Positions 1-64,000 of a stretch of 64,000 bases of DNA are shown one piece after another (the stretch's first letter is position 1; every line of letters starts with the position of its first letter). Source of the DNA: Niallia circulans (GTDB lineage: Bacteria > Bacillota > Bacilli > Bacillales > Cytobacillaceae); NCBI RefSeq assembly GCF_007273535.1, contig NZ_RIBP01000004.1, positions 2,580,001 through 2,644,000 of the forward strand. Direction: 5' to 3'. The notes under the pieces are model-generated. The model was given only the letters and a program-made list of their open reading frames with translations. It did not search any database and was not told the origin of the DNA. The translations under genes were made by a program, and so were the position numbers.

Positions 1-675
1 GGCTTGTGCGAATGTCCGGACCTTTGTACTGCGGAAGGTGATATCTTCAATCGTGCCTTCCACACTTGGAGTCTTAATCCAATCACCGATCGTAAACGGC
101 TTTTCTGTAATTAACACGATACCTCCAAAAAGGTTGCTGACCGTTTCCTTTGCTGCAAGAGCAAACGCAAGTCCACCTAGACCAAGTCCAGCGATAAAGC
201 CGTTTATGTTAAAGCCCCATTCTTGGGCAATAATGCTGAATCCGAACAGGAAAACAAGTGTTTTTAGCATTTTTGTCAGAAAAGGAACAATAATTTTATC
301 AACATTTATATCCAGCTTTGTCATCAGCTTTGGAAAGAGCAGTGTTGTCACATTGCTTAGATTAAACAAACCCCATGTTAATAAGGCAACAAAGCAAGAG
401 CGGACAAGGCTTGATTCCCATGCTGCAGATATGGTTTGAAAGGGGAGGAACTGGAAAGCTAACTGCATGCCTATCACGACAAACACCCAGCGTATCGGTT
501 TTTCAAAGGCAACAAGAATAGTGCTTGCTGCATGAATCTTTTTCGTTTGTGTATAGGAAAGGACCATTGCAAACAAATGGCTGGTAAACCACTTTCTTAG
601 CAATAGACTTGTCGCAACTACAATTATAGACAGCAGCAGGCTGGCCCAAATATTGGTGTCTAAAAAATCACTCAT
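1..675 (-). CDS. MscS-family mechanosensitive channel, 3' end cut by window
   Basis: Reverse-strand reading frame begins with ATG at 675 (MSDFLDTNIW) after the RBS-like AAGGAGTG and stays open for 225 codons to the window edge. It has three hydrophobic segments in the first 100 residues, then the MscS pore-lining helix rich in Gly/Ala (GFIAGLGLGGLAFALAAKE, about residues 160-178) and the start of the beta domain (GIVLITEKPFTIGDWI). Proteins of this family open under membrane tension to release solutes after hypo-osmotic shock; this one is of the small YkuT/YhdY-like type. The C-terminal cytoplasmic vestibule lies outside the window. The long forward ORF over the same DNA is a shadow. Confidence 0.93.
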   Translation of the reverse strand, partial: MSDFLDTNIWASLLLSIIVVATSLLLRKWFTSHLFAMVLSYTQTKKIHAASTILVAFEKPIRWVFVVIGMQLAFQFLPFQTISAAWESSLVRSCFVALLTWGLFNLSNVTTLLFPKLMTKLDINVDKIIVPFLTKMLKTLVFLFGFSIIAQEWGFNINGFIAGLGLGGLAFALAAKETVSNLFGGIVLITEKPFTIGDWIKTPSVEGTIEDITFRSTKVRTFAQA

Positions 676-750
676 AAATAATACACTCCTTCTAAATATA
701 GTTGTCCTATCTGTACTATATTAGAAGAAGTAAGCAAGTATGCATGCATG

Positions 751-784
751 AAAAAAGCTTGAAGCGCATAAGCCTTCAAGCTTT
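751..784 (-). terminator. Rho-independent terminator for the GNAT gene
   Basis: Perfect 11-bp inverted repeat AAAGCTTGAAG / CTTCAAGCTTT with a 9-nt loop, followed on the reverse strand by six T. It sits 5 bp past the stop of the acetyltransferase gene. Confidence 0.85.
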
Positions 785-788
785 ATAT

Positions 789-1346
789 TTAAGCCTCCAT
801 AAGACCATCTGTCTGGTCTATCGTTGAGCGCATTGTGTATAGTGTAAAAACATCCTTAGGAACTTCAAATAATTCGTAGCTGACTCCTGTTTCTTCCTTG
901 AGTTTTTCTACAATTGTTTTTCTTGTTTCATTGGCATGGACGGCATAAGGGAGCTTTTCTGCTGCTTTAATAGAACGAAGATTATGCTCTCTTATACGCA
1001 TTAAGATACTGTTAATATTTAATTCAAAGAAAGCTTCTGAAAAAAACAGTTCCTTGGCAATTTTATTGTATCCTTTTCCGTGATATGGCTTGCCAATCCA
1101 GGTTCCTAAAAAACCGATTCCGTCTTGTATATCATACAGATTGATCGTTCCAATCGGGTTATGCCATTCATCAAGAATGGTGCGAGAAATTAGTTCTCCT
1201 TTTTCTTCCGCTTCAATTGTTTGTTTTGTGACAAACAAATATTCTTCATAAGATGCTGCCTTTTGGCGAACAAATGGAAACACATCTGAATGCTTCATTA
1301 ATTCATAAAGAACAGCACAATCTTCCAATTCACGTTTTTTCAGCAT
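789..1346 (-). CDS. GNAT-family N-acetyltransferase
   Basis: 185 residues from MLKKRELEDC. This start is chosen because AAGGAGGG lies 7 nt upstream; a longer frame up to 1466 runs through a tRNA-like element and has no RBS. The protein shows the RimJ/RimL-type GNAT layout: an N-terminal strand-helix with charged residues, a central GTINLYDI strand, then GFLGTWIGKPYHGKGYNKIAKEL-like motif A (here GKGYN replaces the R-x-x-G-x-G/A consensus) and a late ILMRIREHNLRSIKAAEKL segment in which a neighbouring-Asn/Ser pattern binds the cofactor. It probably acetylates an amino group using acetyl-CoA; the substrate cannot be read from sequence. Monocistronic, with its own terminator. Confidence 0.85.
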   Translation of the reverse strand: MLKKRELEDCAVLYELMKHSDVFPFVRQKAASYEEYLFVTKQTIEAEEKGELISRTILDEWHNPIGTINLYDIQDGIGFLGTWIGKPYHGKGYNKIAKELFFSEAFFELNINSILMRIREHNLRSIKAAEKLPYAVHANETRKTIVEKLKEETGVSYELFEVPKDVFTLYTMRSTIDQTDGLMEA

Positions 1347-1407
1347 AAAAATACCCTCCTTATACATGAGGGCAGAAAACAGAAGAATGACAAATACCGC
1401 TCCGCCC

Positions 1408-1500
1408 TCGAAATTTTTTATCAACTTGTAACTTGTAAAAAATTTCGGGGTGGGAATCGAACCCACTAGAACCGTAAAGGTGGCGCACCATTTGCCTTCC
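1408..1500 (-). other. tRNA-like T-arm fragment plus hairpin in the GNAT leader
   Basis: Read on the reverse strand, 1451-1467 is a textbook T-arm (GTGGG-TTCGATT-CCCAC). Just upstream, GGC-AAATGGTG-CGCC resembles a D-arm, but there is no regular anticodon stem, no complementary 7-bp acceptor and no CCA end, so it is not a working tRNA gene. It is followed by a 12-bp hairpin CGAAATTTTTTA / TAAAAAATTTCG (1409-1446). The whole unit lies in the untranslated leader of the acetyltransferase gene. It may be a decayed tRNA or a tRNA-mimic leader. Confidence 0.4.
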
Positions 1501-1604
1501 CTATATTTTATTTATTGTTTTCCTGCAATAATGTCGAACTGCTTCTATTGTACAAAAAAAGTTTTAAAATTCCTATAGGTAAATGTAAGGTTATTGTAAA
1601 GTCT

Positions 1605-2195
1605 TTATTTATTTTTTTTGCGGATTTGCAGAAGTATATACGCACCAAGCAATAAGACTGCTGCAATGATAATTGGTGTGATGTATGGCTTAGCATATGT
1701 CTCAATATTCTCCCAATGGTCGCCAAGTCTCATTCCCAGCAATAAAAACAAAACGGTCCATGGGATGATGGCTGCAGTTGTATATAACGTAAACTGCCCA
1801 ATCGGCATTCTCGCAAGACCGGCCGGTATGGAAATAGCATGTCTAACTACAGGGATAAACCGGGCAAGGAAAATCATGCCTGTTCCGTACTTAAGAAACC
1901 ATTTTTCAGAAGCATCAACATGAGAGCTTTTGATTAAAATATACTTTCCATATTTGTCGATAAAAGGTCTTCCACCGTAAAGAGCGATCCAATATAAAAA
2001 TAGCTGGGCAATTGTTCCGCCGATGACACCGGCAAGCAGGGCGCCGAAAAAATTGATATGGCCGGTATGGATTAAATACCCTCCATAGCTTAGCACGATT
2101 TCACTTGGAATTACTTCAACCATTAATCCTAATGCTATACCCATATAGCCTAAGGATGATAAAAATTCGAAAATTGTATGTACTAATTCTGACAC
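1605..2195 (-). CDS. DedA/SNARE-associated-family membrane protein
   Basis: 196 residues with a GTG start at 2195; GGGAGAGAT lies 8 nt upstream. The DedA signature is clear: E-x-x-P-(S)-E near residues 27-31, GGTIAQLFLYWIALYGGRPF (about 59-78) and the arginine-bearing FLARFIPVVRHAISIPAG (about 107-124), with four to five membrane segments and a basic tail. DedA proteins are inner-membrane lipid scramblase/transporter-like proteins; the bacterial UptA and PopT branches recycle undecaprenyl phosphate and phosphatidylethanolamine respectively. Which lipid this paralog handles is not evident. Single gene. Confidence 0.92.
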   Translation of the reverse strand: MSELVHTIFEFLSSLGYMGIALGLMVEVIPSEIVLSYGGYLIHTGHINFFGALLAGVIGGTIAQLFLYWIALYGGRPFIDKYGKYILIKSSHVDASEKWFLKYGTGMIFLARFIPVVRHAISIPAGLARMPIGQFTLYTTAAIIPWTVLFLLLGMRLGDHWENIETYAKPYITPIIIAAVLLLGAYILLQIRKKNK

Positions 2196-2450
2196 TTACA
2201 TCTCTCCCGCGTAATGTAATTATTTGTATTTTCTATAAAGAATAGTCAATCATAAGTATACATGACCAATGGACAAAATAGAAATAAGAAATTAAAATGA
2301 GTGTTTAATAGGTATTCATAAAAGGAATACTAAAGTGTTTCCCTTAAATTTTACTTAAAGCGAAAAATAAGTAAATAAAACTGAAACATATTAAGAATAT
2401 GCTCGTATATAATAAAGACAAATAATTTCAATCTATAAAGGGAGGACATA

Positions 2451-2786
2451 ATGACTTACCGTAAAGATGTACACCAAGACGAAAGACTGTTTGCCATGCT
2501 TATTTATGTTTTAAGTTTTTTTACAGCATTTATCGGCCCATTAGTCGTTTATTTAATAAAAAGCGATTCACCATTTGTTAAGTATCACGGCAAAGAATAT
2601 TTTAATTTCCTTATATCTTATGCTATATACGGAGCAATAAGCTGGTTGCTGATATTTGTGCTGATCGGATTTGTGTTAATGCCACTTGTTGGAATTGCTG
2701 CATTTGTATTTACGCTTATCGCTGCAATCAGAGCATACGAGGGTGTTGAATATCGAATTCCATTCATTATCCGTATTATAAGATAG
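2451..2786 (+). CDS. DUF4870 small membrane protein
   Basis: 111 residues, ATG 7 nt after AAAGGGAGGA. Two or three hydrophobic helices flank the family motif VKYHGKEYFNFLISYAIY (residues 43-60) in which H-G/A-K-E/Q-x-x-N-F is conserved, and it ends with an amphipathic YRIPFIIRIIR. DUF4870 proteins are integral membrane proteins of unknown function, common in Bacillus. Monocistronic, closed by a terminator. Confidence 0.85.
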   Translation: MTYRKDVHQDERLFAMLIYVLSFFTAFIGPLVVYLIKSDSPFVKYHGKEYFNFLISYAIYGAISWLLIFVLIGFVLMPLVGIAAFVFTLIAAIRAYEGVEYRIPFIIRIIR

Positions 2787-2797
2787 TACCAAGTGAT

Positions 2798-2832
2798 AAA
2801 AGACTCGTTCGTCATGAACGGAGTCTTTTTTT
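2798..2832 (+). terminator. Terminator after DUF4870 gene
   Basis: Stem AAAGACTC-GTTC / GAAC-G-GAGTCTTT with loop GTCAT and a run of eight T. Confidence 0.85.
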
Positions 2833-2896
2833 TGTCTTTTATTGTAATAATCGCTATGATAGATTGGAATGAAGGGAAGAGAAAGAAGGATTGAAA

Positions 2897-3751
2897 ATGA
2901 AAGAAAAGGTAGGACTAGTGCTTGAGGGAGGCGGCATGCGAGGTGTGTATACAGCAGGAGCCCTTGAGTGCTTTTTAGAACATGAGGTATATTTCCCATA
3001 TGTGATTGGTGTTTCGGCAGGAGCCAGTTATGGAGCATCTTATCTTTCCAAGCAAGTTGGCAGGAATAAAAGAGTTAGTTTGGATTTTGTTACAGATCCC
3101 CGCTATATGTCTTGGCGGAACTTTCGGCAAACAGGCCAGTTTTTTGGGATGGATTTCATTTACAATCAAATCCCCAATACGATGGTGCCATTTGATTATC
3201 ATGCCTTTTACGAAAATGAAGCGGAGTTTAAAATTGGGGCAACTGATATTCAAACAGGTGAAAGTGTCTTTTATGGTAAGCAGGATTATAAACAGGAACT
3301 GCTGAAGGCGTTAGAAGCATCGAGTTCTTTGCCGTTTTTGGCACCGATTGTAGATTTTAAAGGGAAAAAGCTGTTGGACGGGGGCATTGCTGATCCTATC
3401 CCCCTTAAGAAGGCGGTAGAGGATGGCTTCACAAAAAATGTCGTCATTTTGACAAGGAATTTAGGATATCGTAAATCAAAATCGCGGTTTTCGTTTTTCA
3501 TAAAACGCAAATACCCTCAATTTTCCGGATTACAGCAAGCTATGCAGGCAAGGTATAAAAATTATAATGAAACGCTTGAATATATTGAACAAGAAGAACG
3601 GAATGGAAACATACTTGTCATAAGACCACAGGAAAAATTGATTGTCGGACGTATGGAAAGAAATCCTCAAAAACTCGAAAATTTGTATATGCAAGGCTTT
3701 CGTGATGCAAAAGCAGCACTTGTACAGATGAAAGAGCATGAATATATGTAA
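2897..3751 (+). CDS. Patatin-like phospholipase (YjjU/YlbK type)
   Basis: 284 residues from ATG 2897; a TTG six bases earlier abuts the AAGGA and is unlikely to be used. Patatin features are complete: oxyanion motif GGGMRGVYTAG (residues 12-22), nucleophile elbow GVSAG (about 39-43), and the dyad aspartate in LDGGIADP (about 158-165). The Ser-Asp dyad hydrolyses acyl esters of phospholipids. The C-terminal region (QGFRDA, NGNILVIRP) is like E. coli YjjU. No signal peptide, so cytoplasmic or membrane-associated. Alone between two terminators. Confidence 0.92.
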   Translation: MKEKVGLVLEGGGMRGVYTAGALECFLEHEVYFPYVIGVSAGASYGASYLSKQVGRNKRVSLDFVTDPRYMSWRNFRQTGQFFGMDFIYNQIPNTMVPFDYHAFYENEAEFKIGATDIQTGESVFYGKQDYKQELLKALEASSSLPFLAPIVDFKGKKLLDGGIADPIPLKKAVEDGFTKNVVILTRNLGYRKSKSRFSFFIKRKYPQFSGLQQAMQARYKNYNETLEYIEQEERNGNILVIRPQEKLIVGRMERNPQKLENLYMQGFRDAKAALVQMKEHEYM

Positions 3752-3758
3752 AGCTATG

Positions 3759-3795
3759 AAATCCCAATTGGTCGTATGCCAATTGGGATTTGTTT
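3759..3795 (+). terminator. Terminator after patatin gene
   Basis: Inverted repeat AAATCCCAATTGG / CCAATTGGGATTT, loop TCGTATG, followed by G-TTTT. It may also serve the convergent YdcF gene. Confidence 0.85.
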
Positions 3796-3816
3796 TATGT
3801 CAAACAATAAAAGCTA

Positions 3817-4380
3817 TTAATATCCAAGCACCTTCATTTTGCCAATAGCCAACAATTCTCGCAATGTTAACGAGACTTTCACTGAGTTCGGTGTTTTGGC
3901 CGCGAGAGGGTGTGCTTTGATACCAATTTTTTCAGCAATTGTGATTGCCCTGAAAAGGTGGAAATCACTTGTGGCAATAGTCACTTCCTTTATGTCATAT
4001 AAGTCCTTACTGTTTTGTAGGTTTTCAATAGTAGAAGTAGACGTATCTTCCAAGAGTATCCTATCTTCCGGCACTTTCTTTTCAAGAAGATAGTTTTTGA
4101 GTGCTGCAGCCTCTGATATCTTTTCTCCCTCTCCTTTACCGCCAGATACAATAATTTTAGACTGTTTATTATTATTCCAATAAGAAAGGGCAGCATCAGC
4201 CCGGTTTTTAAGCACTTTTGATAATGTTTCGCCGTCCACTTTAGCCCCGAGGATAATAATATAAGGTATTCCGTCAGGGGGTGTTATAGCAGAGGTTCTT
4301 TTCATTTTTACATAGTAAAAGGATGTACAGGCTATCAACAGTACGGCAGTTGTGAGGATAGCAAATTTTACTTTTTTCAA
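3817..4380 (-). CDS. YdcF/SanA-type DUF218 protein
   Basis: 187 residues. One N-terminal membrane anchor (residues 7-23) is followed by a DUF218 domain: IIILGAKVDGETLS (about 42-55), IIVSGGKGEGEKISEA (about 76-91), DTSTSTIENL (113-122) and ATSDFHLFRA (about 138-147). The family includes E. coli SanA (vancomycin exclusion) and YdcF and is thought to act on envelope glycans or a nucleotide-like ligand; biochemistry is not settled. Divergent from the next gene. Confidence 0.88.
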   Translation of the reverse strand: MKKVKFAILTTAVLLIACTSFYYVKMKRTSAITPPDGIPYIIILGAKVDGETLSKVLKNRADAALSYWNNNKQSKIIVSGGKGEGEKISEAAALKNYLLEKKVPEDRILLEDTSTSTIENLQNSKDLYDIKEVTIATSDFHLFRAITIAEKIGIKAHPLAAKTPNSVKVSLTLRELLAIGKMKVLGY

Positions 4381-4477
4381 AAAATATCACTCCAATCAAT
4401 CATAGATGATAATGGCTGTTAATAGAATATAGAATACTAGATTATGTTTAAAAAATCAGTAAGGAGCCATGTTCGTG

Positions 4478-5263
4478 ATGAATATCGAAAAATACTACAG
4501 ACAATCAGCAACTGCTTATCTTAACGCAAGCATTATCAGCTGCCTTCCAGTCATCTTTTTTCTGGCAATGTTTTTAAGTATTAAGCTGAATCGTCTCTTT
4601 CTTTTGTTAATCATACCCTTTTGTTTATACAGTATAACCGCATTTGCCTCGTACTTGCTTCAGAAACGGCGATGTGAGAGGCTTGCGAATACTTTCGAAG
4701 AGACAAAGGTGAAGTCTCTCCTTCAATCTCGGACAGTTCTTTTGTCTTTTTTGCCTGCACCATCTTTAAGGATGCTTATTTTTGACGGTGAGGGATTAGT
4801 ACTCGGAGAAATTAGGGATGAAAAATTTGCTTTGTTCAGGTGGTATTTGCCAGCATTTCTAGACGGATTACGGTCAAAAACATATGGTTTCTATAACGGG
4901 GAAGATATGCTTCAATATCAATTTACGATGCGAAAACAATCGATAGAGATTCGGAATAGAAAAAACCAGCTGATCAGTAAAATGGATGAAAAGAAAACAG
5001 ATAAGGCTGTGCAAACTATTTATATATATGATGATAAGCAGCTTGTGTTAAAAAGGTCCCTTGCATTTACTGATTATCGCCTTGAAAAGGAAGGCGGCTT
5101 AATACTGGCAAATGTGAAAAAGGGCTGGATGCCAAAGGATTGGCAAAAGCGTTTTTTAGACCCAAACCATCCAGTTGTGACTATCCACCATTCTGCAGCA
5201 AACAAAGATATAATTCATATTTATGCGATTTTGGCAAAAATATTTGCTTATAAGGACCATTAA
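4478..5263 (+). CDS. Hypothetical membrane-anchored protein
   Basis: About 261 residues starting MNIEKYYRQS. The RBS AAGGAG (4461-4466) is too near ATG 4469; GTG 4475 or ATG 4478 are better spaced. Two adjacent hydrophobic helices (about residues 16-60) are followed by a soluble, Lys/Asp-rich domain with several short beta strands (LRMLIFDGEGLVLGEI, FYNGEDMLQYQF, TIYIYDDKQLVLKRS). I do not recognise a family. The layout suggests a tubby/PH-like phospholipid-binding domain tethered to the membrane, but that is only an impression. Confidence 0.75.
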   Translation: MNIEKYYRQSATAYLNASIISCLPVIFFLAMFLSIKLNRLFLLLIIPFCLYSITAFASYLLQKRRCERLANTFEETKVKSLLQSRTVLLSFLPAPSLRMLIFDGEGLVLGEIRDEKFALFRWYLPAFLDGLRSKTYGFYNGEDMLQYQFTMRKQSIEIRNRKNQLISKMDEKKTDKAVQTIYIYDDKQLVLKRSLAFTDYRLEKEGGLILANVKKGWMPKDWQKRFLDPNHPVVTIHHSAANKDIIHIYAILAKIFAYKDH

Positions 5264-5268
5264 AGAAA

Positions 5269-5294
5269 AAAGGCTGGCAAATTTGCCAGCCTTT
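5269..5294. terminator. Bidirectional terminator
   Basis: Perfect 13-bp palindrome AAAGGCTGGCAAA / TTTGCCAGCCTTT between convergent genes; A-rich on its left and T-rich on its right arm, with the better U-run for the reverse-strand FabF gene. Confidence 0.88.
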
Positions 5295-5311
5295 AAATCA
5301 CATCTGCGTTA

Positions 5312-6544
5312 TTAATATTTTTTAAGCAATATTGCTGAATTGTGGCCGCCGAATCCGAATGAATTGGATAGGCCGATGGTCATTGCTTTTTCTCTAGCTG
5401 TATTTGCAACATAATCCAAGTCACAATCTGCGTCTGGGTTTTGCAAATTGATGGTTGGGGGAATAAGCTGGTGCTGTAGTGTTTTGGCGAGGGCGATTGC
5501 TTCTACGCCACCTGCTGCACCAAGCATATGTCCAAGCATTGATTTATTCGCAGTTACAGGAATTTGATGGGCATCTGCACCAAACAGCTTCTTGATTGCG
5601 AGTGTTTCTGACATGTCGCCAACCTTCGTGCTCGTTGCATGTGCGCTGATTACATCCACATCAGCAGTTGTGATGCTTGCTTTTCGCAATGCATTTCTCA
5701 TTGCTGTATATGCGCCAATTCCCTCTGGATGAGAAGCAACCATATGATAGGCATCTGAGCTTGCACCATAGCCGATAACTTCACAAATAATGGGCGCATT
5801 GCGACTTAAGGCATGTTCTAAAGATTCTAGCACTAATATTCCCGAACCTTCACTCATTACAAATCCATCCCGTCCTTCATCAAAGGGACGACTTGCAAGC
5901 ACAGGTTCGTCATTTCTTGATGATAATGCTCTAGCATTTGCAAAACTAGCCACAGATAATCGTGAAATTGCGGCTTCTGCGCCACCAGCAAACATGATGT
6001 CAGCATCATCGTTTCGAATCGCATTAAATGCTTCTCCAATAGATGTATTTCCAATCGAACAAGCAGTTACAGGCGAAAGAGATGGACCTAAGGCACCAAG
6101 CCTGATACTTATCTGCGCTGCAGCTGCATTTGAAATCATCATTGGTACTAAATTAGGACTGACCCTATTTGGACCCCTGTCCTGTAATATATTTACATTA
6201 TCGATAAGTGTATTGAGGCCGCCGATTCCGGACCCGACATATACGCCCATTCTTTCCTTATCGACTTTTTCTAGGTTCAATTGTGAACCGATTAACGCTT
6301 CCTCAGCGGCCGCTAATGCAAACTGTGCGAAGCGATCCAGCTTTTTCGCTTCCTTCGTGCCCCATCTTCCTTCAGCATCTAAATTCGTAACACTTCCAGC
6401 AATTTTCGTTTTTAAATCAGATACATCAAATTGTTCAATTTTACTTATGCCCGATTTTCCACTAGAGAGATTTTCCCAAAATTGATTCACATCATTTCCA
6501 AGTGGCGAGATGACACCCATTCCTGTGACAACGACTCTTTTCAT
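5312..6544 (-). CDS. fabF: Beta-ketoacyl-ACP synthase II (FabF-type)
   Basis: 410 residues, normal FabF length, start preceded by GGAGGAATGAAAG. It condenses malonyl-ACP with acyl-ACP in fatty-acid elongation. The catalytic Cys162 (VTACSIGNTS), His302 (AHATSTKVGD), Lys334 and His339 (NKSMLGHMLGAAGG) and the gating loop SFGFGGHN are all present. The residues after the Cys (CSIGNTSIGEAF) and AHATS differ from the usual TACATGTNAIG and AHGTS, so this may be a second, specialised FabF rather than the housekeeping enzyme, which in Bacillus usually sits beside fabH under FapR. No FapR box is present here; it is divergent from an MmyB-like regulator gene. Confidence 0.93.
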   Translation of the reverse strand: MKRVVVTGMGVISPLGNDVNQFWENLSSGKSGISKIEQFDVSDLKTKIAGSVTNLDAEGRWGTKEAKKLDRFAQFALAAAEEALIGSQLNLEKVDKERMGVYVGSGIGGLNTLIDNVNILQDRGPNRVSPNLVPMMISNAAAAQISIRLGALGPSLSPVTACSIGNTSIGEAFNAIRNDDADIMFAGGAEAAISRLSVASFANARALSSRNDEPVLASRPFDEGRDGFVMSEGSGILVLESLEHALSRNAPIICEVIGYGASSDAYHMVASHPEGIGAYTAMRNALRKASITTADVDVISAHATSTKVGDMSETLAIKKLFGADAHQIPVTANKSMLGHMLGAAGGVEAIALAKTLQHQLIPPTINLQNPDADCDLDYVANTAREKAMTIGLSNSFGFGGHNSAILLKKY

Positions 6545-6591
6545 CTTTCATTCCTCCAAAAGCTTGTTTTTTTATCTATTTTATCGTTTAC

Positions 6592-6624
6592 TTATCCTAT
6601 TACAAGTTGTAGTTTATCCTATTA
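6592..6624. promoter_or_regulatory. Direct repeat in the fabF / regulator intergenic region
   Basis: Two identical 11-mers TTATCCTATTA at 6592-6602 and 6614-6624, 22 bp apart (two helical turns). The reverse strand of the second copy contains TATAAT, so the repeat would overlap a fabF -10 element. A good candidate operator for the divergent MmyB-like regulator. Confidence 0.45.
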
Positions 6625-6657
6625 TAAATACTACTAGCTTAATAAGGAGACGAAAGT

Positions 6658-7491
6658 ATGAACGATGAGATAAGACTTCGGGCACTGTCTGAGTTTTTGA
6701 AAACGAAGCGGTCAAAGCTGCTGCCACAGATGGTTGGGCTACCTCCTGGAGGGAGAAGGCGCACACTTGGGCTGCGCAGAGAAGAGGTGGCACAACTAGC
6801 AGGAGTCAGCACAACATGGTACACATGGCTTGAGCAAGGCAGAGATATTAAAGTGTCGATTTCCGTATTAGAAGCAGTTTCGGACGCTTTAAGATTGAGT
6901 AAGGACGAAAAAAAGTATGTATTTGGACTGGCCTTTGAGGAAGCGCATAATACAGAAATTACTTTAGATGAGGGAGAATTAATCACTCCTTCTTTAGAAA
7001 AAATTCTAAGAGAACTTAAATATTGTCCGACAATTATTACTGATAGAAGATGCTTTATAGTTGGCTGGAACGAAGCTGCAGCACAAGTATTCCTGAACTT
7101 CAATTTGTTGCCTTTAGAGAATCGGAACTTGATTGAGCTTTTGTTTGCGAGAAAAGAATTAAAGGCACTTGCTGTTAACTGGGAGCATTTTGTCCAGGGT
7201 TTTCTTTCTATTTTCCGTACTTATTTAGGACAGTATATGGCTGATGATTGGTATTCACACTTTATTCAACAAATGGGAGATAAGTATCCTGATTTCCAAA
7301 AGATGTGGAAGGAAAGTGAAGTAAGCTCTGCACCAGAAGTTATGATTGAATTTCGACATTCAAAGGCAGGCAAGATGCTCTACAACTTGTCATCCCTGCA
7401 GGTTCATGGTGCAAATGATTTAAGATGCAGCATTTATACACCAGTTGACGGTACAGAAACAGAAGAGAAATTGAAGCAGCTTATTAAATAG
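6658..7491 (+). CDS. XRE-family regulator with MmyB-like ligand domain
   Basis: 277 residues, RBS AAGGAGA. The N-terminal HTH (LGLRREEVAQLAGVSTTWYT, residues 37-56, then WLEQGRD) with the preceding PPGGRRRTLGLRREEVA is diagnostic of the MmyB/MLTR family. The remainder (about 100-275) is the MLTR ligand-binding domain (WNEAAAQVF, RNLIELLF, HFVQGFLSIFRTYLGQY). A crystal structure of a family member was reported with a bound fatty acid, so fatty acid or acyl sensing is likely. These regulators commonly control a divergent neighbour; here that is the FabF-type gene, which fits lipid sensing. Confidence 0.9.
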   Translation: MNDEIRLRALSEFLKTKRSKLLPQMVGLPPGGRRRTLGLRREEVAQLAGVSTTWYTWLEQGRDIKVSISVLEAVSDALRLSKDEKKYVFGLAFEEAHNTEITLDEGELITPSLEKILRELKYCPTIITDRRCFIVGWNEAAAQVFLNFNLLPLENRNLIELLFARKELKALAVNWEHFVQGFLSIFRTYLGQYMADDWYSHFIQQMGDKYPDFQKMWKESEVSSAPEVMIEFRHSKAGKMLYNLSSLQVHGANDLRCSIYTPVDGTETEEKLKQLIK

Positions 7492-7581
7492 CAGCTAAAA
7501 ACGCATTGTGCAATAAAATACCTTCATATAAAATGAAAGTAAAAGAAAGTAAAAGAAAAGGATAGAATAGGTGAATGCATC

Positions 7582-8859
7582 ATGCTTGACGACTTACTAG
7601 TAAACGGTTTCTTCCTCTTTTTATTTTGTTGTTTTATACCGCTGCTGTTTGTGTTTCAGAATGGCAGAATTGAAAATAAAAAATATTTGCTGATTTTAAC
7701 ATCTGCTGCTGCAATCATTGCCTGTATGAGTTTTCCAATTAAGGTGGGGAATGGTACGCTGTTTGATTTGCGGCTTGTTGCCCAAATTTTCGGCTCCTTA
7801 TATGGAGGGCCTATTGCAGCTATTATTTTAGCATTAGTCAATATCCTGTATAGAAGCTTTTTTGATGGCATAGGAGTTATAACCACATTTATTATTGCTC
7901 CGGTTCATTTGATGGTTATATTAAATGTGAGAAAGCGATTTCTGTTGTTGTCAATTCGAAAGAAAATTATTTATAGTTTTATAGGAGGAACTATTTCTAC
8001 CTTACTTACTCTGTTAATGGTTAATTGGATAGCGGGAATTAATGTCCCAACTAAGCTGGCAATTCTTTATGCATTGCTTCTCTCATCAGTATTGGCATTA
8101 ATAATTTATGTTGTGGAGACAATTCAAAAGCTTTGGACAGTGCAGCATAAAATCATGCAATCACAAAAGATGGAAACGGTCAGTCAGCTGGCAGCATCTA
8201 TCTCCCATGAGGTACGTAATCCACTAACATCAGTAAAAGGATTTATGCAGCTCCTTCAAGAAACATCTCTTACTAATAACCAAAAGAACTATTTGGAAAT
8301 ATCAATAAGTGAGCTTGACCGGGCAGTGAAGGTAATAGAAGACTACTTAACATTTGCCAACCCAAAGCCATGCAGTGCTGTGAAAGAATTGGATATTCAA
8401 GAAGAGATTAATCGGGTTGTTAAGGTACTTGGGCCCTTGGCAAATAAGAATTCTGTACGTGTGGAGCTTAGTATAAGCAGCATACATATTATAGCTAATC
8501 AGCAATATTTCAACCAATGCCTTATAAACATATGCAAAAATGCAATAGAGGCAATGGAAGAGCATGCCCATGGAGTACTGGCAATTAAAACAGAAAAAGT
8601 AAAAAATGATATTATCATACGTTTCATTGATACAGGTATTGGAATGAGTAAGGAAGAAATAGCAAGACTTGGCGAGCCTTATTATTCTACAAAAGGAAAA
8701 AACGGGACTGGACTTGGCATGATGTTTGTTTTTAATTGCGTTAAAGAAATGGGCGGCACCATTCAAGTAGAAAGTAAAAAAGGGCATGGCACAACATTTA
8801 TTATGCGCCTGCCCATTAAATATAGTGCTAAATCAAAAGAAACGGATCATGCATCATGA
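7582..8859 (+). CDS. Sensor histidine kinase, 5TM-LYT type (KinB-like)
   Basis: 425 residues. The first about 180 residues are a 5TM-5TMR_LYT membrane sensor (FDLRLVAQIFGSLYGGPIAA is typical). A HisKA domain follows with phospho-acceptor His209 in SISHEVRNPLTSVKGF, then HATPase_c with N box CLINICKNAIEAM, G1 DTGIGM, and G2 GTGLGMMFV. The design equals B. subtilis KinB, which feeds the sporulation phosphorelay, but LytS-like signalling is also possible. No response-regulator gene is adjacent, as expected for a phosphorelay kinase. The stop codon lies inside the terminator hairpin. Confidence 0.9.
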   Translation: MLDDLLVNGFFLFLFCCFIPLLFVFQNGRIENKKYLLILTSAAAIIACMSFPIKVGNGTLFDLRLVAQIFGSLYGGPIAAIILALVNILYRSFFDGIGVITTFIIAPVHLMVILNVRKRFLLLSIRKKIIYSFIGGTISTLLTLLMVNWIAGINVPTKLAILYALLLSSVLALIIYVVETIQKLWTVQHKIMQSQKMETVSQLAASISHEVRNPLTSVKGFMQLLQETSLTNNQKNYLEISISELDRAVKVIEDYLTFANPKPCSAVKELDIQEEINRVVKVLGPLANKNSVRVELSISSIHIIANQQYFNQCLINICKNAIEAMEEHAHGVLAIKTEKVKNDIIIRFIDTGIGMSKEEIARLGEPYYSTKGKNGTGLGMMFVFNCVKEMGGTIQVESKKGHGTTFIMRLPIKYSAKSKETDHAS

Positions 8860-8873
8860 TCCGTTTCTTTTTT
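8835..8873 (+). terminator. Terminator overlapping the kinase stop
   Basis: 17-bp perfect stem around loop CAT with T-run; the core is AAACGGATCATG / CATGATCCGTTT. A-rich on the left, so it can also stop reverse transcription. Confidence 0.88.
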
Positions 8874-8895
8874 TGAAAATAGAATCTGTATACAC

Positions 8896-9696
8896 TTAAC
8901 GTTGGTGAATGTCGAGCCTTTCTAATACTTTGCGTTTTCGATAAAACATTTCACCTGTCTCGGCAATATCGTGAATCATCGAACGGTTGGAGAAAGCGCC
9001 AAAAACAACCCCGAAAACTGGCACCATCTGAAACAGCTTCTTCCAGCCAAAAGTATCGCGATAGGCAAAGACAACCTCCTTCCAGCCTTGCATTTCAAGC
9101 AGAACCTCTCTTTGCACTTTATCTGTTTCATGATCGAAGTGGGAAAGTTGATCCAATATCGTGTTTTTTCCTAATACATCTGCTGAAACATATTGCAAAC
9201 ATTTAATAATAAAAATGCGCTCTTTTTTTTCATTTGGGTTATAGCCGTAAGAGATGGCAATATCCTGCAAAATTTTGATTTGCATCGAAAGCAAGATGGG
9301 AATATCGATTCCTAATGTCAAGAAACCGCCAATTCCTGTACTAGCCCCTTGGATGGTCGCAATGTTTTTGCGGTTTTTTGTCAATTTCGCGACCGCAGAT
9401 TTCATTTCATCTAACGGCAAGTCCTTAACCTCGTCAAAATGCTGCACATTAAGATGCTTATAATATTTTTTAGAGGCAGATATATCACTTAGCAGTTTGC
9501 CACCACTCTGAATATAGTTTCCCATTTCATCTAAAAGCTGACCGATTTTATTTTGAATGAATGCAGGGGTTAGTTTATCTATTAATTTAAAGGGAAGTCT
9601 ACTGAGCTTCTCCCAAAACCATAAACCGCTTTGGTCTTTTTCCCATTTTCTGACTTCCTCCAGCTCATTCAATAAATAGGCTTCATTTTCTGTCAT
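8896..9696 (-). CDS. EcsC family protein
   Basis: About 266 residues from MTENEAYLLN, chosen because ATGGAGC lies 9 nt upstream; the earlier ATG at 9732 has no RBS. EcsC signature: ATIQGASTGIGGFLTLGIDIPILLSMQIKILQDIA split over residues about 117-150, two Gly-rich amphipathic helices, and the C-terminal PVFGVVFGAFSN. EcsC is the non-essential partner of the EcsAB ABC transporter in B. subtilis; its molecular role is unknown. EcsAB are not adjacent here, as is usual for stand-alone EcsC paralogs. Confidence 0.9.
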   Translation of the reverse strand: MTENEAYLLNELEEVRKWEKDQSGLWFWEKLSRLPFKLIDKLTPAFIQNKIGQLLDEMGNYIQSGGKLLSDISASKKYYKHLNVQHFDEVKDLPLDEMKSAVAKLTKNRKNIATIQGASTGIGGFLTLGIDIPILLSMQIKILQDIAISYGYNPNEKKERIFIIKCLQYVSADVLGKNTILDQLSHFDHETDKVQREVLLEMQGWKEVVFAYRDTFGWKKLFQMVPVFGVVFGAFSNRSMIHDIAETGEMFYRKRKVLERLDIHQR

Positions 9697-9732
9697 ATAA
9701 GCTGCTCCATTTCTGATTAGATGTTTTTTCAT

Positions 9733-10083
9733 ATTGAATAGTAATACGATAGTCTCGAAAAATGGTTTCCCAAATTACTGTAAAAAGACTAGGACATTAA
9801 ATTGCTATTTAAGCTCTAATGAAATTTTTTATTACTATTTGAATATACCACTAAAACCAGGCAGGGCTGGGTAATGCTATAACTCCAACCCCCTTTATGT
9901 ACAAGCAAAAAACAGACTATTCAATGTAATACCAATATAATTTTCCGTTTCAAGTTTTTAGGGGAATGGAGACAGTTGCACTTGAAGTCTCGATATATAT
10001 TTATAAGCAATGCAGTTGCATTCTAATATAATGTAGTGTAAACTAGCAACAATTAAATAGTAAAGGACCACATTATGTGGTCG
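9733..10083. other. Gene-free stretch before the FMN riboswitch
   Basis: No convincing ORF or stable repeat. A TATAAT at 10027-10032 is a plausible -10 for the riboflavin transcript, but no good -35 is visible 16-18 bp before it. Confidence 0.4.
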
Positions 10084-10225
10084 CCTTCGGGGTAGGGTGA
10101 AATTCCCAACCGGCGGTGATGAGCGTTCGTGTGCTCTAAGCCCGTGACCCGGCTTAAAAAATTTTTAAGGCGGTGGATTTGGTGAGAAACCAAAGCCGAC
10201 AGTATAGTCTGGATGGGAGAAGGAA
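10084..10225 (+). promoter_or_regulatory. FMN riboswitch (RFN element)
   Basis: Conserved RFN blocks occur in order: GGGGTAGGGTGAAATTCCC, AACCGGCGGTGAT, AGCCCGTGACCCGG, a variable hairpin, GGTGGATTTGGTGAGAA, CCAAAGCCGACAGTATAGTC, GGATGGGAGAAGGA. It binds FMN and shuts off riboflavin genes by transcription termination. It lies 400 nt before ribE, an unusually long gap. Confidence 0.96.
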
Positions 10226-10391
10226 TAACAAAAGCTGCTGATTCATTATGTGGATTCAGTGTGTTTGGTGTGAGTATTGCTAACTTAGGTTCGCTTTTTT
10301 GACTATGGGCTAAATTATGTCCATGTTTAAAACAGGTGTAGCTTTATTTAGTGTACCCTTATACCAAATTTGCGCCTTTATTTGTTATGCA

Positions 10392-10434
10392 ATCTCCCGT
10401 ATAAATTTATTTTATACGGGATTTTTTATTTTTC
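10392..10434 (+). terminator. Riboswitch-controlled terminator
   Basis: Stem TCCCGTATAAA / TTTATACGGGA, short loop, followed by TTTTTTATTTTT. It lies about 165 nt after the aptamer and before ribE, the expected expression platform. Confidence 0.85.
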
Positions 10435-10633
10435 AGTACTGGTCTACAGTGCATTTAATGAATTAATTGCATGAATTCTTAAAGGGTTGGTCAAAATGAA
10501 AAAAACTGTTTTACATACAGCAGCACTTACTGGATAATCCTCAACATTATAAATAATCAACATGCTTTAATCACCCCACTTAGGTGTGAAGGCAGCTATT
10601 TAATCACAATCAATAGAGGGAGGAGGAGATGGT

Positions 10634-11281
10634 TTGTTTACGGGAATTGTCGAGGAAACAGGTGTAGTGAAAAATATCTCCAAAACAGGCAAAACGCTAG
10701 TCCTTGCTATCCAAGCGAAAACCATTATGAATGATATCAGGCTTGGGGACAGCATTTCGGTTAATGGGGTGTGTCTTACCGTTACAAGCTTTAAGCAAAA
10801 TGAATTTACTGCAGATGTGATGCCTGAAACATTTCAAGATACTTCACTATCGCGGCTGACAAATGGTTCACAAGTTAACTTGGAAAGAGCAATGGCGGCA
10901 AATGGCAGGTTTGGAGGTCACTTTGTAACAGGTCATATTGATGGTGTTGGGACCATTTTAAGTAGAAAACCAATTGAAAATAGCATCAGTCTTGAAATCG
11001 AAATACCAAAGGATTGCTCGCATCTCGTATTGGAAAAAGGATCGATTGCCATAGATGGAACGAGCCTGACCATTTTTGAGACAAAAAGCCGCTCTATTTG
11101 TGTAAGTATTATCCCGCATACAACGCTAGAGTCCATTGTTGGTAAAAAGCAGGTTGGGGATATCGTAAATCTTGAAATTGATATGATGGCGAAGTATTTT
11201 TATTCCTTCATGAATAGAGACGACAAGAACGAGTCAAGCAAAATAACACCATCTTTTTTGCAGGAGAATGGCTTTTATTAA
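10634..11281 (+). CDS. ribE: Riboflavin synthase, alpha chain
   Basis: 215 residues, TTG start 7 nt after GGAGGAGGAGA. It converts two 6,7-dimethyl-8-ribityllumazine molecules to riboflavin. The duplicated lumazine-binding barrels are visible: MFTGIVEETG at the N-terminus with GDSISVNGVCLTV (residues 38-50), repeated as GGHFVTGHIDGVG and KGSIAIDGTSLTI (about 136-148). Normal length. First gene of the operon here, where Bacillus normally has ribD. The 3' end overlaps a non-coding frame; ribB follows after 37 nt. Confidence 0.96.
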   Translation: MFTGIVEETGVVKNISKTGKTLVLAIQAKTIMNDIRLGDSISVNGVCLTVTSFKQNEFTADVMPETFQDTSLSRLTNGSQVNLERAMAANGRFGGHFVTGHIDGVGTILSRKPIENSISLEIEIPKDCSHLVLEKGSIAIDGTSLTIFETKSRSICVSIIPHTTLESIVGKKQVGDIVNLEIDMMAKYFYSFMNRDDKNESSKITPSFLQENGFY

Positions 11282-11318
11282 ACGGATTCTATTGATAAAT
11301 AGGAAGGGGGAGTATTCT

Positions 11319-11945
11319 ATGTTTCATACAATTGAAGAGGCATTAGATGATTTAAAGGCAGGTAAACTGATCATCGTAGTAGATGATGAGGATAGGGAAA
11401 ATGAAGGGGATCTAGTAGGGATTTCCGACTTGGTAACACCTGACATGATCAACTTCATGGCAAAAGAGGGCAGAGGACTTATTTGTGTTCCTATCGAGGC
11501 AGAGCTTGCCGACGAGCTCAAACTCACGCCAATGGTAGATAATAGTAGTGATCCTCGGGGGACAGCTTTCACTGTGAGTGTTGATCATAAAGAAACATCA
11601 ACAGGAATAAGTGCATTTGAACGGGCGTTAACGATTGAAAAAATGGTGGCCCCCGGAGCTAAGGCAAAGGACTTCACAAGACCAGGCCATATATTCCCGC
11701 TAATTGCCCATAAAGGCGGTGTTCTTTCCAGAAATGGCCATACAGAAGCTGCCGTTGATTTAGCGAAATTAGCAGGTTACTCTCCATCTGGAATCATTTG
11801 CGAGATTTTAAAAGATGATGGAACGATGGCCAGAGTAGATGATTTAAAAGTAATGTCACAAAAGTTTGGAATGAAATTGGTTACGATAAAAGGACTTATT
11901 GAATATAGACAAAAAAGAGAAGAAGCTAAGGAGACAGTAATATGA
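11319..11945 (+). CDS. ribB: 3,4-dihydroxy-2-butanone-4-phosphate synthase, RibB only
   Basis: 208 residues from [10 protein letters not shown], start set by AAGGGGGAG 6 nt before. It turns ribulose 5-phosphate into DHBP plus formate. DHBP synthase motifs: [12 protein letters not shown] (the acidic Mg-binding loop), [23 protein letters not shown] and RPGHIFPL. The Bacillus enzyme is normally a 400-residue RibBA fusion with GTP cyclohydrolase II; here the protein ends right after the RibB domain ([10 protein letters not shown]) and its TGA overlaps the ribH ATG (ATGA), so the short form is translationally coupled and not a random frameshift. Confidence 0.95.
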
Positions 11946-12409
11946 CAAAAATATTTGAAGGTAACTTAATTGGAAGCGGGCTAAAGGTTGGCATTATCGT
12001 ATCAAGATTTAACGAGTTCATTACAACAAGACTTTTGTCTGGTGCAGAGGACGCTCTTAAGCGCCATGGTGTTGAAGCAGAAAATGTTAATGTTGCGTGG
12101 GTACCAGGTGTTTTTGAAATTCCACTAGCAGCAAAAAAATTAGCAGAAACAAAGAAGTATGATGTAATAATCACATTAGGAACAGTTATCCGTGGTGCAA
12201 CACCGCATTTTGATTTTGTTAGCAATGAGGTCGCAAAAGGGGTGGCAAGCACGTCTTTATCAACAGGAGTTCCTATAATTTTTGGAGTTCTTACAACAGA
12301 ATCGATTGAACAGGCAATCGAGCGAGCTGGTACAAAAGCCGGCAACAAAGGCTGGGAAGCGGCAGTTAATGCGATTGAAATGGCAAACTTATACAAGGAA
12401 ATAATTTAA
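11942..12409 (+). CDS. ribH: 6,7-dimethyl-8-ribityllumazine synthase
   Basis: 155 residues, full length. It joins DHBP to the ribitylamino-uracil to make lumazine, the substrate of RibE, and forms an icosahedral shell in Bacillus. Motifs: SRFNEFIT, the [16 protein letters not shown] segment, [14 protein letters not shown] (catalytic His in the TPHFD stretch), and [28 protein letters not shown] split over residues about 114-140. Last gene of the operon, overlapping ribB by 4 nt and followed by a terminator. Confidence 0.97.
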
Positions 12410-12417
12410 TCTCAAAA

Positions 12418-12466
12418 AATTGGTCAAATCCTCCATTTTTATGGTGCAGGATTTGGCCAATTTTCA
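12418..12466 (+). terminator. Terminator of the riboflavin operon
   Basis: Stem AATTGGTCAAATCCT / AGGATTTGGCCAATT with a 15-nt loop, then TTTTCATTT. Confidence 0.85.
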
Positions 12467-12624
12467 TTTAAAAAGATTGGCAAAGTAATGGAAATCTGCT
12501 ATCATATTCAATTGTGGCTCCCTTAATAAAATAAAACAAATTAGGACTAAAGATTTATGTGTCTGAAACGTATTTTTAAGGTGATGCGGGTAGGGAGAGG
12601 GCTATAAATACACAGGTTTACTAA

Positions 12625-13920
12625 ATGAAAAACTATCTATCAGATTTCTTTAAGATGAAGGAGAGCGAAGCTACTTTCAAAGGGGAATTTTTTGCAGGTC
12701 TGATTGGCTTTTTTACAGTTGTCTATATTGTCGCTGTTAATTCGCTTATTTTGTCAGAGGCTGGAATTCCACTTGAAGCAGCAATAATCGCTACCATTTT
12801 AACATCTGTCGTTGGTTGTTTTTTAATGGGGTTTCTTGGAAATGTACCAATATTGCTTGTTCCAGGAATGGGGATTAATGCACTATTTTCCTACACAATT
12901 GTCCAGTCAATGGGGCTAAGTTGGCAGGAAGCGCTTGCTGTTGTCTTTGTTTCTGGATTATTGTTCATGCTGATTGCCTTTACTAAGCTAGCGGCAATCG
13001 TCAGCAAGGCGATCCCAAGTTCTCTAAAGGAGTCACTGACAGTTGGACTCGGTCTATTTCTTATGCTGATTGGCTTGGAAAAAGGCGGAATCGTTGAAAA
13101 GGGCAGCAATTCTATTATTGCATTAGGCTCCCTCAGTGACTTGCATGTATTGGCAACTGTTATTACATTAATCATCAGCATTATCTTGTTTTTGAGAAAT
13201 GTAAAAGGAAACTTCCTGATTACTATTATCGTTGGAACACTGATTTCTTGGATGTTTGGCTTAATTGAACCAGGAAGTGCAGGAGAATCTGTCCAGTTAA
13301 AGGATTATTGGAATGTGTTTGGGCATATGTCCTTTGAGAATATTATTTCCATACCTTTTTGGATTGCTGTTTTCTCACTGTCCATGGTACTTGTTTTTGA
13401 GAATATTGGTCTTGTATCAAGTCATGTTCAATATGTTGGGAAGTCAGAGCGTTTTAAACGAGCTTTTCAGGCAAATTCCATTTCCGTTATGTTGTCAGGG
13501 CTATTTGGCAGCAGTCCGACTGTTGCGACAGTGGAAAGTACTGCCAGTATGACAGCAGGAGGAAAAACAGGACTAACATCTATTACGACAGCATTGTTGT
13601 TCATTTGTTCCGCCTTCTTTATTCCCGTAATAAAGATGATACCGAATAGTGCCATTGCCCCGATTTTAATCATCATTGGCGGGCTAATGCTGCAAAATAT
13701 TCGCAATCTTGATTTGAAGGATATGAGTGAAAGTTTTCCAAGCATTTTTATAATTGCGATGATTCCTTTCACATATAGCATTGCGGACGGTATGGCAATC
13801 GGATTTATATTGTATCCGATTTTAAAGATAGCACTTGGAAAAGCTAAAGAAGTATCTTTGCCTTTATACTTCATTTCTTCCTTGTTCTTAATAAATTTTG
13901 TCCTTCAATATACACATTGA
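12625..13920 (+). CDS. NCS2 (AzgA-like) purine permease
   Basis: 431 residues, 12-14 membrane helices. It begins FKGEFFAGLIGFFTVVYIVAVN, and has the family motif PGMGINALFSYTIV (about residues 79-92), the substrate-site helix SSLKESLTVGLGLFLMLIGL and the FGSSPTVATVESTASMTAGG reentrant region (about 291-310). Best match in kind is the adenine/guanine/hypoxanthine AzgA group (B. subtilis PbuG/PbuO), proton symporters at the membrane. The ATG is preceded by an in-frame TAA and only a weak RBS (ACAGG). No purine riboswitch or PurR box was found upstream. Confidence 0.88.
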   Translation: MKNYLSDFFKMKESEATFKGEFFAGLIGFFTVVYIVAVNSLILSEAGIPLEAAIIATILTSVVGCFLMGFLGNVPILLVPGMGINALFSYTIVQSMGLSWQEALAVVFVSGLLFMLIAFTKLAAIVSKAIPSSLKESLTVGLGLFLMLIGLEKGGIVEKGSNSIIALGSLSDLHVLATVITLIISIILFLRNVKGNFLITIIVGTLISWMFGLIEPGSAGESVQLKDYWNVFGHMSFENIISIPFWIAVFSLSMVLVFENIGLVSSHVQYVGKSERFKRAFQANSISVMLSGLFGSSPTVATVESTASMTAGGKTGLTSITTALLFICSAFFIPVIKMIPNSAIAPILIIIGGLMLQNIRNLDLKDMSESFPSIFIIAMIPFTYSIADGMAIGFILYPILKIALGKAKEVSLPLYFISSLFLINFVLQYTH

Positions 13921-13923
13921 TGA

Positions 13924-13968
13924 TAACTGGCTTCCATAGGACTTCCTTTTATGGCAGCCAGTTTTATA
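13924..13968 (+). terminator. Terminator after permease gene
   Basis: AACTGGCT ... AGCCAGTT with inner CCATA/TATGG pairing, then TTTATATT. Confidence 0.75.
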
Positions 13969-14148
13969 TTGAGATAACGAAAAAAATTCTGCTCGGAAAT
14001 TTTGGTATACGCTAAATTACCCATTATAATAGAGTAGATAGTCACTTTTTATAAAAGCTCCATCGTTCGACAGCCTTTGGAGACATCGTTTATTAGAATA
14101 AAACTAAATATTTTGAAATGAGTAGAAAAGAAGTTCGGAGGTATTTCA

Positions 14149-15384
14149 ATGGAAGTTTTTGTGGCCAGGCAGCCGCTGTTCAATAGAATGGAAGAAGTGT
14201 ACGGCTATGAGTTGCTGTATCGCAATAATGAAGTCAACATGTTTCCGAACATCGACGGTGATCATGCGACAGCAGATGTAATTATCAACAGTTTTTTAAA
14301 TATTGGGATTGAAAAACTATCTGACGGAAAGCCTTGTTTTATTAATTTTACTGAAAATCTTCTGGATTTAGGGCTGCCTACATATTTTCAACCACGAGAT
14401 ATCGTAATAGAAATTTTGGAGACTGTCGAACCAAGCAGAAAAATTATTGACATATGCAAAGAATTAAAGTCATTAGGCTATAAAGTGGCGCTCGATGACT
14501 ACATTTTTGATAACAGCAATCCATACGCTTATGAGTTATTACTAGCTGCAGATATTATTAAAGTGGATTTTATGAATACAAATGAGGAAGAGAGACTGGA
14601 AATAGAGGCGCTTGCAAAACAGCTTGGCAAGGAGATGGTTGCCGAAAAGCTTGAGACAAGAGAAGAATATGAAAAAGCTAGAAATTCTGGCTATCATTAT
14701 TTTCAAGGTTATTTTTTCTCAAAGCCTGCAATCATGTCTACACATGATGTTCCTGCATATATCCATACATATTATGGTATCTCCAAGCATATTCGCTCCA
14801 TAGACCCGGATATTGATATGATTACCAATCTGATTGAACAGGATATTTCCTTGTCGTACAAGCTCCTTAAATTAATTAATACGTTAGGATTCGGCCTTAA
14901 GCATAAGGTTACGAGCATAAGACAAGCAATTGTTCTTATTGGGTTAATGGAACTTCAGAAATGGTTGTATGTGCTGGCTGTACGGGAAAGGGACTGGAAT
15001 AACGGTATATCATATGAAGTAATGTCCAATTGTCTAATCAGGGCCAGAATGTGTGAGTCTGTTGCAGATCTAATTCCAGGGAAAAGAAATACCTCTGGAC
15101 ATTTTTTGACAGGAATGTTTTCTTTAATGGATACGATCTTAAATTTAGATATGCAGGATATTTTAACACAAGTGCCACTTGACGAAGCAATCATGGATGC
15201 ACTCTCAGGCGAAAGTAATACACAAAGAGATGTTCTTGATCTTGTACTTGCTGTTGAAAAAGCAGACTGGGTACTTATAAGCAAAGGCTGCAAGAAACTG
15301 AACATAGAAGAGAAAGAATTGTTTAAGGTTTATGCAGAATCTCTTAATTGGGCGAAGGATCTCATGGAAGATAAAAAAGGTTAA
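14149..15384 (+). CDS. EAL-HDOD signalling protein (YuxH-like)
   Basis: 411 residues, RBS CGGAGG. N-terminal EAL domain (1-200): FVARQPLFNRMEEVYGYELL begins it, with ELL in place of EAL, DDYIF in place of DDFG, VDF, and FQGYFFSKP at the end. C-terminal HDOD domain (about 205-400): DISLSYKLLKLINT, SIRQAIVLIGLMELQKW. EAL domains degrade cyclic di-GMP, but the altered metal-site motifs (ELL, DDYI, AEKLET) make catalysis doubtful; in this family the protein probably acts as a c-di-GMP or protein-binding scaffold. Monocistronic. Confidence 0.92.
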   Translation: MEVFVARQPLFNRMEEVYGYELLYRNNEVNMFPNIDGDHATADVIINSFLNIGIEKLSDGKPCFINFTENLLDLGLPTYFQPRDIVIEILETVEPSRKIIDICKELKSLGYKVALDDYIFDNSNPYAYELLLAADIIKVDFMNTNEEERLEIEALAKQLGKEMVAEKLETREEYEKARNSGYHYFQGYFFSKPAIMSTHDVPAYIHTYYGISKHIRSIDPDIDMITNLIEQDISLSYKLLKLINTLGFGLKHKVTSIRQAIVLIGLMELQKWLYVLAVRERDWNNGISYEVMSNCLIRARMCESVADLIPGKRNTSGHFLTGMFSLMDTILNLDMQDILTQVPLDEAIMDALSGESNTQRDVLDLVLAVEKADWVLISKGCKKLNIEEKELFKVYAESLNWAKDLMEDKKG

Positions 15385-15427
15385 AAAATAAGCCAGCATT
15401 CTGAGTGCGAATGCTGGCTTATTTTTT
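15383..15427 (+). terminator. Terminator after EAL-HDOD gene
   Basis: 19-bp perfect stem; core AAGCCAGCATTC / GAATGCTGGCTT with 7-nt loop and a T-run. It begins within the stop codon. Confidence 0.9.
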
Positions 15428-15517
15428 ATCCAAATTTGCTTTACGAAAAATGTTACAATTGCAAAAATAGCAAAAAGAGAAGTACAATGAGATAAAGTTA
15501 ATGTTGGAGGGTTACAT

Positions 15518-16504
15518 ATGAAAATAAAACTTACAAAATGTCATGGAAGCGGGAATGACTTTCTAATTATAGATGAGATTTCAAACAGCTACACTTTTAC
15601 AGAGGAAGAACGTGCAAGCTTAGCAATTGCTTTTTGTAATCGCAGCACCGAATTAGGCGCAGATGGAATACTATTTGTCATGCCTAGCCAGCAGGCAGAT
15701 GCTCGCATGAGAGTGTTCAATGCAGATGGATCTGAAGCTTCGATGTGTGGTAATGGAATCCGTTGTGTGGCACGTTACGTTTGTGAGCTGCTTAATGTGG
15801 AGGAAGCTGTAATTGAAACAATGAAAGCTAACTTGGAAGTGAAAAATGAAGCAGATATCTTTCCAAACATACCGACATATTTAGTGGAAATATCGCCAGT
15901 TTCCTTCCAGACAAAGGACTTACCTTTGCATGTCGGTAAAGAGACTTTGCTAAACGAAAAGATTGAAAGCCTTCATGCTAATCTGGAATTTACTGCCTTA
16001 GCAGTCCCTAATCCGCATCTAATTACAATTGTCGACAAAGCAACCATCGAATCATCTGTTCAAGAGGAAATTAGCAGCTATGTAAATGGACCTAATGAGC
16101 TTTTCCCTGATGGAGTTAACGTGAGCTTTGTGTCTATATTGGACAAAGGAAGCATCTATGTCAGAACATACGAGCGTGGTGTTGGATTTACAAATGCCTG
16201 CGGAACTGCGATGTCTGCATCAACACTTGTATCTATTTTAAACGGCTTCAATAAGTCAGGTGATTACATTGAGGTTTATAATAATGGCGGAAAAGTACGT
16301 TGTTTTGTGCATGAAAATGATGGGAACTATCGCATTGACCTAATTGGTAATGCCACAAATGTATACGAAGCATTTGTAGAAACAGACCTTGCGAAGCCTG
16401 GTGATTTTGTACTTCTTGAAAAAGTGATGGAGGAGCAAGAAGCTATTCATTACAGCAAGCTGCAGGATGCAGCACAAGCATATATAAACGACAAACTTGT
16501 ATAA
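15518..16504 (+). CDS. dapF: Diaminopimelate epimerase
   Basis: 328 residues, RBS TTGGAGGG. It interconverts LL- and meso-diaminopimelate for lysine and peptidoglycan. The two catalytic cysteines are in MCGNGIRC (about residue 74) and NACGTAMSA (about 228); HGSGNDFLIID and RVFNADGSEASMCGNG are standard. It is about 40 residues longer than usual (about 284), with an extra linker and the C-terminal tail EEQEAIHYSKLQDAAQAY. This could be a DapF-clade paralog; the housekeeping role is likely but not certain. Confidence 0.9.
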   Translation: MKIKLTKCHGSGNDFLIIDEISNSYTFTEEERASLAIAFCNRSTELGADGILFVMPSQQADARMRVFNADGSEASMCGNGIRCVARYVCELLNVEEAVIETMKANLEVKNEADIFPNIPTYLVEISPVSFQTKDLPLHVGKETLLNEKIESLHANLEFTALAVPNPHLITIVDKATIESSVQEEISSYVNGPNELFPDGVNVSFVSILDKGSIYVRTYERGVGFTNACGTAMSASTLVSILNGFNKSGDYIEVYNNGGKVRCFVHENDGNYRIDLIGNATNVYEAFVETDLAKPGDFVLLEKVMEEQEAIHYSKLQDAAQAYINDKLV

Positions 16505-16511
16505 GTAATTT

Positions 16512-16548
16512 TTGCTTGAAAGATTAATTCTTTCAGGCGTTTTTTATA
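16512..16548 (+). terminator. Terminator after dapF
   Basis: CTTGAAAGA / TCTTTCAGG (one G-T pair), loop TTAAT, then CGTTTTTTAT. Confidence 0.75.
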
Positions 16549-16603
16549 TGGAAGAATATGTAAATGTTCTGTTGGTATGATTTCCGTCTTTCCTTCAAAA
16601 AAT

Positions 16604-16617
16604 AAGACCCTAGTCTT
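16604..16617. promoter_or_regulatory. Dyad immediately before the azoreductase RBS
   Basis: Perfect inverted repeat AAGAC-CCTA-GTCTT, ending 8 nt before the GGAAAGGAAG RBS. Azoreductase genes of Bacillus are usually repressed by MarR/DUF24 regulators binding short dyads near the promoter; this sequence is not the YodB or MhqR box, so the binder is unknown. Confidence 0.35.
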
Positions 16618-16638
16618 GTAATGGAAAGGAAGTACAAA

Positions 16639-17277
16639 ATGGCAAAATTATTATATATTACGGCACATCCAAATGATCACTCTCAATCCTTTAGCATGGC
16701 TGCGGGACAAGCGTTCATCGATTCATATAAAGAACAAAATCCAAATGATGAAATTGTTTATATCGACCTGTATAAGGAAGTGATTCCGCATATAGACAAT
16801 GATGTATTCAGCGGGTGGGGCAAGCTGCAATCAGGTAAAGGATTTGAAGAGCTTTCAAACGAGGAAAAGTCAAAAGTGAGCAGACTTGGTGAATTGAGTG
16901 ATCAATTTGTCGGAGGGGATAAGTATGTTTTCGTTACACCGATGTGGAACTTCTCCTTTCCACCTGTTTTAAAAGCCTATATTGACTCTGTTGCTGTTGC
17001 AGGCAAAACCTTCAAATATACAGATAAAGGTTCTGTTGGCTTGTTGACAGACAAAAAAGCACTCCATATACAAGCACGGGGCGGTATTTATTCGGAAGGT
17101 CCAGCGGCTGAATTGGAAATGGGACATCGCTATTTAAATGCGATACTCGTGCACTTCTTTGGCATTCCTACTTTGGAAGGGATATTTGTTGAAGGTCAAG
17201 CTGCAATGCCAGATAAAGCCCAGGAAATTAAAGAAAAAGGAATTGCAAGAGCAAAGGATTTAGCGAAAACCTTTTAA
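16639..17277 (+). CDS. azoR: FMN-dependent NADH-azoreductase
   Basis: 212 residues from [10 protein letters not shown]; the upstream ATG at 16621 lies in the RBS (AAAGGAAG). Flavodoxin-like fold: [13 protein letters not shown] (phosphate-binding loop, residues 8-20), the FMN-binding [18 protein letters not shown] (about 100-117), and [10 protein letters not shown]. The enzyme reduces quinones and azo compounds by two electrons, protecting against electrophile stress; B. subtilis has AzoR1/AzoR2 with this length. Own terminator, single gene. Confidence 0.94.
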
Positions 17278-17283
17278 AAATGT

Positions 17284-17315
17284 GGAGCTGCTTATGATTA
17301 GGCAGCTCCTTTTTT
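17284..17315 (+). terminator. Terminator after azoR
   Basis: GGAGCTGC / GCAGCTCC, 10-nt loop, followed by TTTTTT. Confidence 0.9.
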
Positions 17316-17372
17316 ATGGGATAAAAAGCTGTATTAGAGGCATGTTAAAGAAAAAAAGGAATGGGAAATTAA

Positions 17373-18314
17373 ATGAAACCAATCGTCCCTTTTGAACCAG
17401 TAGTAACAGAGTCCGTACCCATTGGCGACAACTGGATAGCACAAGTAAAGTGGGATGGGACAAGAATTCTAACATACCACGATGGCGACAATACCAAGCT
17501 CTTTAATCGTAAACTGAATGAAAGGACTAAACAATACCCTGAATTGCTTCAAGCATCCACCTATTTAGAAGAGGACTCATTCATTGTAGATGGTGAAATA
17601 ATTGCTTTAAAGGATGGGAAGCCCTCCTTTTATGAAGTGATGAAAAGAGATCGCCTTAAAAATATCGATCGCAATGGCGGAATGATGAATCGGGTACCGA
17701 TAACCTATATGGTTTTTGATATTCTCTATTTAAACGGAAGCTGGGTAACAAACAAGCCTTTAGCAGAAAGAATGGAGCTCCTTAAAGCTTTGATAAGACC
17801 TATGGAGCATGTTCAGCTCGTCGAAAGCTTCAGTGACAAAGAAGGGCTGCTGCAGGCCTGCCTCAGCAATGATTTAGAAGGAGTAGTTTTTAAAGATTTG
17901 ACAAGTTCCTATACAATTGGCGCTAAGGATAAACGCTGGTTAAAAAGGAAGAAACAGCATGACTTGATTGCCGTTATTGGCGGTGTCACCTATAAAAACG
18001 GTGTTGCAAATTCCCTGCATCTTGGCTTGTATGATCAAGATACTAATTTGATTTACATCGGAAGCGTAGGCAACGGTAAATTGACAAACAAGGATTGGGT
18101 GGAGCTTACAAAAATTCTTGTTACATTGCAAACTGATAACTGTTCTTTTACAAATGTTGGATATGGTAAATCTGCCATGGTTTGGTTAAAGCCTATTCTA
18201 ACTGTAAAGGTCAGCTTTCTTGAATGGATTGAGGACCAGACATTAAGGCATCCAATCATAGAAGCATTCGTAACTGCAGACCCGCTTGAGTGCAGACTGG
18301 AAAAGGAAGAGTAA
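17373..18314 (+). CDS. Stand-alone ATP-dependent DNA ligase (LigD ligase-domain type)
   Basis: 313 residues. The nucleotidyltransferase domain carries motif I KWDGTR with adenylated Lys26, motif III VDGEIIAL, motif IV EGVVFKD and motif V WLKRKKQ; a complete OB-fold follows (about 205-305: YIGSVGNGKL, MVWLKPILTVKVSFLEW). It seals nicks or double-strand breaks with ATP. In B. subtilis this activity is fused to a polymerase in LigD; here the ligase is separate and the polymerase and Ku genes are 3.4-6 kb away. A weak sigma-G-like promoter (GGATA-17-CATGTTA, 17319-17347) precedes it. Confidence 0.9.
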   Translation: MKPIVPFEPVVTESVPIGDNWIAQVKWDGTRILTYHDGDNTKLFNRKLNERTKQYPELLQASTYLEEDSFIVDGEIIALKDGKPSFYEVMKRDRLKNIDRNGGMMNRVPITYMVFDILYLNGSWVTNKPLAERMELLKALIRPMEHVQLVESFSDKEGLLQACLSNDLEGVVFKDLTSSYTIGAKDKRWLKRKKQHDLIAVIGGVTYKNGVANSLHLGLYDQDTNLIYIGSVGNGKLTNKDWVELTKILVTLQTDNCSFTNVGYGKSAMVWLKPILTVKVSFLEWIEDQTLRHPIIEAFVTADPLECRLEKEE

Positions 18315-18354
18315 AGAAGTGGGCGTTGCATATTAGGTGTAGCTTTGCAGCGCT

Positions 18355-18939
18355 CTATCGAGACAATTGAAGTTTCTCCTCTAACATGCGATATTTTTTT
18401 GATTCTATATAGTTGAAAAAAGAATAGACTAACTCTTCATCATAGACAGTTTTATTTAATGCTTCTATTTCTAATTTAATTTGCTCTTCGTTACTTGGAA
18501 GTTGATAAGCTCTTCCGTAAAGCATTGCATCATAACTATCAATAATTCGAAGCATCCTTGAAAATAGAGGTATCTCTTGTCCTTTTAAGCCATAGTAGCC
18601 ACTACCGTCAAGATTCTCATGATGATATAAAATGACATTCATAAACTCCTCTGTAAACATCTTTCTCTCCTGTAATATTTGTTTTCCATAAAAGGTATGA
18701 CTTTTAAGTTCATGCTTCTCTGAAATGGTAAGCCTGCCTGATTTGTTCAGCAGGCTCCTGCTAATGTTAAGTTTCCCAATATCATGAACTGCACCCATAT
18801 AATAGATTTCAGCAGACGGCTTAATGTCGATAAAGGAACTGAAATTATGCAGCTCGTCTGCGACTCGCAGTGAGTGGCCCAAAGTATTCCTGCAGTGTTT
18901 AAATAAACTGCATACTAGCTCCTGAATATGTTTGTTCAT
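18355..18939 (-). CDS. HD-GYP-type phosphohydrolase domain protein
   Basis: 194 residues, RBS AAGGGAGAA 7 nt before ATG. It is almost only a catalytic domain: HSLRVADEL (first His), GAVHDIGKL (HD, about residues 49-57), KSHTFYGKQIL, and YHHENLDGSGYYG (about 110-122), which has GYY instead of GYP. HD-GYP enzymes hydrolyse cyclic di-GMP or related dinucleotides; all metal-ligand His/Asp residues appear present. No sensory domain, so activity must be set by expression or partners. Convergent with the ligase gene. Confidence 0.88.
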   Translation of the reverse strand: MNKHIQELVCSLFKHCRNTLGHSLRVADELHNFSSFIDIKPSAEIYYMGAVHDIGKLNISRSLLNKSGRLTISEKHELKSHTFYGKQILQERKMFTEEFMNVILYHHENLDGSGYYGLKGQEIPLFSRMLRIIDSYDAMLYGRAYQLPSNEEQIKLEIEALNKTVYDEELVYSFFNYIESKKYRMLEEKLQLSR

Positions 18940-19389
18940 TCAACATTTCTCCCTTTAATTAGTATGGAAAATCTATCTGAATTTAGGGTACCACTTATTT
19001 ACATATTTTGTTTCTCATTTTCGAAACGGTCTATTTAATATTTGAAGAAAAAATATTTAAATTACTATCTTTATATTTTTTGGTTTATAAATCTACTCCA
19101 ATTAGAAGTTGAAATCCTTCTTCAGCGTATTGTTACAACGGGAAAGTTGTTAATGGTTTATTTTGAAAAGCTCCGTTTCAATGTTGAGACGAATCACTTA
19201 ATTCCTTGTTGTAAAATGTAAATTGTTATTATTTGCACTCCAATCCTTAATTCCTATTTGTCCTTTCAAAAAAATCCTAGCATTTATACCTTTGATGTTT
19301 TCTAATACAAATCCTCTGAGGATAAATAGGAATGCTTCATTAGCTTGCAAATACTAACTCGGAAGAAGTTAAAGAGGAGACAATAATCT
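18940..19389. other. Gene-free 450-bp region with distant inverted repeat
   Basis: No ORF supported. A 10-bp inverted repeat ATTCCTATTT (19250-19259) / AAATAGGAAT (19324-19333) flanks a 64-bp segment just before the response-regulator gene and may be a regulatory site. Confidence 0.4.
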
Positions 19390-20046
19390 ATGGCTAAAAT
19401 TGCACTTTTAGATAAGGATCCACTTGCAAGAGAGAAAATGAGACAAAGTCTTAGGATGGAACAATCCTATCGCATTGTTGCAGAAGGTCAAGATGGGAGA
19501 TTTGCATTGCCAATCATGAGAGCCCACAATCCAGATATATTTATCATGTGCAGCAAAATGCCCAATGTTAACGGGGTGGAAGCTGCGAAAGAGCTTATTG
19601 AGGAAGCTTCGGAAGCGAAAATTATCATGGTTTTTTCTGATGAACAAGACATAGAGTTAACTGCGTCTTTACGTGCAGGAGTAATGGGGTTTGTTTCCAT
19701 TGAAAGAATAGAGGATTGGTTGAAGGAAGCTGTGCGGAACCTCCTTTCTAACAGAAATTATATGGATCCGTACATTTCAACTGAGGTTCTCAAAGAATAT
19801 CGTAAGCTATCAGATCGAACAAAAAAATATAAATCTGGACGTACTAGTATTTTTACAACACGCGAGCAGGTTGTTCTCCAATCGCTTGTAAAAGGGAAAA
19901 GTAATTTTGAAATTGCTGATGAGCTGCATATAAGTGATAAAACAGTAAAAAACCATATTAGTAGTATCTTAAAAAAGTCAGATACAGAATGCAGAACAAG
20001 GGCTGTTGTTAAAGCGATTAAATACGGATGGGTAAAATTTGAATAA
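19390..20046 (+). CDS. Orphan DegU/NarL-type response regulator with degenerate receiver
   Basis: 218 residues. Receiver domain (1-120) resembles DegU (KMPNVNGVEAAKELI), but the phospho-acceptor Asp is Cys54 (FIMCSKMP), and the conserved Lys after strand 5 is absent (MGFVSIERI). Asp8 and Asp10 of the acidic pair remain. C-terminal LuxR-type HTH (about 150-212): FTTREQVVLQSLVKGKSN, EIADELHISDKTVKNHI. It should therefore work without His-Asp phosphotransfer, by constitutive binding or another signal. No kinase gene is adjacent; an Mga-type regulator follows 104 bp downstream on the same strand without an obvious terminator. Confidence 0.92.
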   Translation: MAKIALLDKDPLAREKMRQSLRMEQSYRIVAEGQDGRFALPIMRAHNPDIFIMCSKMPNVNGVEAAKELIEEASEAKIIMVFSDEQDIELTASLRAGVMGFVSIERIEDWLKEAVRNLLSNRNYMDPYISTEVLKEYRKLSDRTKKYKSGRTSIFTTREQVVLQSLVKGKSNFEIADELHISDKTVKNHISSILKKSDTECRTRAVVKAIKYGWVKFE

Positions 20047-20150
20047 CGAACCAGCGATATTACCGAGACCATATTGTTGATGATACGTTTTGCAATATTT
20101 TTATCGTACCAAGACAGTAAAAGGCAAATCTCGGCAAAAAGGTGATAAGG

Positions 20151-21650
20151 ATGAATCGATTTTATAAGCGGTACTCTGATATAATTTTTCAACTGCTAAG
20201 TGATGAAAAGTGGAATAGTTTAGCGGTGATTTCGGATAAGACAGGCTTTTCAAAAACAACCATTTGGAGAGATTTGGAATTTCTTGAAAGCGTATTACCG
20301 GAAGATTGGGTATTCGAGAAGAATGAAGCATATGGTGTCAGACTCATTAAGCCGGAAAATGGAACACTTGAGGGTCTTTTGGGGCAAATAAGAGAAAAGA
20401 ACACGTATTTGCATACACTGAAAATCATTCTTTTAAATGATGGGGTTGATGTTTCTCAAATATGTCAAGAAGTGCATATAAGCAGATCAACAGCATACAG
20501 GCACTTGGAAAAATTGCAGGAGGTAGTTAAGGAGGCAGAAGTCACATTATCAGCAAGTCCATTTCGGCTTGAAGGTGATGAAAGGAAAATTAGACGCTTC
20601 ATTATGCAGTATTTAGATTTTATGTCCTTTGAAACGAATCTTGTCAAAGAAGAGCTTGATGCTGGAAAATTCCAAGAGCATTTGGTTAAAATGTTTTCGC
20701 GGTTTTCAATGTCTTATCGAACAGGTGCACTCTATCGCTTGACGATTATTTTATTTATAGCCAATCATCGTGCATCAATGGGTCATTTTATTTCATATCC
20801 AGATTCTGTCTTAAAGACACATGAAGGCAGCAAGTATTTTGAATTGACTAAAAGGCTTTCGCCTTTTATGATTAAATGTCCGCGCAGAGAAATTCAATTA
20901 CAGGAAATTCTGTACATTGCCATATTTATTATGAGTGAGGAAAGACCGTTAAATAGAACAAAGCACTTGCAGTATATTCATAAATCAATGAAAAGCGAAA
21001 GAGGCTATCCGATGTCCGTCTTTCTCAAAAAGTTAGATAAGTATATTGGTGTACCAATATCACAGGACGACATATTTTTGTTTCACTTCTATCAGTCACT
21101 AAAACGAATTTCGGTTGAAACGGAATTTGAGACAGAAACTGTGAAGAATTCTGCTCTGCAATATTTAGATTTTTTTGAAGGAAACCAGCTTTATCAGGCG
21201 ATTGCACAGATTGCAAAAGAGTGTTTTACGCATTATTCCCTTTTGTTAAAAAAGCTTGATATACTTGAAATTTTTGCGATTACTCAGGCTGCTATAATCA
21301 GAAGATGGAATAACCACAAAATCCAGGTGGCTGTTATGTGCAGAACCTATAGTGAGAAGGATTACATCCGGGAGATTTTGAACTACCATTTTGACAGCAA
21401 GCTGAAAATAACCTGTATTGATCCTTCAAGTGTTCATCTGCTGTATATGTATGAGGAGTTTGATTTGCTTATTTCAGCAGGCGAATTGAATCCTTCAGAT
21501 GCCTGTATCGAGCATATTCCGAAAATTATCATTTCATCCTTTCCAACAAGTGCTGAATTAAGAGAAATAAGTCATTTTATTGAGGATCATTTTTTTGGTG
21601 ATTTAGGAGTTACAAAGGATATGGTTTATCCGTTCAATGAGTCAGTTTGA
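20151..21650 (+). CDS. Mga/AtxA-type transcriptional regulator
   Basis: 499 residues from ATG 20151 (AAAAAGGTG is the RBS; a GTG at 20142 lies in it). Two N-terminal winged HTHs: LAVISDKTGFSKTTIWRDLE (about 24-43) and DVSQICQEVHISRSTAYRHLE (split, about 99-119). A PRD-like all-helical middle follows (150-370), and the C-terminal quarter looks EIIB-like (IQVAVMCRTYSEKDYIREIL, about 393-412). In AtxA and Mga such domains are tuned by PTS phosphorylation. Targets are not evident. It may be cotranscribed with the orphan response regulator. Confidence 0.87.
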   Translation: MNRFYKRYSDIIFQLLSDEKWNSLAVISDKTGFSKTTIWRDLEFLESVLPEDWVFEKNEAYGVRLIKPENGTLEGLLGQIREKNTYLHTLKIILLNDGVDVSQICQEVHISRSTAYRHLEKLQEVVKEAEVTLSASPFRLEGDERKIRRFIMQYLDFMSFETNLVKEELDAGKFQEHLVKMFSRFSMSYRTGALYRLTIILFIANHRASMGHFISYPDSVLKTHEGSKYFELTKRLSPFMIKCPRREIQLQEILYIAIFIMSEERPLNRTKHLQYIHKSMKSERGYPMSVFLKKLDKYIGVPISQDDIFLFHFYQSLKRISVETEFETETVKNSALQYLDFFEGNQLYQAIAQIAKECFTHYSLLLKKLDILEIFAITQAAIIRRWNNHKIQVAVMCRTYSEKDYIREILNYHFDSKLKITCIDPSSVHLLYMYEEFDLLISAGELNPSDACIEHIPKIIISSFPTSAELREISHFIEDHFFGDLGVTKDMVYPFNESV

Positions 21651-21670
21651 TATATTGTTATGTAGGTTAA

Positions 21671-21705
21671 GAATCCCATCTAAATGTTGATGGGATTCTT
21701 TTTTT
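21671..21705 (+). terminator. Terminator after Mga-type gene
   Basis: GAATCCCATC / GATGGGATTC, 8-nt loop, seven T. Confidence 0.9.
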
Positions 21706-21707
21706 CT

Positions 21708-22916
21708 TCATGAATGGTTTGACTGGATGAAACGGAGGACTTCCTTTAATGATTGCTTTTCCTTTGTTGCAAAAAAGAATTGGAAGGGATCTTCCCCGTT
21801 TTTTAGCCGATCTGACACAGACTCCATTGTAAAGGCTTTTGGTGATAAATTATTTGTGAGTTCCTCCCAATATATCGGGCAAGCTACATATCCACCTTCA
21901 TTCCCTCTGACAGAATAGGGAGCAATAATCGTTTTTCCTTCGCTATGCTGGATATAATCGATGTAAAGGCGGTTACGGCGATTTTTTTTCAAGCGCTCAA
22001 TCGTAAATAATTCTGGTTCAACCGTTATCATATAGTTTGCAATAAATTCTGTAAAAATTCTTGCTTCCTCATACGTGTAAGTTTTTTCTGGCAGTGGGAT
22101 ATATACTTGTATCCCTTTATTGCCAGATGTTTTTATAAAAGAAACAAGCTTTAGTCCGTCGAGAACCTGCTTGAGGATTTGTGCAGCTTTAATTGCCATA
22201 TAGAAATGATCTCTTGATGGTGGGTCTAAATCAAAGACAATTTCTGATGGCATACTGTCAGACAGCATTGTCTCAAACGGGATGTGAAACTCGAACGCAA
22301 GCTGATTGCCAAGCCAGAGCAATGTTTGTTGATTGTTGCAGACAATATAATTAATATCTTCCTTCTGGCTTGTTTCAACAAATGCTGGTGCATAATCAGG
22401 ACATTGCTTCTGATAAAAGGATTCTCCGAACAGTCCATGCGGAAATCGGATAACTGTCAGTAGCCGATTGCGTAAAAAAGGCAGCATTTTCTCTTCTGCC
22501 AATGTTAAATAGTTGATGAAATCTATTTTGCGTACATTGTTCGCAGGAAATAATGGTTTGTCTGGGTGGGTGATAGCCAGTTTATCAAGTCCGCTTGCTT
22601 CAAGTAGCTGTTCATAAGTGCACTCCTGCCAGCCTTTTTGAAAAAGAAATTGGACAAATACAGGCTGAATAATTTTTTCGTCTTTAAACGCAGAAAATGA
22701 AAGCTCGACACAAATCCCTGGTTCAACTAACATCACATTTTTCTCTGACTGTGCATTTTTTTGCACAATGCTGAGTAAGGCAGCATTTTCTTCCTTTGTC
22801 ATGCCCTCACTAAACTGTCCAACATTTTTGATAAGGCCATTATCCGCAACACCTACCGAAAACAGCTTATCCTTAAGGTTATATTCTGTAATCGTAAAGG
22901 AAGCAGTATATTTCAT
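21708..22916 (-). CDS. ligD: NHEJ polymerase (LigD PolDom) carrying only an OB-fold of the ligase
   Basis: 402 residues, RBS TTAGGAG. Residues about 125-400 are the archaeo-eukaryotic-primase-type polymerase of LigD, with catalytic DLDPP (229-233), KTSGNKGIQVYIPL (about 266-279) and APYSVRG. It fills or extends break ends in bacterial NHEJ. Residues about 1-108 match the C-terminal OB-fold of the LigD ligase (FSVGVADNGLIKNVG, VEPGICVELSFSAF, QECTYEQL), but the adenylation domain with KxDG is missing. This looks like a B. subtilis-type ligase-polymerase fusion that has lost its catalytic ligase core. Divergent from ku. Confidence 0.92.
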   Translation of the reverse strand: MKYTASFTITEYNLKDKLFSVGVADNGLIKNVGQFSEGMTKEENAALLSIVQKNAQSEKNVMLVEPGICVELSFSAFKDEKIIQPVFVQFLFQKGWQECTYEQLLEASGLDKLAITHPDKPLFPANNVRKIDFINYLTLAEEKMLPFLRNRLLTVIRFPHGLFGESFYQKQCPDYAPAFVETSQKEDINYIVCNNQQTLLWLGNQLAFEFHIPFETMLSDSMPSEIVFDLDPPSRDHFYMAIKAAQILKQVLDGLKLVSFIKTSGNKGIQVYIPLPEKTYTYEEARIFTEFIANYMITVEPELFTIERLKKNRRNRLYIDYIQHSEGKTIIAPYSVRGNEGGYVACPIYWEELTNNLSPKAFTMESVSDRLKNGEDPFQFFFATKEKQSLKEVLRFIQSNHS

Positions 22917-22994
22917 GGTAGTACTCCTAACAATGCTTATTTGCTTTTAGTGTTTCACCTATGCAGTCGAATCATTCATTTCCAAGATTTCATT

Positions 22995-23024
22995 GCATGA
23001 AAGGCAGGCTCAAAAGCCATTTTA
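22995..23024 (+). promoter_or_regulatory. Sigma-G-type promoter of ku
   Basis: GCATG at 22995-22999, an 18-bp spacer and CATTTTA at 23018-23024 fit the forespore sigma-G consensus as I recall it (GHATR-N18-CATWHTA) at every defined position, 55 bp before the Ku start. B. subtilis ku/ligD are expressed in the forespore. Confidence 0.65.
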
Positions 23025-23079
23025 TTAATAAGTACCACTTTAAAGAAGTCAGTGAAAAAACATGATGGGAGAATAAAGA

Positions 23080-23919
23080 ATGCACACAATGTGGAAAGGA
23101 AGCATTAGCTTCGGTTTGGTTAATATCCCAATTAAGCTGCATACTGCAACAGAAGATAAAGATATAAAGCTGCGCACACTTCATAAAGCATGTCATGCAC
23201 CTATTAAATATGAAAAAAAATGCTCTGCTTGTGAAAAGGAAGTTGCACCAGAAGATATCGTTAAGGCATATGAATATGCTAAAGGCAAATACGTTGTTCT
23301 TGATAAGGAAGATTTAGAGAAGCTGCAAAAGGAAAATGAAGATAAAGCAGTAGAAATAATTGATTTTGTTAAAATGGATGAAATCGACCCGATCTATTAT
23401 GATAAGTGCTATTATATGTCTTCAGGTGATGGCGGCAACAAAGCATATGCTTTGTTAAGAGAGGCATTACTCGAGTCGGGAAAAGTTGGTATTGCTAAAA
23501 TTATTATCCGTTCAAAAGAGCAATTAGCGGTAATAAGAGTATATGACAATACATTAGTTATGGAGACAATCCATTTTCCTGATGAAGTCCGTAAAGCAGA
23601 GGATGTGCCAAATGTTCCGGCAGAATCCACTATTGCCAAAAAGGAGCTAGAGACGGCAATCCTGCTAATTGATCAGTTAACTACTTCATTTGATCCGACG
23701 AAATATACGGATGAATATCGAACTGCATTACTTGAATTGATTGAAGCCAAGAAAATGGGCAAGGATGTTGTTACAAGCCAAGAAAAGGTTCAGACAACAA
23801 ATGTCATGGATTTAATGGCAGCATTACAGGCTTCTATCGACAATACGAAGCCAGAACAAACAACAGAAGAAAAACCCAAAAAAACAAAAACAAGAAAAAA
23901 AGTCGCAAAGGAAGCATAA
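23080..23919 (+). CDS. ku: Ku homodimer-forming end-binding protein
   Basis: 279 residues, normal bacterial Ku length. It encircles DNA ends and recruits the polymerase and ligase. The Ku core is clear: MWKGSISFGLVNIPIKLHTA (residues 4-23), a Cys-rich turn (CHAPIKYEKKCSACEKEV), VEIIDFVKMDEIDPIYYDK and LIDQLTTSFDPTKYTDEY. The C-terminus is a Lys-rich tail (KPKKTKTRKKVAKEA), which helps DNA threading and LigD recruitment. RBS GGGAG; sigma-G-like promoter upstream. Confidence 0.97.
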   Translation: MHTMWKGSISFGLVNIPIKLHTATEDKDIKLRTLHKACHAPIKYEKKCSACEKEVAPEDIVKAYEYAKGKYVVLDKEDLEKLQKENEDKAVEIIDFVKMDEIDPIYYDKCYYMSSGDGGNKAYALLREALLESGKVGIAKIIIRSKEQLAVIRVYDNTLVMETIHFPDEVRKAEDVPNVPAESTIAKKELETAILLIDQLTTSFDPTKYTDEYRTALLELIEAKKMGKDVVTSQEKVQTTNVMDLMAALQASIDNTKPEQTTEEKPKKTKTRKKVAKEA

Positions 23920-23922
23920 ACA

Positions 23923-23946
23923 GCAAAGGGGGGAAATCCCCTTTGC
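23923..23946 (+). terminator. Hairpin after ku
   Basis: GCAAAGGGG / CCCCTTTGC with GGAAAT loop. No T-run follows, so it may be a weak terminator or an mRNA 3' stabiliser. Confidence 0.55.
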
Positions 23947-24040
23947 ATACAAACTTATTGATAAACAGTTCTTTTTGGAAAAATTGTCTACAGTTGTCTA
24001 TAATGGGGAGATAATCTAAATAAAAGGAGGCTAAACTTTA

Positions 24041-24697
24041 TTGAATAGAAGTGAAAAGAAGCTGACACTAAAATATGTCAGTACTATACTTAGCATTGTT
24101 ATTTTGTTTATAATTGCCTTTTTATTTGTTAGCTTTCAAATCAGAGGTGCAGAGATAATCGCTTTTGATAAAGTCATTATCGAGTTTGTTCAATCATTTC
24201 AAACAGATGCCACAACAAGATGGACTGCCATCTTGACAGATTTTGGATCTATTAAATTTATAGCCATTGCAATTGTTGTTGGAGCAGTGCTTCTTTGCTT
24301 GTACAAGAAATATTCACTGGCGATTTTTCTTATTTGTGTCCCTGGTATAGGCGGATTATTAAATAAGTTCCTAAAGTGGATCTTTAAACGAGAAAGACCG
24401 GATATACTCCCATTAATTACAGAGCATGGGTACAGCTTTCCTAGTGGCCATAGTATGGGGTCGCTCATTTTTTATGGAAGTGCTGCATATGTACTTCTTC
24501 ATATTTTGAAGACTAATGGAAAAAAAGCAGTGACTGTTCTAATTGCTTGCATTTTTATCTTAATGATTGGGACAAGCCGAATTTATTTAGGTGTACATTA
24601 TCCAACAGATATTGTAGGGGGATATGCCGTAGGCTCCGCGTATTTACTAGTGTGTATCTTAGTTTTCCGCTATTATGAAGAAAGAAAAAATAAATAG
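24041..24697 (+). CDS. PAP2-family membrane phosphatase
   Basis: 218 residues, TTG start after AAAGGAGG. Six membrane helices. The three phosphatase motifs are intact: KWIFKRERPD (about 109-118), FPSGHSMGS (about 132-140) and SRIYLGVHYPTDIVGG (about 170-185). Such enzymes dephosphorylate lipid phosphates such as undecaprenyl pyrophosphate or phosphatidylglycerol phosphate outside the membrane. Monocistronic or loosely linked to glpP 25 bp downstream. Confidence 0.92.
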   Translation: MNRSEKKLTLKYVSTILSIVILFIIAFLFVSFQIRGAEIIAFDKVIIEFVQSFQTDATTRWTAILTDFGSIKFIAIAIVVGAVLLCLYKKYSLAIFLICVPGIGGLLNKFLKWIFKRERPDILPLITEHGYSFPSGHSMGSLIFYGSAAYVLLHILKTNGKKAVTVLIACIFILMIGTSRIYLGVHYPTDIVGGYAVGSAYLLVCILVFRYYEERKNK

Positions 24698-24722
24698 ATA
24701 ATAAAACAGGGTAGAGGTAAAA

Positions 24723-25265
24723 ATGATGGAACAGAAAATAATACCTGCATCATCCAACTTAAAGGAATTCGAAGCTTTTTTGGAAAGCAGTTACGAAGTT
24801 GGCGTCTTTTTAGAAATACATATTTCTCAGCTTAAGAACATCAGTAAGCTTGCCAAAAATGCCGGTAAAAAAATGATATATCATGTTGATTTGATCCAGG
24901 GGTTGAAAAGTGACGACTATGCGACAGAATATGTCTGTCAGGAATTTAAGCCATATGGACTAATATCGACAAAATCATCAGTTATATTAAAAGCGAAACA
25001 AAAGAATGTAATTGCCATCCAACGTGTCTTCCTTCTTGACAGTCATGCCATTGAAAAAAGTATTAAACTGGTACAGCGAACAAAACCTGATTATATTGAG
25101 CTTCTGCCAGGTACAATGCCTTGGATGATTGAAGAAATAAAGGAGCGGCTCGATGTACCGATATTGGCTGGTGGATTGATTCGTACTGAAGCGGATGTTG
25201 AAAATGCGATTAAGGCTGGAGCAGCGGGTATAACAACATCAAGAAAAGAATTATGGAACAAATAG
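24723..25265 (+). CDS. glpP: Glycerol-3-phosphate responsive antiterminator
   Basis: 180 residues, TIM-barrel-like RNA-binding protein. Motifs: FLEIHISQLKNI, IYHVDLIQGLKSDD (residues about 54-67), PYGLISTKSSVI, PDYIELLPGTMPWMI and the phosphate-binding PILAGGLIRTEADVENAI. With glycerol 3-phosphate it prevents termination in the leaders of glpFK and glpD, both of which follow here with matching leader sequences. The glp gene order glpP-glpF-glpK-glpD equals B. subtilis. Confidence 0.96.
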   Translation: MMEQKIIPASSNLKEFEAFLESSYEVGVFLEIHISQLKNISKLAKNAGKKMIYHVDLIQGLKSDDYATEYVCQEFKPYGLISTKSSVILKAKQKNVIAIQRVFLLDSHAIEKSIKLVQRTKPDYIELLPGTMPWMIEEIKERLDVPILAGGLIRTEADVENAIKAGAAGITTSRKELWNK

Positions 25266-25307
25266 AAAAGTTTTCACTATTTTTCTAGAGAAAATCTTGC
25301 AAACGTA

Positions 25308-25336
25308 TTGACAGCGTTTACATGGTAAGATATGAT
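25308..25336 (+). promoter_or_regulatory. Sigma-A promoter of glpFK
   Basis: TTGACA (25308-25313), 17-bp spacer, TATGAT (25331-25336). Confidence 0.85.
25309..25322 (+). promoter_or_regulatory. cre box overlapping the glpFK -35
   Basis: TGACAGCGTTTACA matches the CcpA consensus TGWNANCGNTNWCA at all defined positions and covers the -35 hexamer, so CcpA would block polymerase binding when glucose is present. Confidence 0.85.
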
Positions 25337-25342
25337 GTATCT

Positions 25343-25430
25343 ACAAGTTAATAAAACGTGTTGGAGATAAGGAGATGCACACAGATTTTCACATTTATTG
25401 TGATATATTTCTGTTGTGCCCTCCTTTTTT
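25343..25430 (+). promoter_or_regulatory. GlpP-controlled leader terminator of glpFK
   Basis: The leader begins with ACAAGTTAATAAAACGT (25343-25359), then GGAGATAAGGAGA, and forms a terminator with AAGGAG-TGCACA(C)AG / CTGTTGTGC-CTCCTT and TTTTTT at 25425-25430. The first motif recurs in the glpD leader, so it is a likely GlpP recognition element. Confidence 0.8.
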
Positions 25431-25474
25431 GCTGTTTTATAAACTTATTGTTTTTTAGAAAAGGGGGAGTATTA

Positions 25475-26293
25475 ATGTCTGCGTTTTTAGGTGAACTTAT
25501 TGGTACAATGATTTTAATCGTTTTTGGGGGAGGAGTAGTTGCTGGTAGCAATTTAAAGAAAACGTTTTCTAATAATAGCGGGTGGATTGTTATTACAATT
25601 GCTTGGGGCTTAGCTGTTACGATGGGAGTCTTTGCAGTTGGCAGTATCAGTGGAGCACATCTTAACCCTGCAGTAACTATCGCACTTGCGATAACTGGCG
25701 ATTTTGCATGGAATCAAGTGCCTGAATATATCATAGCTCAAATGCTTGGTGCGTTTATTGGAGCAGTTATTGTATACTTACATTATTTACCACATTGGAA
25801 AGCAACTGATGATAAAGGAGCTAAGTTAGGCGTATTTGCAACAGGTCCAGCTATTCCACATACTTTTTCCAATCTGCTTGGAGAATTAATCGGTACTTTC
25901 ATGCTTGTTCTAGGCTTGCTTTTCATTGGTGCAACAACATTTACAGATGGCTTAAATCCGATGGCAGTCGGTTTACTAATAGTAGTGATCGGTATGTCTC
26001 TTGGGGGCACAACTGGCTATGCTATCAACCCGGCAAGGGATTTAGGACCACGTATTGCTCACGCGTTGCTTCCGATTGTAGGTAAAGGGGATTCTAACTG
26101 GAAATATGCTTGGATTCCAGTCGTTGGACCAGTCTTAGGTGGAGGGTTGGCAGCAGTATTTTACCAATATTTCTATAAAGGAACAATTTCCAGCTATTTT
26201 TGGCCGGTTGTCATCGTTAGCATAGTGATATTAGGGTTTGCGTTTTTTGCAACAAAAAGCAACAATTCTATTAAAATGAAAAATGCAGCTTAA
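25475..26293 (+). CDS. glpF: Glycerol facilitator (aquaglyceroporin)
   Basis: 272 residues from MSAFLGELIG; AAGGGGGAG lies 5 nt before. A longer frame to 25358 overlaps the leader terminator and is not coding. MIP fold with six helices and both NPA boxes: SGAHLNPAVTIALAI and GYAINPARDLGPR; the Asp and Arg in the second box mark a glycerol rather than a water pore. Facilitates glycerol entry, trapped by GlpK encoded 56 bp downstream. Confidence 0.96.
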   Translation: MSAFLGELIGTMILIVFGGGVVAGSNLKKTFSNNSGWIVITIAWGLAVTMGVFAVGSISGAHLNPAVTIALAITGDFAWNQVPEYIIAQMLGAFIGAVIVYLHYLPHWKATDDKGAKLGVFATGPAIPHTFSNLLGELIGTFMLVLGLLFIGATTFTDGLNPMAVGLLIVVIGMSLGGTTGYAINPARDLGPRIAHALLPIVGKGDSNWKYAWIPVVGPVLGGGLAAVFYQYFYKGTISSYFWPVVIVSIVILGFAFFATKSNNSIKMKNAA

Positions 26294-26322
26294 TAATAGA
26301 AGGAAATAATATGGTAGACTAG

Positions 26323-27843
<1,521 letters not shown>

Positions 27844-27901
27844 GCTAATACAAATTAATTCTAAATACTATGAATATATATATAATTATGTTATAATAAA
27901 C

Positions 27902-27986
27902 ACAAGTTAATAAAATGTCCGGAGATTTGGAGAGACCACAAAGTCGTTATCACGTATTGGTAATGATTCTTTGTGGTCTCTTTTTT
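27902..27986 (+). promoter_or_regulatory. GlpP-controlled leader terminator of glpD
   Basis: ACAAGTTAATAAAATGT (27902-27918) nearly repeats the glpFK leader motif; then GGAGATTTGGAGA leads into a strong hairpin GAGACCACAAAG / CTTTGTGGTCTC with inner TCGTTA/TAATGA pairing and TTTTTT. A TATAAT at 27892-27897 lies right before it. Confidence 0.85.
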
Positions 27987-28016
27987 GTTGGACATAATTC
28001 TTAGGAGGACATCCAA

Positions 28017-29696
28017 ATGAAAACGAATCGTAATTTCTTAAAAAAACAACTTCAGGAAAACAAATTTGATGTGCTAGTCATTGGTGGAGGAATAACTGGT
28101 GCTGGGATTGCGCTTGATGCAGCAACAAGAGGGATGAATACCGCATTAGTGGAAATGCAGGATTTCTCTGCAGGCACATCAAGCAGATCAACAAAGCTTG
28201 TCCACGGGGGACTTCGCTATTTAAAACAGTTCGAAGTGAAAATGGTAGCAGAGGTTGGTAAGGAAAGAGCGGTCGTTTACGAAAATGGTCCACATGTTAC
28301 AACACCAGAATGGATGCTTCTGCCTTTCCATACAGGCGGCACGTTTGGAAAGTTTACAACGAGTATCGGCTTACGTGTCTATGATTTTCTTGCAGGTGTT
28401 AAGAAAAAGGAAAGAAGAAAAATGTTCACTAAAGATCAGACACTTGCAAAAGAGCCTCTTGTGAAAAAGGAAGGCCTTAAAGGCGGCGGTTATTATGTGG
28501 AATACCGTACAGATGACAGCAGATTAACAATTGAAGTAATGAAGGAAGCAATCGAAAAAGGAGCGACTCCTTTAAACTATACGAAAGTGGAAAAACTGCT
28601 TTATGATAACGAAGGCAAAGTGAATGGAGTATATGTAACAGATGTATTAACTGGAGAAACTTATTCAGTTTTTGCTGATATTGTTGTTAATGCAGCAGGT
28701 CCATGGGTGGACACTATTAGAGAAAAGGATGGCAGCAAAAAAGGGAAAACTTTGCAGATGACAAAAGGTGTGCATATCGTCATTGACCAATCTGTATTTC
28801 CGTTAAAACAAGCCATTTACTTTGATACACCAGACGGAAGAATGGTATTTGCGATTCCAAGGAACAATAAGGCCTATGTTGGAACAACAGATACCTTCTA
28901 TAAGGAAGATCCAGTGAACCCTGCGATGACAGTGGAGGACCGCACATATATTCTTAATGCGATTAAATATATGTTCCCGGCAGTCAATCTAACAGAAAAT
29001 GATGTAGAATCAAGCTGGGCTGGAGTTAGGCCATTAATTTTGGAGGATGGAAAGGACCCATCAGAAATCTCAAGGAAGGATGAGATTTGGGTATCAGATT
29101 CTGGACTTGTGACAATCGCTGGAGGTAAGTTGACTGGCTATCGTAAAATGGCAGAAACAGTCCTTGAAATTGTTGGTAAAAAATTAACAGAAAAAGGCAG
29201 TAGCTTTAGTGGCTGTCAAACAAAGCATTTGCCGATATCAGGAGGAAAAGTTGGTGGTTCAGCCAACTTTGAAAGCTATATAGAACGAATTATTCCAGAA
29301 GGCATAAATGCTGGCTTAACAAGAGAAGACGCTGCCGCGATTGCGAAAATGTACGGAAGCAACGCACCAGACATTTTCAACCTAGTTGCGGAAAAGAAAG
29401 CAGCAGCACAACAGTCTAACTTACCTGTCCTACTTTGGGCGAAGATCCACTATGCGATGCAGCGCGAACTCGCAATGACACCGGTCGACGTACTGCTTCG
29501 GAGAACGGGAATGCTCCTGTTTGACATAACAGAAGCATTAAAACATAAAGAAGCTGTTCTTGCATATATGGCAAACTATTACGAATGGGACCAAGCAGAA
29601 CAACAATACCATAAGCAACAACTCGAAAAAGAAATCCAACACGCAACAATTCCAGCAGATTTACAATCAGCAGAACTATTAAATAATATAATGTAA
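28017..29696 (+). CDS. glpD: Aerobic glycerol-3-phosphate dehydrogenase
   Basis: 559 residues, RBS TTAGGAGG. FAD enzyme that oxidises glycerol 3-phosphate to dihydroxyacetone phosphate and feeds quinone. FAD-binding Rossmann VLVIGGGITGAGIALDAATR (residues 19-38), SSRSTKLVHGGLRYL (about 56-70), VGTTDTFYKEDP and WAGVRPLI; C-terminal DAO_C domain with HYAMQRELAMTPVDVLLRRT. Membrane-peripheral. Own promoter and GlpP leader, closed by a terminator. Confidence 0.97.
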   Translation: MKTNRNFLKKQLQENKFDVLVIGGGITGAGIALDAATRGMNTALVEMQDFSAGTSSRSTKLVHGGLRYLKQFEVKMVAEVGKERAVVYENGPHVTTPEWMLLPFHTGGTFGKFTTSIGLRVYDFLAGVKKKERRKMFTKDQTLAKEPLVKKEGLKGGGYYVEYRTDDSRLTIEVMKEAIEKGATPLNYTKVEKLLYDNEGKVNGVYVTDVLTGETYSVFADIVVNAAGPWVDTIREKDGSKKGKTLQMTKGVHIVIDQSVFPLKQAIYFDTPDGRMVFAIPRNNKAYVGTTDTFYKEDPVNPAMTVEDRTYILNAIKYMFPAVNLTENDVESSWAGVRPLILEDGKDPSEISRKDEIWVSDSGLVTIAGGKLTGYRKMAETVLEIVGKKLTEKGSSFSGCQTKHLPISGGKVGGSANFESYIERIIPEGINAGLTREDAAAIAKMYGSNAPDIFNLVAEKKAAAQQSNLPVLLWAKIHYAMQRELAMTPVDVLLRRTGMLLFDITEALKHKEAVLAYMANYYEWDQAEQQYHKQQLEKEIQHATIPADLQSAELLNNIM

Positions 29697-29735
29697 CGAA
29701 ATAGATGGTGTGACATTTGAGTTAGTCACGGTTAA

Positions 29736-29775
29736 AAAACTGAACTATTACAGCGATTAATAGTTCAGTTTTTTT
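29736..29775 (+). terminator. Terminator after glpD, GAACTATT-type hairpin
   Basis: ACTGAACTATT / AATAGTTCAGT with 9-nt loop and TTTTTTT. Closely related hairpins recur at 46612 and 51451, each beside an intergenic repeat. Confidence 0.88.
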
Positions 29776-29815
29776 CTTTGTGATTTCTAAACAGAGACAA
29801 TATTGAGAAATATGT

Positions 29816-29905
29816 TGAAATGCAACGGAGGCAAATCGACTCCTGCGGGAAATAGAAGACCCCGCAAAAGCGAGTGTGCGCAGCGCAATGAAACGGACTA
29901 ATCTT
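29816..29905 (+). repeat. Bacillus intergenic repeat, internally deleted copy
   Basis: GAAATGCAACGGAGG, CGACTCCTGCGGGAAATAG, CCCCGCAAAAGCGAG and GCGCAATGAAACGGACTAAT are pieces of the well-known Bacillaceae GC-rich intergenic repeat; compared with the fuller copy at 51.3 kb the middle is missing. Confidence 0.75.
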
Positions 29906-29991
29906 AGGAACATACTCTATTACTATGCTGAAAATCGGGTGTTTTGTTTTTATAATAAAATTATGCCTTTTATTACCGATATACAGCACGG

Positions 29992-30020
29992 TTGACAAAA
30001 TGTAAATAATAGGGTATTCT
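29992..30020 (+). promoter_or_regulatory. Sigma-A promoter of the unassigned RNA
   Basis: TTGACA (29992-29997), 17-bp spacer, TATTCT (30015-30020). Confidence 0.75.
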
Positions 30021-30026
30021 ATTACT

Positions 30027-30474
30027 TGTATGTATTTGAGGCAAGAACGGATTTGAATTATAAAAGTAAAAGATTTTGTGTAAAGTTATGTAGATGCAAA
30101 CCAACCAGGAACAGTTGAAAAACAGAATAAACACCACTTTAACAATCTTCTCCAAAAATCACATTAAAAATAATCTCTCATATGCGGATTAACCCTTCCA
30201 AAAATTATTCTCAGTTAATGTTATTTTTGCCGCCGTTCTAACTGATAGAACCTAAATTCACACTGGCACGGCCTCGGAGCCGTAAGGATGAAAGAGAGGT
30301 AGGGCTTTCATTGTTTTAGGCAATGGCACTAATTAGTAGTGCATTCCTTAAATATATGCCAATAAAAGTGCAAGTTTTTACATAGGTCTACTTTCTTCAT
30401 ATAATAATGAACAAAGATCTATTGCAGCACTCACCACTGGGCATCTCCTGAATTAACAGGAGATGCCCTTTTTT
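30027..30474 (+). ncRNA. Structured transcript of unknown class upstream of folD
   Basis: From the promoter at 29992 to a perfect terminator (GGGCATCTCCTG / CAGGAGATGCCC, TTTTTT, 30439-30474) there is no convincing ORF but several hairpins: GTTCTA-ACTGA-TAGAAC (30235-30251), ACGGC-CTCGGA-GCCGT (30268-30283), ATGAAAG / CTTTCAT (30288-30311) and GCACTA-ATTAG-TAGTGC (30326-30342). CCTAAA (30251-30256) can pair with TTTAGG (30315-30320) to close a junction over two of them. It does not match the RFN, T-box, SAM, lysine, TPP, purine, c-di-AMP, M-box or THF consensus as I know them. It may be a stand-alone sRNA or an upstream leader. Ends are approximate. Confidence 0.55.
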
Positions 30475-30529
30475 CATGTCGAAACTTGTTTTCATAAAAT
30501 GAGAGCTATGTTATTATTACCTAGTAAAT

Positions 30530-30622
30530 AGATTCGTTTCGCAGTGACTGACGACAATAATGGAATAAACCATATGGGAGCTGTGAAAGGTGTATAGCCG
30601 GTCGTCTGGGCAAAAGGTGATA
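30530..30622 (+). promoter_or_regulatory. ZTP riboswitch (pfl motif) of folD
   Basis: Conserved blocks AGTGACTGACGACA, TGGAATAAACCA, GGGAGCTGTG and the pseudoknot-side GCCGGTCGTCTGGGCA are in the right order. It senses ZTP/ZMP, the signal of low 10-formyl-THF, and turns on one-carbon genes such as folD. AAAGGTGATAAACCTTT (30614-30630) may be the short expression hairpin. Confidence 0.88.
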
Positions 30623-30655
30623 AACCTTTCTAACACAATACCTGGAGGGATATAC

Positions 30656-31492
30656 ATGTCTGAGAAAGTTATTTTAGATGGAAATGTAGTAGCAAACACA
30701 GTAAAGGAAGAATTGAAAAGCAGAATCGAAGCATTAAAGACAAAAGGCATTACACCTTGTCTTGCAACAATTCTTGTTGGAGAAGATCCATCTTCCGCTA
30801 CTTATGTACGCATGAAAGGTAATGCGTGTGCTAAGCTTGGTATTGACAGCAGAAAAATCCATTTAGACAAAGAGACAACAACAGAACAGTTGCTTGAAAC
30901 AATTCAATCGTTAAATGAAGACAGTAACGTACATGGAATTTTGCTTCAGCATCCTGTACCTGACCATATTGATGAAAGAAAGGCATTTGAAACAATTGCG
31001 ATAGATAAGGACGTTGATGGTGTAACGAGCCTAGGATACGGACAAACAGCTTTAGGCTTCGGAAGATACCCATCCTGTACACCTGCTGCAATACTGAAAA
31101 TAATGGAGCATTATGGTATTGACGCTAGCGGAAAGCATGCAGTCGTTGTTGGCAGAAGTCCAATTCTTGGTAAGCCAGTATCAGCATTGCTATTAAATGA
31201 AGATGCAACGGTAACAACTTGTCATTCTCGCACTAAAAATTTGGCTGAGCATGTCAAACAGGCTGATATTGTTGTTGCTGCAGTTGGTAAGCCGAATTTC
31301 ATTCAAGGTGACTGGATTAAGCCAGGCGCTGTTATCCTTGATGCAGGCTATAATAAAGGTAATGTCGGGGATGTTGATTACGAAGCATGTCTTGCAAATG
31401 CTTCAGCAATTACTCCAGTGCCAGGCGGTGTAGGTCCTGTAACAATCAGCATGCTTTTAAAGCATACAGTGGATTCAGCAGAGGCAAATTAA
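30656..31492 (+). CDS. folD: Bifunctional methylene-THF dehydrogenase / cyclohydrolase
   Basis: 278 residues from MSEKVILDGN, RBS TGGAGGG; the frame upstream of this Met runs through the riboswitch. It makes 10-formyl-THF from 5,10-methylene-THF with NADP. Catalytic YVRMKGNACAKLGI (Tyr-Lys pair, about residues 45-58), GILLQHPVPDHID, KDVDGVTSLGYG, and the Rossmann VVVGRSPILGKPVSALLL plus PVPGGVGPVTISMLL. Normal length. Confidence 0.97.
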   Translation: MSEKVILDGNVVANTVKEELKSRIEALKTKGITPCLATILVGEDPSSATYVRMKGNACAKLGIDSRKIHLDKETTTEQLLETIQSLNEDSNVHGILLQHPVPDHIDERKAFETIAIDKDVDGVTSLGYGQTALGFGRYPSCTPAAILKIMEHYGIDASGKHAVVVGRSPILGKPVSALLLNEDATVTTCHSRTKNLAEHVKQADIVVAAVGKPNFIQGDWIKPGAVILDAGYNKGNVGDVDYEACLANASAITPVPGGVGPVTISMLLKHTVDSAEAN

Positions 31493-31501
31493 AAAAGTTA
31501 A

Positions 31502-31530
31502 TTGACAAAAGTCGATATTGAAGATATGAT
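31502..31530 (+). promoter_or_regulatory. Sigma-A promoter of the first csp gene
   Basis: TTGACA (31502-31507), 17-bp spacer, TATGAT (31525-31530), giving a 5' UTR of about 150 nt, typical of cold-shock mRNAs. Confidence 0.85.
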
Positions 31531-31579
31531 GTATATAACGCTTGTAAGTTCGGTATATGTTTTTTAAGGATTGTTGGTC

Positions 31580-31663
31580 ATGGTTGCACATACAGCCTAT
31601 GTCCGAAAAGGTAGCGATGCTTCACTGATTCCTAAAGATTTATATAAGTTCTTAAAGGTGTAA
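31580..31663 (+). CDS. 27-residue leader ORF upstream of csp
   Basis: ATG with AAGGA 9 nt upstream encodes MVAHTAYVRKGSDASLIPKD followed by LYKFLKV, stopping 21 bp before the csp start. It sits within the long cold-shock leader. Not recognised; it could be a translated leader peptide or only part of a structured UTR. Confidence 0.4.
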   Translation: MVAHTAYVRKGSDASLIPKDLYKFLKV

Positions 31664-31684
31664 CACAATTTTGGAGGTTTTACA

Positions 31685-31885
31685 ATGAACACAGGTAAAG
31701 TAAAATGGTTTAATGCAGAAAAAGGTTTCGGTTTCATCGAGTCTACTGAAGGACAAGACGTATTCGTTCACTTCTCCGCTATCCAATCAGAAGGTTTCAA
31801 AACTTTAGAAGAAGGCCAAGAAGTAACTTTCGAAATCGTTGAAGGTAACCGTGGACCTCAAGCTTCTAACGTAAACAAAGCTTAA
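31685..31885 (+). CDS. Cold shock protein, CspB-like
   Basis: 66 residues, RBS TTGGAGG. Five-stranded OB-fold RNA chaperone with RNP1 KGFGFIE (residues 13-19) and RNP2 VFVHFSAI (about 26-33); GKVKWFN start. It binds single-stranded RNA and acts as antiterminator and translation aid in the cold. The mRNA has a long 5' leader and its own terminator. Highly like the second copy at 33.8 kb. Confidence 0.96.
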
Positions 31886-31898
31886 TAATTTTTAGATT

Positions 31899-31935
31899 AA
31901 AGGTGATGCCTTTCCTTAATGCATCACCTTTTTTT
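31899..31935 (+). terminator. Terminator after first csp
   Basis: AAAGGTGATGC / GCATCACCTTT, 11-nt loop, then TTTT. Confidence 0.9.
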
Positions 31936-32216
31936 AGTGTAGTACGCTATCGCTCCACAATCCCAATCATTTTCATCAGGAATTTAAATCCCCTAATACT
32001 TTTTCAAGAATGTTTTGGAACATGAAAAAAAGTGAATGGAAGTGGAGAGTATATATTTATCAATAATTATACAAAGCTCTTGCTCCAATATTTTTCAAGA
32101 TTAAATTATTTAAATGCCTACCAACTTGGGTAAAATAGGCTAAGGTATCCCAATGGACTACCAGCATTCTTTATAAGTATTTAAGGCAATGAGCACTAAC
32201 GAAGGAGGAAAAAGTA

Positions 32217-33686
32217 TTGACGACTTTTTCAGATTTTAATTTAAGCAGCAGTTTAGAAAAAGCATTATCCAATATGGGTTTTGAAGAACCAACACCAATT
32301 CAAGCACAGGCGATTCCTATTGGTCTTGCTGGTAAAGATATGATCGGACAGGCACAAACAGGAACAGGTAAAACAACAGCATTCGGTGTTCCACTTTTGG
32401 AAAAAATCGAAGTTGGTAAAGCTGTTCAAGGCCTTGTTATCGCGCCAACTAGAGAATTGGCTGTACAGGTTGCAGAAGAACTTAACCGTATCGGTGCAGT
32501 AAAAGGCATCCGTACATTGCCAATCTATGGTGGACAAGATATTAACCGTCAAATCCGCGGATTAAAGAAAAAGCCAGAGATTATCGCAGCAACTCCTGGT
32601 CGTCTTATCGACCATATTGAAAGAAAAACAATTCGTCTGCAAGATACAAAAATGATCGTTTTGGACGAAGCAGATGAAATGCTAAATATGGGCTTCATCG
32701 AAGATATCGAAAGAATCTTGAGTGAAACACCAAAAACACGTCAAACTTTACTTTTCTCAGCAACAATGCCAAAAAGAATTCAATCATTGGCAGAGCGCTT
32801 CATGGTGGAGCCAGAGCTTGTTAAGGTTAAAGCGAAAGAAATGACTGTTACAAATATTGAACAACACTATATCGAGCTGCAAGAACGCCAAAAGTTTGAT
32901 GTACTATGCAGTCTTCTTGATATCCAATCACCAGATCTTGCGATTGTTTTCGGAAGAACGAAAAAACGTGTTGATGAAGTAGTTGAAGGTTTAATTAAAC
33001 GTGGATATTCTGCTGAAGGAATCCATGGTGATATTCCACAAGGGAAAAGGGATCAAGTAATCCGCCGTTTCAAGGAGCAAACAATTGATATCATGGTAGC
33101 AACAGATGTAGCTGCTCGCGGATTGGATATTAGCGGTGTAACTCATGTTTACAACTTTGATATTCCACAAGACCCTGAAAGCTATGTTCACCGTATTGGT
33201 CGTACTGGCCGTGCAGGTAAAAAAGGTTATGCAGTAACATTAGTATCTCCAAGAGAATTGGATCACCTTCGCATCATTGAAAATGTTACGAAGAAAAAAA
33301 TGGTGAAAAACCCAATTCCATCAACTACAGATGTATTGGCAGGAAACCAACAGGCAACAATCAACAAAATCCAAAAAACAGTTGAAGAAAACCAATTCGC
33401 AGAATATAAGCGTCTTGCGGAAACTTTGCTGGAAGAAACAGATTCTGTTACATTGCTTGCAAGTGCATTAAAGCTTCTAACAAAAGAGCCGGATGCAACG
33501 CCAGTTAAATTGACTGCTGTTGAACCGCTTCGTTCTAAAAAGCCGAAAGGTGACCGTTCTGGCGGAGGACGTCGTCGTAGTGGTGACAGAGGCGGACGCG
33601 GATATGATCGCAACCGTGGCGGTGGCAACGGCAACGGCGGCGGCGGAGAAAGAAGAAGCAGAAACAGAAATAGAAGCAGAGACTAA
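32217..33686 (+). CDS. cshA: DEAD-box RNA helicase CshA
   Basis: 489 residues, TTG start after AAGGAGGAA. Q motif ([15 protein letters not shown]), Walker A AQTGTGKT (46-53), [32 protein letters not shown]. The C-terminus is a basic Gly/Arg tail (about 440-489: [18 protein letters not shown]) for RNA binding. CshA unwinds mRNA in the degradosome and helps ribosome assembly in the cold. It lies between two csp genes and no terminator is seen between it and the second one. Confidence 0.96.
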
Positions 33687-33791
33687 AAAAATATTTCTGG
33701 ATTATGTTTAATTTTTCTTCAAAATGGTTAAAATGTACAAATGAAGGATATAAATGTATATCCTGGTTATTTAAATCTAGGAGGCAATAAA

Positions 33792-33992
33792 ATGGCAACA
33801 GGTAAAGTAAAATGGTTTAACTCAGAAAAAGGTTTTGGATTTATCGAAGTAGAAGGTGGAGATGATGTATTCGTACATTTTTCTGCAATTCAAACAGACG
33901 GTTTCAAAACATTAGATGAAGGTCAAGAAGTTAACTTTGATATTGAAGATGGCGCACGTGGCCCACAAGCTGTTAACGTAACGAAACTTTAA
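33792..33992 (+). CDS. Cold shock protein, second copy
   Basis: 66 residues from [20 protein letters not shown]; the longer frame from 33741 overlaps a leader hairpin (GGATATA-AATG-TATATCC, 33746-33763). RNP1 KGFGFIE and RNP2 VFVHFSAI are present, and the C-terminal half is more acidic ([16 protein letters not shown]). RNA chaperone. 105 bp after cshA with no terminator between, so cotranscription is likely. Confidence 0.95.
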
Positions 33993-34005
33993 TATGCTTA
34001 TCTCA

Positions 34006-34035
34006 AAGAACCCTGTATAAACAGGGTTCTTTTTC
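34006..34035 (+). terminator. Terminator after second csp
   Basis: AGAACCCTG / CAGGGTTCT, loop TATAAA, TTTTTC. Confidence 0.9.
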
Positions 34036-34122
34036 GCATTGTTCATTTTTTAGGCTAATGTTTTTTGTGAAATGGACAAAGTCTGTTACAATTAAGGCTG
34101 ATTAAGAAAGAGGTGCTTATAT

Positions 34123-34524
34123 ATGAAGGAATATACTGTTGAATTTCATAAGGAAGACGGTATGGATAATATTAACGTCCAAAAATTAAGCGAAGAGGAT
34201 TTCAATCGTGTCACAAGCGGTGGAACTAGACAGCTGTTTGAGCTTGATACAAATATCGGCTTTTTCATCTATTTTGATGCAGTAGATGAAAATGGCAAAG
34301 AATCTTATTTAGTTCTTCAATATGAAGAGGAGAATGAATCTCCTTCAGCTTGTTATTCATTTGAGTTAAAGGATTTTTATCAATTTATCGCATTGCATTT
34401 GAATGATCTGCAAATTGATGAGGATGAAGAGGAAGAGGCGGATGAACAAGAATTTGGTCCAATTCATTACCTTGCACATTTAATGCATCATATTGTAGAA
34501 GACGGGAAGTCTGTAGAAGTATAA
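34123..34524 (+). CDS. Acidic conserved hypothetical protein
   Basis: 133 residues, RBS AGAGGTG. Very acidic (an Asp/Glu run at about 106-117), no membrane segment or signal. Beta-rich N-terminus (TVEFHKEDGMDNINVQ, IGFFIYFDAVDENGKESYLV) and helical C-terminus (IHYLAHLMHHIVEDG). I do not recognise a family. Its neighbours are cold-shock genes, and the following gene on the other strand is a similarly acidic small protein. Confidence 0.75.
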   Translation: MKEYTVEFHKEDGMDNINVQKLSEEDFNRVTSGGTRQLFELDTNIGFFIYFDAVDENGKESYLVLQYEEENESPSACYSFELKDFYQFIALHLNDLQIDEDEEEEADEQEFGPIHYLAHLMHHIVEDGKSVEV

Positions 34525-34530
34525 GATGAG

Positions 34531-34562
34531 AAAAAGGAGCAGGAATACCCTGCTCCTTTTTA
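34531..34562. terminator. Bidirectional terminator
   Basis: AAAAGGAGCAGG / CCTGCTCCTTTT between convergent genes, A-run left and T-run right. Confidence 0.9.
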
Positions 34563-34568
34563 TGTAGA

Positions 34569-34862
34569 TTAAGCCTCTTCTGATGCGTAGTGACTGCTGC
34601 AAAAGCTGTGGATCTCTTGGAGCTCTTCATCTTCTAATGCAAAGTCTAGGTACTTATCCTGACTGCTGTTATGGAAATGGTAATTTAGTACCTTCATTTC
34701 CTTCTCATCAACGAAAAATAATACTTTCAGCTCAACTGCACCGTCCTCAAACAGCTCATCTTCTTCCTCTTCTTCAAGCTGTAAGATAAATTCATAACGG
34801 TCTCCAGATAAAATACCTGTAGGATCTTGAAGCTTTTCAACTGTGTATTCTGTTATATTCAT
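34569..34862 (-). CDS. Small acidic protein, DUF6509-like
   Basis: 97 residues, RBS GGAGGC. Begins MNITEYTVEKLQDPTGILSG, which I associate with the Bacillus DUF6509 family (sometimes mislabelled pullulanase); this assignment is from memory. Beta-rich domain with a Glu/Asp run at residues 30-38 and a VLFFVDEKEMKVLNYHF strand pair. Cytoplasmic, function unknown. Confidence 0.75.
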   Translation of the reverse strand: MNITEYTVEKLQDPTGILSGDRYEFILQLEEEEEDELFEDGAVELKVLFFVDEKEMKVLNYHFHNSSQDKYLDFALEDEELQEIHSFCSSHYASEEA

Positions 34863-35008
34863 TTGTGTTAGCCTCCTATGTTAGTACTTGCTAGTATTTG
34901 AAAGTATCGGTGAATTTATTGCACACTCGAAAATAATATCATATTGCTTTCAGGATAGCTAATGCTTTTCATTTGAAATGAAATATGTTACTATGAAATA
35001 TTAATTAT

Positions 35009-35036
35009 TTGACTTTTTTTATTAATGTGCTATAAT
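35009..35036 (+). promoter_or_regulatory. Sigma-A promoter of ydjO
   Basis: TTGACT (35009-35014), 16-bp spacer, TATAAT (35031-35036). The resulting leader is about 160 nt and contains the hairpin CTCTGG-CATTGTAT-CCAGAG next to CGGCT / AGCCG, cold-shock-like in length. Confidence 0.75.
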
Positions 35037-35201
35037 TATAAGATAGGTTAAAAGATAGATATGTTTTTTCACTTGTTTTTTAAGATCTAGTCTGTAGATT
35101 TCTTACGTTTACAAGTGATTTTTTATTTTTTATCGGCTCGAACGTACTCTGGCATTGTATCCAGAGCCGAAACAAACAAAAGCTTCATGGAGGTGTTTCA
35201 T

Positions 35202-35411
35202 TTGGCAATGGGTTTTGGCCGGAAGAATAACGAGGAAGTTGTAAAAGAAGAAGTAGTAATTTGGGATTGTGTATCTGAAACATGTAAGTGTTGGTTAAGA
35301 GACAATTTTAAAAGCAGTGAAACACCGAAATGCCCAATTTGCGGCAGTGATATGGCACAAACGACAAGAGAATTACAAGTCGTCAATAATAATAGCATTT
35401 ATTCAAAATAA
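35202..35411 (+). CDS. ydjO: Cold-inducible YdjO-like zinc-ribbon protein
   Basis: 69 residues, TTG start 6 nt after GGAGGTG (a longer upstream frame lies in the leader). Two Cys clusters (WDCVSETCKCW, residues about 21-31, and KCPICGSDM, about 43-51) form a small zinc ribbon. Length and pattern (WxC...C..W.R.NF.S...P.CPxCGS.M) match B. subtilis YdjO, reported as cold-shock inducible. Function unknown, but its place after csp-cshA-csp fits. Confidence 0.85.
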   Translation: MAMGFGRKNNEEVVKEEVVIWDCVSETCKCWLRDNFKSSETPKCPICGSDMAQTTRELQVVNNNSIYSK

Positions 35412-35449
35412 AAAACTAAAATCCTTTTGGATTTTAGTTTTTTTTTTAA
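35408..35449. terminator. Terminator after ydjO
   Basis: AAAAACTAAAATCC / GGATTTTAGTTTTT around TTTT, with further T; usable from both strands. Confidence 0.88.
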
Positions 35450-36135
35450 CTCGTTATATTCATCAATAATGGAATGAGAGAGCTACCCCAAATAACCGTA
35501 ATCCACGCAGCTAATATCATCGCAAGTGTTGAAAAGGTGGCTTCCTGTTCTCCAAATTCCATTGCTTTTGTTGTTCCGACTCCATGTGCACCCATGCCTA
35601 ATGCTAAGCCTCTGGCTATCGGTGATTTTAGAGACAAAAATTTAATCGCACATGGTCCAATAATTCCACCAATGATTCCTGTCAGAATAACAAATACTGT
35701 TGTTAATGGCGGCAGCCCGCCGATTTCCTGTGAAACTTCTATCGCAATTGGAGTCGTAATTGAACGAGGGAGGATACTTATCATAAAATCAGGTCTTAAA
35801 TGAATGAACATCGAAAAGAAATACGAAGAAACGATGGCAACAACCGTTCCAGTTGTGACGCTTATAAGCATGACACCGAAGTATTTCTTCAGCAAATGCT
35901 TATGCTTATAAATTGGCACAGCAAATGCTATTGTTGCAGGACCAAGCAAGTGAGTTAAAAATCGGGAAGCTTCCGTATAGTTTCCTGCAGGTATGTGCAG
36001 GCAGCTGATAACAAGTATCAACATTAATGGTGCCAGCAAGAGTGGGTGCAATAATGGATTTTTCCACTTATTATAGCCCCACTTTGTCAGCCTGTAAAAA
36101 AAATAAGTTAACGCTGTAAACAGTAAAATATTCAT
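35446..36135 (-). CDS. lrgB: LrgB/CidB family membrane protein
   Basis: 229 residues, about seven membrane helices. LrgB features: LLGPATIAFAVPIYKHKHLL (about residues 64-83), ILPRSITTPIAIEVSQEIGG (about 121-140), IIGPCAIKFL, ARGLALGMGAHGVGTTKAME. With the holin-like LrgA/CidA it forms a system linked to pyruvate uptake and controlled lysis. Start overlaps the lrgA stop by 4 nt, hence cotranslation. Confidence 0.93.
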   Translation of the reverse strand: MNILLFTALTYFFYRLTKWGYNKWKNPLLHPLLLAPLMLILVISCLHIPAGNYTEASRFLTHLLGPATIAFAVPIYKHKHLLKKYFGVMLISVTTGTVVAIVSSYFFSMFIHLRPDFMISILPRSITTPIAIEVSQEIGGLPPLTTVFVILTGIIGGIIGPCAIKFLSLKSPIARGLALGMGAHGVGTTKAMEFGEQEATFSTLAMILAAWITVIWGSSLIPLLMNITS

Positions 36136-36500
36136 TTATGAAAACTTCTCTTTCTATTATAAATTTTTTCTGCTGTAAAGCCTGTTGCACCCATGACTAT
36201 AAAGGTACTGACAGCAATGAGAAGTACTGTTTCGATCCCCTTCATGTTAAAAATCTCTTCATAATTAACGATTCCGACTGCAGAAGGAATAAAAAACAGC
36301 AGCAGCTCTGCTAACAGCCAGGCAGCTCCTTGCTCCACCCATTTTAATTTAATCCAGCCAAACTGCAATCCTATAAATAAAAAAATGAGACCAATCATGG
36401 ATGCCGGCAGTGGAACGGACACAACCATTTTTATTCCCATTCCTAGAAAAAGAAAAAGATGTATAAAGGCAATTTGCCCCATTATTATGAGTAGTTTCAA
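36132..36500 (-). CDS. lrgA: LrgA/CidA holin-like protein
   Basis: 122 residues from a TTG at 36500, chosen for AGGAAGGTGATT just upstream; the frame continues to 36632 without an RBS. Four hydrophobic helices with family motif VPLPASMIGLIFLF and LLAELLLFFIPSAVGIVNY. Holin-like partner of LrgB. The presumed regulator gene lies upstream on the same strand. Confidence 0.9.
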   Translation of the reverse strand: MKLLIIMGQIAFIHLFLFLGMGIKMVVSVPLPASMIGLIFLFIGLQFGWIKLKWVEQGAAWLLAELLLFFIPSAVGIVNYEEIFNMKGIETVLLIAVSTFIVMGATGFTAEKIYNRKRSFHK

Positions 36501-36662
36501 TCCAATCACCTTCCTAATGTCAATCAAAAGATTAACTATATGGATATAATACGATGATTGTCGGTATTCGTAAAATACATAATAATTATAATTAATATAA
36601 CTAAAAGTTATGATGAGTTCGTGAAATAACAAAAGGAGAGGAAGGGAGGGGAAGAAGGGCAG

Positions 36663-37538
36663 CTATTGCTGAAGAATAAAGTCTATAAACCTTCTTCCCG
36701 CGACAGAAAGATAGCGGTCTTTTTTTGTTATGACAGCTAATTGCCAGTTTGTTACTGGATTTAAATCCATAATTCGTACTTGATTATTCGTAGTTTTGCT
36801 ACATATGGATTCTGGGAGCATGGAGATTCCAAGGTTTGCTGCCACTATTTCAATCATAAAGTCCCATTGTGAGCTTTTAAAAATGATGTTTGGTTCAAAT
36901 CCTTCATTAATGAAGCCTCTTTTCATCATTTCATACAGAGCAAACTCTTCGCTATAAAAAATGAATTCCTCCTCTTTCAGCTCCTTCATATGGACTTGCT
37001 TTCTATCTGCAAGCTTATGCTGTTCATTAACAATTAGTTTGATTTCTTCACTTACAAGATGAAAAACATTAAAGGAAGATTCATCGGTTAGCGGCAATAC
37101 AGCAATACCAATTTCGAATTCACCTTCTTCCACACTCTTAACAACTTTTGCAGCTCCATATTCTTTTATATTGATGTGAATATTCGGATAAGCTTTATGA
37201 AATGCAGCAATTACTTTAGGAAAAAACAAACTGCCAATCATTGGTGGAATGCCGATTGTAATGTTGCCTCTTGCAAGATTAGTCATGTCATGGAGAGTAG
37301 TAGCCATCTCATCCATTTGCGCCATAATTTTTTGTGCATATTCGTACACAATCTGGCCAGCATCTGTTAGCTCATGCGTTTTATTGGAGCGATTAATGAG
37401 TATAATCCCAATCTCTTCTTCTAAACTTTTGATCCCCTTACTTAATGCAGGCTGTGAAATATGCAGTTTTTCTGATGCTCTTGTCATACTTTTTTGTTTA
37501 ACCACTTCAACAAAATACATTAGCTGCCTAATATCCAT
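36663..37538 (-). CDS. LysR-family regulator (CidR/YwbI-like)
   Basis: 291 residues. N-terminal winged HTH: MDIRQLMYFVEVVKQKSMTR, ASEKLHISQPALSKGIKSLE, then a periplasmic-binding-like effector domain (GNITIGIPPMIGSLFFP, ANLGISMLPESI). In B. subtilis YwbI (CidR) lies beside cidAB homologs ywbHG and responds to acetate/overflow metabolism. Here it is codirectional with lrgAB, 162 bp upstream, not divergent. Confidence 0.9.
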   Translation of the reverse strand: MDIRQLMYFVEVVKQKSMTRASEKLHISQPALSKGIKSLEEEIGIILINRSNKTHELTDAGQIVYEYAQKIMAQMDEMATTLHDMTNLARGNITIGIPPMIGSLFFPKVIAAFHKAYPNIHINIKEYGAAKVVKSVEEGEFEIGIAVLPLTDESSFNVFHLVSEEIKLIVNEQHKLADRKQVHMKELKEEEFIFYSEEFALYEMMKRGFINEGFEPNIIFKSSQWDFMIEIVAANLGISMLPESICSKTTNNQVRIMDLNPVTNWQLAVITKKDRYLSVAGRRFIDFILQQ

Positions 37539-37713
37539 GTTTCTCCTCTATTCTTCGCTTGATTAATGGTTATTATTGTACTCTACTAGGAGAAAAAGGA
37601 ACAGGTAAATATTATTATTTCAAAAAAAGATCGAACATTAAGGGATGAAGTGTTTATAATCAGCAACATGAGGGTAAAGACACGTTAGAATGAATGAAAA
37701 GGGTGTGGATGCT

Positions 37714-37863
37714 ATGAATACGCATGAGCTGAAAACGAAAAGAAAGCATTCTGACTGGAAAAATAATTTAATGGCGCAAAAGAAGTATGAAAAGTTAATT
37801 ACGAAGAAAACTACTGTGGAATTTATCGCAAATAATGTTAATCGCAATAAGGAACAGCATTAA
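37714..37863 (+). CDS. Small basic protein, 49 residues
   Basis: ATG after AAAGGGTG encodes MNTHELKTKRKHSDWKNNLM and ends with NVNRNKEQH. Strongly basic, predicted helical, no membrane segment. An in-frame ATG at 37690 lacks an RBS. Not recognised. Followed by a hairpin shared with the convergent gene. Confidence 0.5.
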   Translation: MNTHELKTKRKHSDWKNNLMAQKKYEKLITKKTTVEFIANNVNRNKEQH

Positions 37864-37886
37864 GCTCTTATATTTTATATAAATCT

Positions 37887-37920
37887 CAGGCTGTTTAGGC
37901 ACAGCACGCTAAGCAGCCTG
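37887..37920. terminator. Hairpin between convergent genes
   Basis: CAGGCTGTTTAG / CTAAGCAGCCTG; no T-run on either side, so termination strength is uncertain. Confidence 0.55.
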
Positions 37921-37943
37921 AATATAGTATCTAAAGTGAGCGC

Positions 37944-38270
37944 TTATTTCAGCGCGGAAGGTTCCATTATATAATCTTCAAAAACTTTTTCTATGATTGC
38001 ATTTTCTTCTAAATAATTTGGGCTTTCAAAATGTTTGATTCGCACAATATAAACAGATTTAACAAACATATGAAGTGCTTCATCCTCGGTTAAAGCATCA
38101 ATCTTCTCGATTAATACTTGGTCGGATATATAGTTGACAATTCGACTCAGAAATTCTTTTGGATAATCCTTTGGCAGTTTTCCGGTTTCTTCTGTAAAGA
38201 TACCCCCTTGACCTTCAATTTCGACATGACGTATAACCTCTGATAATTCTTTAATACTGAATATATCCAC
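37944..38270 (-). CDS. Hypothetical cytoplasmic protein
   Basis: 108 residues, RBS AAAGAGGTG. Mostly helical, acidic, no cysteines, signal or membrane segment (SIKELSEVIRHVEIEG, YPKEFLSRIVNYISDQ, LTEDEALHMFVKSVYIVRI). Family not recognised. Single gene on this strand. Confidence 0.7.
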   Translation of the reverse strand: MDIFSIKELSEVIRHVEIEGQGGIFTEETGKLPKDYPKEFLSRIVNYISDQVLIEKIDALTEDEALHMFVKSVYIVRIKHFESPNYLEENAIIEKVFEDYIMEPSALK

Positions 38271-38499
38271 TGATTCAACACCTCTTTCCTCTAGTATTAT
38301 AACAGGGGTTTAAATGCTAGTAAATTAGTGTTTTTTCACATGTTTATTATGTGTACAGCTGCTTGGTCTGAAATGTTGTTATATAAAAGAAAATCGCGTG
38401 GTTTTTTTAGGGATTTCAAAAAAAACAGAATGTAAGTCCCATATTGGGAACAATAATGGTAAAATACTCATGGAAGACTATTTATAAAGGGAGTACAGT

Positions 38500-39030
38500 A
38501 TGGCAAACGAACAAAATAAAGATTTAAATATTATGTATAATATGGTTAAGGATTTTCATCAGGCATTTGGCCACCAAGTAGGCGAAAGTCCTAAGCCGAT
38601 TGCGGACAAAACTGCCGTTAACAGAGCTGTTTGGACAGGAGAAGAGCTTGTGGAATTCCTTTACGCTACTGCAGCAGGTGAGGAAGAGAAATTCCAAGAA
38701 TTATTCCAGCAATTCCTTAAAGGACTTCATAAAGCAGCAGATAAAATCATGACAGAGAAAAAACCTGTTGATGATGTGCTTGTGGCACAAATGGATGCTT
38801 TGACAGATGTTGAATATTTCAACCAAGGCAGCTTTGTTATTGCCGGAGTTGAACCGTTTAATTTATTCAATATTGTTCAAGAAGCAAATATGGGCAAGCT
38901 GTTTGAAGATGGTAAACCGAGATTCAGGGAAGAAGATGGAAAAATCATCAAGCCGCCAAATTGGGAAAAGGATTTTGCTCCTGAAGGACGTTTAAAAGAA
39001 GAAATTGACAAGCAAAAGCACAAAGGATAA
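38500..39030 (+). CDS. All-alpha NTP pyrophosphohydrolase-type protein (PRA-PH fold)
   Basis: 176 residues, RBS AAAGGGAG. Helical MazG/PRA-PH-like layout: MVKDFHQAFGH (residues 14-24), an acidic WTGEELVEFLYA helix (about 45-56) and DALTDVEYFNQGSF (about 98-111), in which E-E-x-x-E and D-x-x-x-D place the Mg-binding acids. Members hydrolyse NTPs or phosphoribosyl-ATP; some are named HAD/Cof-like in databases by error. The C-terminal PRFREEDGKIIKPPNW segment is typical. Substrate unknown, probably a house-cleaning enzyme. Confidence 0.75.
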   Translation: MANEQNKDLNIMYNMVKDFHQAFGHQVGESPKPIADKTAVNRAVWTGEELVEFLYATAAGEEEKFQELFQQFLKGLHKAADKIMTEKKPVDDVLVAQMDALTDVEYFNQGSFVIAGVEPFNLFNIVQEANMGKLFEDGKPRFREEDGKIIKPPNWEKDFAPEGRLKEEIDKQKHKG

Positions 39031-39043
39031 TGAGCTAACTACA

Positions 39044-39092
39044 TATAGAGCTAGGAGAGTATCTTTAAAAGGATTCCTCCTGGCTCTTTTGC
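39044..39092 (+). terminator. Terminator after PRA-PH-type gene
   Basis: AGAGCTAGGAG / CTCCTGGCTCT (imperfect), long loop, TTTTG. Confidence 0.65.
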
Positions 39093-39172
39093 TTGTTCAA
39101 ATACTTTTTCATATACAAAGGTATGAAACATCATATAAGAAGTATGCAGCTAAAAATTAAGAAGCAAATGAA

Positions 39173-39256
39173 ATGACACGTTGTCATGTTTTTATGTTGA
39201 CATATGACACAGTGTCACATATAATAAAATTTGTTATCACATATGACACAGTGTCA
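39173..39256 (+). promoter_or_regulatory. TetR promoter with three palindromic operators
   Basis: Promoter TTGACA (39197-39202), 17-bp spacer, TATAAT (39220-39225). Palindromes: ATGACA-CGT-TGTCAT (39173-39187), upstream; TGACAC-A-GTGTCA (39205-39217), exactly inside the spacer; and an identical TGACAC-A-GTGTCA (39244-39256) downstream. This predicts autorepression by the encoded TetR protein. Confidence 0.85.
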
Positions 39257-39279
39257 CATGAAGAGAGTAGGGTTATGTT

Positions 39280-39900
39280 ATGCCAAAACAAACTTTTTTT
39301 CATTTAGCTCAAGATAAGCAGGATACACTAATACTAGCTGCTAAAGAGGAGTTTTCAAGAGTGCCGCTTCATGAAGCTTCCATTGCAAATATCATTAAAA
39401 GCGCAGGTATTCCAAGAGGTAGTTTTTATCAATATTTTGATGATAAAGAGGATTTGTATTTCTATTTATTGAGTGAAACCTCTAAGAAAAATACCGAAAA
39501 ATTTCTATTAATATTACAGGAAAATAATGGTGACTTGTTTAAAACGTTTATTGAGTCCTTTAGATTTATGGTAAGCAGTCATAAAGACAAAGACCAAGCT
39601 AACTTTTTTAAAAATGCTTTCTTGAATATGAATTATAAATTGGAAAATACTTTAGCCAATAATGTATATGAAGAAAAGCAAAAAAGTCATTTTGAAAACA
39701 TCTCTAAATCGATTGATAAAAGCATGCTGAATATAGAAGATGAAAGTGAATTACATCACATGGTAAGGGTAATGACAGCTGTTACCTTTCATAATTTAGT
39801 GCAAATGTTTGTGAAGGATCTTACCGCTAAAGAAGCAGAAAACAGCTATCTGATGCAAATGAAACTGCTAAAAAGAGGTTTTTGTAAGACAGAGGATTAA
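39280..39900 (+). CDS. TetR/AcrR-family repressor of the adjacent efflux pump
   Basis: 206 residues. N-terminal HTH with unusual preface MPKQTFFHLAQDKQDTLILA, helix 2-3 SIANIIKSAGIPRGSFYQYF (about residues 34-53) and DDKEDLYFYLL. The ligand domain is Lys/Asn-rich and not conserved. Three palindromes precede the gene. It is followed 82 bp later by a DHA2 drug transporter on the same strand, the usual repressor-pump pair (compare lmrA-lmrB). RBS is weak. Confidence 0.93.
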   Translation: MPKQTFFHLAQDKQDTLILAAKEEFSRVPLHEASIANIIKSAGIPRGSFYQYFDDKEDLYFYLLSETSKKNTEKFLLILQENNGDLFKTFIESFRFMVSSHKDKDQANFFKNAFLNMNYKLENTLANNVYEEKQKSHFENISKSIDKSMLNIEDESELHHMVRVMTAVTFHNLVQMFVKDLTAKEAENSYLMQMKLLKRGFCKTED

Positions 39901-39982
39901 GATAAACAATCATAAAGTAACTGGGTCTTAAGCAAACTAAAGGTAAATAACATGAGGATTTAACAGTGAGGAGATAAAATAG

Positions 39983-41494
39983 ATGGATTCAAGTTTACAA
40001 CAAAAAAAACCCCCATATTTGATGATTGCCATACTTTTTGTGGGAGCCTTCGTTTCATTTTTGAATAACTCCCTTTTAAACGTTGCGCTGCCATCCATTA
40101 TGGTGGATTTAAAAATAGCAGATTATTCAACGGTACAGTGGTTATCAACAGGCTATATGCTTGTTAGTGGTATATTAATTCCTGCTTCGGCATTTCTTTT
40201 GACCCGCTTTTCAAACAGAAGCCTATTTATTACATCAATGGCTATCTTTACAGCAGGTACGGCGTTGGCAGCATTCGCGCCTAACTTCGGCACATTGCTT
40301 GCTGGACGTATGATTCAAGCTGCAGGATCTTCTGTAATGGGTCCTTTGCTTATGAATATTATGTTAATCAGTTTCTCCCGTGAAAAACGTGGGGCTGCAA
40401 TGGGGATATTCGGATTAGTTATGATTACTGCTCCAGCAATCGGTCCAACATTATCCGGTTATATCGTAGAGTATTACGATTGGAGACTTCTTTTTGAAAT
40501 GATTCTTCCACTAGCTGTTATTAGCTTACTGCTTGCGGTATGGAAGCTTAAGAACGTTATGAATCAAAATAAAAATGCAACACTTGATTATATTTCTATT
40601 GTGTTATCAACGATTGGATTTGGCGGATTGCTGTATGGCTTTAGTTCCGCAAGCTCTGATGGCTGGACAGATCCAATTGTGCTAACAACATTAATTGCCG
40701 GGGCACTAGCTTTAGCTGCATTCATCATCCGTCAATTAAAAATGGAAGAGCCGCTACTTGACTTGCGTGTATATAAATATCCGATGTTTGCGCTTGGCTC
40801 AGTCATTGCTATAGTTAATGCTGTTGCCATGTTCTCAGGGATGATATTAACACCAGCCTACGTGCAGAACGTAAGGGGGATTTCACCGCTTGATTCAGGG
40901 TTAATGATGCTTCCAGGGGCGATTATTATGGGAATAATGTCTCCAATCACAGGAAGACTGTTTGATAAGTTTGGACCTCGTGTTCTTGCTGTCATCGGCC
41001 TTGCTATCACAGGATTATCCACATATATGCTGGCACATGTGCAGCTTGATTCAACACATACGTATATCATACTTGTGTATACACTTCGTATGTTCGGTAT
41101 GTCGATGGTTATGATGCCAATTATGACAAATGGTTTAAATCAGCTTCCTACACGCTTGAATCCACATGGAACGGCTGTTAATAATACAGCACAGCAGGTA
41201 TCAGGTTCCATCGGGACAGCAATATTAGTTACAATCATGAATACCGTAACAAAAACGAACGCAGAAAGCATGATGGCAGGTGTTGACCCTGCAACAATCA
41301 CACAATCCTCTGCAGCGTTGATTACACAAAAAGCTTTGTTAGAAGGTATTCAATATTCCTTCTACGTAACACTTGCAATCAATATTATCGCATTGATTCT
41401 TGCCTTCTTTGTTAAACGTGCAGATACAAGCGAAAGTGCAGTGAAGGAGCTTGAAAAACAAGGTAATGCAACAACAAAGCCTGCAACTAATTAA
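39983..41494 (+). CDS. DHA2-family (EmrB/QacA) multidrug efflux transporter
   Basis: 503 residues, 14 membrane helices, RBS GTGAGGAG. Family motif A region TRFSNRSLFITSM, LLAGRMIQAAGSSVMGPL (about 105-122) and motif C MITAPAIGPTLSGYI (about 148-162), motif D near the N-terminus (SFLNNSLLNVALPSI). Proton antiporter at the membrane; substrate specificity cannot be read. Probably cotranscribed with and repressed by the upstream TetR protein. Confidence 0.95.
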   Translation: MDSSLQQKKPPYLMIAILFVGAFVSFLNNSLLNVALPSIMVDLKIADYSTVQWLSTGYMLVSGILIPASAFLLTRFSNRSLFITSMAIFTAGTALAAFAPNFGTLLAGRMIQAAGSSVMGPLLMNIMLISFSREKRGAAMGIFGLVMITAPAIGPTLSGYIVEYYDWRLLFEMILPLAVISLLLAVWKLKNVMNQNKNATLDYISIVLSTIGFGGLLYGFSSASSDGWTDPIVLTTLIAGALALAAFIIRQLKMEEPLLDLRVYKYPMFALGSVIAIVNAVAMFSGMILTPAYVQNVRGISPLDSGLMMLPGAIIMGIMSPITGRLFDKFGPRVLAVIGLAITGLSTYMLAHVQLDSTHTYIILVYTLRMFGMSMVMMPIMTNGLNQLPTRLNPHGTAVNNTAQQVSGSIGTAILVTIMNTVTKTNAESMMAGVDPATITQSSAALITQKALLEGIQYSFYVTLAINIIALILAFFVKRADTSESAVKELEKQGNATTKPATN

Positions 41495-41496
41495 AG

Positions 41497-41538
41497 AAAA
41501 GAAATAAACCAGGCAAATGCCTGGTTTATTTCTTTTTA
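41497..41538. terminator. Strong terminator, bidirectional
   Basis: 18-bp perfect stem; core AATAAACCAGGC / GCCTGGTTTATT, with AAAGA/TCTTT ends. Confidence 0.88.
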
Positions 41539-41572
41539 TAGGTCATAAAAAAATACTGAAAAGTATAAGACA

Positions 41573-41860
41573 TTAATGCTCATTCAAATGTTTTGGATAG
41601 TTTCCAACAAGATAAATCGCACTGATAATTCGTTTGTTTATCCATTTGCGGTTTTCGTCTGTATTCAATTGCTCAAAAACATGTTCTCTGCCTTTATCTG
41701 TAGTAACATAATGGTGTGGCAGATTATTTAGGCTGTATGCAATTATATCCATTTTACATTTTTCACATTTACAAAAAAGCTGGAAATCGGGACTGAGCAA
41801 TAAATAGGTTACGAGAGACTCGACGATTTCTTCCATGACATTTAAGTATTTTCTATCCAT
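41573..41860 (-). CDS. comFB: ComFB-family protein
   Basis: 95 residues. Short ComFB fold: N-terminal NVMEEIVESLVTYLLL helix, Cys cluster FCKCEKCKMDIIAYSLNNLP (residues 29-48) and HHYVTTDKGREHVFEQL. B. subtilis ComFB is encoded in the comF operon, though here it stands alone. ComFB proteins were recently described as receptors of cyclic dinucleotides (c-di-AMP or c-di-GMP). Fits with two other c-di-nucleotide proteins in this window. Confidence 0.88.
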   Translation of the reverse strand: MDRKYLNVMEEIVESLVTYLLLSPDFQLFCKCEKCKMDIIAYSLNNLPHHYVTTDKGREHVFEQLNTDENRKWINKRIISAIYLVGNYPKHLNEH

Positions 41861-41993
41861 AGCTATTCCCCCACATATTGCACTATATTATTTATATCGG
41901 CAAATTCCGGGATTTTTTCACTCAGTTCTAAACATTTGTTTATCGAATCAAGAAAATTATTTTTATTATTTATTCAGCGAAGGAGAAGCTATT

Positions 41994-42650
41994 TTGATTA
42001 ACCAGGTGAATGTATTTTTACAAAGCCATTTTAAGGATTTAGTATTAGAGCCACCGTTATTTTACAGCTGGAATTATGGATTAAGATTTGAAATCGCAGA
42101 TCCAATTAAATGGAATGAAAAGGGTGGCATGAACCAAGCTTATGAACGTTCCACCACATTATTCAATGAGGTGTTTGCAAAAGAGGATAACATTATTTTT
42201 GTGACAGATGTCCATACTTTCAAAAGCAACAAGTATCTGCAGAAGCGTCCGCTGAATGTATATTCTAAATTCATAAAAAGTAAACAAAAATTATATCAAT
42301 TATCGCACCAAACACTCCCTGAATTGGAGGAGGAAGAGGGAGTTACCCATCGGTTTAGTCTTATTTGTAAGAAGGCCGAAATTAGATACGCTTCCTTGCT
42401 TAAAGCAATATGCCATGAAGATATGGGTGATTCGCAAACTATTCTAAGAGGGGATAGGCGGATAGGCTATAACATTTACTTGATAAATCACACGAAGCAG
42501 ATGATTTATCATCTATATGATGATCGTGGCTGTGATATTATTGCGGCAAGTAAACAAAACCTGCATGCTATTTATAGGAATTATAATCATTGGTTATTGG
42601 ATTATGATCGAGAAAAAATGGCTTCCTTGTTTTCACCAAGCAACAAGTAA
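41994..42650 (+). CDS. DUF3885 domain protein
   Basis: 218 residues from a TTG 8 nt after AAGGAG; the longer frame from 41835 is not supported by an RBS. DUF3885 pattern: FYSWNYGLRFEIADPIKW (about residues 22-39), QAYERSTTLFNEVFA (about 46-60), IIFVTDVHTFKS, then a C-terminal half with YNIYLINHTKQMIYHLYDDR and YNHWLLDYDRE. Function unknown; the C-terminal part is the conserved domain in immunity-protein-like and stand-alone members. Divergent from comFB. Confidence 0.85.
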   Translation: MINQVNVFLQSHFKDLVLEPPLFYSWNYGLRFEIADPIKWNEKGGMNQAYERSTTLFNEVFAKEDNIIFVTDVHTFKSNKYLQKRPLNVYSKFIKSKQKLYQLSHQTLPELEEEEGVTHRFSLICKKAEIRYASLLKAICHEDMGDSQTILRGDRRIGYNIYLINHTKQMIYHLYDDRGCDIIAASKQNLHAIYRNYNHWLLDYDREKMASLFSPSNK

Positions 42651-42797
42651 AGACAAGTTAAAAAAATGTAAGATGACAAAAATAGCGTGAGCAGTTTGCA
42701 CATTTTTATTTTTCCTCCACAATTAGGCAAATCACCTAGACAAAATCAGGGCTGGGTGAATATCGTATTAAGGATTACAGGAGGAGGTTATATAGAG

Positions 42798-43058
42798 ATG
42801 AATGAGATAGCTGCAAATTATCCAATTAACAGTGCTGATTTAAGAAGACCATTTGGAAGGCCATTTGGCGGCCATTTTGGCTATGGTAGAAGACCGTGGG
42901 GTTACCGTCCGTACGGATTTGGAGTTCCTTTCGCTGCGGGACTTCTCGGAGGTCTTGCTGCAGGATCACTTATCGGAGGGCCATATTACGGAGGATACGC
43001 ATACGGAGGATATCCATACCCATATCCGTACCCATCCTACCCTTACTATCCTTATTAA
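42798..43058 (+). CDS. Gly/Tyr/Pro-rich small protein
   Basis: 86 residues from MNEIAANYPINSADLRRPFG; GGAGGAGG lies upstream. Low-complexity: Arg/Gly-rich N-terminus, a small hydrophobic Ala/Gly segment (FAAGLLGGLAAGSLIGG, about residues 45-61) and a repeated YPYPYPYPSYPYYPY tail. Similar small proteins occur in spore coats or surfaces of Bacillus; I cannot assign it further. Confidence 0.75.
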   Translation: MNEIAANYPINSADLRRPFGRPFGGHFGYGRRPWGYRPYGFGVPFAAGLLGGLAAGSLIGGPYYGGYAYGGYPYPYPYPSYPYYPY

Positions 43059-43063
43059 TATAT

Positions 43064-43097
43064 AAGATGCCCATCCAATTGGATGGGCATCTTTCTT
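43064..43097 (+). terminator. Terminator between convergent genes
   Basis: 15-bp palindrome AAGATGCCCATCCAA / TTGGATGGGCATCTT then TTC-TTTT. Confidence 0.9.
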
Positions 43098-43100
43098 TTG

Positions 43101-43604
43101 TTAGCGTGAATTAGGGAAAATTCTTCTAACAGTTTCGACAAATTCGTCGTATAATCCGCTGATTGGTTTTCCATCTTCGATGTCATTAGCATAATTTGTG
43201 AATCGATCAAAAAAATCAGGATTAGAGGATACATACACGTTATCAATGTCCTTATCTGTATCTTTGACACGATCGGCAATTTTATCCTCTAGCTTATTTG
43301 TTACACCGTCTTCTTGATTGCCTTCAAGCTGGACAGCAACAAAAGCATTTTCGTCTGTTTTCATCACAACAGCACGCTTAACTTCTTTCATATCCTTTAC
43401 TTTTTCCGCTGCTTTGTCTGCGACATCTAGGTTGGCTTTTTTGCGTTCATCTGTTTTATAGCCAACACTGTTATCAGTTAAATTGTTTGCAGTATTATTT
43501 TTATCATCATTCATGGCTGTGTTATTATTATCGTCATCATTGCCACAGCCTGTAATGATTGTCATTAAGGCAGCAACTGCAAGCATATGCTTCATTTTTT
43601 TCAT
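43101..43604 (-). CDS. YhcN/YlaJ sporulation lipoprotein
   Basis: 167 residues, RBS CAAGGAGGC. Signal peptide with lipobox ITGC (Cys20), an Asn/Asp-rich linker, and the YhcN/YlaJ domain (ADKAAEKVKDMKEVKRAVVM, AFVAVQLEGN, ADRVKDTDKDIDNVYVSSNP, split; about residues 62-140). Such lipoproteins sit in the spore inner membrane and aid germination or spore stability. A CATATTA resembling a sigma-G -10 (43652-43658, reverse strand) is upstream, with no good -35. Confidence 0.92.
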   Translation of the reverse strand: MKKMKHMLAVAALMTIITGCGNDDDNNNTAMNDDKNNTANNLTDNSVGYKTDERKKANLDVADKAAEKVKDMKEVKRAVVMKTDENAFVAVQLEGNQEDGVTNKLEDKIADRVKDTDKDIDNVYVSSNPDFFDRFTNYANDIEDGKPISGLYDEFVETVRRIFPNSR

Positions 43605-43777
43605 CGTGATTTGCCTCCTTGTATATGGTTCAAATTAAGTTTTCCCGAGAACTTAATTTAATATGTACAAGGTATCACCATAAAGGTAAAAAGCTATTAT
43701 AACCGCATCCTAATAGTTCCTAAAGTCTTAAGCATTTCCTTTTGTGTCTTTAGCCTGATTGGAAGGCAAAGGCCGTT

Positions 43778-45241
43778 TTATTTTGTCGGATTATCATCAT
43801 CTGAATGTCCTAATTGTAAGAAGTTGCTTACCGTTCGCACATGCTCATCTAAAGCATAATTTCGGTACAAACTGCTCGCTGATCTTACCGGGTCGCCAAA
43901 GAAAAATCTTTCATACTGTGTTTGTCTTGTGCCAAAAGCACTCATTGTTAAATCCCAGCCTAAACGAAAGATTTTATTGCGCTCTACTGCCTGTTTATTT
44001 GCACCCTGCAAATACTGAAGTAAATCCTTTCTAATTTCAGATTGAAAAGCTGTTTGTGTTGGTAATGTAACAAGTCCACTTGCCCCAAGTAATTGAATAA
44101 TTTCTGTAAATCGAGGATAATTTTTTGAAAAAATATTGCTGGAAACTTGCAGGGGAGTAATATTAGGGACAATGCCGCCCCAATTATCATATATTGCATC
44201 ATTCTCAGATTTATCTAATAACGCTTTCATCGTTTCAAGTGTAATAATGATTTCTGCCATTTTTTCTTGTATATGAGTGTACTCTCTTATATCAATTGTA
44301 TCAATGATCAATTCGGCAATTCCTAATAAAAATTCCGTTTTGACGATTTGTCTAATTAAAACCTGATGTAATGCGAAATGGTGGAAGGAGCTGGAGTTTA
44401 AAAATTCATTTGCAGCTTCTAAATTGTCATAAAAAAATACGCGGTTCCATGGCACCAATACATCGTTAAATACAAGGATACAATCCATTTCGTCGTAGCG
44501 AGAGCTTAATGGATGATCGATTTGAGAATTCTCACCTGCAAATGACTCTCTGCCAATAAACTTAAGTCCAGGCGTATTAGAAGGAATACTGAATGCAAAT
44601 GCCTCGTTTTTATCAAACTTTGGTGCACCAAACACAAGAACCTCGTCCGTTATTCCACCCTGTGTTGCCAAAAGACGCGCTCCCTTTATAACAAGTCCTT
44701 CGGAAGTACGAGCGATGACTTTAGCAGAAATAGGTTCTTTAGCATCCTCTAAAAATGTTTGTGAACGATTCACCTGTGGAGTAATAAAAGTATGCGTAAA
44801 AGTCAAATCACGCTCTCTTGCTTCTTCATAGAGCCGTACAATGTTTTCCGGAAAACAATTTTCCTTGCCTGCAAGCAAGCTAGCTGATGAAGCCAAACTC
44901 ATTACCGCTGTATTTAAATAATCAGGACTTCTGCCCATCATCCCAAAGCTTGCTTTTGCCCAACATTCCATCATTTTACGGCGCTTATATAAATCCTCTT
45001 TCGTTTTTGGCTGCAGATAGGATAATCCTATACGTTCGCCTGTATGCGGAGAAGAAAATGTCATTAGCTGCTCCAAGTCTAAGTTTGTCTGCATGTCATA
45101 TAAGGAAGCTTTTTCCTCCAGTATCCCTTTAAATGCTGGATGTGTTGACAGTTTTTGTGTGACTTTCCTGCCGTCCAGCCATATTTCCGAATTCATGTTA
45201 TCAATTCTTTGTATAAAAGCTTTTCCATTTATAGCCCCCAT
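43778..45241 (-). CDS. 4-hydroxyphenylacetate 3-monooxygenase-type oxygenase (HpaB family)
   Basis: 487 residues. HpaB family of FADH2-dependent monooxygenases: SYLQPKTKEDLYKRRKMMEC, TFTHTFITPQVNRS (about 156-169), FSIPSNTPGLKFIGRESFAG, DCILVFNDVLVPWNRVFFYD and GWDLTMSAFGTRQTQYERFF. Hydroxylates aromatic rings with flavin reduced by a separate reductase, which is not adjacent. Similar B. subtilis protein is YoaI. No aromatic-degradation genes around it. Confidence 0.9.
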   Translation of the reverse strand: MGAINGKAFIQRIDNMNSEIWLDGRKVTQKLSTHPAFKGILEEKASLYDMQTNLDLEQLMTFSSPHTGERIGLSYLQPKTKEDLYKRRKMMECWAKASFGMMGRSPDYLNTAVMSLASSASLLAGKENCFPENIVRLYEEARERDLTFTHTFITPQVNRSQTFLEDAKEPISAKVIARTSEGLVIKGARLLATQGGITDEVLVFGAPKFDKNEAFAFSIPSNTPGLKFIGRESFAGENSQIDHPLSSRYDEMDCILVFNDVLVPWNRVFFYDNLEAANEFLNSSSFHHFALHQVLIRQIVKTEFLLGIAELIIDTIDIREYTHIQEKMAEIIITLETMKALLDKSENDAIYDNWGGIVPNITPLQVSSNIFSKNYPRFTEIIQLLGASGLVTLPTQTAFQSEIRKDLLQYLQGANKQAVERNKIFRLGWDLTMSAFGTRQTQYERFFFGDPVRSASSLYRNYALDEHVRTVSNFLQLGHSDDDNPTK

Positions 45242-45423
45242 AAAAATCCTTCCCTTATATTGATATTAGTTAAAGCTATTTTATTAACGACTGTTGCTTA
45301 TTGTTCCACGTTTTTCATATATATGAGTAAGGGTGTTAAGAAATTAATCTCATGGATAGGTCAAAAGTTAGATTATTCGAATATTCAATATTAATATTAG
45401 TGAGTGAGGGGATAGATTTAATT
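45242..45423. other. Intergenic region upstream of the HpaB-type gene
   Basis: AT-rich divergent region; no ORF, repeat or clear promoter identified. Confidence 0.35.
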
Positions 45424-45588
45424 TTGAAAAAAAGCATGGAAGTACTGTTATTTAACAGTAGCAAGCCCGGTTTGTTTTTTTATGGTCTGTCTTTTTTGAT
45501 TCAAGTGGAACCTTAGGATTGTTTATTCGCGATGTTCTTGAAGATTCAAACTAAGCACCACCATACATACTGGCAAAAAAGTTTAGAA
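45424..45588 (+). pseudogene. Possible decayed gene fragment
   Basis: A TTG-started frame gives KPGLFFYGLSFLIQVEP then stop; the overlapping next frame gives FDSSGTLGLFIRDVLEDSN then stop. The protein-like text switches frame near 45500, which suggests a frameshifted remnant. No family recognised and no RBS. Confidence 0.3.
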
Positions 45589-45624
45589 GTTTTCCAAGGA
45601 TTTTAACTGATGAAATGATGTATC

Positions 45625-45669
45625 AATAGAAAAAACAGGACAGTAATGTATTGTCCTGTTTTTTCTATT
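45625..45669 (+). terminator. Strong isolated terminator
   Basis: 18-bp stem; core AAAAAACAGGACA / TGTCCTGTTTTTT. It follows the decayed fragment, consistent with a lost gene. Confidence 0.85.
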
Positions 45670-45771
45670 GGTTTTTATATGCAAGTACACTTTATATTTG
45701 AACCACAATGAATGTCATAAACAGAAAAATATGTTGATATGCTATGAAGAAGGTAACTGGAGGTGATGCTC

Positions 45772-45954
45772 TTGGTAAGACTAAATACGCTGTATCAGGA
45801 TAAGGGAAGAGGTTGGCAATCCAAGCAGATTATCTTTCAGATAGCACCATCCATTGGCGAAACAATTAAAATTGATAAAAGTTTTTACAAAATCACCAAT
45901 ATCATTCACCATGCAGAGGATGGCAGCTTGGAAGTAATAGCCCAAGCAAATTGA
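45772..45954 (+). CDS. Small hypothetical protein, 60 residues
   Basis: TTG start 5 nt after GGAGGTGA; GTG/ATG codons 3-9 nt earlier lie within the RBS. Soluble, beta-rich sequence (QIIFQIAPSIGETIKIDKSF, YKITNIIHHAEDGSLEVIA). Not recognised. 173 bp before the DsbB-type gene. Confidence 0.6.
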   Translation: MVRLNTLYQDKGRGWQSKQIIFQIAPSIGETIKIDKSFYKITNIIHHAEDGSLEVIAQAN

Positions 45955-46126
45955 GCTCAACGATTTGGAGGTAGTGGCTTATAGTCAAGACCTCCTTAAT
46001 CATCTATAATAAGGAACAGGTAAATTGATTAGTCACGAGATGTTGCTTTATACAAAAAAGGGACAAGTTCTGATGAAGATATTAGTAAGATTAAGTGTTC
46101 GTTTAGCTATAAGGGAGGTAAATAAT

Positions 46127-46570
46127 ATGGAAACAAAAAATAAAGAGAAACTGTTAATGGCAATATGGGTTGTTTCTACAATTGCCACGTTCGGAAGTTT
46201 GTTTTTTTCTGAAATTATGAAATTTGAGCCATGTAAACTATGCTGGCTTCAGCGAATATTTATGTATCCATTACCGATTATTGTTGGCTTAGCTATTATA
46301 AGAAAAGATTATAATCAGATTTGGAGCTTTTTAACGTTAGCAAGCATAGGCTTTGCTATTTCTGTCCATCACAATTACATTATGTTGTTTCCGCCAGAGC
46401 TAGGCTCATGCGGCAGAGTGTCATGCACAACGGATTATTTTCATTTATTAGGATTTATTACCATTCCGCTTATGGCACTTATAGCATTTATCATTATTAT
46501 TGTTTTATGTATTATCGGCTTAATTATGGACAAAAAGTCAACATTTATCGTTGGTGAAAATCAGGAATAA
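46127..46570 (+). CDS. bdbC: DsbB/BdbC-family disulfide oxidoreductase
   Basis: 147 residues from METKNKEKLL, RBS AAGGGAGG; the frame from 46025 is not supported. Four helices with the redox pairs CKLC (Cys36, Cys39) and CGRVSC (Cys95, Cys100). It reoxidises a thiol oxidase (BdbD/DsbA) with quinone. A BdbD partner gene is normally adjacent in Bacillus but is missing here. Confidence 0.93.
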   Translation: METKNKEKLLMAIWVVSTIATFGSLFFSEIMKFEPCKLCWLQRIFMYPLPIIVGLAIIRKDYNQIWSFLTLASIGFAISVHHNYIMLFPPELGSCGRVSCTTDYFHLLGFITIPLMALIAFIIIIVLCIIGLIMDKKSTFIVGENQE

Positions 46571-46611
46571 CCATGGGGACTGTGACAAGGAGTTAAGGCT
46601 AGAAGGAAGAG

Positions 46612-46652
46612 CCGAACTATTTTTCGTTTAGCGACTAATAGTTCGGTTTTTT
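46612..46652 (+). terminator. Terminator after bdbC, GAACTATT-type
   Basis: CCGAACTATT / AATAGTTCGG, loop of 15, TTTTTT; sibling of the hairpins at 29736 and 51451. Confidence 0.88.
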
Positions 46653-46694
46653 ATTAGGAATTTACTTTTTATCCACTAATGAGAAATCTTAGTG

Positions 46695-46830
46695 TACATT
46701 GCCGAGGACACTCGATTACTAAAGGAAATAGAGACGATTAGCCCCGCAATCGCAGAGGAGGAGGCTCTAAAACCTCCTCTGTGAAAAGTGTGCATAGCAG
46801 AATGAACAAATTTTAGAGCAAGGAATATTC
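46695..46830 (+). repeat. Degenerate Bacillus intergenic repeat
   Basis: CGAGGACACTCGA, GGAAATAGAGACGATTAG, CCCCGCAATCGCAGAGGAGG and CAGAATGAACAAATTTTAG follow the order of the family but are worn. Contains a GAGGAGG / CCTCCTC hairpin. The MFS promoter is probably further right. Confidence 0.55.
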
Positions 46831-46961
46831 TGTTTTGTTCATATCAAAAAAAACGGGCAAATGTTTAAATCCCCCTTTAAAAAGGTAAATAACTTCTACA
46901 CACTTCCTTAACAGCAAAGGAAGCTGCGAATCTATATTTACATAAAAGGGTGAGGAATTAA

Positions 46962-48425
46962 ATGAGAATTAGTGAGGAACCTGCTTTTGTAAAAACATCC
47001 GCAGCGAGCTCAAATGAAGGGCAAAAAAAGCAGAAGTTTTCACAAAAAACATATTTAAAATTGATTACAATCATTTCTACATTCGGAGGTCTGTTATACG
47101 GTTACGATACGGGTGTAGTAAATGGAGCACTGCCTTATATGTCAAGAGAGGATCAGCTTAACTTATCTCCTTTTACGCAAGGGCTCGTTACAAGTTCCCT
47201 TCTGTTTGGGGCAGCATTTGGGGCAATTTTTGGAGGCAGACTGTCTGACAGGAAAGGACGACGCAAAACAATCATAAGTGTTGCATGTATTTTCCTTATC
47301 GCAACAATTGGTTGTTCGCTTGCTCCAAATATAGAGATTATGGTTTTAAGCAGATTTATTTTAGGACTTGCAGTCGGAGCAACATCTGTAACAGTACCTG
47401 CATTTTTAGCGGAGATGGCTCCTGCAGAAAAAAGGGGTAGACTTGTTACTCAGAATGAATTAATGATTGTCACAGGACAACTGCTCGCATACATATTTAA
47501 TGCCATTTTAGCGAACTCATTTGGCGATATGGGCAATATTTGGAGATATATGCTAGTTATAGCGACTCTTCCAGCAGTACTATTATGGCTTGGCATGCTG
47601 ATTGTTCCCGAAAGTCCACGCTGGCTTGCTTCTAAGGGCAACTTAAAAGGAGCTTTACAAGTACTAGAAAAGATTAGGGAACGCATGCAAGCACAAAAAG
47701 AACTAAAAGAAATCAAAAATACGATTGTAAATGAAGGAAAAGTGAAAAAAGCAACCTTCAAAGACTTAAAACTTCCTCATGTTCGCAGAATTATACTTAT
47801 AGGAATAGGAATTGCCATGATCCAGCAGTTAACTGGTGTTAATTCCATTATGTATTATGGAACAGAAATATTGAAGGATGCAGGCTTTTCAACAGAAGCG
47901 GCTTTAATCGGTAACATTGCCAATGGTGTTATCTCTGTTGCTGCAACATTCGTTGGTATAGCACTGCTTGACAAGGTCGGCCGAAGACCAATGCTGTTTT
48001 TCGGTATGGTTGGGACAAGCACATCACTCCTGCTTATTGGTATTATTTCAATTACAATGGAAGGCTCTTCCGTACTTCCGTATATTATCTTGAGCTTAAC
48101 TGTTTTATTCTTAGCATTTCAGCAAGGTGCAGTCTCACCAGTAACTTGGTTGATGCAGTCAGAAATTTATCCACTTCATCTTCGCGGTTTAGCAATGGGT
48201 ATTTCTATTTTCTGCCTGTTTATGATGAATTTTCTTGTAGGTTTGCTATTCCCTGTATTATTTGATGCATTTGGCTTGGCAACTACATTCTTCATCTTCG
48301 TTGGACTGGGATTAATAAGTTTATTTTTCATCAAACGATATGTACCGGAAACGAAAGGACGTTCACTAGAGGAGATTGAGCAATCCTTTGCTAAATCACA
48401 GAAAAAATATGTACAACAAGGCTAA
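46962..48425 (+). CDS. Sugar porter MFS transporter (IolT/CsbC-like)
   Basis: 487 residues, 12 helices, RBS AAAGGGTGAGG. Sugar-porter motifs: [19 protein letters not shown] (residues 42-60), [11 protein letters not shown] (about 87-97), [27 protein letters not shown], the [14 protein letters not shown] substrate motif (about 287-300), and [12 protein letters not shown]. Proton symporter for inositol or a hexose. No catabolic enzymes beside it, so the substrate is open. Confidence 0.93.
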
Positions 48426-48478
48426 TAGCTAAGAAACGTTCCTAATAAAGGAACGTTTCTTTAGCTATTAGCCTGTTT
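48421..48478 (+). terminator. Terminator after sugar porter
   Basis: Long stem; core GAAACGTTCCT / AGGAACGTTTC, extended by GCTAATAGCTAA / TTTAGCTATTAGC, then TGTTTTTC. Confidence 0.88.
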
Positions 48479-48573
48479 TTCTATTCCTTGTCGCGAATAC
48501 CTTTCTCCAATCATTTTATATACAAAGGTTTTTTTTGTGTAAGGAGGAGGAATGGAAAGTTGATACTCCATCG

Positions 48574-48625
48574 TTGACAAATAAACTTCATTCGTAATAA
48601 TATAAAATTAGTACCTGATACTAAT
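48574..48625 (+). promoter_or_regulatory. fabH promoter with FapR operator
   Basis: ATTAGTACCTGATACTAAT (48607-48625) equals the canonical FapR palindrome. TTGACA (48574-48579) with a TAATAT 18 bp later is a possible promoter. FapR binding there is released by malonyl-CoA. Confidence 0.9.
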
Positions 48626-48672
48626 AGTAGGATATATAAATTGGTTATAAGTATAAAAAGGAGCGAACCGAA

Positions 48673-49656
48673 ATGACTTCAAAAGCAAGGATTTCAGCAA
48701 TTGGAACATATGTCCCTGAAAAGAGACTGACAAATAACGATCTTGCGAAAATGGTGGATACAAGCGATGAATGGATCGTCCAAAGAACAGGCATTAAGGA
48801 AAGACGAATTGCAGGAGAAGAAGAGTTTGCTTCTACCTTGGCAATTAAAGCAATCGAAAACTTAGCTGCAAACAGCAGTACTTCACTGGATGATGTTGAC
48901 TTTATCATCGTTGCAACTACTACTGCAGATTATGGTTTTCCAAGTGTAGCAACACAAATACAATCACATTTTAAAATCGGGCAGACAGGTGCGATGGATT
49001 TAAGTGCTGCATGCGCTGGATTCACATATGGTCTGCATTTAGCGAATAGTATGATCACATCTGGAATGCATAAAAAAATACTTGTTATTGCAACAGAAAC
49101 TTTGTCAAAGGTGACAGACTATACGGATAGAACAACATGCATCCTGTTTGGTGATGGTGCCGGAGCAGTGCTTGTTGAATATGATGAAGAAAATCCGAGC
49201 TTCCTTGCAACCCATCTGGGCACAAATGGAGAAGGCGGCATTCACATATACAGAACCGCATTATCGGAAAAGATGAATGGAGAGCCTTTAAATAACAGTG
49301 GGAAAATGGTTCAAAACGGCCGTGAAGTATATAAATGGGCGACAAGAACGATTCCAGCCTCCATGGAAGCATTATTGAAAAAAGCCAATATGAAAAAGGA
49401 ACAGCTGGACTGGTTCGTTCCCCACAGCGCAAATTTACGGATGATTGAATCGATTTGTGATAAGTCGGGTGTATCGATAGAAAAAACTTTAACAAGCATG
49501 GTTCCATATGGAAATACCTCATCAAGCTCGATACCATTGGCAATCCAGACAGGGCTCGATGAACAAAAAATCAAAAATGGAGACAATATACTCCTTTACG
49601 GCTTTGGCGGCGGACTTACACATCTTGGGTTAATTATAAAATGGAATTTGGCTTAA
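48673..49656 (+). CDS. fabH: Beta-ketoacyl-ACP synthase III
   Basis: 327 residues, RBS AAAGGAG. It starts fatty-acid synthesis by joining acyl-CoA with malonyl-ACP; Bacillus versions accept branched primers. Catalytic Cys114 (SAACAGFTYG), His251 (VPHSANLRMI), Asn281 (YGNTSSSSIP). Monocistronic and with a FapR site, like B. subtilis fabHB (yhfB), rather than in a fabHA-fabF operon. RTGIKERRI and GGGLTHLGLII are conserved. Confidence 0.95.
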   Translation: MTSKARISAIGTYVPEKRLTNNDLAKMVDTSDEWIVQRTGIKERRIAGEEEFASTLAIKAIENLAANSSTSLDDVDFIIVATTTADYGFPSVATQIQSHFKIGQTGAMDLSAACAGFTYGLHLANSMITSGMHKKILVIATETLSKVTDYTDRTTCILFGDGAGAVLVEYDEENPSFLATHLGTNGEGGIHIYRTALSEKMNGEPLNNSGKMVQNGREVYKWATRTIPASMEALLKKANMKKEQLDWFVPHSANLRMIESICDKSGVSIEKTLTSMVPYGNTSSSSIPLAIQTGLDEQKIKNGDNILLYGFGGGLTHLGLIIKWNLA

Positions 49657-49664
49657 AAAGATAC

Positions 49665-49697
49665 AGGAGAGAGCAGGCTGCTCTTTCTTTTTTTTTG
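49665..49697 (+). terminator. Terminator after fabH
   Basis: GAGAGAGC-AGGCT-GCTCTTTC with nine T. Confidence 0.75.
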
Positions 49698-49938
49698 TTG
49701 CTTTACCAAGTTCTACTGTTGTCCGCGGCCTTGACCGACAATTTATAAAAAAAGGCGTGATTATGGAAAAGGGATAGATAGTTGAAAAGAAATCTTTTTT
49801 TACAAAAAAAGTATTAACTTATATTGAAATAAAAGGGATTTTCAAGCATAATAAGTGAAAATGAGAAAAGTAATTTTTTGTTAGTGGTGTTACTTAATGT
49901 CGTTATAATGGATCACTTTTAAAAAAGGAGCTTGTCTG

Positions 49939-50130
49939 ATGAATGGTAAAAAAAGACTAATCCAAGCAAAATACAGGGCTAAAAAGAAAGAGATGCAGGA
50001 ACATAATAAATCGATTGCGGTTTTTTATCTTTTGGCTCTAATTGTGCTCATTATGATGCAAAGTGATTTTGGAAGCAAATCTATATTTCCTTTCGACGGA
50101 AATGGCATTTATACTTATTATAGCGAGTAA
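49939..50130 (+). CDS. Small single-pass membrane protein
   Basis: 63 residues, RBS AAAGGAG. Very basic N-terminus (MNGKKRLIQAKYRAKKKEMQ) then one helix (IAVFYLLALIVLIMMQ, about residues 26-41) and a short external tail ending YTYYSE. Not recognised. Confidence 0.65.
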   Translation: MNGKKRLIQAKYRAKKKEMQEHNKSIAVFYLLALIVLIMMQSDFGSKSIFPFDGNGIYTYYSE

Positions 50131-50157
50131 ACAAAAATGAATTGATATACGTAAGTC

Positions 50158-50188
50158 AGTCCTATACAAAGTGTACAGGGCTTTTTTT
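50158..50188 (+). terminator. Terminator after small membrane protein
   Basis: AGTCCTATACA / TGTACAGGGCT, loop AAG, seven T. Confidence 0.8.
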
Positions 50189-50320
50189 ATTGAACTTCAA
50201 TGTGTGCAAATATCTACTACGCAAGAGCTGAAAAAATGTATAAAGAAGATGTTTGAACATACCATTTTAAACCCTTCCTCATAGTATATAAAAGTAGTTA
50301 GGAAATGGAGGGCAAATAGC

Positions 50321-51160
50321 TTGGATAATCTTATTACAGTCCTAATCCCGTTTTACAATCCTGGTAAATATATCATTGATGCTATTAGCAGTATTTACGC
50401 ACAAAATTATTTCTCCTGGAAAATCGTTTTGGTAGATGACGGCTCGACAGATGAGAGTTCAGAGTTAGCAAAAAAATATCTTGTTGATCCAAGGATAACG
50501 TATGTAAGACATGACGAAAACAAGGGGCAATCGGTTAGTTTGAATACTGGACTTGAGCATATTGAAACACCCTTTTTTGTTCAGCTTGATCCTGATGACT
50601 GGCTTTATCCAGACACCTTGCAAAGCTTAGCAGATGAAGCATTGAAACAGCCAGAGGATGTTGCGGTCATTAGCGGCAATATTAATATAAGTTTTGAAGA
50701 TGAATATGGACAAGTGTATTTATCGCGAATAAAAAAAGGCCAGCATTATGATAATCCATATGATTTTTTATTGGCAAATACATCTATTTGGCCAAGATGC
50801 TACAGAACCTCTGCAGTACGAGAGGTAGGAGGCTGGCCATTGGATGATCCTTATGGAGGCAGATATGTGGAAGACATTAGAATACTGCTTCTGTTAATAA
50901 TTTCTTATCGTTTTTATTGGATTGATCAGCTTATGCTTTATCATCGCAGACATGAAAAAAATAACACAAATGAAAAAAATGAAACAGCTTCTTCCCTAAG
51001 ATTGCTTATTGAAGAAACATTAGTCAATTGGGGAGATGTGTACAAGCCTGTATTTAAATATGAAGATAGCTACATGATACTGGATGGTCTTGAGGATAAT
51101 ACCGATAGTCAAGAGGATAATACAGCAGAAATTATTAGGGAAATACCAGTGTCAGAGTAA
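50321..51160 (+). CDS. Family 2 glycosyltransferase
   Basis: 279 residues, TTG start after GGAGGG. GT-A fold: TVLIPFYNPGKYIIDAI (residues 6-22), LVDDGSTDESS (about 38-48), DENKGQSVSLNTGL, DPDDW (DxD, about 91-95) and the acceptor-site VEDIRILLLL. Soluble, no membrane segment. Transfers a sugar from a nucleotide donor; acceptor unknown. It ends with an acidic tail (DNTDSQEDNTAE). Stand-alone, not in a polysaccharide operon. Confidence 0.9.
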   Translation: MDNLITVLIPFYNPGKYIIDAISSIYAQNYFSWKIVLVDDGSTDESSELAKKYLVDPRITYVRHDENKGQSVSLNTGLEHIETPFFVQLDPDDWLYPDTLQSLADEALKQPEDVAVISGNINISFEDEYGQVYLSRIKKGQHYDNPYDFLLANTSIWPRCYRTSAVREVGGWPLDDPYGGRYVEDIRILLLLIISYRFYWIDQLMLYHRRHEKNNTNEKNETASSLRLLIEETLVNWGDVYKPVFKYEDSYMILDGLEDNTDSQEDNTAEIIREIPVSE

Positions 51161-51294
51161 TCTAAGAGGAATAGAAAAAAGAGGCTGGTACAAAACAAAA
51201 GATAACCTTTCTAAACACGAATAATAAAATTACATCCATATTTGAAAAATGAAGCTAGTGACTAAATAGAATATGGAGTTATAATTAGTTCATT

Positions 51295-51425
51295 TCATTA
51301 CGCGCTCGTCCTCGCGCTTTCCGCGGGGAAAGCTTGAGTCTCCTCGTCTTCGCCTGCGGGGACTAAAGCGTCCTCTATTTCCCGCAGGAGTCGAGTGGCC
51401 TCCGCTCCATTCCACTAAAATTCTT
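51295..51425 (-). repeat. Bacillus intergenic repeat, fullest copy
   Basis: Reverse strand reads GGAATGGAGCGGAGG, CACTCGACTCCTGCGGGAAA, CCCCGCAGGCGAAGACGAGG, AGACTCAAGCTTTCCCCGCG, GAAAGCGCGAGGACGAGCG. This is the standard Bacillaceae GC-rich intergenic palindromic repeat and is markedly GC-richer than its surroundings. Confidence 0.85.
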
Positions 51426-51450
51426 AATTATTGTATTAAAACTAAAAAAC

Positions 51451-51498
51451 AAAAAACCGAACTATCTAATTTATATTAAAATATATAGTTCGGTTTTT
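51451..51498. terminator. GAACTATT-type hairpin beside the repeat
   Basis: AAAAACCGAACTAT / ATAGTTCGGTTTTT; may end the glycosyltransferase transcript from the left and the nitroreductase gene from the right. Confidence 0.8.
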
Positions 51499-51559
51499 AT
51501 ATTGATTCATATACTTATGTCCCAGCCTCTTTTTTCTTTAGATGATTTTTCGAAACAGA

Positions 51560-52147
51560 TTAAAGAGCTTCTTTACCAAAAGACCCTTCAAATAGGGATT
51601 CACGTAATGCACGTCTGCTGCTTGGCTTTTCCCGTTCTTGCAGATTATCTGGGAGTGACTCCTTCTCTCCTTGATATCCAATGGCAACCACAGCGTGTAG
51701 TTCGTATTGCTCTGGGATGTTTAATACTTGGCGAGCAAGCACATTATCAAACCCTCCCATCGCATGTGTAACCAAGCCTTGATTATGTGCTTCCAGAGCA
51801 AGGTGACTCCATGCAGTACCAGCATCAAATGCATGCCACGCATTGGGACCACGTTCTGTTGATGTTTCGGAAAGAATAACCGCTAAAGCAGGTGCATGCT
51901 TAGCCCATAGAAGATTTCCAGGTACAATAAAGGAATGAAACTTTTCTAAATCGGCCTGTGTGCGGGCGATAATAAATCTCCAAGGCTGAACATTGGATGC
52001 AGAAGGAGCCCATCTTGCTGCTTCAAATATACTTAAAAGAACATCCTCAGGTATAGCCTTCTCCAAAAAAGAACGAGGAGACCAGCGATTGATAAACTGC
52101 AGTGAAATATCGAAACTAGAATTACGAAAGTCCTTCATATCAGCCAT
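51560..52147 (-). CDS. Nitroreductase-family oxidoreductase
   Basis: 195 residues, RBS AGGAGG. FMN-binding nitroreductase: RWSPRSFLEKAIPEDVL (residues 21-37), AARWAPSASNVQPWRFIIA (about 43-61), and GLVTHAMGGFDNVLARQVL, AVVAIGYQGEKESLP. Uses NAD(P)H to reduce nitro, quinone or related compounds. Single gene. Confidence 0.92.
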   Translation of the reverse strand: MADMKDFRNSSFDISLQFINRWSPRSFLEKAIPEDVLLSIFEAARWAPSASNVQPWRFIIARTQADLEKFHSFIVPGNLLWAKHAPALAVILSETSTERGPNAWHAFDAGTAWSHLALEAHNQGLVTHAMGGFDNVLARQVLNIPEQYELHAVVAIGYQGEKESLPDNLQEREKPSSRRALRESLFEGSFGKEAL

Positions 52148-52308
52148 AAATAATCCTCCTAACTAGTAATATAAGTTAAAATATACCATAATTAACATAG
52201 GATAAAAAGCTTGGCAAACAATTGTTAGAAGATAATGATATTTCTAAAAGACACGTAAATTAGGAAATATATGTTAACATATAGATATTGCCATAATGGA
52301 GGATAATA

Positions 52309-52404
52309 ATGTCATATATTACTGGTTTTTGGCAAATAATGATTTTTTTATTGTTAGCGTTATTGGTAAGAGGAATATATAACTTTATAAAGGTAAAACG
52401 GTAA
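52309..52404 (+). CDS. 31-residue hydrophobic peptide
   Basis: ATG preceded by a good RBS (ATGGAGG, 7 nt spacing). Product MSYITGFWQIMIFLLLALLV followed by RGIYNFIKVKR: one membrane helix with a basic C-terminal tail, and its own terminator 25 bp downstream. Resembles type I toxin-like or regulatory membrane peptides in build only; function not recognised. Confidence 0.55.
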   Translation: MSYITGFWQIMIFLLLALLVRGIYNFIKVKR

Positions 52405-52429
52405 CGAACGGAGCAATATATCTTCACAC

Positions 52430-52456
52430 AGCTGCTAAATAAGGCAGCTATTTTTT
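52430..52456 (+). terminator. Terminator after 31-residue ORF
   Basis: AGCTGC / GCAGCT, 8-nt loop, ATTTTTT. Confidence 0.85.
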
Positions 52457-52583
52457 AATAGAAAAAACATTTGCAAAAAAACAGGACAGAGTTTAGGTTA
52501 AGGAAAGAAATTCTGACCTGTTTCTTGTATAATGGATAGAGAAAAATGAAAAAACATTTAAATTGCTTTAATGAGGGGTTAAA

Positions 52584-53201
52584 TTGAAAAAAAGAAGAAG
52601 AAAAATGAGAAAACTGCGTATATTGATCTTCATCGTTATTGTTTTATACGGTGGCTATTTAATTACCGCTAACTCTATTAAACAAACGGCTGAAACAAGA
52701 TTAGCCAATTATTTGCCAGAGATAAAGGATGAATTGAATAAAAATGAACTGGATGCAGATGAGTTTGCACCTGTTTTGCTTGCCATTATGGATCAAGAAA
52801 GCCATGGGAAAGGCAGTGATCCCATGCAGTCATCTGAATCTGCAGGTTTAGCGCGTAATGAAATCAGTGACCCCGCAGAAAGCATCAAACAAGGAGTGTA
52901 TCATTTTTCCGAAATGTACAAATACGGTGAAGCAAATGATGTAGACCTTGAAACAATTATTCAAAGCTATAATATGGGTCCAGGCTATATCGATTTTGTT
53001 GTTAATAGTGATACATTTCATAGTGAGGAAACCGCCAAATCCTATTCCGAGCTTATGGTAGAAAAATCGCCTGATTTGTATACATGCAATAACGATAAAT
53101 TAAATTTCCGCTATCCTTATTGCTACGGCGATTATAGTTATGCAGGAAAAGTCGCTGCAAAAATTGATGCGATGAATGAGATTGTGAGACAGCATTTATA
53201 A
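52584..53201 (+). CDS. Lysozyme-like cell-wall hydrolase (CwlT N-terminal type)
   Basis: 205 residues, TTG start after GAGGGG. Basic N-terminus, one signal anchor (residues about 12-29), then a lysozyme-like domain: VLLAIMDQESHGKGSDPMQS (about 64-83; catalytic Glu72), SIKQGVYHFSEMYKYG, SYNMGPGYIDFV. Related to the muramidase half of CwlT and to pneumococcal PvaA. Extracellular, cuts glycan strands. No conjugation genes nearby, so a stand-alone remodelling enzyme. Confidence 0.9.
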   Translation: MKKRRRKMRKLRILIFIVIVLYGGYLITANSIKQTAETRLANYLPEIKDELNKNELDADEFAPVLLAIMDQESHGKGSDPMQSSESAGLARNEISDPAESIKQGVYHFSEMYKYGEANDVDLETIIQSYNMGPGYIDFVVNSDTFHSEETAKSYSELMVEKSPDLYTCNNDKLNFRYPYCYGDYSYAGKVAAKIDAMNEIVRQHL

Positions 53202-53261
53202 AATTCAGTTTTAATTACACAAGGAAAGATAATCAAATATTAAACAGCTTGAAAGGTTTGT

Positions 53262-53309
53262 CTAAAAGTTCTAAGACCAGTGAAAAATCACTGGTCTTAG
53301 AACTTTTAG
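53262..53309. terminator. 22-bp perfect-stem terminator
   Basis: CTAAAAGTTCTAAGACCA-GTGA / TCAC-TGGTCTTAGAACTTTTAG around AAAA, between convergent genes; lies directly at the gntR stop. Confidence 0.88.
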
Positions 53310-53310
53310 G

Positions 53311-54027
53311 TTATTTCTTTCTATACTCATGCTTGTGTCGATTGAAGGGTGTAAAGTAGGAGACGGAATAATCTAAATTAATCATTTCACTATATTCAAA
53401 CACCTTGCCATTTTCTAATATTCCCCTATTAATAATTTTCATGGCTGCACTTCCTTTTTTACAATTAAGCAGGTCTGCATCCTCTTTAGTAATGTTTATA
53501 GCACGGTATGTTGTGATGAAATGGGAAATATTAAGTCCGCATTGCTGTACATAATCATGGACAGATTTTTTTATTTCTTCTTCATTTAGATCAGGAAAAT
53601 AAGAACAGGGAAGAACAGAGGTTTCAATCTGCATCTTTTGAAAGTCGACAATCCTTATCCGCTTAAACTCCCATAATTTCTTATTTGGAACCATATGTAA
53701 ATCGAAAATCTTTTCCAGCTCTTGATTTGGCTGAATCTTTTTTAAGTACATTATTTTTGAATGGATATCCTTGAATTTTTTTTCTGTAAGAGAATTATAA
53801 ATTAAAGGACTTCTATATCTAGTTTCAGACACAAAGATACCAGAGCCTTGAATAACTTTAATACACCCAATATTGACAAGCTTCTTTAACGCTTCTCTTA
53901 TCGTATACCTTGAAACAGTATACAGATTGGAAAGCTCCCTTTCAGTTGGGAGCTTTTCGCCAGCTTTGTACTTATTCTGATAAATTTTACTGAGAATATC
54001 CTCTGCGATAAAATCTCTTTTTTTCAT
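53311..54027 (-). CDS. GntR-family (HutC/UTRA) regulator
   Basis: 238 residues. Winged HTH KLPTERELSNLYTVSRYTIR (about residues 25-44), EALKKLVNIGCIKVIQGSGIF, and a UTRA sugar-sensing domain (YSEMINLDYSVSYF). Located 67 bp after the ManD-family gene on the same strand and divergent from the PTS gene beyond, so it is likely the substrate-responsive repressor for both. Poor RBS. Confidence 0.92.
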   Translation of the reverse strand: MKKRDFIAEDILSKIYQNKYKAGEKLPTERELSNLYTVSRYTIREALKKLVNIGCIKVIQGSGIFVSETRYRSPLIYNSLTEKKFKDIHSKIMYLKKIQPNQELEKIFDLHMVPNKKLWEFKRIRIVDFQKMQIETSVLPCSYFPDLNEEEIKKSVHDYVQQCGLNISHFITTYRAINITKEDADLLNCKKGSAAMKIINRGILENGKVFEYSEMINLDYSVSYFTPFNRHKHEYRKK

Positions 54028-54094
54028 TATTTATACCTCGAAAATTAGTATCTTTCCTCGGTTCATTGTAGCATGCAAAAGTATAGAACGCTTG

Positions 54095-55294
54095 TTATGG
54101 TGTGTGGATGGCACCGTTCGGCAGGCGGGACTCTGTCCACTCGTGTTTACGGTAAATAACAGGATAGGCTGCTGCCATCTCTTCGTCAAAATCTACACCA
54201 ATGCCGTTTTTTTCAATTGGATAAATATACCCATTCTGTACCTCCACATTTCCAGGAAACATTTTTTTTGTTGTTTCATCTGGTTCTTGAATTTCCTGTA
54301 TGGCTGCATTGTGCAAATGGATATTTAAGTGTGTATTGACGGCAACGCCAATTGGAGTCATATCAGATGGCCCGTGCCATGCTAGGCGAACACCGAAATT
54401 TTCACAAAGTGCTGCAAGCTTTAATGCAGGTGTAATCCCGCCTATTTGTGAGACATGACAGCGAATAAAATCAATTTGACGATTAACAATCAGATTTCTC
54501 CATTCTACCGGATTATTAAATAATTCTCCTGTTGCAATCGGGGTACTGCATTGATTTCTTAAGGAAATAAGCCATTCATTTTGGTCTGGTGGCAGGATAT
54601 CCTCTAAAAAGTATGGTTTAAACGGCTCTATATCCTTCGCTAGCTGCAATGCTTCATTAGGAAATAATCGTTCATGAACATCATGCAGGAAATGGATAGA
54701 ATACCCATATTTCTCCCTGAGTGCCTGAAACATGGTAATAACATCCTGCCGATAGTTATGTTGATCAAAATATTCGCCGCCAGCGTCCTGTATGGCGCAA
54801 TGCATGTTAGGGTTTTTCCCGCCGTATTTTCCCATTTGACAGCGAATATGCCGATAACCTTTTGCCAGCAGCCTATCCACATCCCGGAAAAGCTCTTCGA
54901 TTGTTAATCCATCAGCATGTGTATAAGCAGCAATCGCATTTTTCGATTTGCCGCCAAGTAGTTGATAAAGAGGCATGTCAGCTAATTTTGCTTTTATATC
55001 CCATAACGCCATGTCAATGCCAGCAATCGCATTATTGATAACAGGACCGTTTCGCCAATAAGAATTCACCATCATTACTTGCCAAATGTCTTCTATATGG
55101 TTCGCATCTCGATTAATAAGCAGTGGTTTTAAATACTCTTCGATCATAGTTTGAACAGCTAATGGTCGCTGTTGAAATGTGGCACATCCGTAACCGTAAA
55201 TACCCTTATTCGTTTCTACTTTAACAACGACAAGATTATGTCGATGCGGATTTGTTACAAATGATTTTATGTCAGTAATTATTGTCGGTTCCAA
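54095..55294 (-). CDS. Enolase-superfamily dehydratase (ManD/RspA family)
   Basis: 399 residues, RBS AAAGGAG. N-terminal capping domain, then barrel with ManD-family features: [13 protein letters not shown], metal ligands in HDVHER (Asp and catalytic His), LEDILPPDQ (Glu), ATGELFNNP (Glu), and [12 protein letters not shown]. Family members dehydrate D-mannonate or D-gluconate to 2-keto-3-deoxygluconate; some have low activity and regulatory roles. KDG kinase and aldolase are not in the window. The pairing with a PTS EIIBC is odd, since PTS products are phosphorylated. Confidence 0.9.
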
Positions 55295-55480
55295 CTCTTA
55301 ATCTCCTTTTCTCTCACTTTTTTTGTCAAATCAAAGCCTTATAATGACTCCATTAAAGCATATGGAAAAACAACGAGTCAATTTGGTCAGGGAAGTACTT
55401 CTTATTTATTCATTTACCGTACCAATTTATAAGACCATTGCAGGTGAAAGCTTGTTGCAGCAACGGTTTTTCCAATAAAA

Positions 55481-55502
55481 CGGTATTTTTTAACCGCTTT
55501 CA
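55481..55502. promoter_or_regulatory. Putative cre box and CGGT dyad in the ManD/PTS divergent region
   Basis: Reverse complement TGAAAGCGGTTAAA (55489-55502) fits the cre consensus except one base. It overlaps a dyad CGGT-N8-ACCG (55481-55496), a candidate regulator site. Confidence 0.5.
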
Positions 55503-55597
55503 TTGCAAGCGATGCTATGCTATTATGACCTTGTCAAATCAAGTTTCTATAATTAATGTTAATCTGCATTTACTTGATAATGAGAGGATGCTTTAGG

Positions 55598-56989
55598 ATG
55601 AGGGAAAAAGAAGCTGTTAAAAGAATCATCGAATATGTTGGCGGTAAAGATAATATTAAGAAGGCATGGCATTGCATGACAAGATTACGGTTTGATTTAG
55701 TCGATCAGACAAAAATTGATCATGAAAAGGTTAAACAAGTTAACGGAGTTATTGGTGAACAGTTGCAGAATGAACAATATCAAGTGATTATTGGCACAAA
55801 TGTGCAAGTTTTTTATAATGCTTTAATGGAAGAATTAGAGGTAGATGAAAATACAATTACCACAACAGCAGACACTAGCAGTAAAGGAATGTTTGGCAGA
55901 TTGTTGGATGTAGTTTCTGGAGTGTTTGGACCAATTGTGCCTGCCATTGCAGGGGCGGGAATGATAAAAGGGGTTCTGGCTGGTTTAATAGCTCTAAACA
56001 TTTTGTCAAAAGAAAGTGAAACAGTTGTTATTTTAGATTTAATTGCTAGTGGGGTCTTTTATTTTCTGCCATTCTTTTTAGCAGCATCTGCTGCAAAAAT
56101 CTTTAAGACAAATCAATACTTAGCGATAGCAGTAGCAGGAGGGCTGATGTACCCAACGTTGCTCGATGCGGCTAAGCTTGGAGAAATAACCAAGTATCAT
56201 TTTATAGGCTTGCCGATACCAGTTATTAATTACTCAGGTACTGTTATTCCTATCATTTTATCTGTGTGGGCATTAAGCTATATACATAGATGGGTAGATA
56301 AATGGATGCCAAGTGTATTGCGAACGGTATTCACGCCAACATTGACGTTATTTCTGACCATTCCAGTTACACTTATTGTAACAGGGCCCTTAGGCAGCTA
56401 TGTTGGCAAGGGCTTGGCATTTATGGTTGAATTTTTGTTTAACGTATCTCCGATTTTGGCAGGGGTTGTCATGGGAGGGGCGAGACCAATTGAAATCGTT
56501 TTTGGTGTTCATCATGCCATCACACCGATAGCCTTGCAAAATTTTGCGGATAAAGGATACGACATGCTGATGCCAATGATGTTCATGACAAATATGGCGA
56601 TTGCTGGTGCGACCTTTGCGATGTTTTTTAAAGCGAACAGTAAAACAGAAAAATCAGTGATACTATCTGCAACCATATCAGCCATACTTGGCATAACAGA
56701 ACCTGCTTTATTTGGTGTTTTGATTAGAAACAAAAAGGCATTTATTGCGTGTACAATCGGCAGTACGATTGCTGCGACATTCTTTGCAGTCATGGGTGTG
56801 AGGATATACGGGTATATTCTTTCAAGTATTGTAAGTCTTGTTGCATATGTCGGACCGTATTTTCCGTATGCGATTGCAGGTATCATCATTGCAATTGGAA
56901 CAGCCTTTTCCATCACGTTTTTAACGGTAAAAAAGAATTCATTCGGGGCGGGGCATAAAGATACTCCTGTTCAGAAAATAAGTGGATAA
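55598..56989 (+). CDS. PTS EIIBC of the glucose/beta-glucoside class, no EIIA
   Basis: 463 residues from MREKEAVKRI (AGAGG about 11 nt upstream; an upstream in-frame start lacks an RBS). EIIB with phospho-acceptor Cys26 (WHCMTRLRFDL), then EIIC with ten helices (GPIVPAIAGAGMIKGVLAGL, about 119-138; PIEIVFGVHHAITPIAL; ILGITEPALFGVLI). No EIIA domain, so it must borrow one; the nearby BglP EIIA is a candidate. It phosphorylates a beta-glycoside-like sugar during import. Divergent from the ManD gene and followed convergently by a LysR regulator. Confidence 0.92.
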   Translation: MREKEAVKRIIEYVGGKDNIKKAWHCMTRLRFDLVDQTKIDHEKVKQVNGVIGEQLQNEQYQVIIGTNVQVFYNALMEELEVDENTITTTADTSSKGMFGRLLDVVSGVFGPIVPAIAGAGMIKGVLAGLIALNILSKESETVVILDLIASGVFYFLPFFLAASAAKIFKTNQYLAIAVAGGLMYPTLLDAAKLGEITKYHFIGLPIPVINYSGTVIPIILSVWALSYIHRWVDKWMPSVLRTVFTPTLTLFLTIPVTLIVTGPLGSYVGKGLAFMVEFLFNVSPILAGVVMGGARPIEIVFGVHHAITPIALQNFADKGYDMLMPMMFMTNMAIAGATFAMFFKANSKTEKSVILSATISAILGITEPALFGVLIRNKKAFIACTIGSTIAATFFAVMGVRIYGYILSSIVSLVAYVGPYFPYAIAGIIIAIGTAFSITFLTVKKNSFGAGHKDTPVQKISG

Positions 56990-57033
56990 TAGTCAGAGGG
57001 GGCCTAACTTTGGGGAGGTCCCCTCTGACTATT
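56988..57033. terminator. Bidirectional terminator
   Basis: AATAGTCAGAGGGG / CCCCTCTGACTATT; overlaps the stop codon of the LysR gene. No clear T-run. Confidence 0.65.
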
Positions 57034-57964
57034 ACACTAATACTTCTAATGATGATCTCTGATTGATTAATTTCTTTACGATAGATAAGTAGCTTTGCAT
57101 ATCCCCATTTTTAGCCACTGTTTTCGGATAAACTGCCCATATTTCTCGATAGATATAATCGGGGCTTTTAAAGGGCAAAACAATAATATCTCCTGACGCA
57201 TAATCTTGGTGATTGATAAGGGAAAAATCATCGAGTGCACAGATGGCATGGCCATCCTTAACGACATTTCTTATTAGCGCACTATTATTGGAGGTAACAA
57301 AAACAGGGTTGTTTTCCAAGCCTGATTTTTTCACAAGCTCTTTATGTGTGGATGTTTCAAGGACGGCAATACTTTCATTAACTAAATCTTCCTTCGTCAG
57401 GAACTTTCTTGTACTTAAGGGAGAGTGTTTACTTACTGCTATACAGACATAGCTTCGATAAAATGGCTCAATATGGATGGAACTGCTATTTTCTAACAGA
57501 TTTCTGTTCGCAACAATTAAGGATAGATCAAATGAACCATCATTTTTGAGGATTTTTGCGATGATATCCTCATGCATGCCTTCTTGTATTTCAACCTTCA
57601 AGTCTTTTTGCTCCTCCTTTAACGACATAAGGGCTAGATAGCCCACATTTCCAAATGTAGGTGTAAAGGCAATCTTTAAAGGCAAGCTTTGATGCCCATT
57701 TTCCATTCTATGCACATCGTCATATAGCTCTTTATACTTACACTGCAGCTCGAATGCTCGTTTCAGGACCATTTTCCCTGCAGGTGTTGGAGTAGTCCCT
57801 TTGTTGGAGCGCTGAAAAATAGTTACCCCTAAATTTATTTCTATTTGCAGGATGGATTGGCTGATTGCAGAAGGGGTTATATGCAGATTATCTGCTGCTT
57901 TCCTGATAGACCTTTCCTTCGCCACTTCCAACAAATAATCAATTTGTTCTATATTCATTTTCAT
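57032..57964 (-). CDS. LysR-family regulator
   Basis: 310 residues. HTH: MNIEQIDYLLEVAKERSIRK, AADNLHITPSAISQSILQIE, then effector domain (LKIAFTPTFGNVGYLAL, ILLS-type hinge, FYRSYVCIAV). Convergent with the PTS gene, so it might regulate that locus or something outside it. RBS AGGAGG. Specific target unknown. Confidence 0.9.
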   Translation of the reverse strand: MKMNIEQIDYLLEVAKERSIRKAADNLHITPSAISQSILQIEINLGVTIFQRSNKGTTPTPAGKMVLKRAFELQCKYKELYDDVHRMENGHQSLPLKIAFTPTFGNVGYLALMSLKEEQKDLKVEIQEGMHEDIIAKILKNDGSFDLSLIVANRNLLENSSSIHIEPFYRSYVCIAVSKHSPLSTRKFLTKEDLVNESIAVLETSTHKELVKKSGLENNPVFVTSNNSALIRNVVKDGHAICALDDFSLINHQDYASGDIIVLPFKSPDYIYREIWAVYPKTVAKNGDMQSYLSIVKKLINQRSSLEVLV

Positions 57965-58421
57965 CCTCCTACTTAAAAGAATACTATTGCTGTTACATTA
58001 AATGAATCTCCAACTTTATTACTGTTTCTATAGTACATAATATCTGTCTTTTTGTTGTCTCAATAATAGAATAGAGAATTTCAATTTAGAGACAAAAGGG
58101 GATAATTCAACTAGCTATTGTTCACATTTTTGACTAATAAGGACTTCATAAGCGAGCATAGCAAGGGTTTTTCGCACAAAGTAGTAGTTTACTTATAAGC
58201 TAGATAACCTAAACTTAACACTACGTTCACTTTTATTACATTTACGTTGTTGTTTTTCTATAATAGACTTCCATTAACAAGAATTAGGCCAATGGTTGCG
58301 AGTTTCTTTTCTAATTCAGCTGAAATTAGGGTTGTTTGTAGCGTTGAAGGAATGTAATTACGAAAAGTACACTATTAATGCTGTCCAGTTTGGCAAGACA
58401 ACGAAATGGAGACAAGAGACA
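57965..58421. other. Gene-free region upstream of LysR gene
   Basis: AT-rich. The first 150 bp presumably hold the LysR promoter. From about 58300 a frame reads ALKECNYEKYTINAVQFGKT, which may be the beginning of the decayed gene described next. Confidence 0.4.
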
Positions 58422-59010
58422 GTAAACAAGAGGCTGGTTATTGAAATGAGCAATAAAAAAATTGGAGCACGGATGAAGTGAAATTACTGCAAACCTTAGT
58501 AGCCGATTTCTGCGATTGCTAGTAAACTTGGCAGGACTCCAGCAGCAGTGTCCAGTCGGTTGAGGAGACTTGGACTTGGCGCAACTAGGAAGCAGACAGG
58601 GATGGTAACAGTACGAGAGTTGGCTTTAGAACTGGGGGAAGCAACTAAAACTGTGTTGCAATGGACTGAAAATGGATTAAAGCATACAAAAAGAATTACC
58701 CGATATAAAAAAGAATATCTATTAATTGATTGGAAGGATTTTTGGAGCTGGGCAGAAAGAAACAAAAACATGCTTGATTTACGAAGTTAACAAATAAAAA
58801 CGCTTCTACATTACCAATATGGGTTAAGGCAGAAATACACACAAGCGCAAATGAACGGAAATATTGGCCTTGGACAACAGGCAAATTAGAAAAGCTGCAT
58901 GTTTTAATCGTCAAAGGATGAACATATAAACAAATCAGCAAAGTTTTTAAACAGAACAGAATCAAGTATAGAAAAAAGGTATTACAGGCTGATCAAAAAG
59001 GCATAAAAAG
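58422..59010 (+). pseudogene. Decayed Myb/SANT-type DNA-binding protein, several frameshifts
   Basis: Consecutive frames line up as one protein: KKNWSTDEVKLLQTLVADF (58449-58505), frameshift, then ISAIASKLGRTPAAVSSRLR through TVRELALELGEATKTVLQWT and DWKDFWSWAERNKNMLD (58506-58788), a stop and frame change, then PIWVKAEIHTSANERKYWPW, TTGKLEKLHVLIVKG, an in-frame stop, TYKQISKVF, another frameshift and LNRTESSIEKRYYRLIK (to about 59005). Two W-x(n)-E-x-L-L modules with R-T-x-x-(A/S) recognition helices flank a central HTH, as in phage or plasmid DNA-binding proteins. At least three breaks: not functional. Confidence 0.75.
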
Positions 59011-59016
59011 CAGGTA

Positions 59017-59042
59017 AACAGACTGCCGATTGGCAGCCTGTT
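59017..59042. terminator. Terminator after the DUF3888 gene
   Basis: AACAGACTGCC-GATT-GGCAGCCTGTT (one mismatch), directly at the DUF3888 stop. Confidence 0.65.
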
Positions 59043-59469
59043 AGCTTCCTTTAAAATATTTTACAAGCTTGATTTCCAGTCCATTCACTTTTTCGCTTTT
59101 TAACCGTGGTGCAGTGCCGCCAATATTCGGAGCGTCTACTTCGAGAATTACTGTATCCGTAAATGTATCGCCATCAGGTTCTCCGACAAGAATGGACAGC
59201 TTTACTTCATACCAGCCATTGTAACTGTCTTTTCCTGTTTGCTTCTGCATAATGGCAACATCTTCTACCTTCATTGGATTAACAATCATTTCCTTCCCGT
59301 ATTGGTCATGGACTATTTTGTTTAATTTCGGCTCAAAAATAGAAAACAGAATATCCTCTGTTGTAAAGTAACCATCGACTCTTTCTGCTTTCGTTTTCGT
59401 TTTGGCATAAGTATAATGCCCATTTGAGAAAATCATGAACCCCATAAGTAAAACTAGTAGCTTTTTCAT
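59041..59469 (-). CDS. DUF3888 secreted protein
   Basis: 142 residues. Signal peptide (MKKLLVLLMGFMIFSNGHYT, cleavage near TYAK), then DUF3888: TEDILFSIFEPKLNKIVHDQ (about residues 36-55), the VKLSILVGEPDGDTFTDTVI beta segment and LKSEKVNGLEIKLVKYF. Extracellular or spore-space protein of unknown function. 36 bp after the DUF421 gene, same strand. Confidence 0.85.
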   Translation of the reverse strand: MKKLLVLLMGFMIFSNGHYTYAKTKTKAERVDGYFTTEDILFSIFEPKLNKIVHDQYGKEMIVNPMKVEDVAIMQKQTGKDSYNGWYEVKLSILVGEPDGDTFTDTVILEVDAPNIGGTAPRLKSEKVNGLEIKLVKYFKGS

Positions 59470-59505
59470 TGCGTCATCTACCTTCCTTTAGCGTTTATGT
59501 TGTCA

Positions 59506-60201
59506 TTAATTTGAATCATTATTATATGTTGCCACTTTTAATCCTTTCTCTTCGTGCCATTCAGCATAAAGAACATTTTTATAATCTGTTATTTGATGTT
59601 GTGATAGCTGTTGCTTCAGCCAGCCTTCATCATATTTAAGTGTTTTAAGATTTTGTTTATTTACTTTACCATCAAGCACTAATGCATATGCTAGCTGTAT
59701 TTTCTTTTCTGGAATTTGTAGGTCTTCATTAGTAGGAGTTCCATATGAATGCTTTGGTGCAACACTTATATTACCATCTTGTTCCAAAATGACATACTCT
59801 GCGTCAAATAAAGAAAAATAACCTTGTTTTCTTAACAGATGCTGAAGCTGACTTAAATCAATATGATTTTTTTTTAAGGTTTTAAAGTCAATTTCTCCCT
59901 TATTAATAAGCATGGATGGTTTCCCTTCAAAAAAGCCGCGCAGTAAAAATGATTTTTGTGTCAGTAACTCAACAAGGTAGATAAGTAGACCCCAAAGTAA
60001 AATGCTGTATACGATATCAAGCACTCCTGTACGCTCATCAAAGATAGAATCTCCTACGAAATTCCCTAAGACCATTCCTGTTATAAAGTCAAAAGGAGTA
60101 ATTTGCGAAAATTGAATCTTTCCTAGAATTTTCAGCATAAAAAGAAGGGTAAAAAACCCGACACATAATTCCACTGTGATATCAAAAAACATGTGCTTCA
60201 C
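59506..60201 (-). CDS. DUF421/YetF-family membrane protein
   Basis: 231 residues, RBS TATAGGTGA. Three N-terminal helices and the YetF cytoplasmic domain: LLFMLKILGKIQFSQITPFD (about 19-38), FITGMVLGNFVGDSIF, GKPSMLINKGEIDFKTLKKN, LLRKQGYFSLFDAEYVILE. YetF-type proteins are common in spore membranes of Bacillus and are linked to spore resistance. A sigma-G-like promoter lies 16 bp upstream. Operon with the DUF3888 gene. Confidence 0.92.
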   Translation of the reverse strand: MKHMFFDITVELCVGFFTLLFMLKILGKIQFSQITPFDFITGMVLGNFVGDSIFDERTGVLDIVYSILLWGLLIYLVELLTQKSFLLRGFFEGKPSMLINKGEIDFKTLKKNHIDLSQLQHLLRKQGYFSLFDAEYVILEQDGNISVAPKHSYGTPTNEDLQIPEKKIQLAYALVLDGKVNKQNLKTLKYDEGWLKQQLSQHQITDYKNVLYAEWHEEKGLKVATYNNDSN

Positions 60202-60216
60202 CTATAATCTTTTAAT

Positions 60217-60246
60217 TAATTTGCTTAGAGGAATGCCATACTATAC
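60217..60246 (-). promoter_or_regulatory. Sigma-F/G-like promoter of the DUF421 gene
   Basis: Reverse strand GTATA (60246-60242), 18-bp spacer, CAAATTA (60223-60217): one mismatch to the forespore -10 CATNNTA. Confidence 0.45.
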
Positions 60247-60564
60247 AGAAATTTCATCGATTTATATATTGCGGAAAACTCCCTAAATTATACAAAATAA
60301 AGTCGTTTTTTAAAAAAAGTAAAAATATTTATGTTTCATTAATTTGAATTACCGCGAAAGTGTAAGGCTGTGCGAGTAATGAAACGGAATATTTTGCAGG
60401 TAGTAGTGAATTTAAATAAGCCAATCCAAAAAACAGTTTAAACCACCGCAAATAGTTCTCGTATAAAATTATAGTTAGAAGTTAGAACTGAATTTTTAGC
60501 CGACAATCACACACCAGAGTAAGTAGTAAATCAATTAATCTGTCATATATAAAAAAAAATTTAT

Positions 60565-60601
60565 TGAAAGCGTTGACATGAAATCGTTCTCATGATAAAT
60601 T
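60565..60601 (+). promoter_or_regulatory. bgl promoter with overlapping cre box
   Basis: TGAAAGCGTTGACA (60565-60578) matches the cre consensus at every defined position and its end is the -35 TTGACA (60573-60578); a TAAATT (60596-60601) lies 17 bp further. CcpA would repress it. Confidence 0.85.
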
Positions 60602-60637
60602 AAACCTATCAAATAACAACTTAATAAGTTCCTTGAT

Positions 60638-60717
60638 GGAATGTTACCTTAAGTGGGCATAACCTGAACTGACTAGAACACGCTTTTATAGTGTGATTTA
60701 GTGGGCTCAGGTTTTTT
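60638..60717 (+). promoter_or_regulatory. RAT sequence and terminator (LicT/BglG-type antitermination)
   Basis: GGAATGTTACCT (60638-60649) and TGGGCATAACC (60654-60664) form the ribonucleic antiterminator, close to the bglP RAT pattern GGATTGTTACTG...GGCAAAACC. Its 3' end overlaps the terminator stem AACCTGA (60661-60667) / TCAGGTT (60707-60713) followed by TTTTTT. A BglG/LicT-family protein would bind the RAT when substrate is present; its gene is not in the window. Confidence 0.8.
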
Positions 60718-60762
60718 ATTTGGCAAAAACCAAAAATAGATAAAAGAAGGAAGGGTCAAAAA

Positions 60763-62682
60763 ATGAAATATGAGCAGCTGGCAAAAGACATTATTGCTAA
60801 TGTGGGTGGAAAAGAAAACGTTTCCAATGTAGTCCATTGTATTACACGCCTTCGCTTTAAGCTAAAGGATGAAGGAAAAGCAAATACAGAGGTATTAAAA
60901 AACATGGATGATGTTGTTACAGTCATGAAAAGCGGCGGACAATATCAAGTCGTTATCGGAAACCATGTACCTGATGTATACAAAGCTGTAGTTACAGTTG
61001 GTGGTTTTCAAGGTCAGGAGCAAGTGGAGGAAGATGAAGGACCTAAAGGTTCCCTTTTCAGTCGCTTTATTGATATGATTTCAAGCATCTTTACACCAGT
61101 CCTTGGCGTGTTAGCCGCATCAGGGATGATCAAAGGCTTTAATGCATTATTTGTCGCACTTGGCTGGCTGGAAAATACATCCGGCACATACCAAATCCTA
61201 AATGCAGCCGGTGATGCGCTATTTTATTTCTTGCCAATCTTCTTAGGATATACAGCAATCAAAAAGTTCGGCGGAACACCTTTCATCGGAATGGCAATCG
61301 GAGCTGCATTAGTGTACCCGACCCTTTCGACTTTAACAACAGGAGACCCGCTGTACACAGTATTTGCAGGTACGATGTTTGAATCACCAATTTATGTTAC
61401 ATTTTTAGGAATTCCTGTTATTTTAATGTCTTATTCATCATCTGTTATACCAATTATTCTGTCTACATTCTTTGCAGCAAAAGTAGAGAAATGGCTGCGT
61501 ACCTTTATTCCAGATGTTATTAAAACATTTGTAGTGCCATTATTAACATTATTAATTGTTATTCCAATTACATTTATGGTCATCGGCCCGATTGCAACAT
61601 GGGCAAGCAGCTTGATTGGTGCAGGTTCATTATTCATTTATAACTTAAGCCCGGTAATTGCAGGGATTTTGCTTGGTGGTCTATGGCAAGTTATCGTTAT
61701 TTTCGGACTTCACTGGGGCTTGGTGCCAATTGCGATTAACAATGTGGCAACAATGGGCTTCGATACAATCCTGGCAACAGTATTTGCCGCATCATTCGCC
61801 CAAATTGGTGCAGTTCTTGCGATCCTAATTAAAACAAGAGATAAAAAGTTGAAATCATTGAGTATCCCAGCATTCATTTCCGGTATCTTCGGTGTAACAG
61901 AGCCAGCTATTTACGGAATTACATTACCATTAAAGAAACCGTTTATCATCAGCTGTATCGGTGCAGCAGCAGGTGGAGCTATTTTAGGTCTTGCTAATGT
62001 AAAGGGTTACATTATTGGTGGTCTTGGAATTTTTGGAATCCCAACATACATTAGTCCTGATGGGCTTGGCATGGATTTATGGGGTGCATTAATTGCCATT
62101 GTGGTAGCATTCATTGTTGCTTTCATCTTAACGTACTTGTTTGGAGGGATTGGCAAAGAAAAAGCAACAACTACTGATTCAGAAGTAAAATCTGCTTCAA
62201 ATGAAGTTGCTGCAACAGCAGCAGTACAGCAAGAAGTTATCATTAGTCCATTAAATGGCGAAGTGAAAGCATTATCAGAAGTTGAGGATGCAGCATTTTC
62301 AACAGGTGCATTAGGTCATGGCCTTGCAATTGAACCATCAGAAGGCAAACTTTATGCTCCAGTTTCTGGTACAGTATCAGCTTTATTCCCGACAAATCAC
62401 GCAATTGGTATTACGACTGATTCTGGTGCAGATATATTAATTCACATTGGGATGGATACTGTGCAATTTGAAGGAAAATACTTTAAAGCATATACAGTCC
62501 AAGGTGAATACGTGGAAAAAGGCCAGTTGCTTATTGAGTTTGACATTGAAGAAATTCGCAAAGCTGGTAAGCTGTTAACAACACCTGTAGTTGTCACAAA
62601 CTATAAGGATTACAGCATGGAGTTAACGAATAAAAAACAAGTCACTACAGTAGATGAGCTGTTCAAATTAGATGTAAAATAA
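60763..62682 (+). CDS. bglP: Beta-glucoside PTS transporter, EIIBCA
   Basis: 639 residues, RBS AAGGAAGGG. EIIB phospho-Cys26 (VVHCITRLRFKL), EIIC (about 105-465: FTPVLGVLAASGMIKGFNAL, ILGTTEP-type FGVTEPAIYGITLPLKKPFI), then an EIIA-Glc domain (about 485-620) with His546-type loop (FPTNHAIGI) and phospho-His561 (ILIHIGMDTVQFEGKYF). Imports and phosphorylates aryl-beta-glucosides such as salicin. First gene of the bgl operon, controlled by cre and RAT. Confidence 0.95.
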   Translation: MKYEQLAKDIIANVGGKENVSNVVHCITRLRFKLKDEGKANTEVLKNMDDVVTVMKSGGQYQVVIGNHVPDVYKAVVTVGGFQGQEQVEEDEGPKGSLFSRFIDMISSIFTPVLGVLAASGMIKGFNALFVALGWLENTSGTYQILNAAGDALFYFLPIFLGYTAIKKFGGTPFIGMAIGAALVYPTLSTLTTGDPLYTVFAGTMFESPIYVTFLGIPVILMSYSSSVIPIILSTFFAAKVEKWLRTFIPDVIKTFVVPLLTLLIVIPITFMVIGPIATWASSLIGAGSLFIYNLSPVIAGILLGGLWQVIVIFGLHWGLVPIAINNVATMGFDTILATVFAASFAQIGAVLAILIKTRDKKLKSLSIPAFISGIFGVTEPAIYGITLPLKKPFIISCIGAAAGGAILGLANVKGYIIGGLGIFGIPTYISPDGLGMDLWGALIAIVVAFIVAFILTYLFGGIGKEKATTTDSEVKSASNEVAATAAVQQEVIISPLNGEVKALSEVEDAAFSTGALGHGLAIEPSEGKLYAPVSGTVSALFPTNHAIGITTDSGADILIHIGMDTVQFEGKYFKAYTVQGEYVEKGQLLIEFDIEEIRKAGKLLTTPVVVTNYKDYSMELTNKKQVTTVDELFKLDVK

Positions 62683-62692
62683 TAGGTAGAGT

Positions 62693-64000
<1,308 letters not shown>

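Follow-up and report, generated by a model that had tools for sequence, protein, structure and literature searches.

What RNA is specified by the promoter-to-terminator unit that precedes the folD leader in Niallia circulans, and which cellular process does it belong to? The unit lies in the window, by which we mean the whole 64,000-nt stretch analysed here (contig NZ_RIBP01000004.1, positions 2,580,001 to 2,644,000). The gene order around it, as read from the open reading frames, is glpD, element, ZTP riboswitch/folD, csp, DEAD-box helicase and csp. The features discussed below are the following.

29992-30474, plus strand: promoter-to-terminator unit of about 450 nt in a Niallia-type genome
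29992-30020, plus strand: SigA-type promoter TTGACA-17-TATTCT (scan, 10/12; TTGAC invariant at 13/13 genus loci)
30027-30041, plus strand: conserved block TGTATGTATTTGAGG, predicted 5' end of the transcript (present at 13/13 genus loci)
30241-30322, plus strand: three-way-junction core (model R1, pair counts, G.U versus A.C test)
30251-30256/30315-30320, plus strand: P1, closing helix CCTAAA/TTTAGG
30268-30272/30279-30283, plus strand: P2, ACGGC/GCCGT with loop CTCGGA
30287-30294/30305-30312, plus strand: P3, GATGAAAG/CTTTCATT with loop AGAGGTAGGG
30326-30342, plus strand: extra hairpin GCACTA/TAGTGC behind P1 (sequence)
30439-30474, plus strand: intrinsic terminator GGGCATCTCCTG-AATTAA-CAGGAGATGCCC-TTTTTT, 12 pairs and six T (scan, folding)
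30238-30324, minus strand: match to Rfam BsrC (RF01410), interpreted as lying antisense to the actual RNA (88.8 bits, E 2.3e-14, gathering score 38)
30534-30618, plus strand: ZTP riboswitch before folD, a separate unit (Rfam match, promoter scan)
31685-31885, plus strand: csp gene (ORF; PF00313 match at the corresponding place in G000)
32217-33686, plus strand: DEAD-box RNA helicase gene (ORF; named from sequence reading)

The transcription unit and its core

A first-pass annotation had described a promoter and a perfect terminator bounding about 450 nt with no supported ORF. This description held on all points: in the ORF list, the only frames overlapping the unit encode 30-60 aa. Promoter-like matches in the stretch were only somewhat more frequent than in shuffled sequence (7 versus 3.9±1.9), so the promoter call rests on conservation. 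The TTGAC of the -35 box and the block TGTATGTATTTGAGG just past the start site are invariant across 13 Niallia loci, and transcription is predicted to start at about 30027. The terminator has a folding energy of -24.5 kcal/mol (z -8.1). Its sequence drifts among the 13 genus loci while a hairpin with a T-rich tail, judged by eye, stays behind the core in each; at least five consecutive T were found behind the core at 12 of these loci and four at the remaining one (L116). A second plus-strand promoter-like site (30377-30405, 11/12) was seen between core and terminator. An RNA of about 60 nt starting from this site was considered and rejected, as by eye the site is not kept within the genus.

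The strand, limits and main helices proposed at first reading proved correct, and the covariation that had been suggested as a check was found in the structured part. In 130 aligned cores out of 132 non-redundant ones (L253 and L264 were left out), 16/17 pairs showed compensatory changes and 95.2% of cells paired. Double-change cells numbered 381, compared to 102±13 in shuffles and 40-65 with slid partners. The GGA of the P2 loop and the P3 loop AGAGGTAGGG are near-invariant; the AAGGA joint is not invariant. Among the helices named originally, ACGGC/GCCGT, ATGAAAG/CTTTCAT and CCTAAA/TTTAGG covary across Bacilli. The other two vary within the genus: GCACTA/TAGTGC is swapped for ACAC/GTGT at other Niallia loci (by eye), and GTTCTA/TAGAAC is found at only 5/13 loci. 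Taken alone, the window core has unremarkable stability (z -0.33, no better than shuffles), and its minimum-energy fold differs from the comparative fold; single-sequence stability was not counted as support. A core-encoded peptide, ATG AAA GAG AGG TAG, was rejected because the P3 arm containing it changes with compensation. As shown by comparison among loci, the unit reads as a putative noncoding RNA composed of a promoter, a three-way-junction core and a terminator.

The strand of the BsrC element

The RNA had been taken to be of unknown class. This fails in name: the Rfam 15 scan gave BsrC far above its gathering score, though on the minus strand, and the locus itself is not new, the Rfam family already covering it. 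On the plus strand over the unit, no Rfam family exceeded its cut-off at E up to 10; in that search only the ZTP riboswitch passed its gathering score. RF01410 was present in 153/299 genomes of the class and in 85/101 relatives, with up to four copies each. In a phylum sample of 299 genomes, the 10 with a match all fell within the class or order of the window. An exact 29-nt stretch of the core recurred in 73 contig stretches ranging from Bacillus to Paenibacillus. Our plus-strand model, R1, scored 90.1 bits here as its sole match in the window and found 99/200 genomes of the class. B. subtilis, one of the control genomes, also carries the element. A second core copy was seen in Niallia taxi (NZ_CP102590.1, 1282364-1282428) on a 1.44-Mb replicon listed as a plasmid, and further plasmid-collection matches came from Paenibacillus cellulosilyticus and Aneurinibacillus.

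On the true strand of a structured RNA, G.U replaces Watson-Crick pairs, and the opposite strand shows these replacements as A.C mismatches. Read in the plus direction, the 130 cores contained 325 G.U and 14 A.C cells, with G.U ahead in 17/17 pairs; in the subset below 80% identity (64 rows) the counts were 161 and 8. The Rfam direction was counted on 226 distinct elements, which remained after removal of L265 and of trimmed sequences shorter than 86 nt. The longest stem gave 1511 Watson-Crick, 6 G.U and 263 A.C cells (1 G.U and 108 A.C without its outer pair), the closing stem 29 G.U and 209 A.C, and the third stem helix 1 G.U and 116 A.C. One possible pair just outside the third-stem (P2) helix followed the opposite trend, with 174 G.U and 0 A.C. 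Consensus folding yielded -2.1 kcal/mol in the Rfam direction versus -12.8 for the reverse complement, and the single-sequence energy was lower on the plus strand in 233/247 elements.

Transcription signals were scanned around 247/270 elements, after repeats and those with less than 350 nt of flank were dropped. Upstream promoter matches scoring at least 10.5 occurred at 121 elements in the plus sense, compared to 6 in the Rfam sense and 12 in shuffled sequence; the other two sides gave 24 and 9. In the 245 nt downstream, the plus sense had terminator-like sites at 134 elements, against 32 for the Rfam sense and 35 for shuffles; the plus-sense downstream region read backwards gave 109 and the plus-sense upstream region 53. 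With stricter rules over 345 nt, the counts were 64 (plus), 13 (Rfam sense) and 3 (shuffled), and 35 and 23 for the other two. Neither pair counts, promoters nor terminators place the RNA on the strand modelled by Rfam.

Two individual cases bear indirectly on the same point. A Bacillus halotolerans copy lies between two genes that we take to be ydaG- and ydaH-like; in the plus sense all three are co-directional, and the Rfam match is on the opposite strand. Behind this copy, a hairpin and T-run missed by the scans are visible by eye. In RNA-seq of Paenibacillus riograndensis, a 322-nt 'BsrC' transcript is listed on the minus strand near 0.688 Mb in the part of the source available (PMC5670726). 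In 21 genomes of one genus, taken as Paenibacillus, the Rfam match lies at 0.45-0.70 Mb of contig 1, with the plus strand matched in 18; setting the transcript against these genomes assumes synteny. In one such genome, the strand opposite to the Rfam match has an extended -10 promoter match and, some 290 nt further on, what looks by eye like a GC-rich hairpin with five T; the scan lists that hairpin on the other strand only. Collectively, these comparisons show the plus strand as the probable sense strand of what Rfam calls BsrC, and the Rfam entry appears to describe the wrong strand. The RNA is strongly conserved and present in roughly half of the class genomes sampled; if the catalogue does record the antisense strand, it is overlooked by probes, target predictions and annotation alike.

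bsrC was reportedly first described by Saito in 2009. In the literature searched, which included few subscription papers, we found no description of an RNA class that combines this sense strand, a three-way junction, a link to cold shock and relatives in phages, no described function for BsrC RNA, and no paper mentioning RF01410 or a csp-leader RNA class. The B. subtilis copy between cspC and ydeB is labelled a toxin-antitoxin sRNA in the consulted part of BSGatlas (PMC8208703). A type I system would comprise a small toxin ORF and an antisense RNA; over the unit the frames are all of the short kind given above, and our comparisons yielded no support for the label.

Cold-shock, helicase and phage neighbourhoods

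The neighbours of the element offer a first clue to its role. Genome handles were available for 185 of the 247 elements, and their families were typed by hand. A csp or DEAD-box gene lay within 1 kb of 46/185 elements, in 22/51 families, on the same strand in 41 cases; neither was found within 1 kb of the other 139. For csp alone the count was 43 elements versus 0.29 expected from the measured gene density, an expectation derived from hand-summed gene counts and rounded genome sizes (81 genes, 103.66 Mb). Among the remaining 62 elements, 14 had a csp or DEAD-box gene within 1 kb. The arrangement varies by family, with csp downstream, csp upstream or the helicase downstream, so one inherited cluster cannot explain all cases, although the families are not fully independent. 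A ydeB gene (CarD-like) was upstream on the same strand in 44/247, and the neighbours of 56 further elements were varied. The recurrent csp/DEAD-box neighbourhood makes the hypothesis of a cold-shock role testable. Published work on B. subtilis describes effects of CspB and CspD on terminator read-through and cold induction of cspC (PMC8307031).

Where csp is upstream, the printed cases mostly show a terminator-like hairpin after csp and before the element (by eye). Family f181 has csp downstream of 14/17 elements; in its printed cases the distance from core block to csp is 145-191 nt, and this spacer often contains a long hairpin with a U-rich tail. The spacer is only 92 nt long in L199 and L200 and has no promoter-like site there. 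In some families the element sits between a promoter and csp. By eye, csp leaders (L199 from core to csp, L284, L190-L206) contain an additional UUUAYY..RUAAA hairpin before the ribosome site, and in many a long UUCACAU..AUGUGAA hairpin lies ahead of it. Pairing of the core UUCACA with the csp-leader hairpin was considered and rejected, since L284 has the hairpin without UUCACA.

Is the window element then a cis-acting leader, its terminator acting as an attenuator of read-through into the ZTP-folD-csp-helicase cluster? The shared strand of element, ZTP/folD, csp and helicase would fit, as would the 36/247 elements followed within 420 nt by a co-directional csp or DEAD-box gene, 23 of these elements having a hairpin of at least 14 pairs in between. 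Promoter-like sites lie upstream of 24 of these 36 and in between in 18, so not all of them are leaders. In the window, the terminator is strong and a promoter-like site (30489-30517, 9/12 with TG) lies between it and the ZTP riboswitch. A cis leader would have a constant or related gene downstream; for this element no downstream gene is constant, and it is csp or DEAD-box in part of the families and varied elsewhere. We regard the attenuator as unlikely. The first-pass annotation had offered a tandem control leader for folD or a separate sRNA; the latter stands, and the former is disfavoured by the same terminator and promoter-like site and by the position of the element outside Niallia and some relatives, where it is not beside folD (folD is downstream in 24/247). 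Comparison across Bacilli presents the element as a putative free-standing unit in most of the contexts seen and ties it strongly to csp and DEAD-box genes. Elsewhere in the window, Rfam matched a cspA thermoregulator (RF01766) at the csp gene (31578-31932, plus strand, 89.9 bits) and an FMN riboswitch (10079-10228, plus strand, 109.5 bits).

Distant relatives of the core occur in phages and prophages. The R1 search of 200 genomes of the class gave seven weak matches (24-28 bits), one of which (L318) lies inside an ORF and was taken as chance. Among the others and a further match, L322 (49 bits), ORF reading placed RecT- or YqaJ-like frames at L316, L319 and L322. A pattern scan returned six viral contigs, five of them confirmed by R1 (26-39.5 bits) and one, L329, not. 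A host-type scan returned one viral contig, L334, with a normal copy (94 bits). In Brevibacillus phage Emery (KC595516; L335:3036-3085) a core relative lies between gp73 and gp74 (R1, 30.6 bits). A Blast search of phages with the window core produced matches only at E of about 1. Viruses, to judge from these relatives, may use this module too. In L316, L328, L332 and L333, Rfam placed a Hammerhead_II match at the core or immediately ahead of it; L316 and L332 are identical there, leaving three distinct sequences.

L328:7021-7164: Hammerhead_II match directly upstream of a core relative, small phage gene next
L332:7343-7486 (same sequence as L316:1010-1153): Hammerhead_II match directly upstream of a core relative, small phage gene next
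L333:6907-7044: Hammerhead_II match directly upstream of a core relative, small phage gene next

No hammerhead was found in phage Emery in the Rfam search at E up to 0.1, or by Rfam in the remaining viral contigs. By eye, the core in L332 and in Emery is followed by a ribosome site and a start codon. Prophage hammerheads are known, and the available part of that report makes no mention of the core element (PMC3088659).

These arrangements raise the idea of a 5'-end shield, a compact fold guarding downstream RNA from 5' decay. The Hammerhead_II match ends at the core start in the three distinct sequences, and in the phage cases the next gene begins right behind the core. In the window, however, some 215 nt separate the 5' end from the core, Emery has no Rfam hammerhead, and the near-invariant loops exceed what stability requires; we give this explanation little credence.

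Proposed role and known systems

The loops could instead serve a CsrA or Hfq sponge acting through the GGA and purine-rich sequences. In the available part of an Hfq co-precipitation sRNA table, bsrC of B. subtilis is the top entry among the rows seen (ratio 53.6), with the peak direction inferred in that study (PMC3574147). Against a sponge, among 25 chosen genomes with the element 6 were without Hfq and 6 without CsrA, and among 30 chosen genomes without it Hfq was present in 28 and CsrA in 22; the AAGGA joint, moreover, varies. This co-occurrence rules out Hfq and CsrA as obligatory or general partners, and the sponge as a whole seems quite improbable. Least credible is that Rfam is correct and BsrC is a minus-strand sRNA pairing with ribosome sites via C-rich loops: the bit score of the Rfam entry, CCUCUC loops resembling the anti-Shine-Dalgarno sequence (by eye) and the one pair outside P2 that favours the Rfam strand stand against the G.U/A.C counts, consensus and single-sequence energies, promoters and terminators, and neither P1 nor P3 is paired in the displayed Rfam consensus.

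Our preferred reading is that the sense of BsrC is the plus strand, recognisable by the GAGAGGUAGGG loop, and that the core of this RNA is a recognition module for a partner in cold shock or RNA remodelling, working in cis in leaders and in trans here; we hold this to be about evenly balanced between true and false. This putative partner would be bound by the core, which displays GGA and AGAGGUAGGG in its loops. The core may act in cis in csp, helicase and phage leaders, and a stand-alone RNA such as that in the window would work in trans, probably serving this partner as decoy or effector. Judged from sequence comparison, the likeliest role for the window RNA is that of a free-standing transcript working in trans within the network of cold shock and RNA remodelling. 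More tentatively, and with the chances leaning clearly against it, a single RNA class, obscured by its Rfam strand assignment, could serve the cold-shock RNA-chaperone network of Bacilli as a regulatory module, acting in cis in csp/DEAD-box leaders and in trans as stand-alone decoys, and be copied by phages and released there by hammerheads.

Several known systems resemble this RNA in part. CsrB/RsmZ-type RNAs carry many GGA hairpins. The window RNA likewise has GGA in a hairpin loop and is possibly trans-acting; it differs in being one compact junction and in occurring in genomes without CsrA. Prophage Hammerhead_II ribozymes, as far as described in the part of the report available (PMC3088659), are related by position, since three distinct phage/prophage core relatives follow such a ribozyme, whereas the host unit in the window has no Rfam hammerhead match. 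The cspA thermoregulator RF01766 and csp leaders with cold-shock boxes are likewise structured RNAs in csp leaders, but have another fold, and the window-type element is mostly a separate unit. A further one is BsrC RF01410 of the B. subtilis ydaG-ydaH region, which belongs to the same locus family and whose model matches the window and half of the sampled Bacilli. The window RNA differs from that entry in its apparently opposite strand, in the helices P1 and P3, which are absent from the Rfam structure shown, and in its limits, which are set by a promoter and a terminator.
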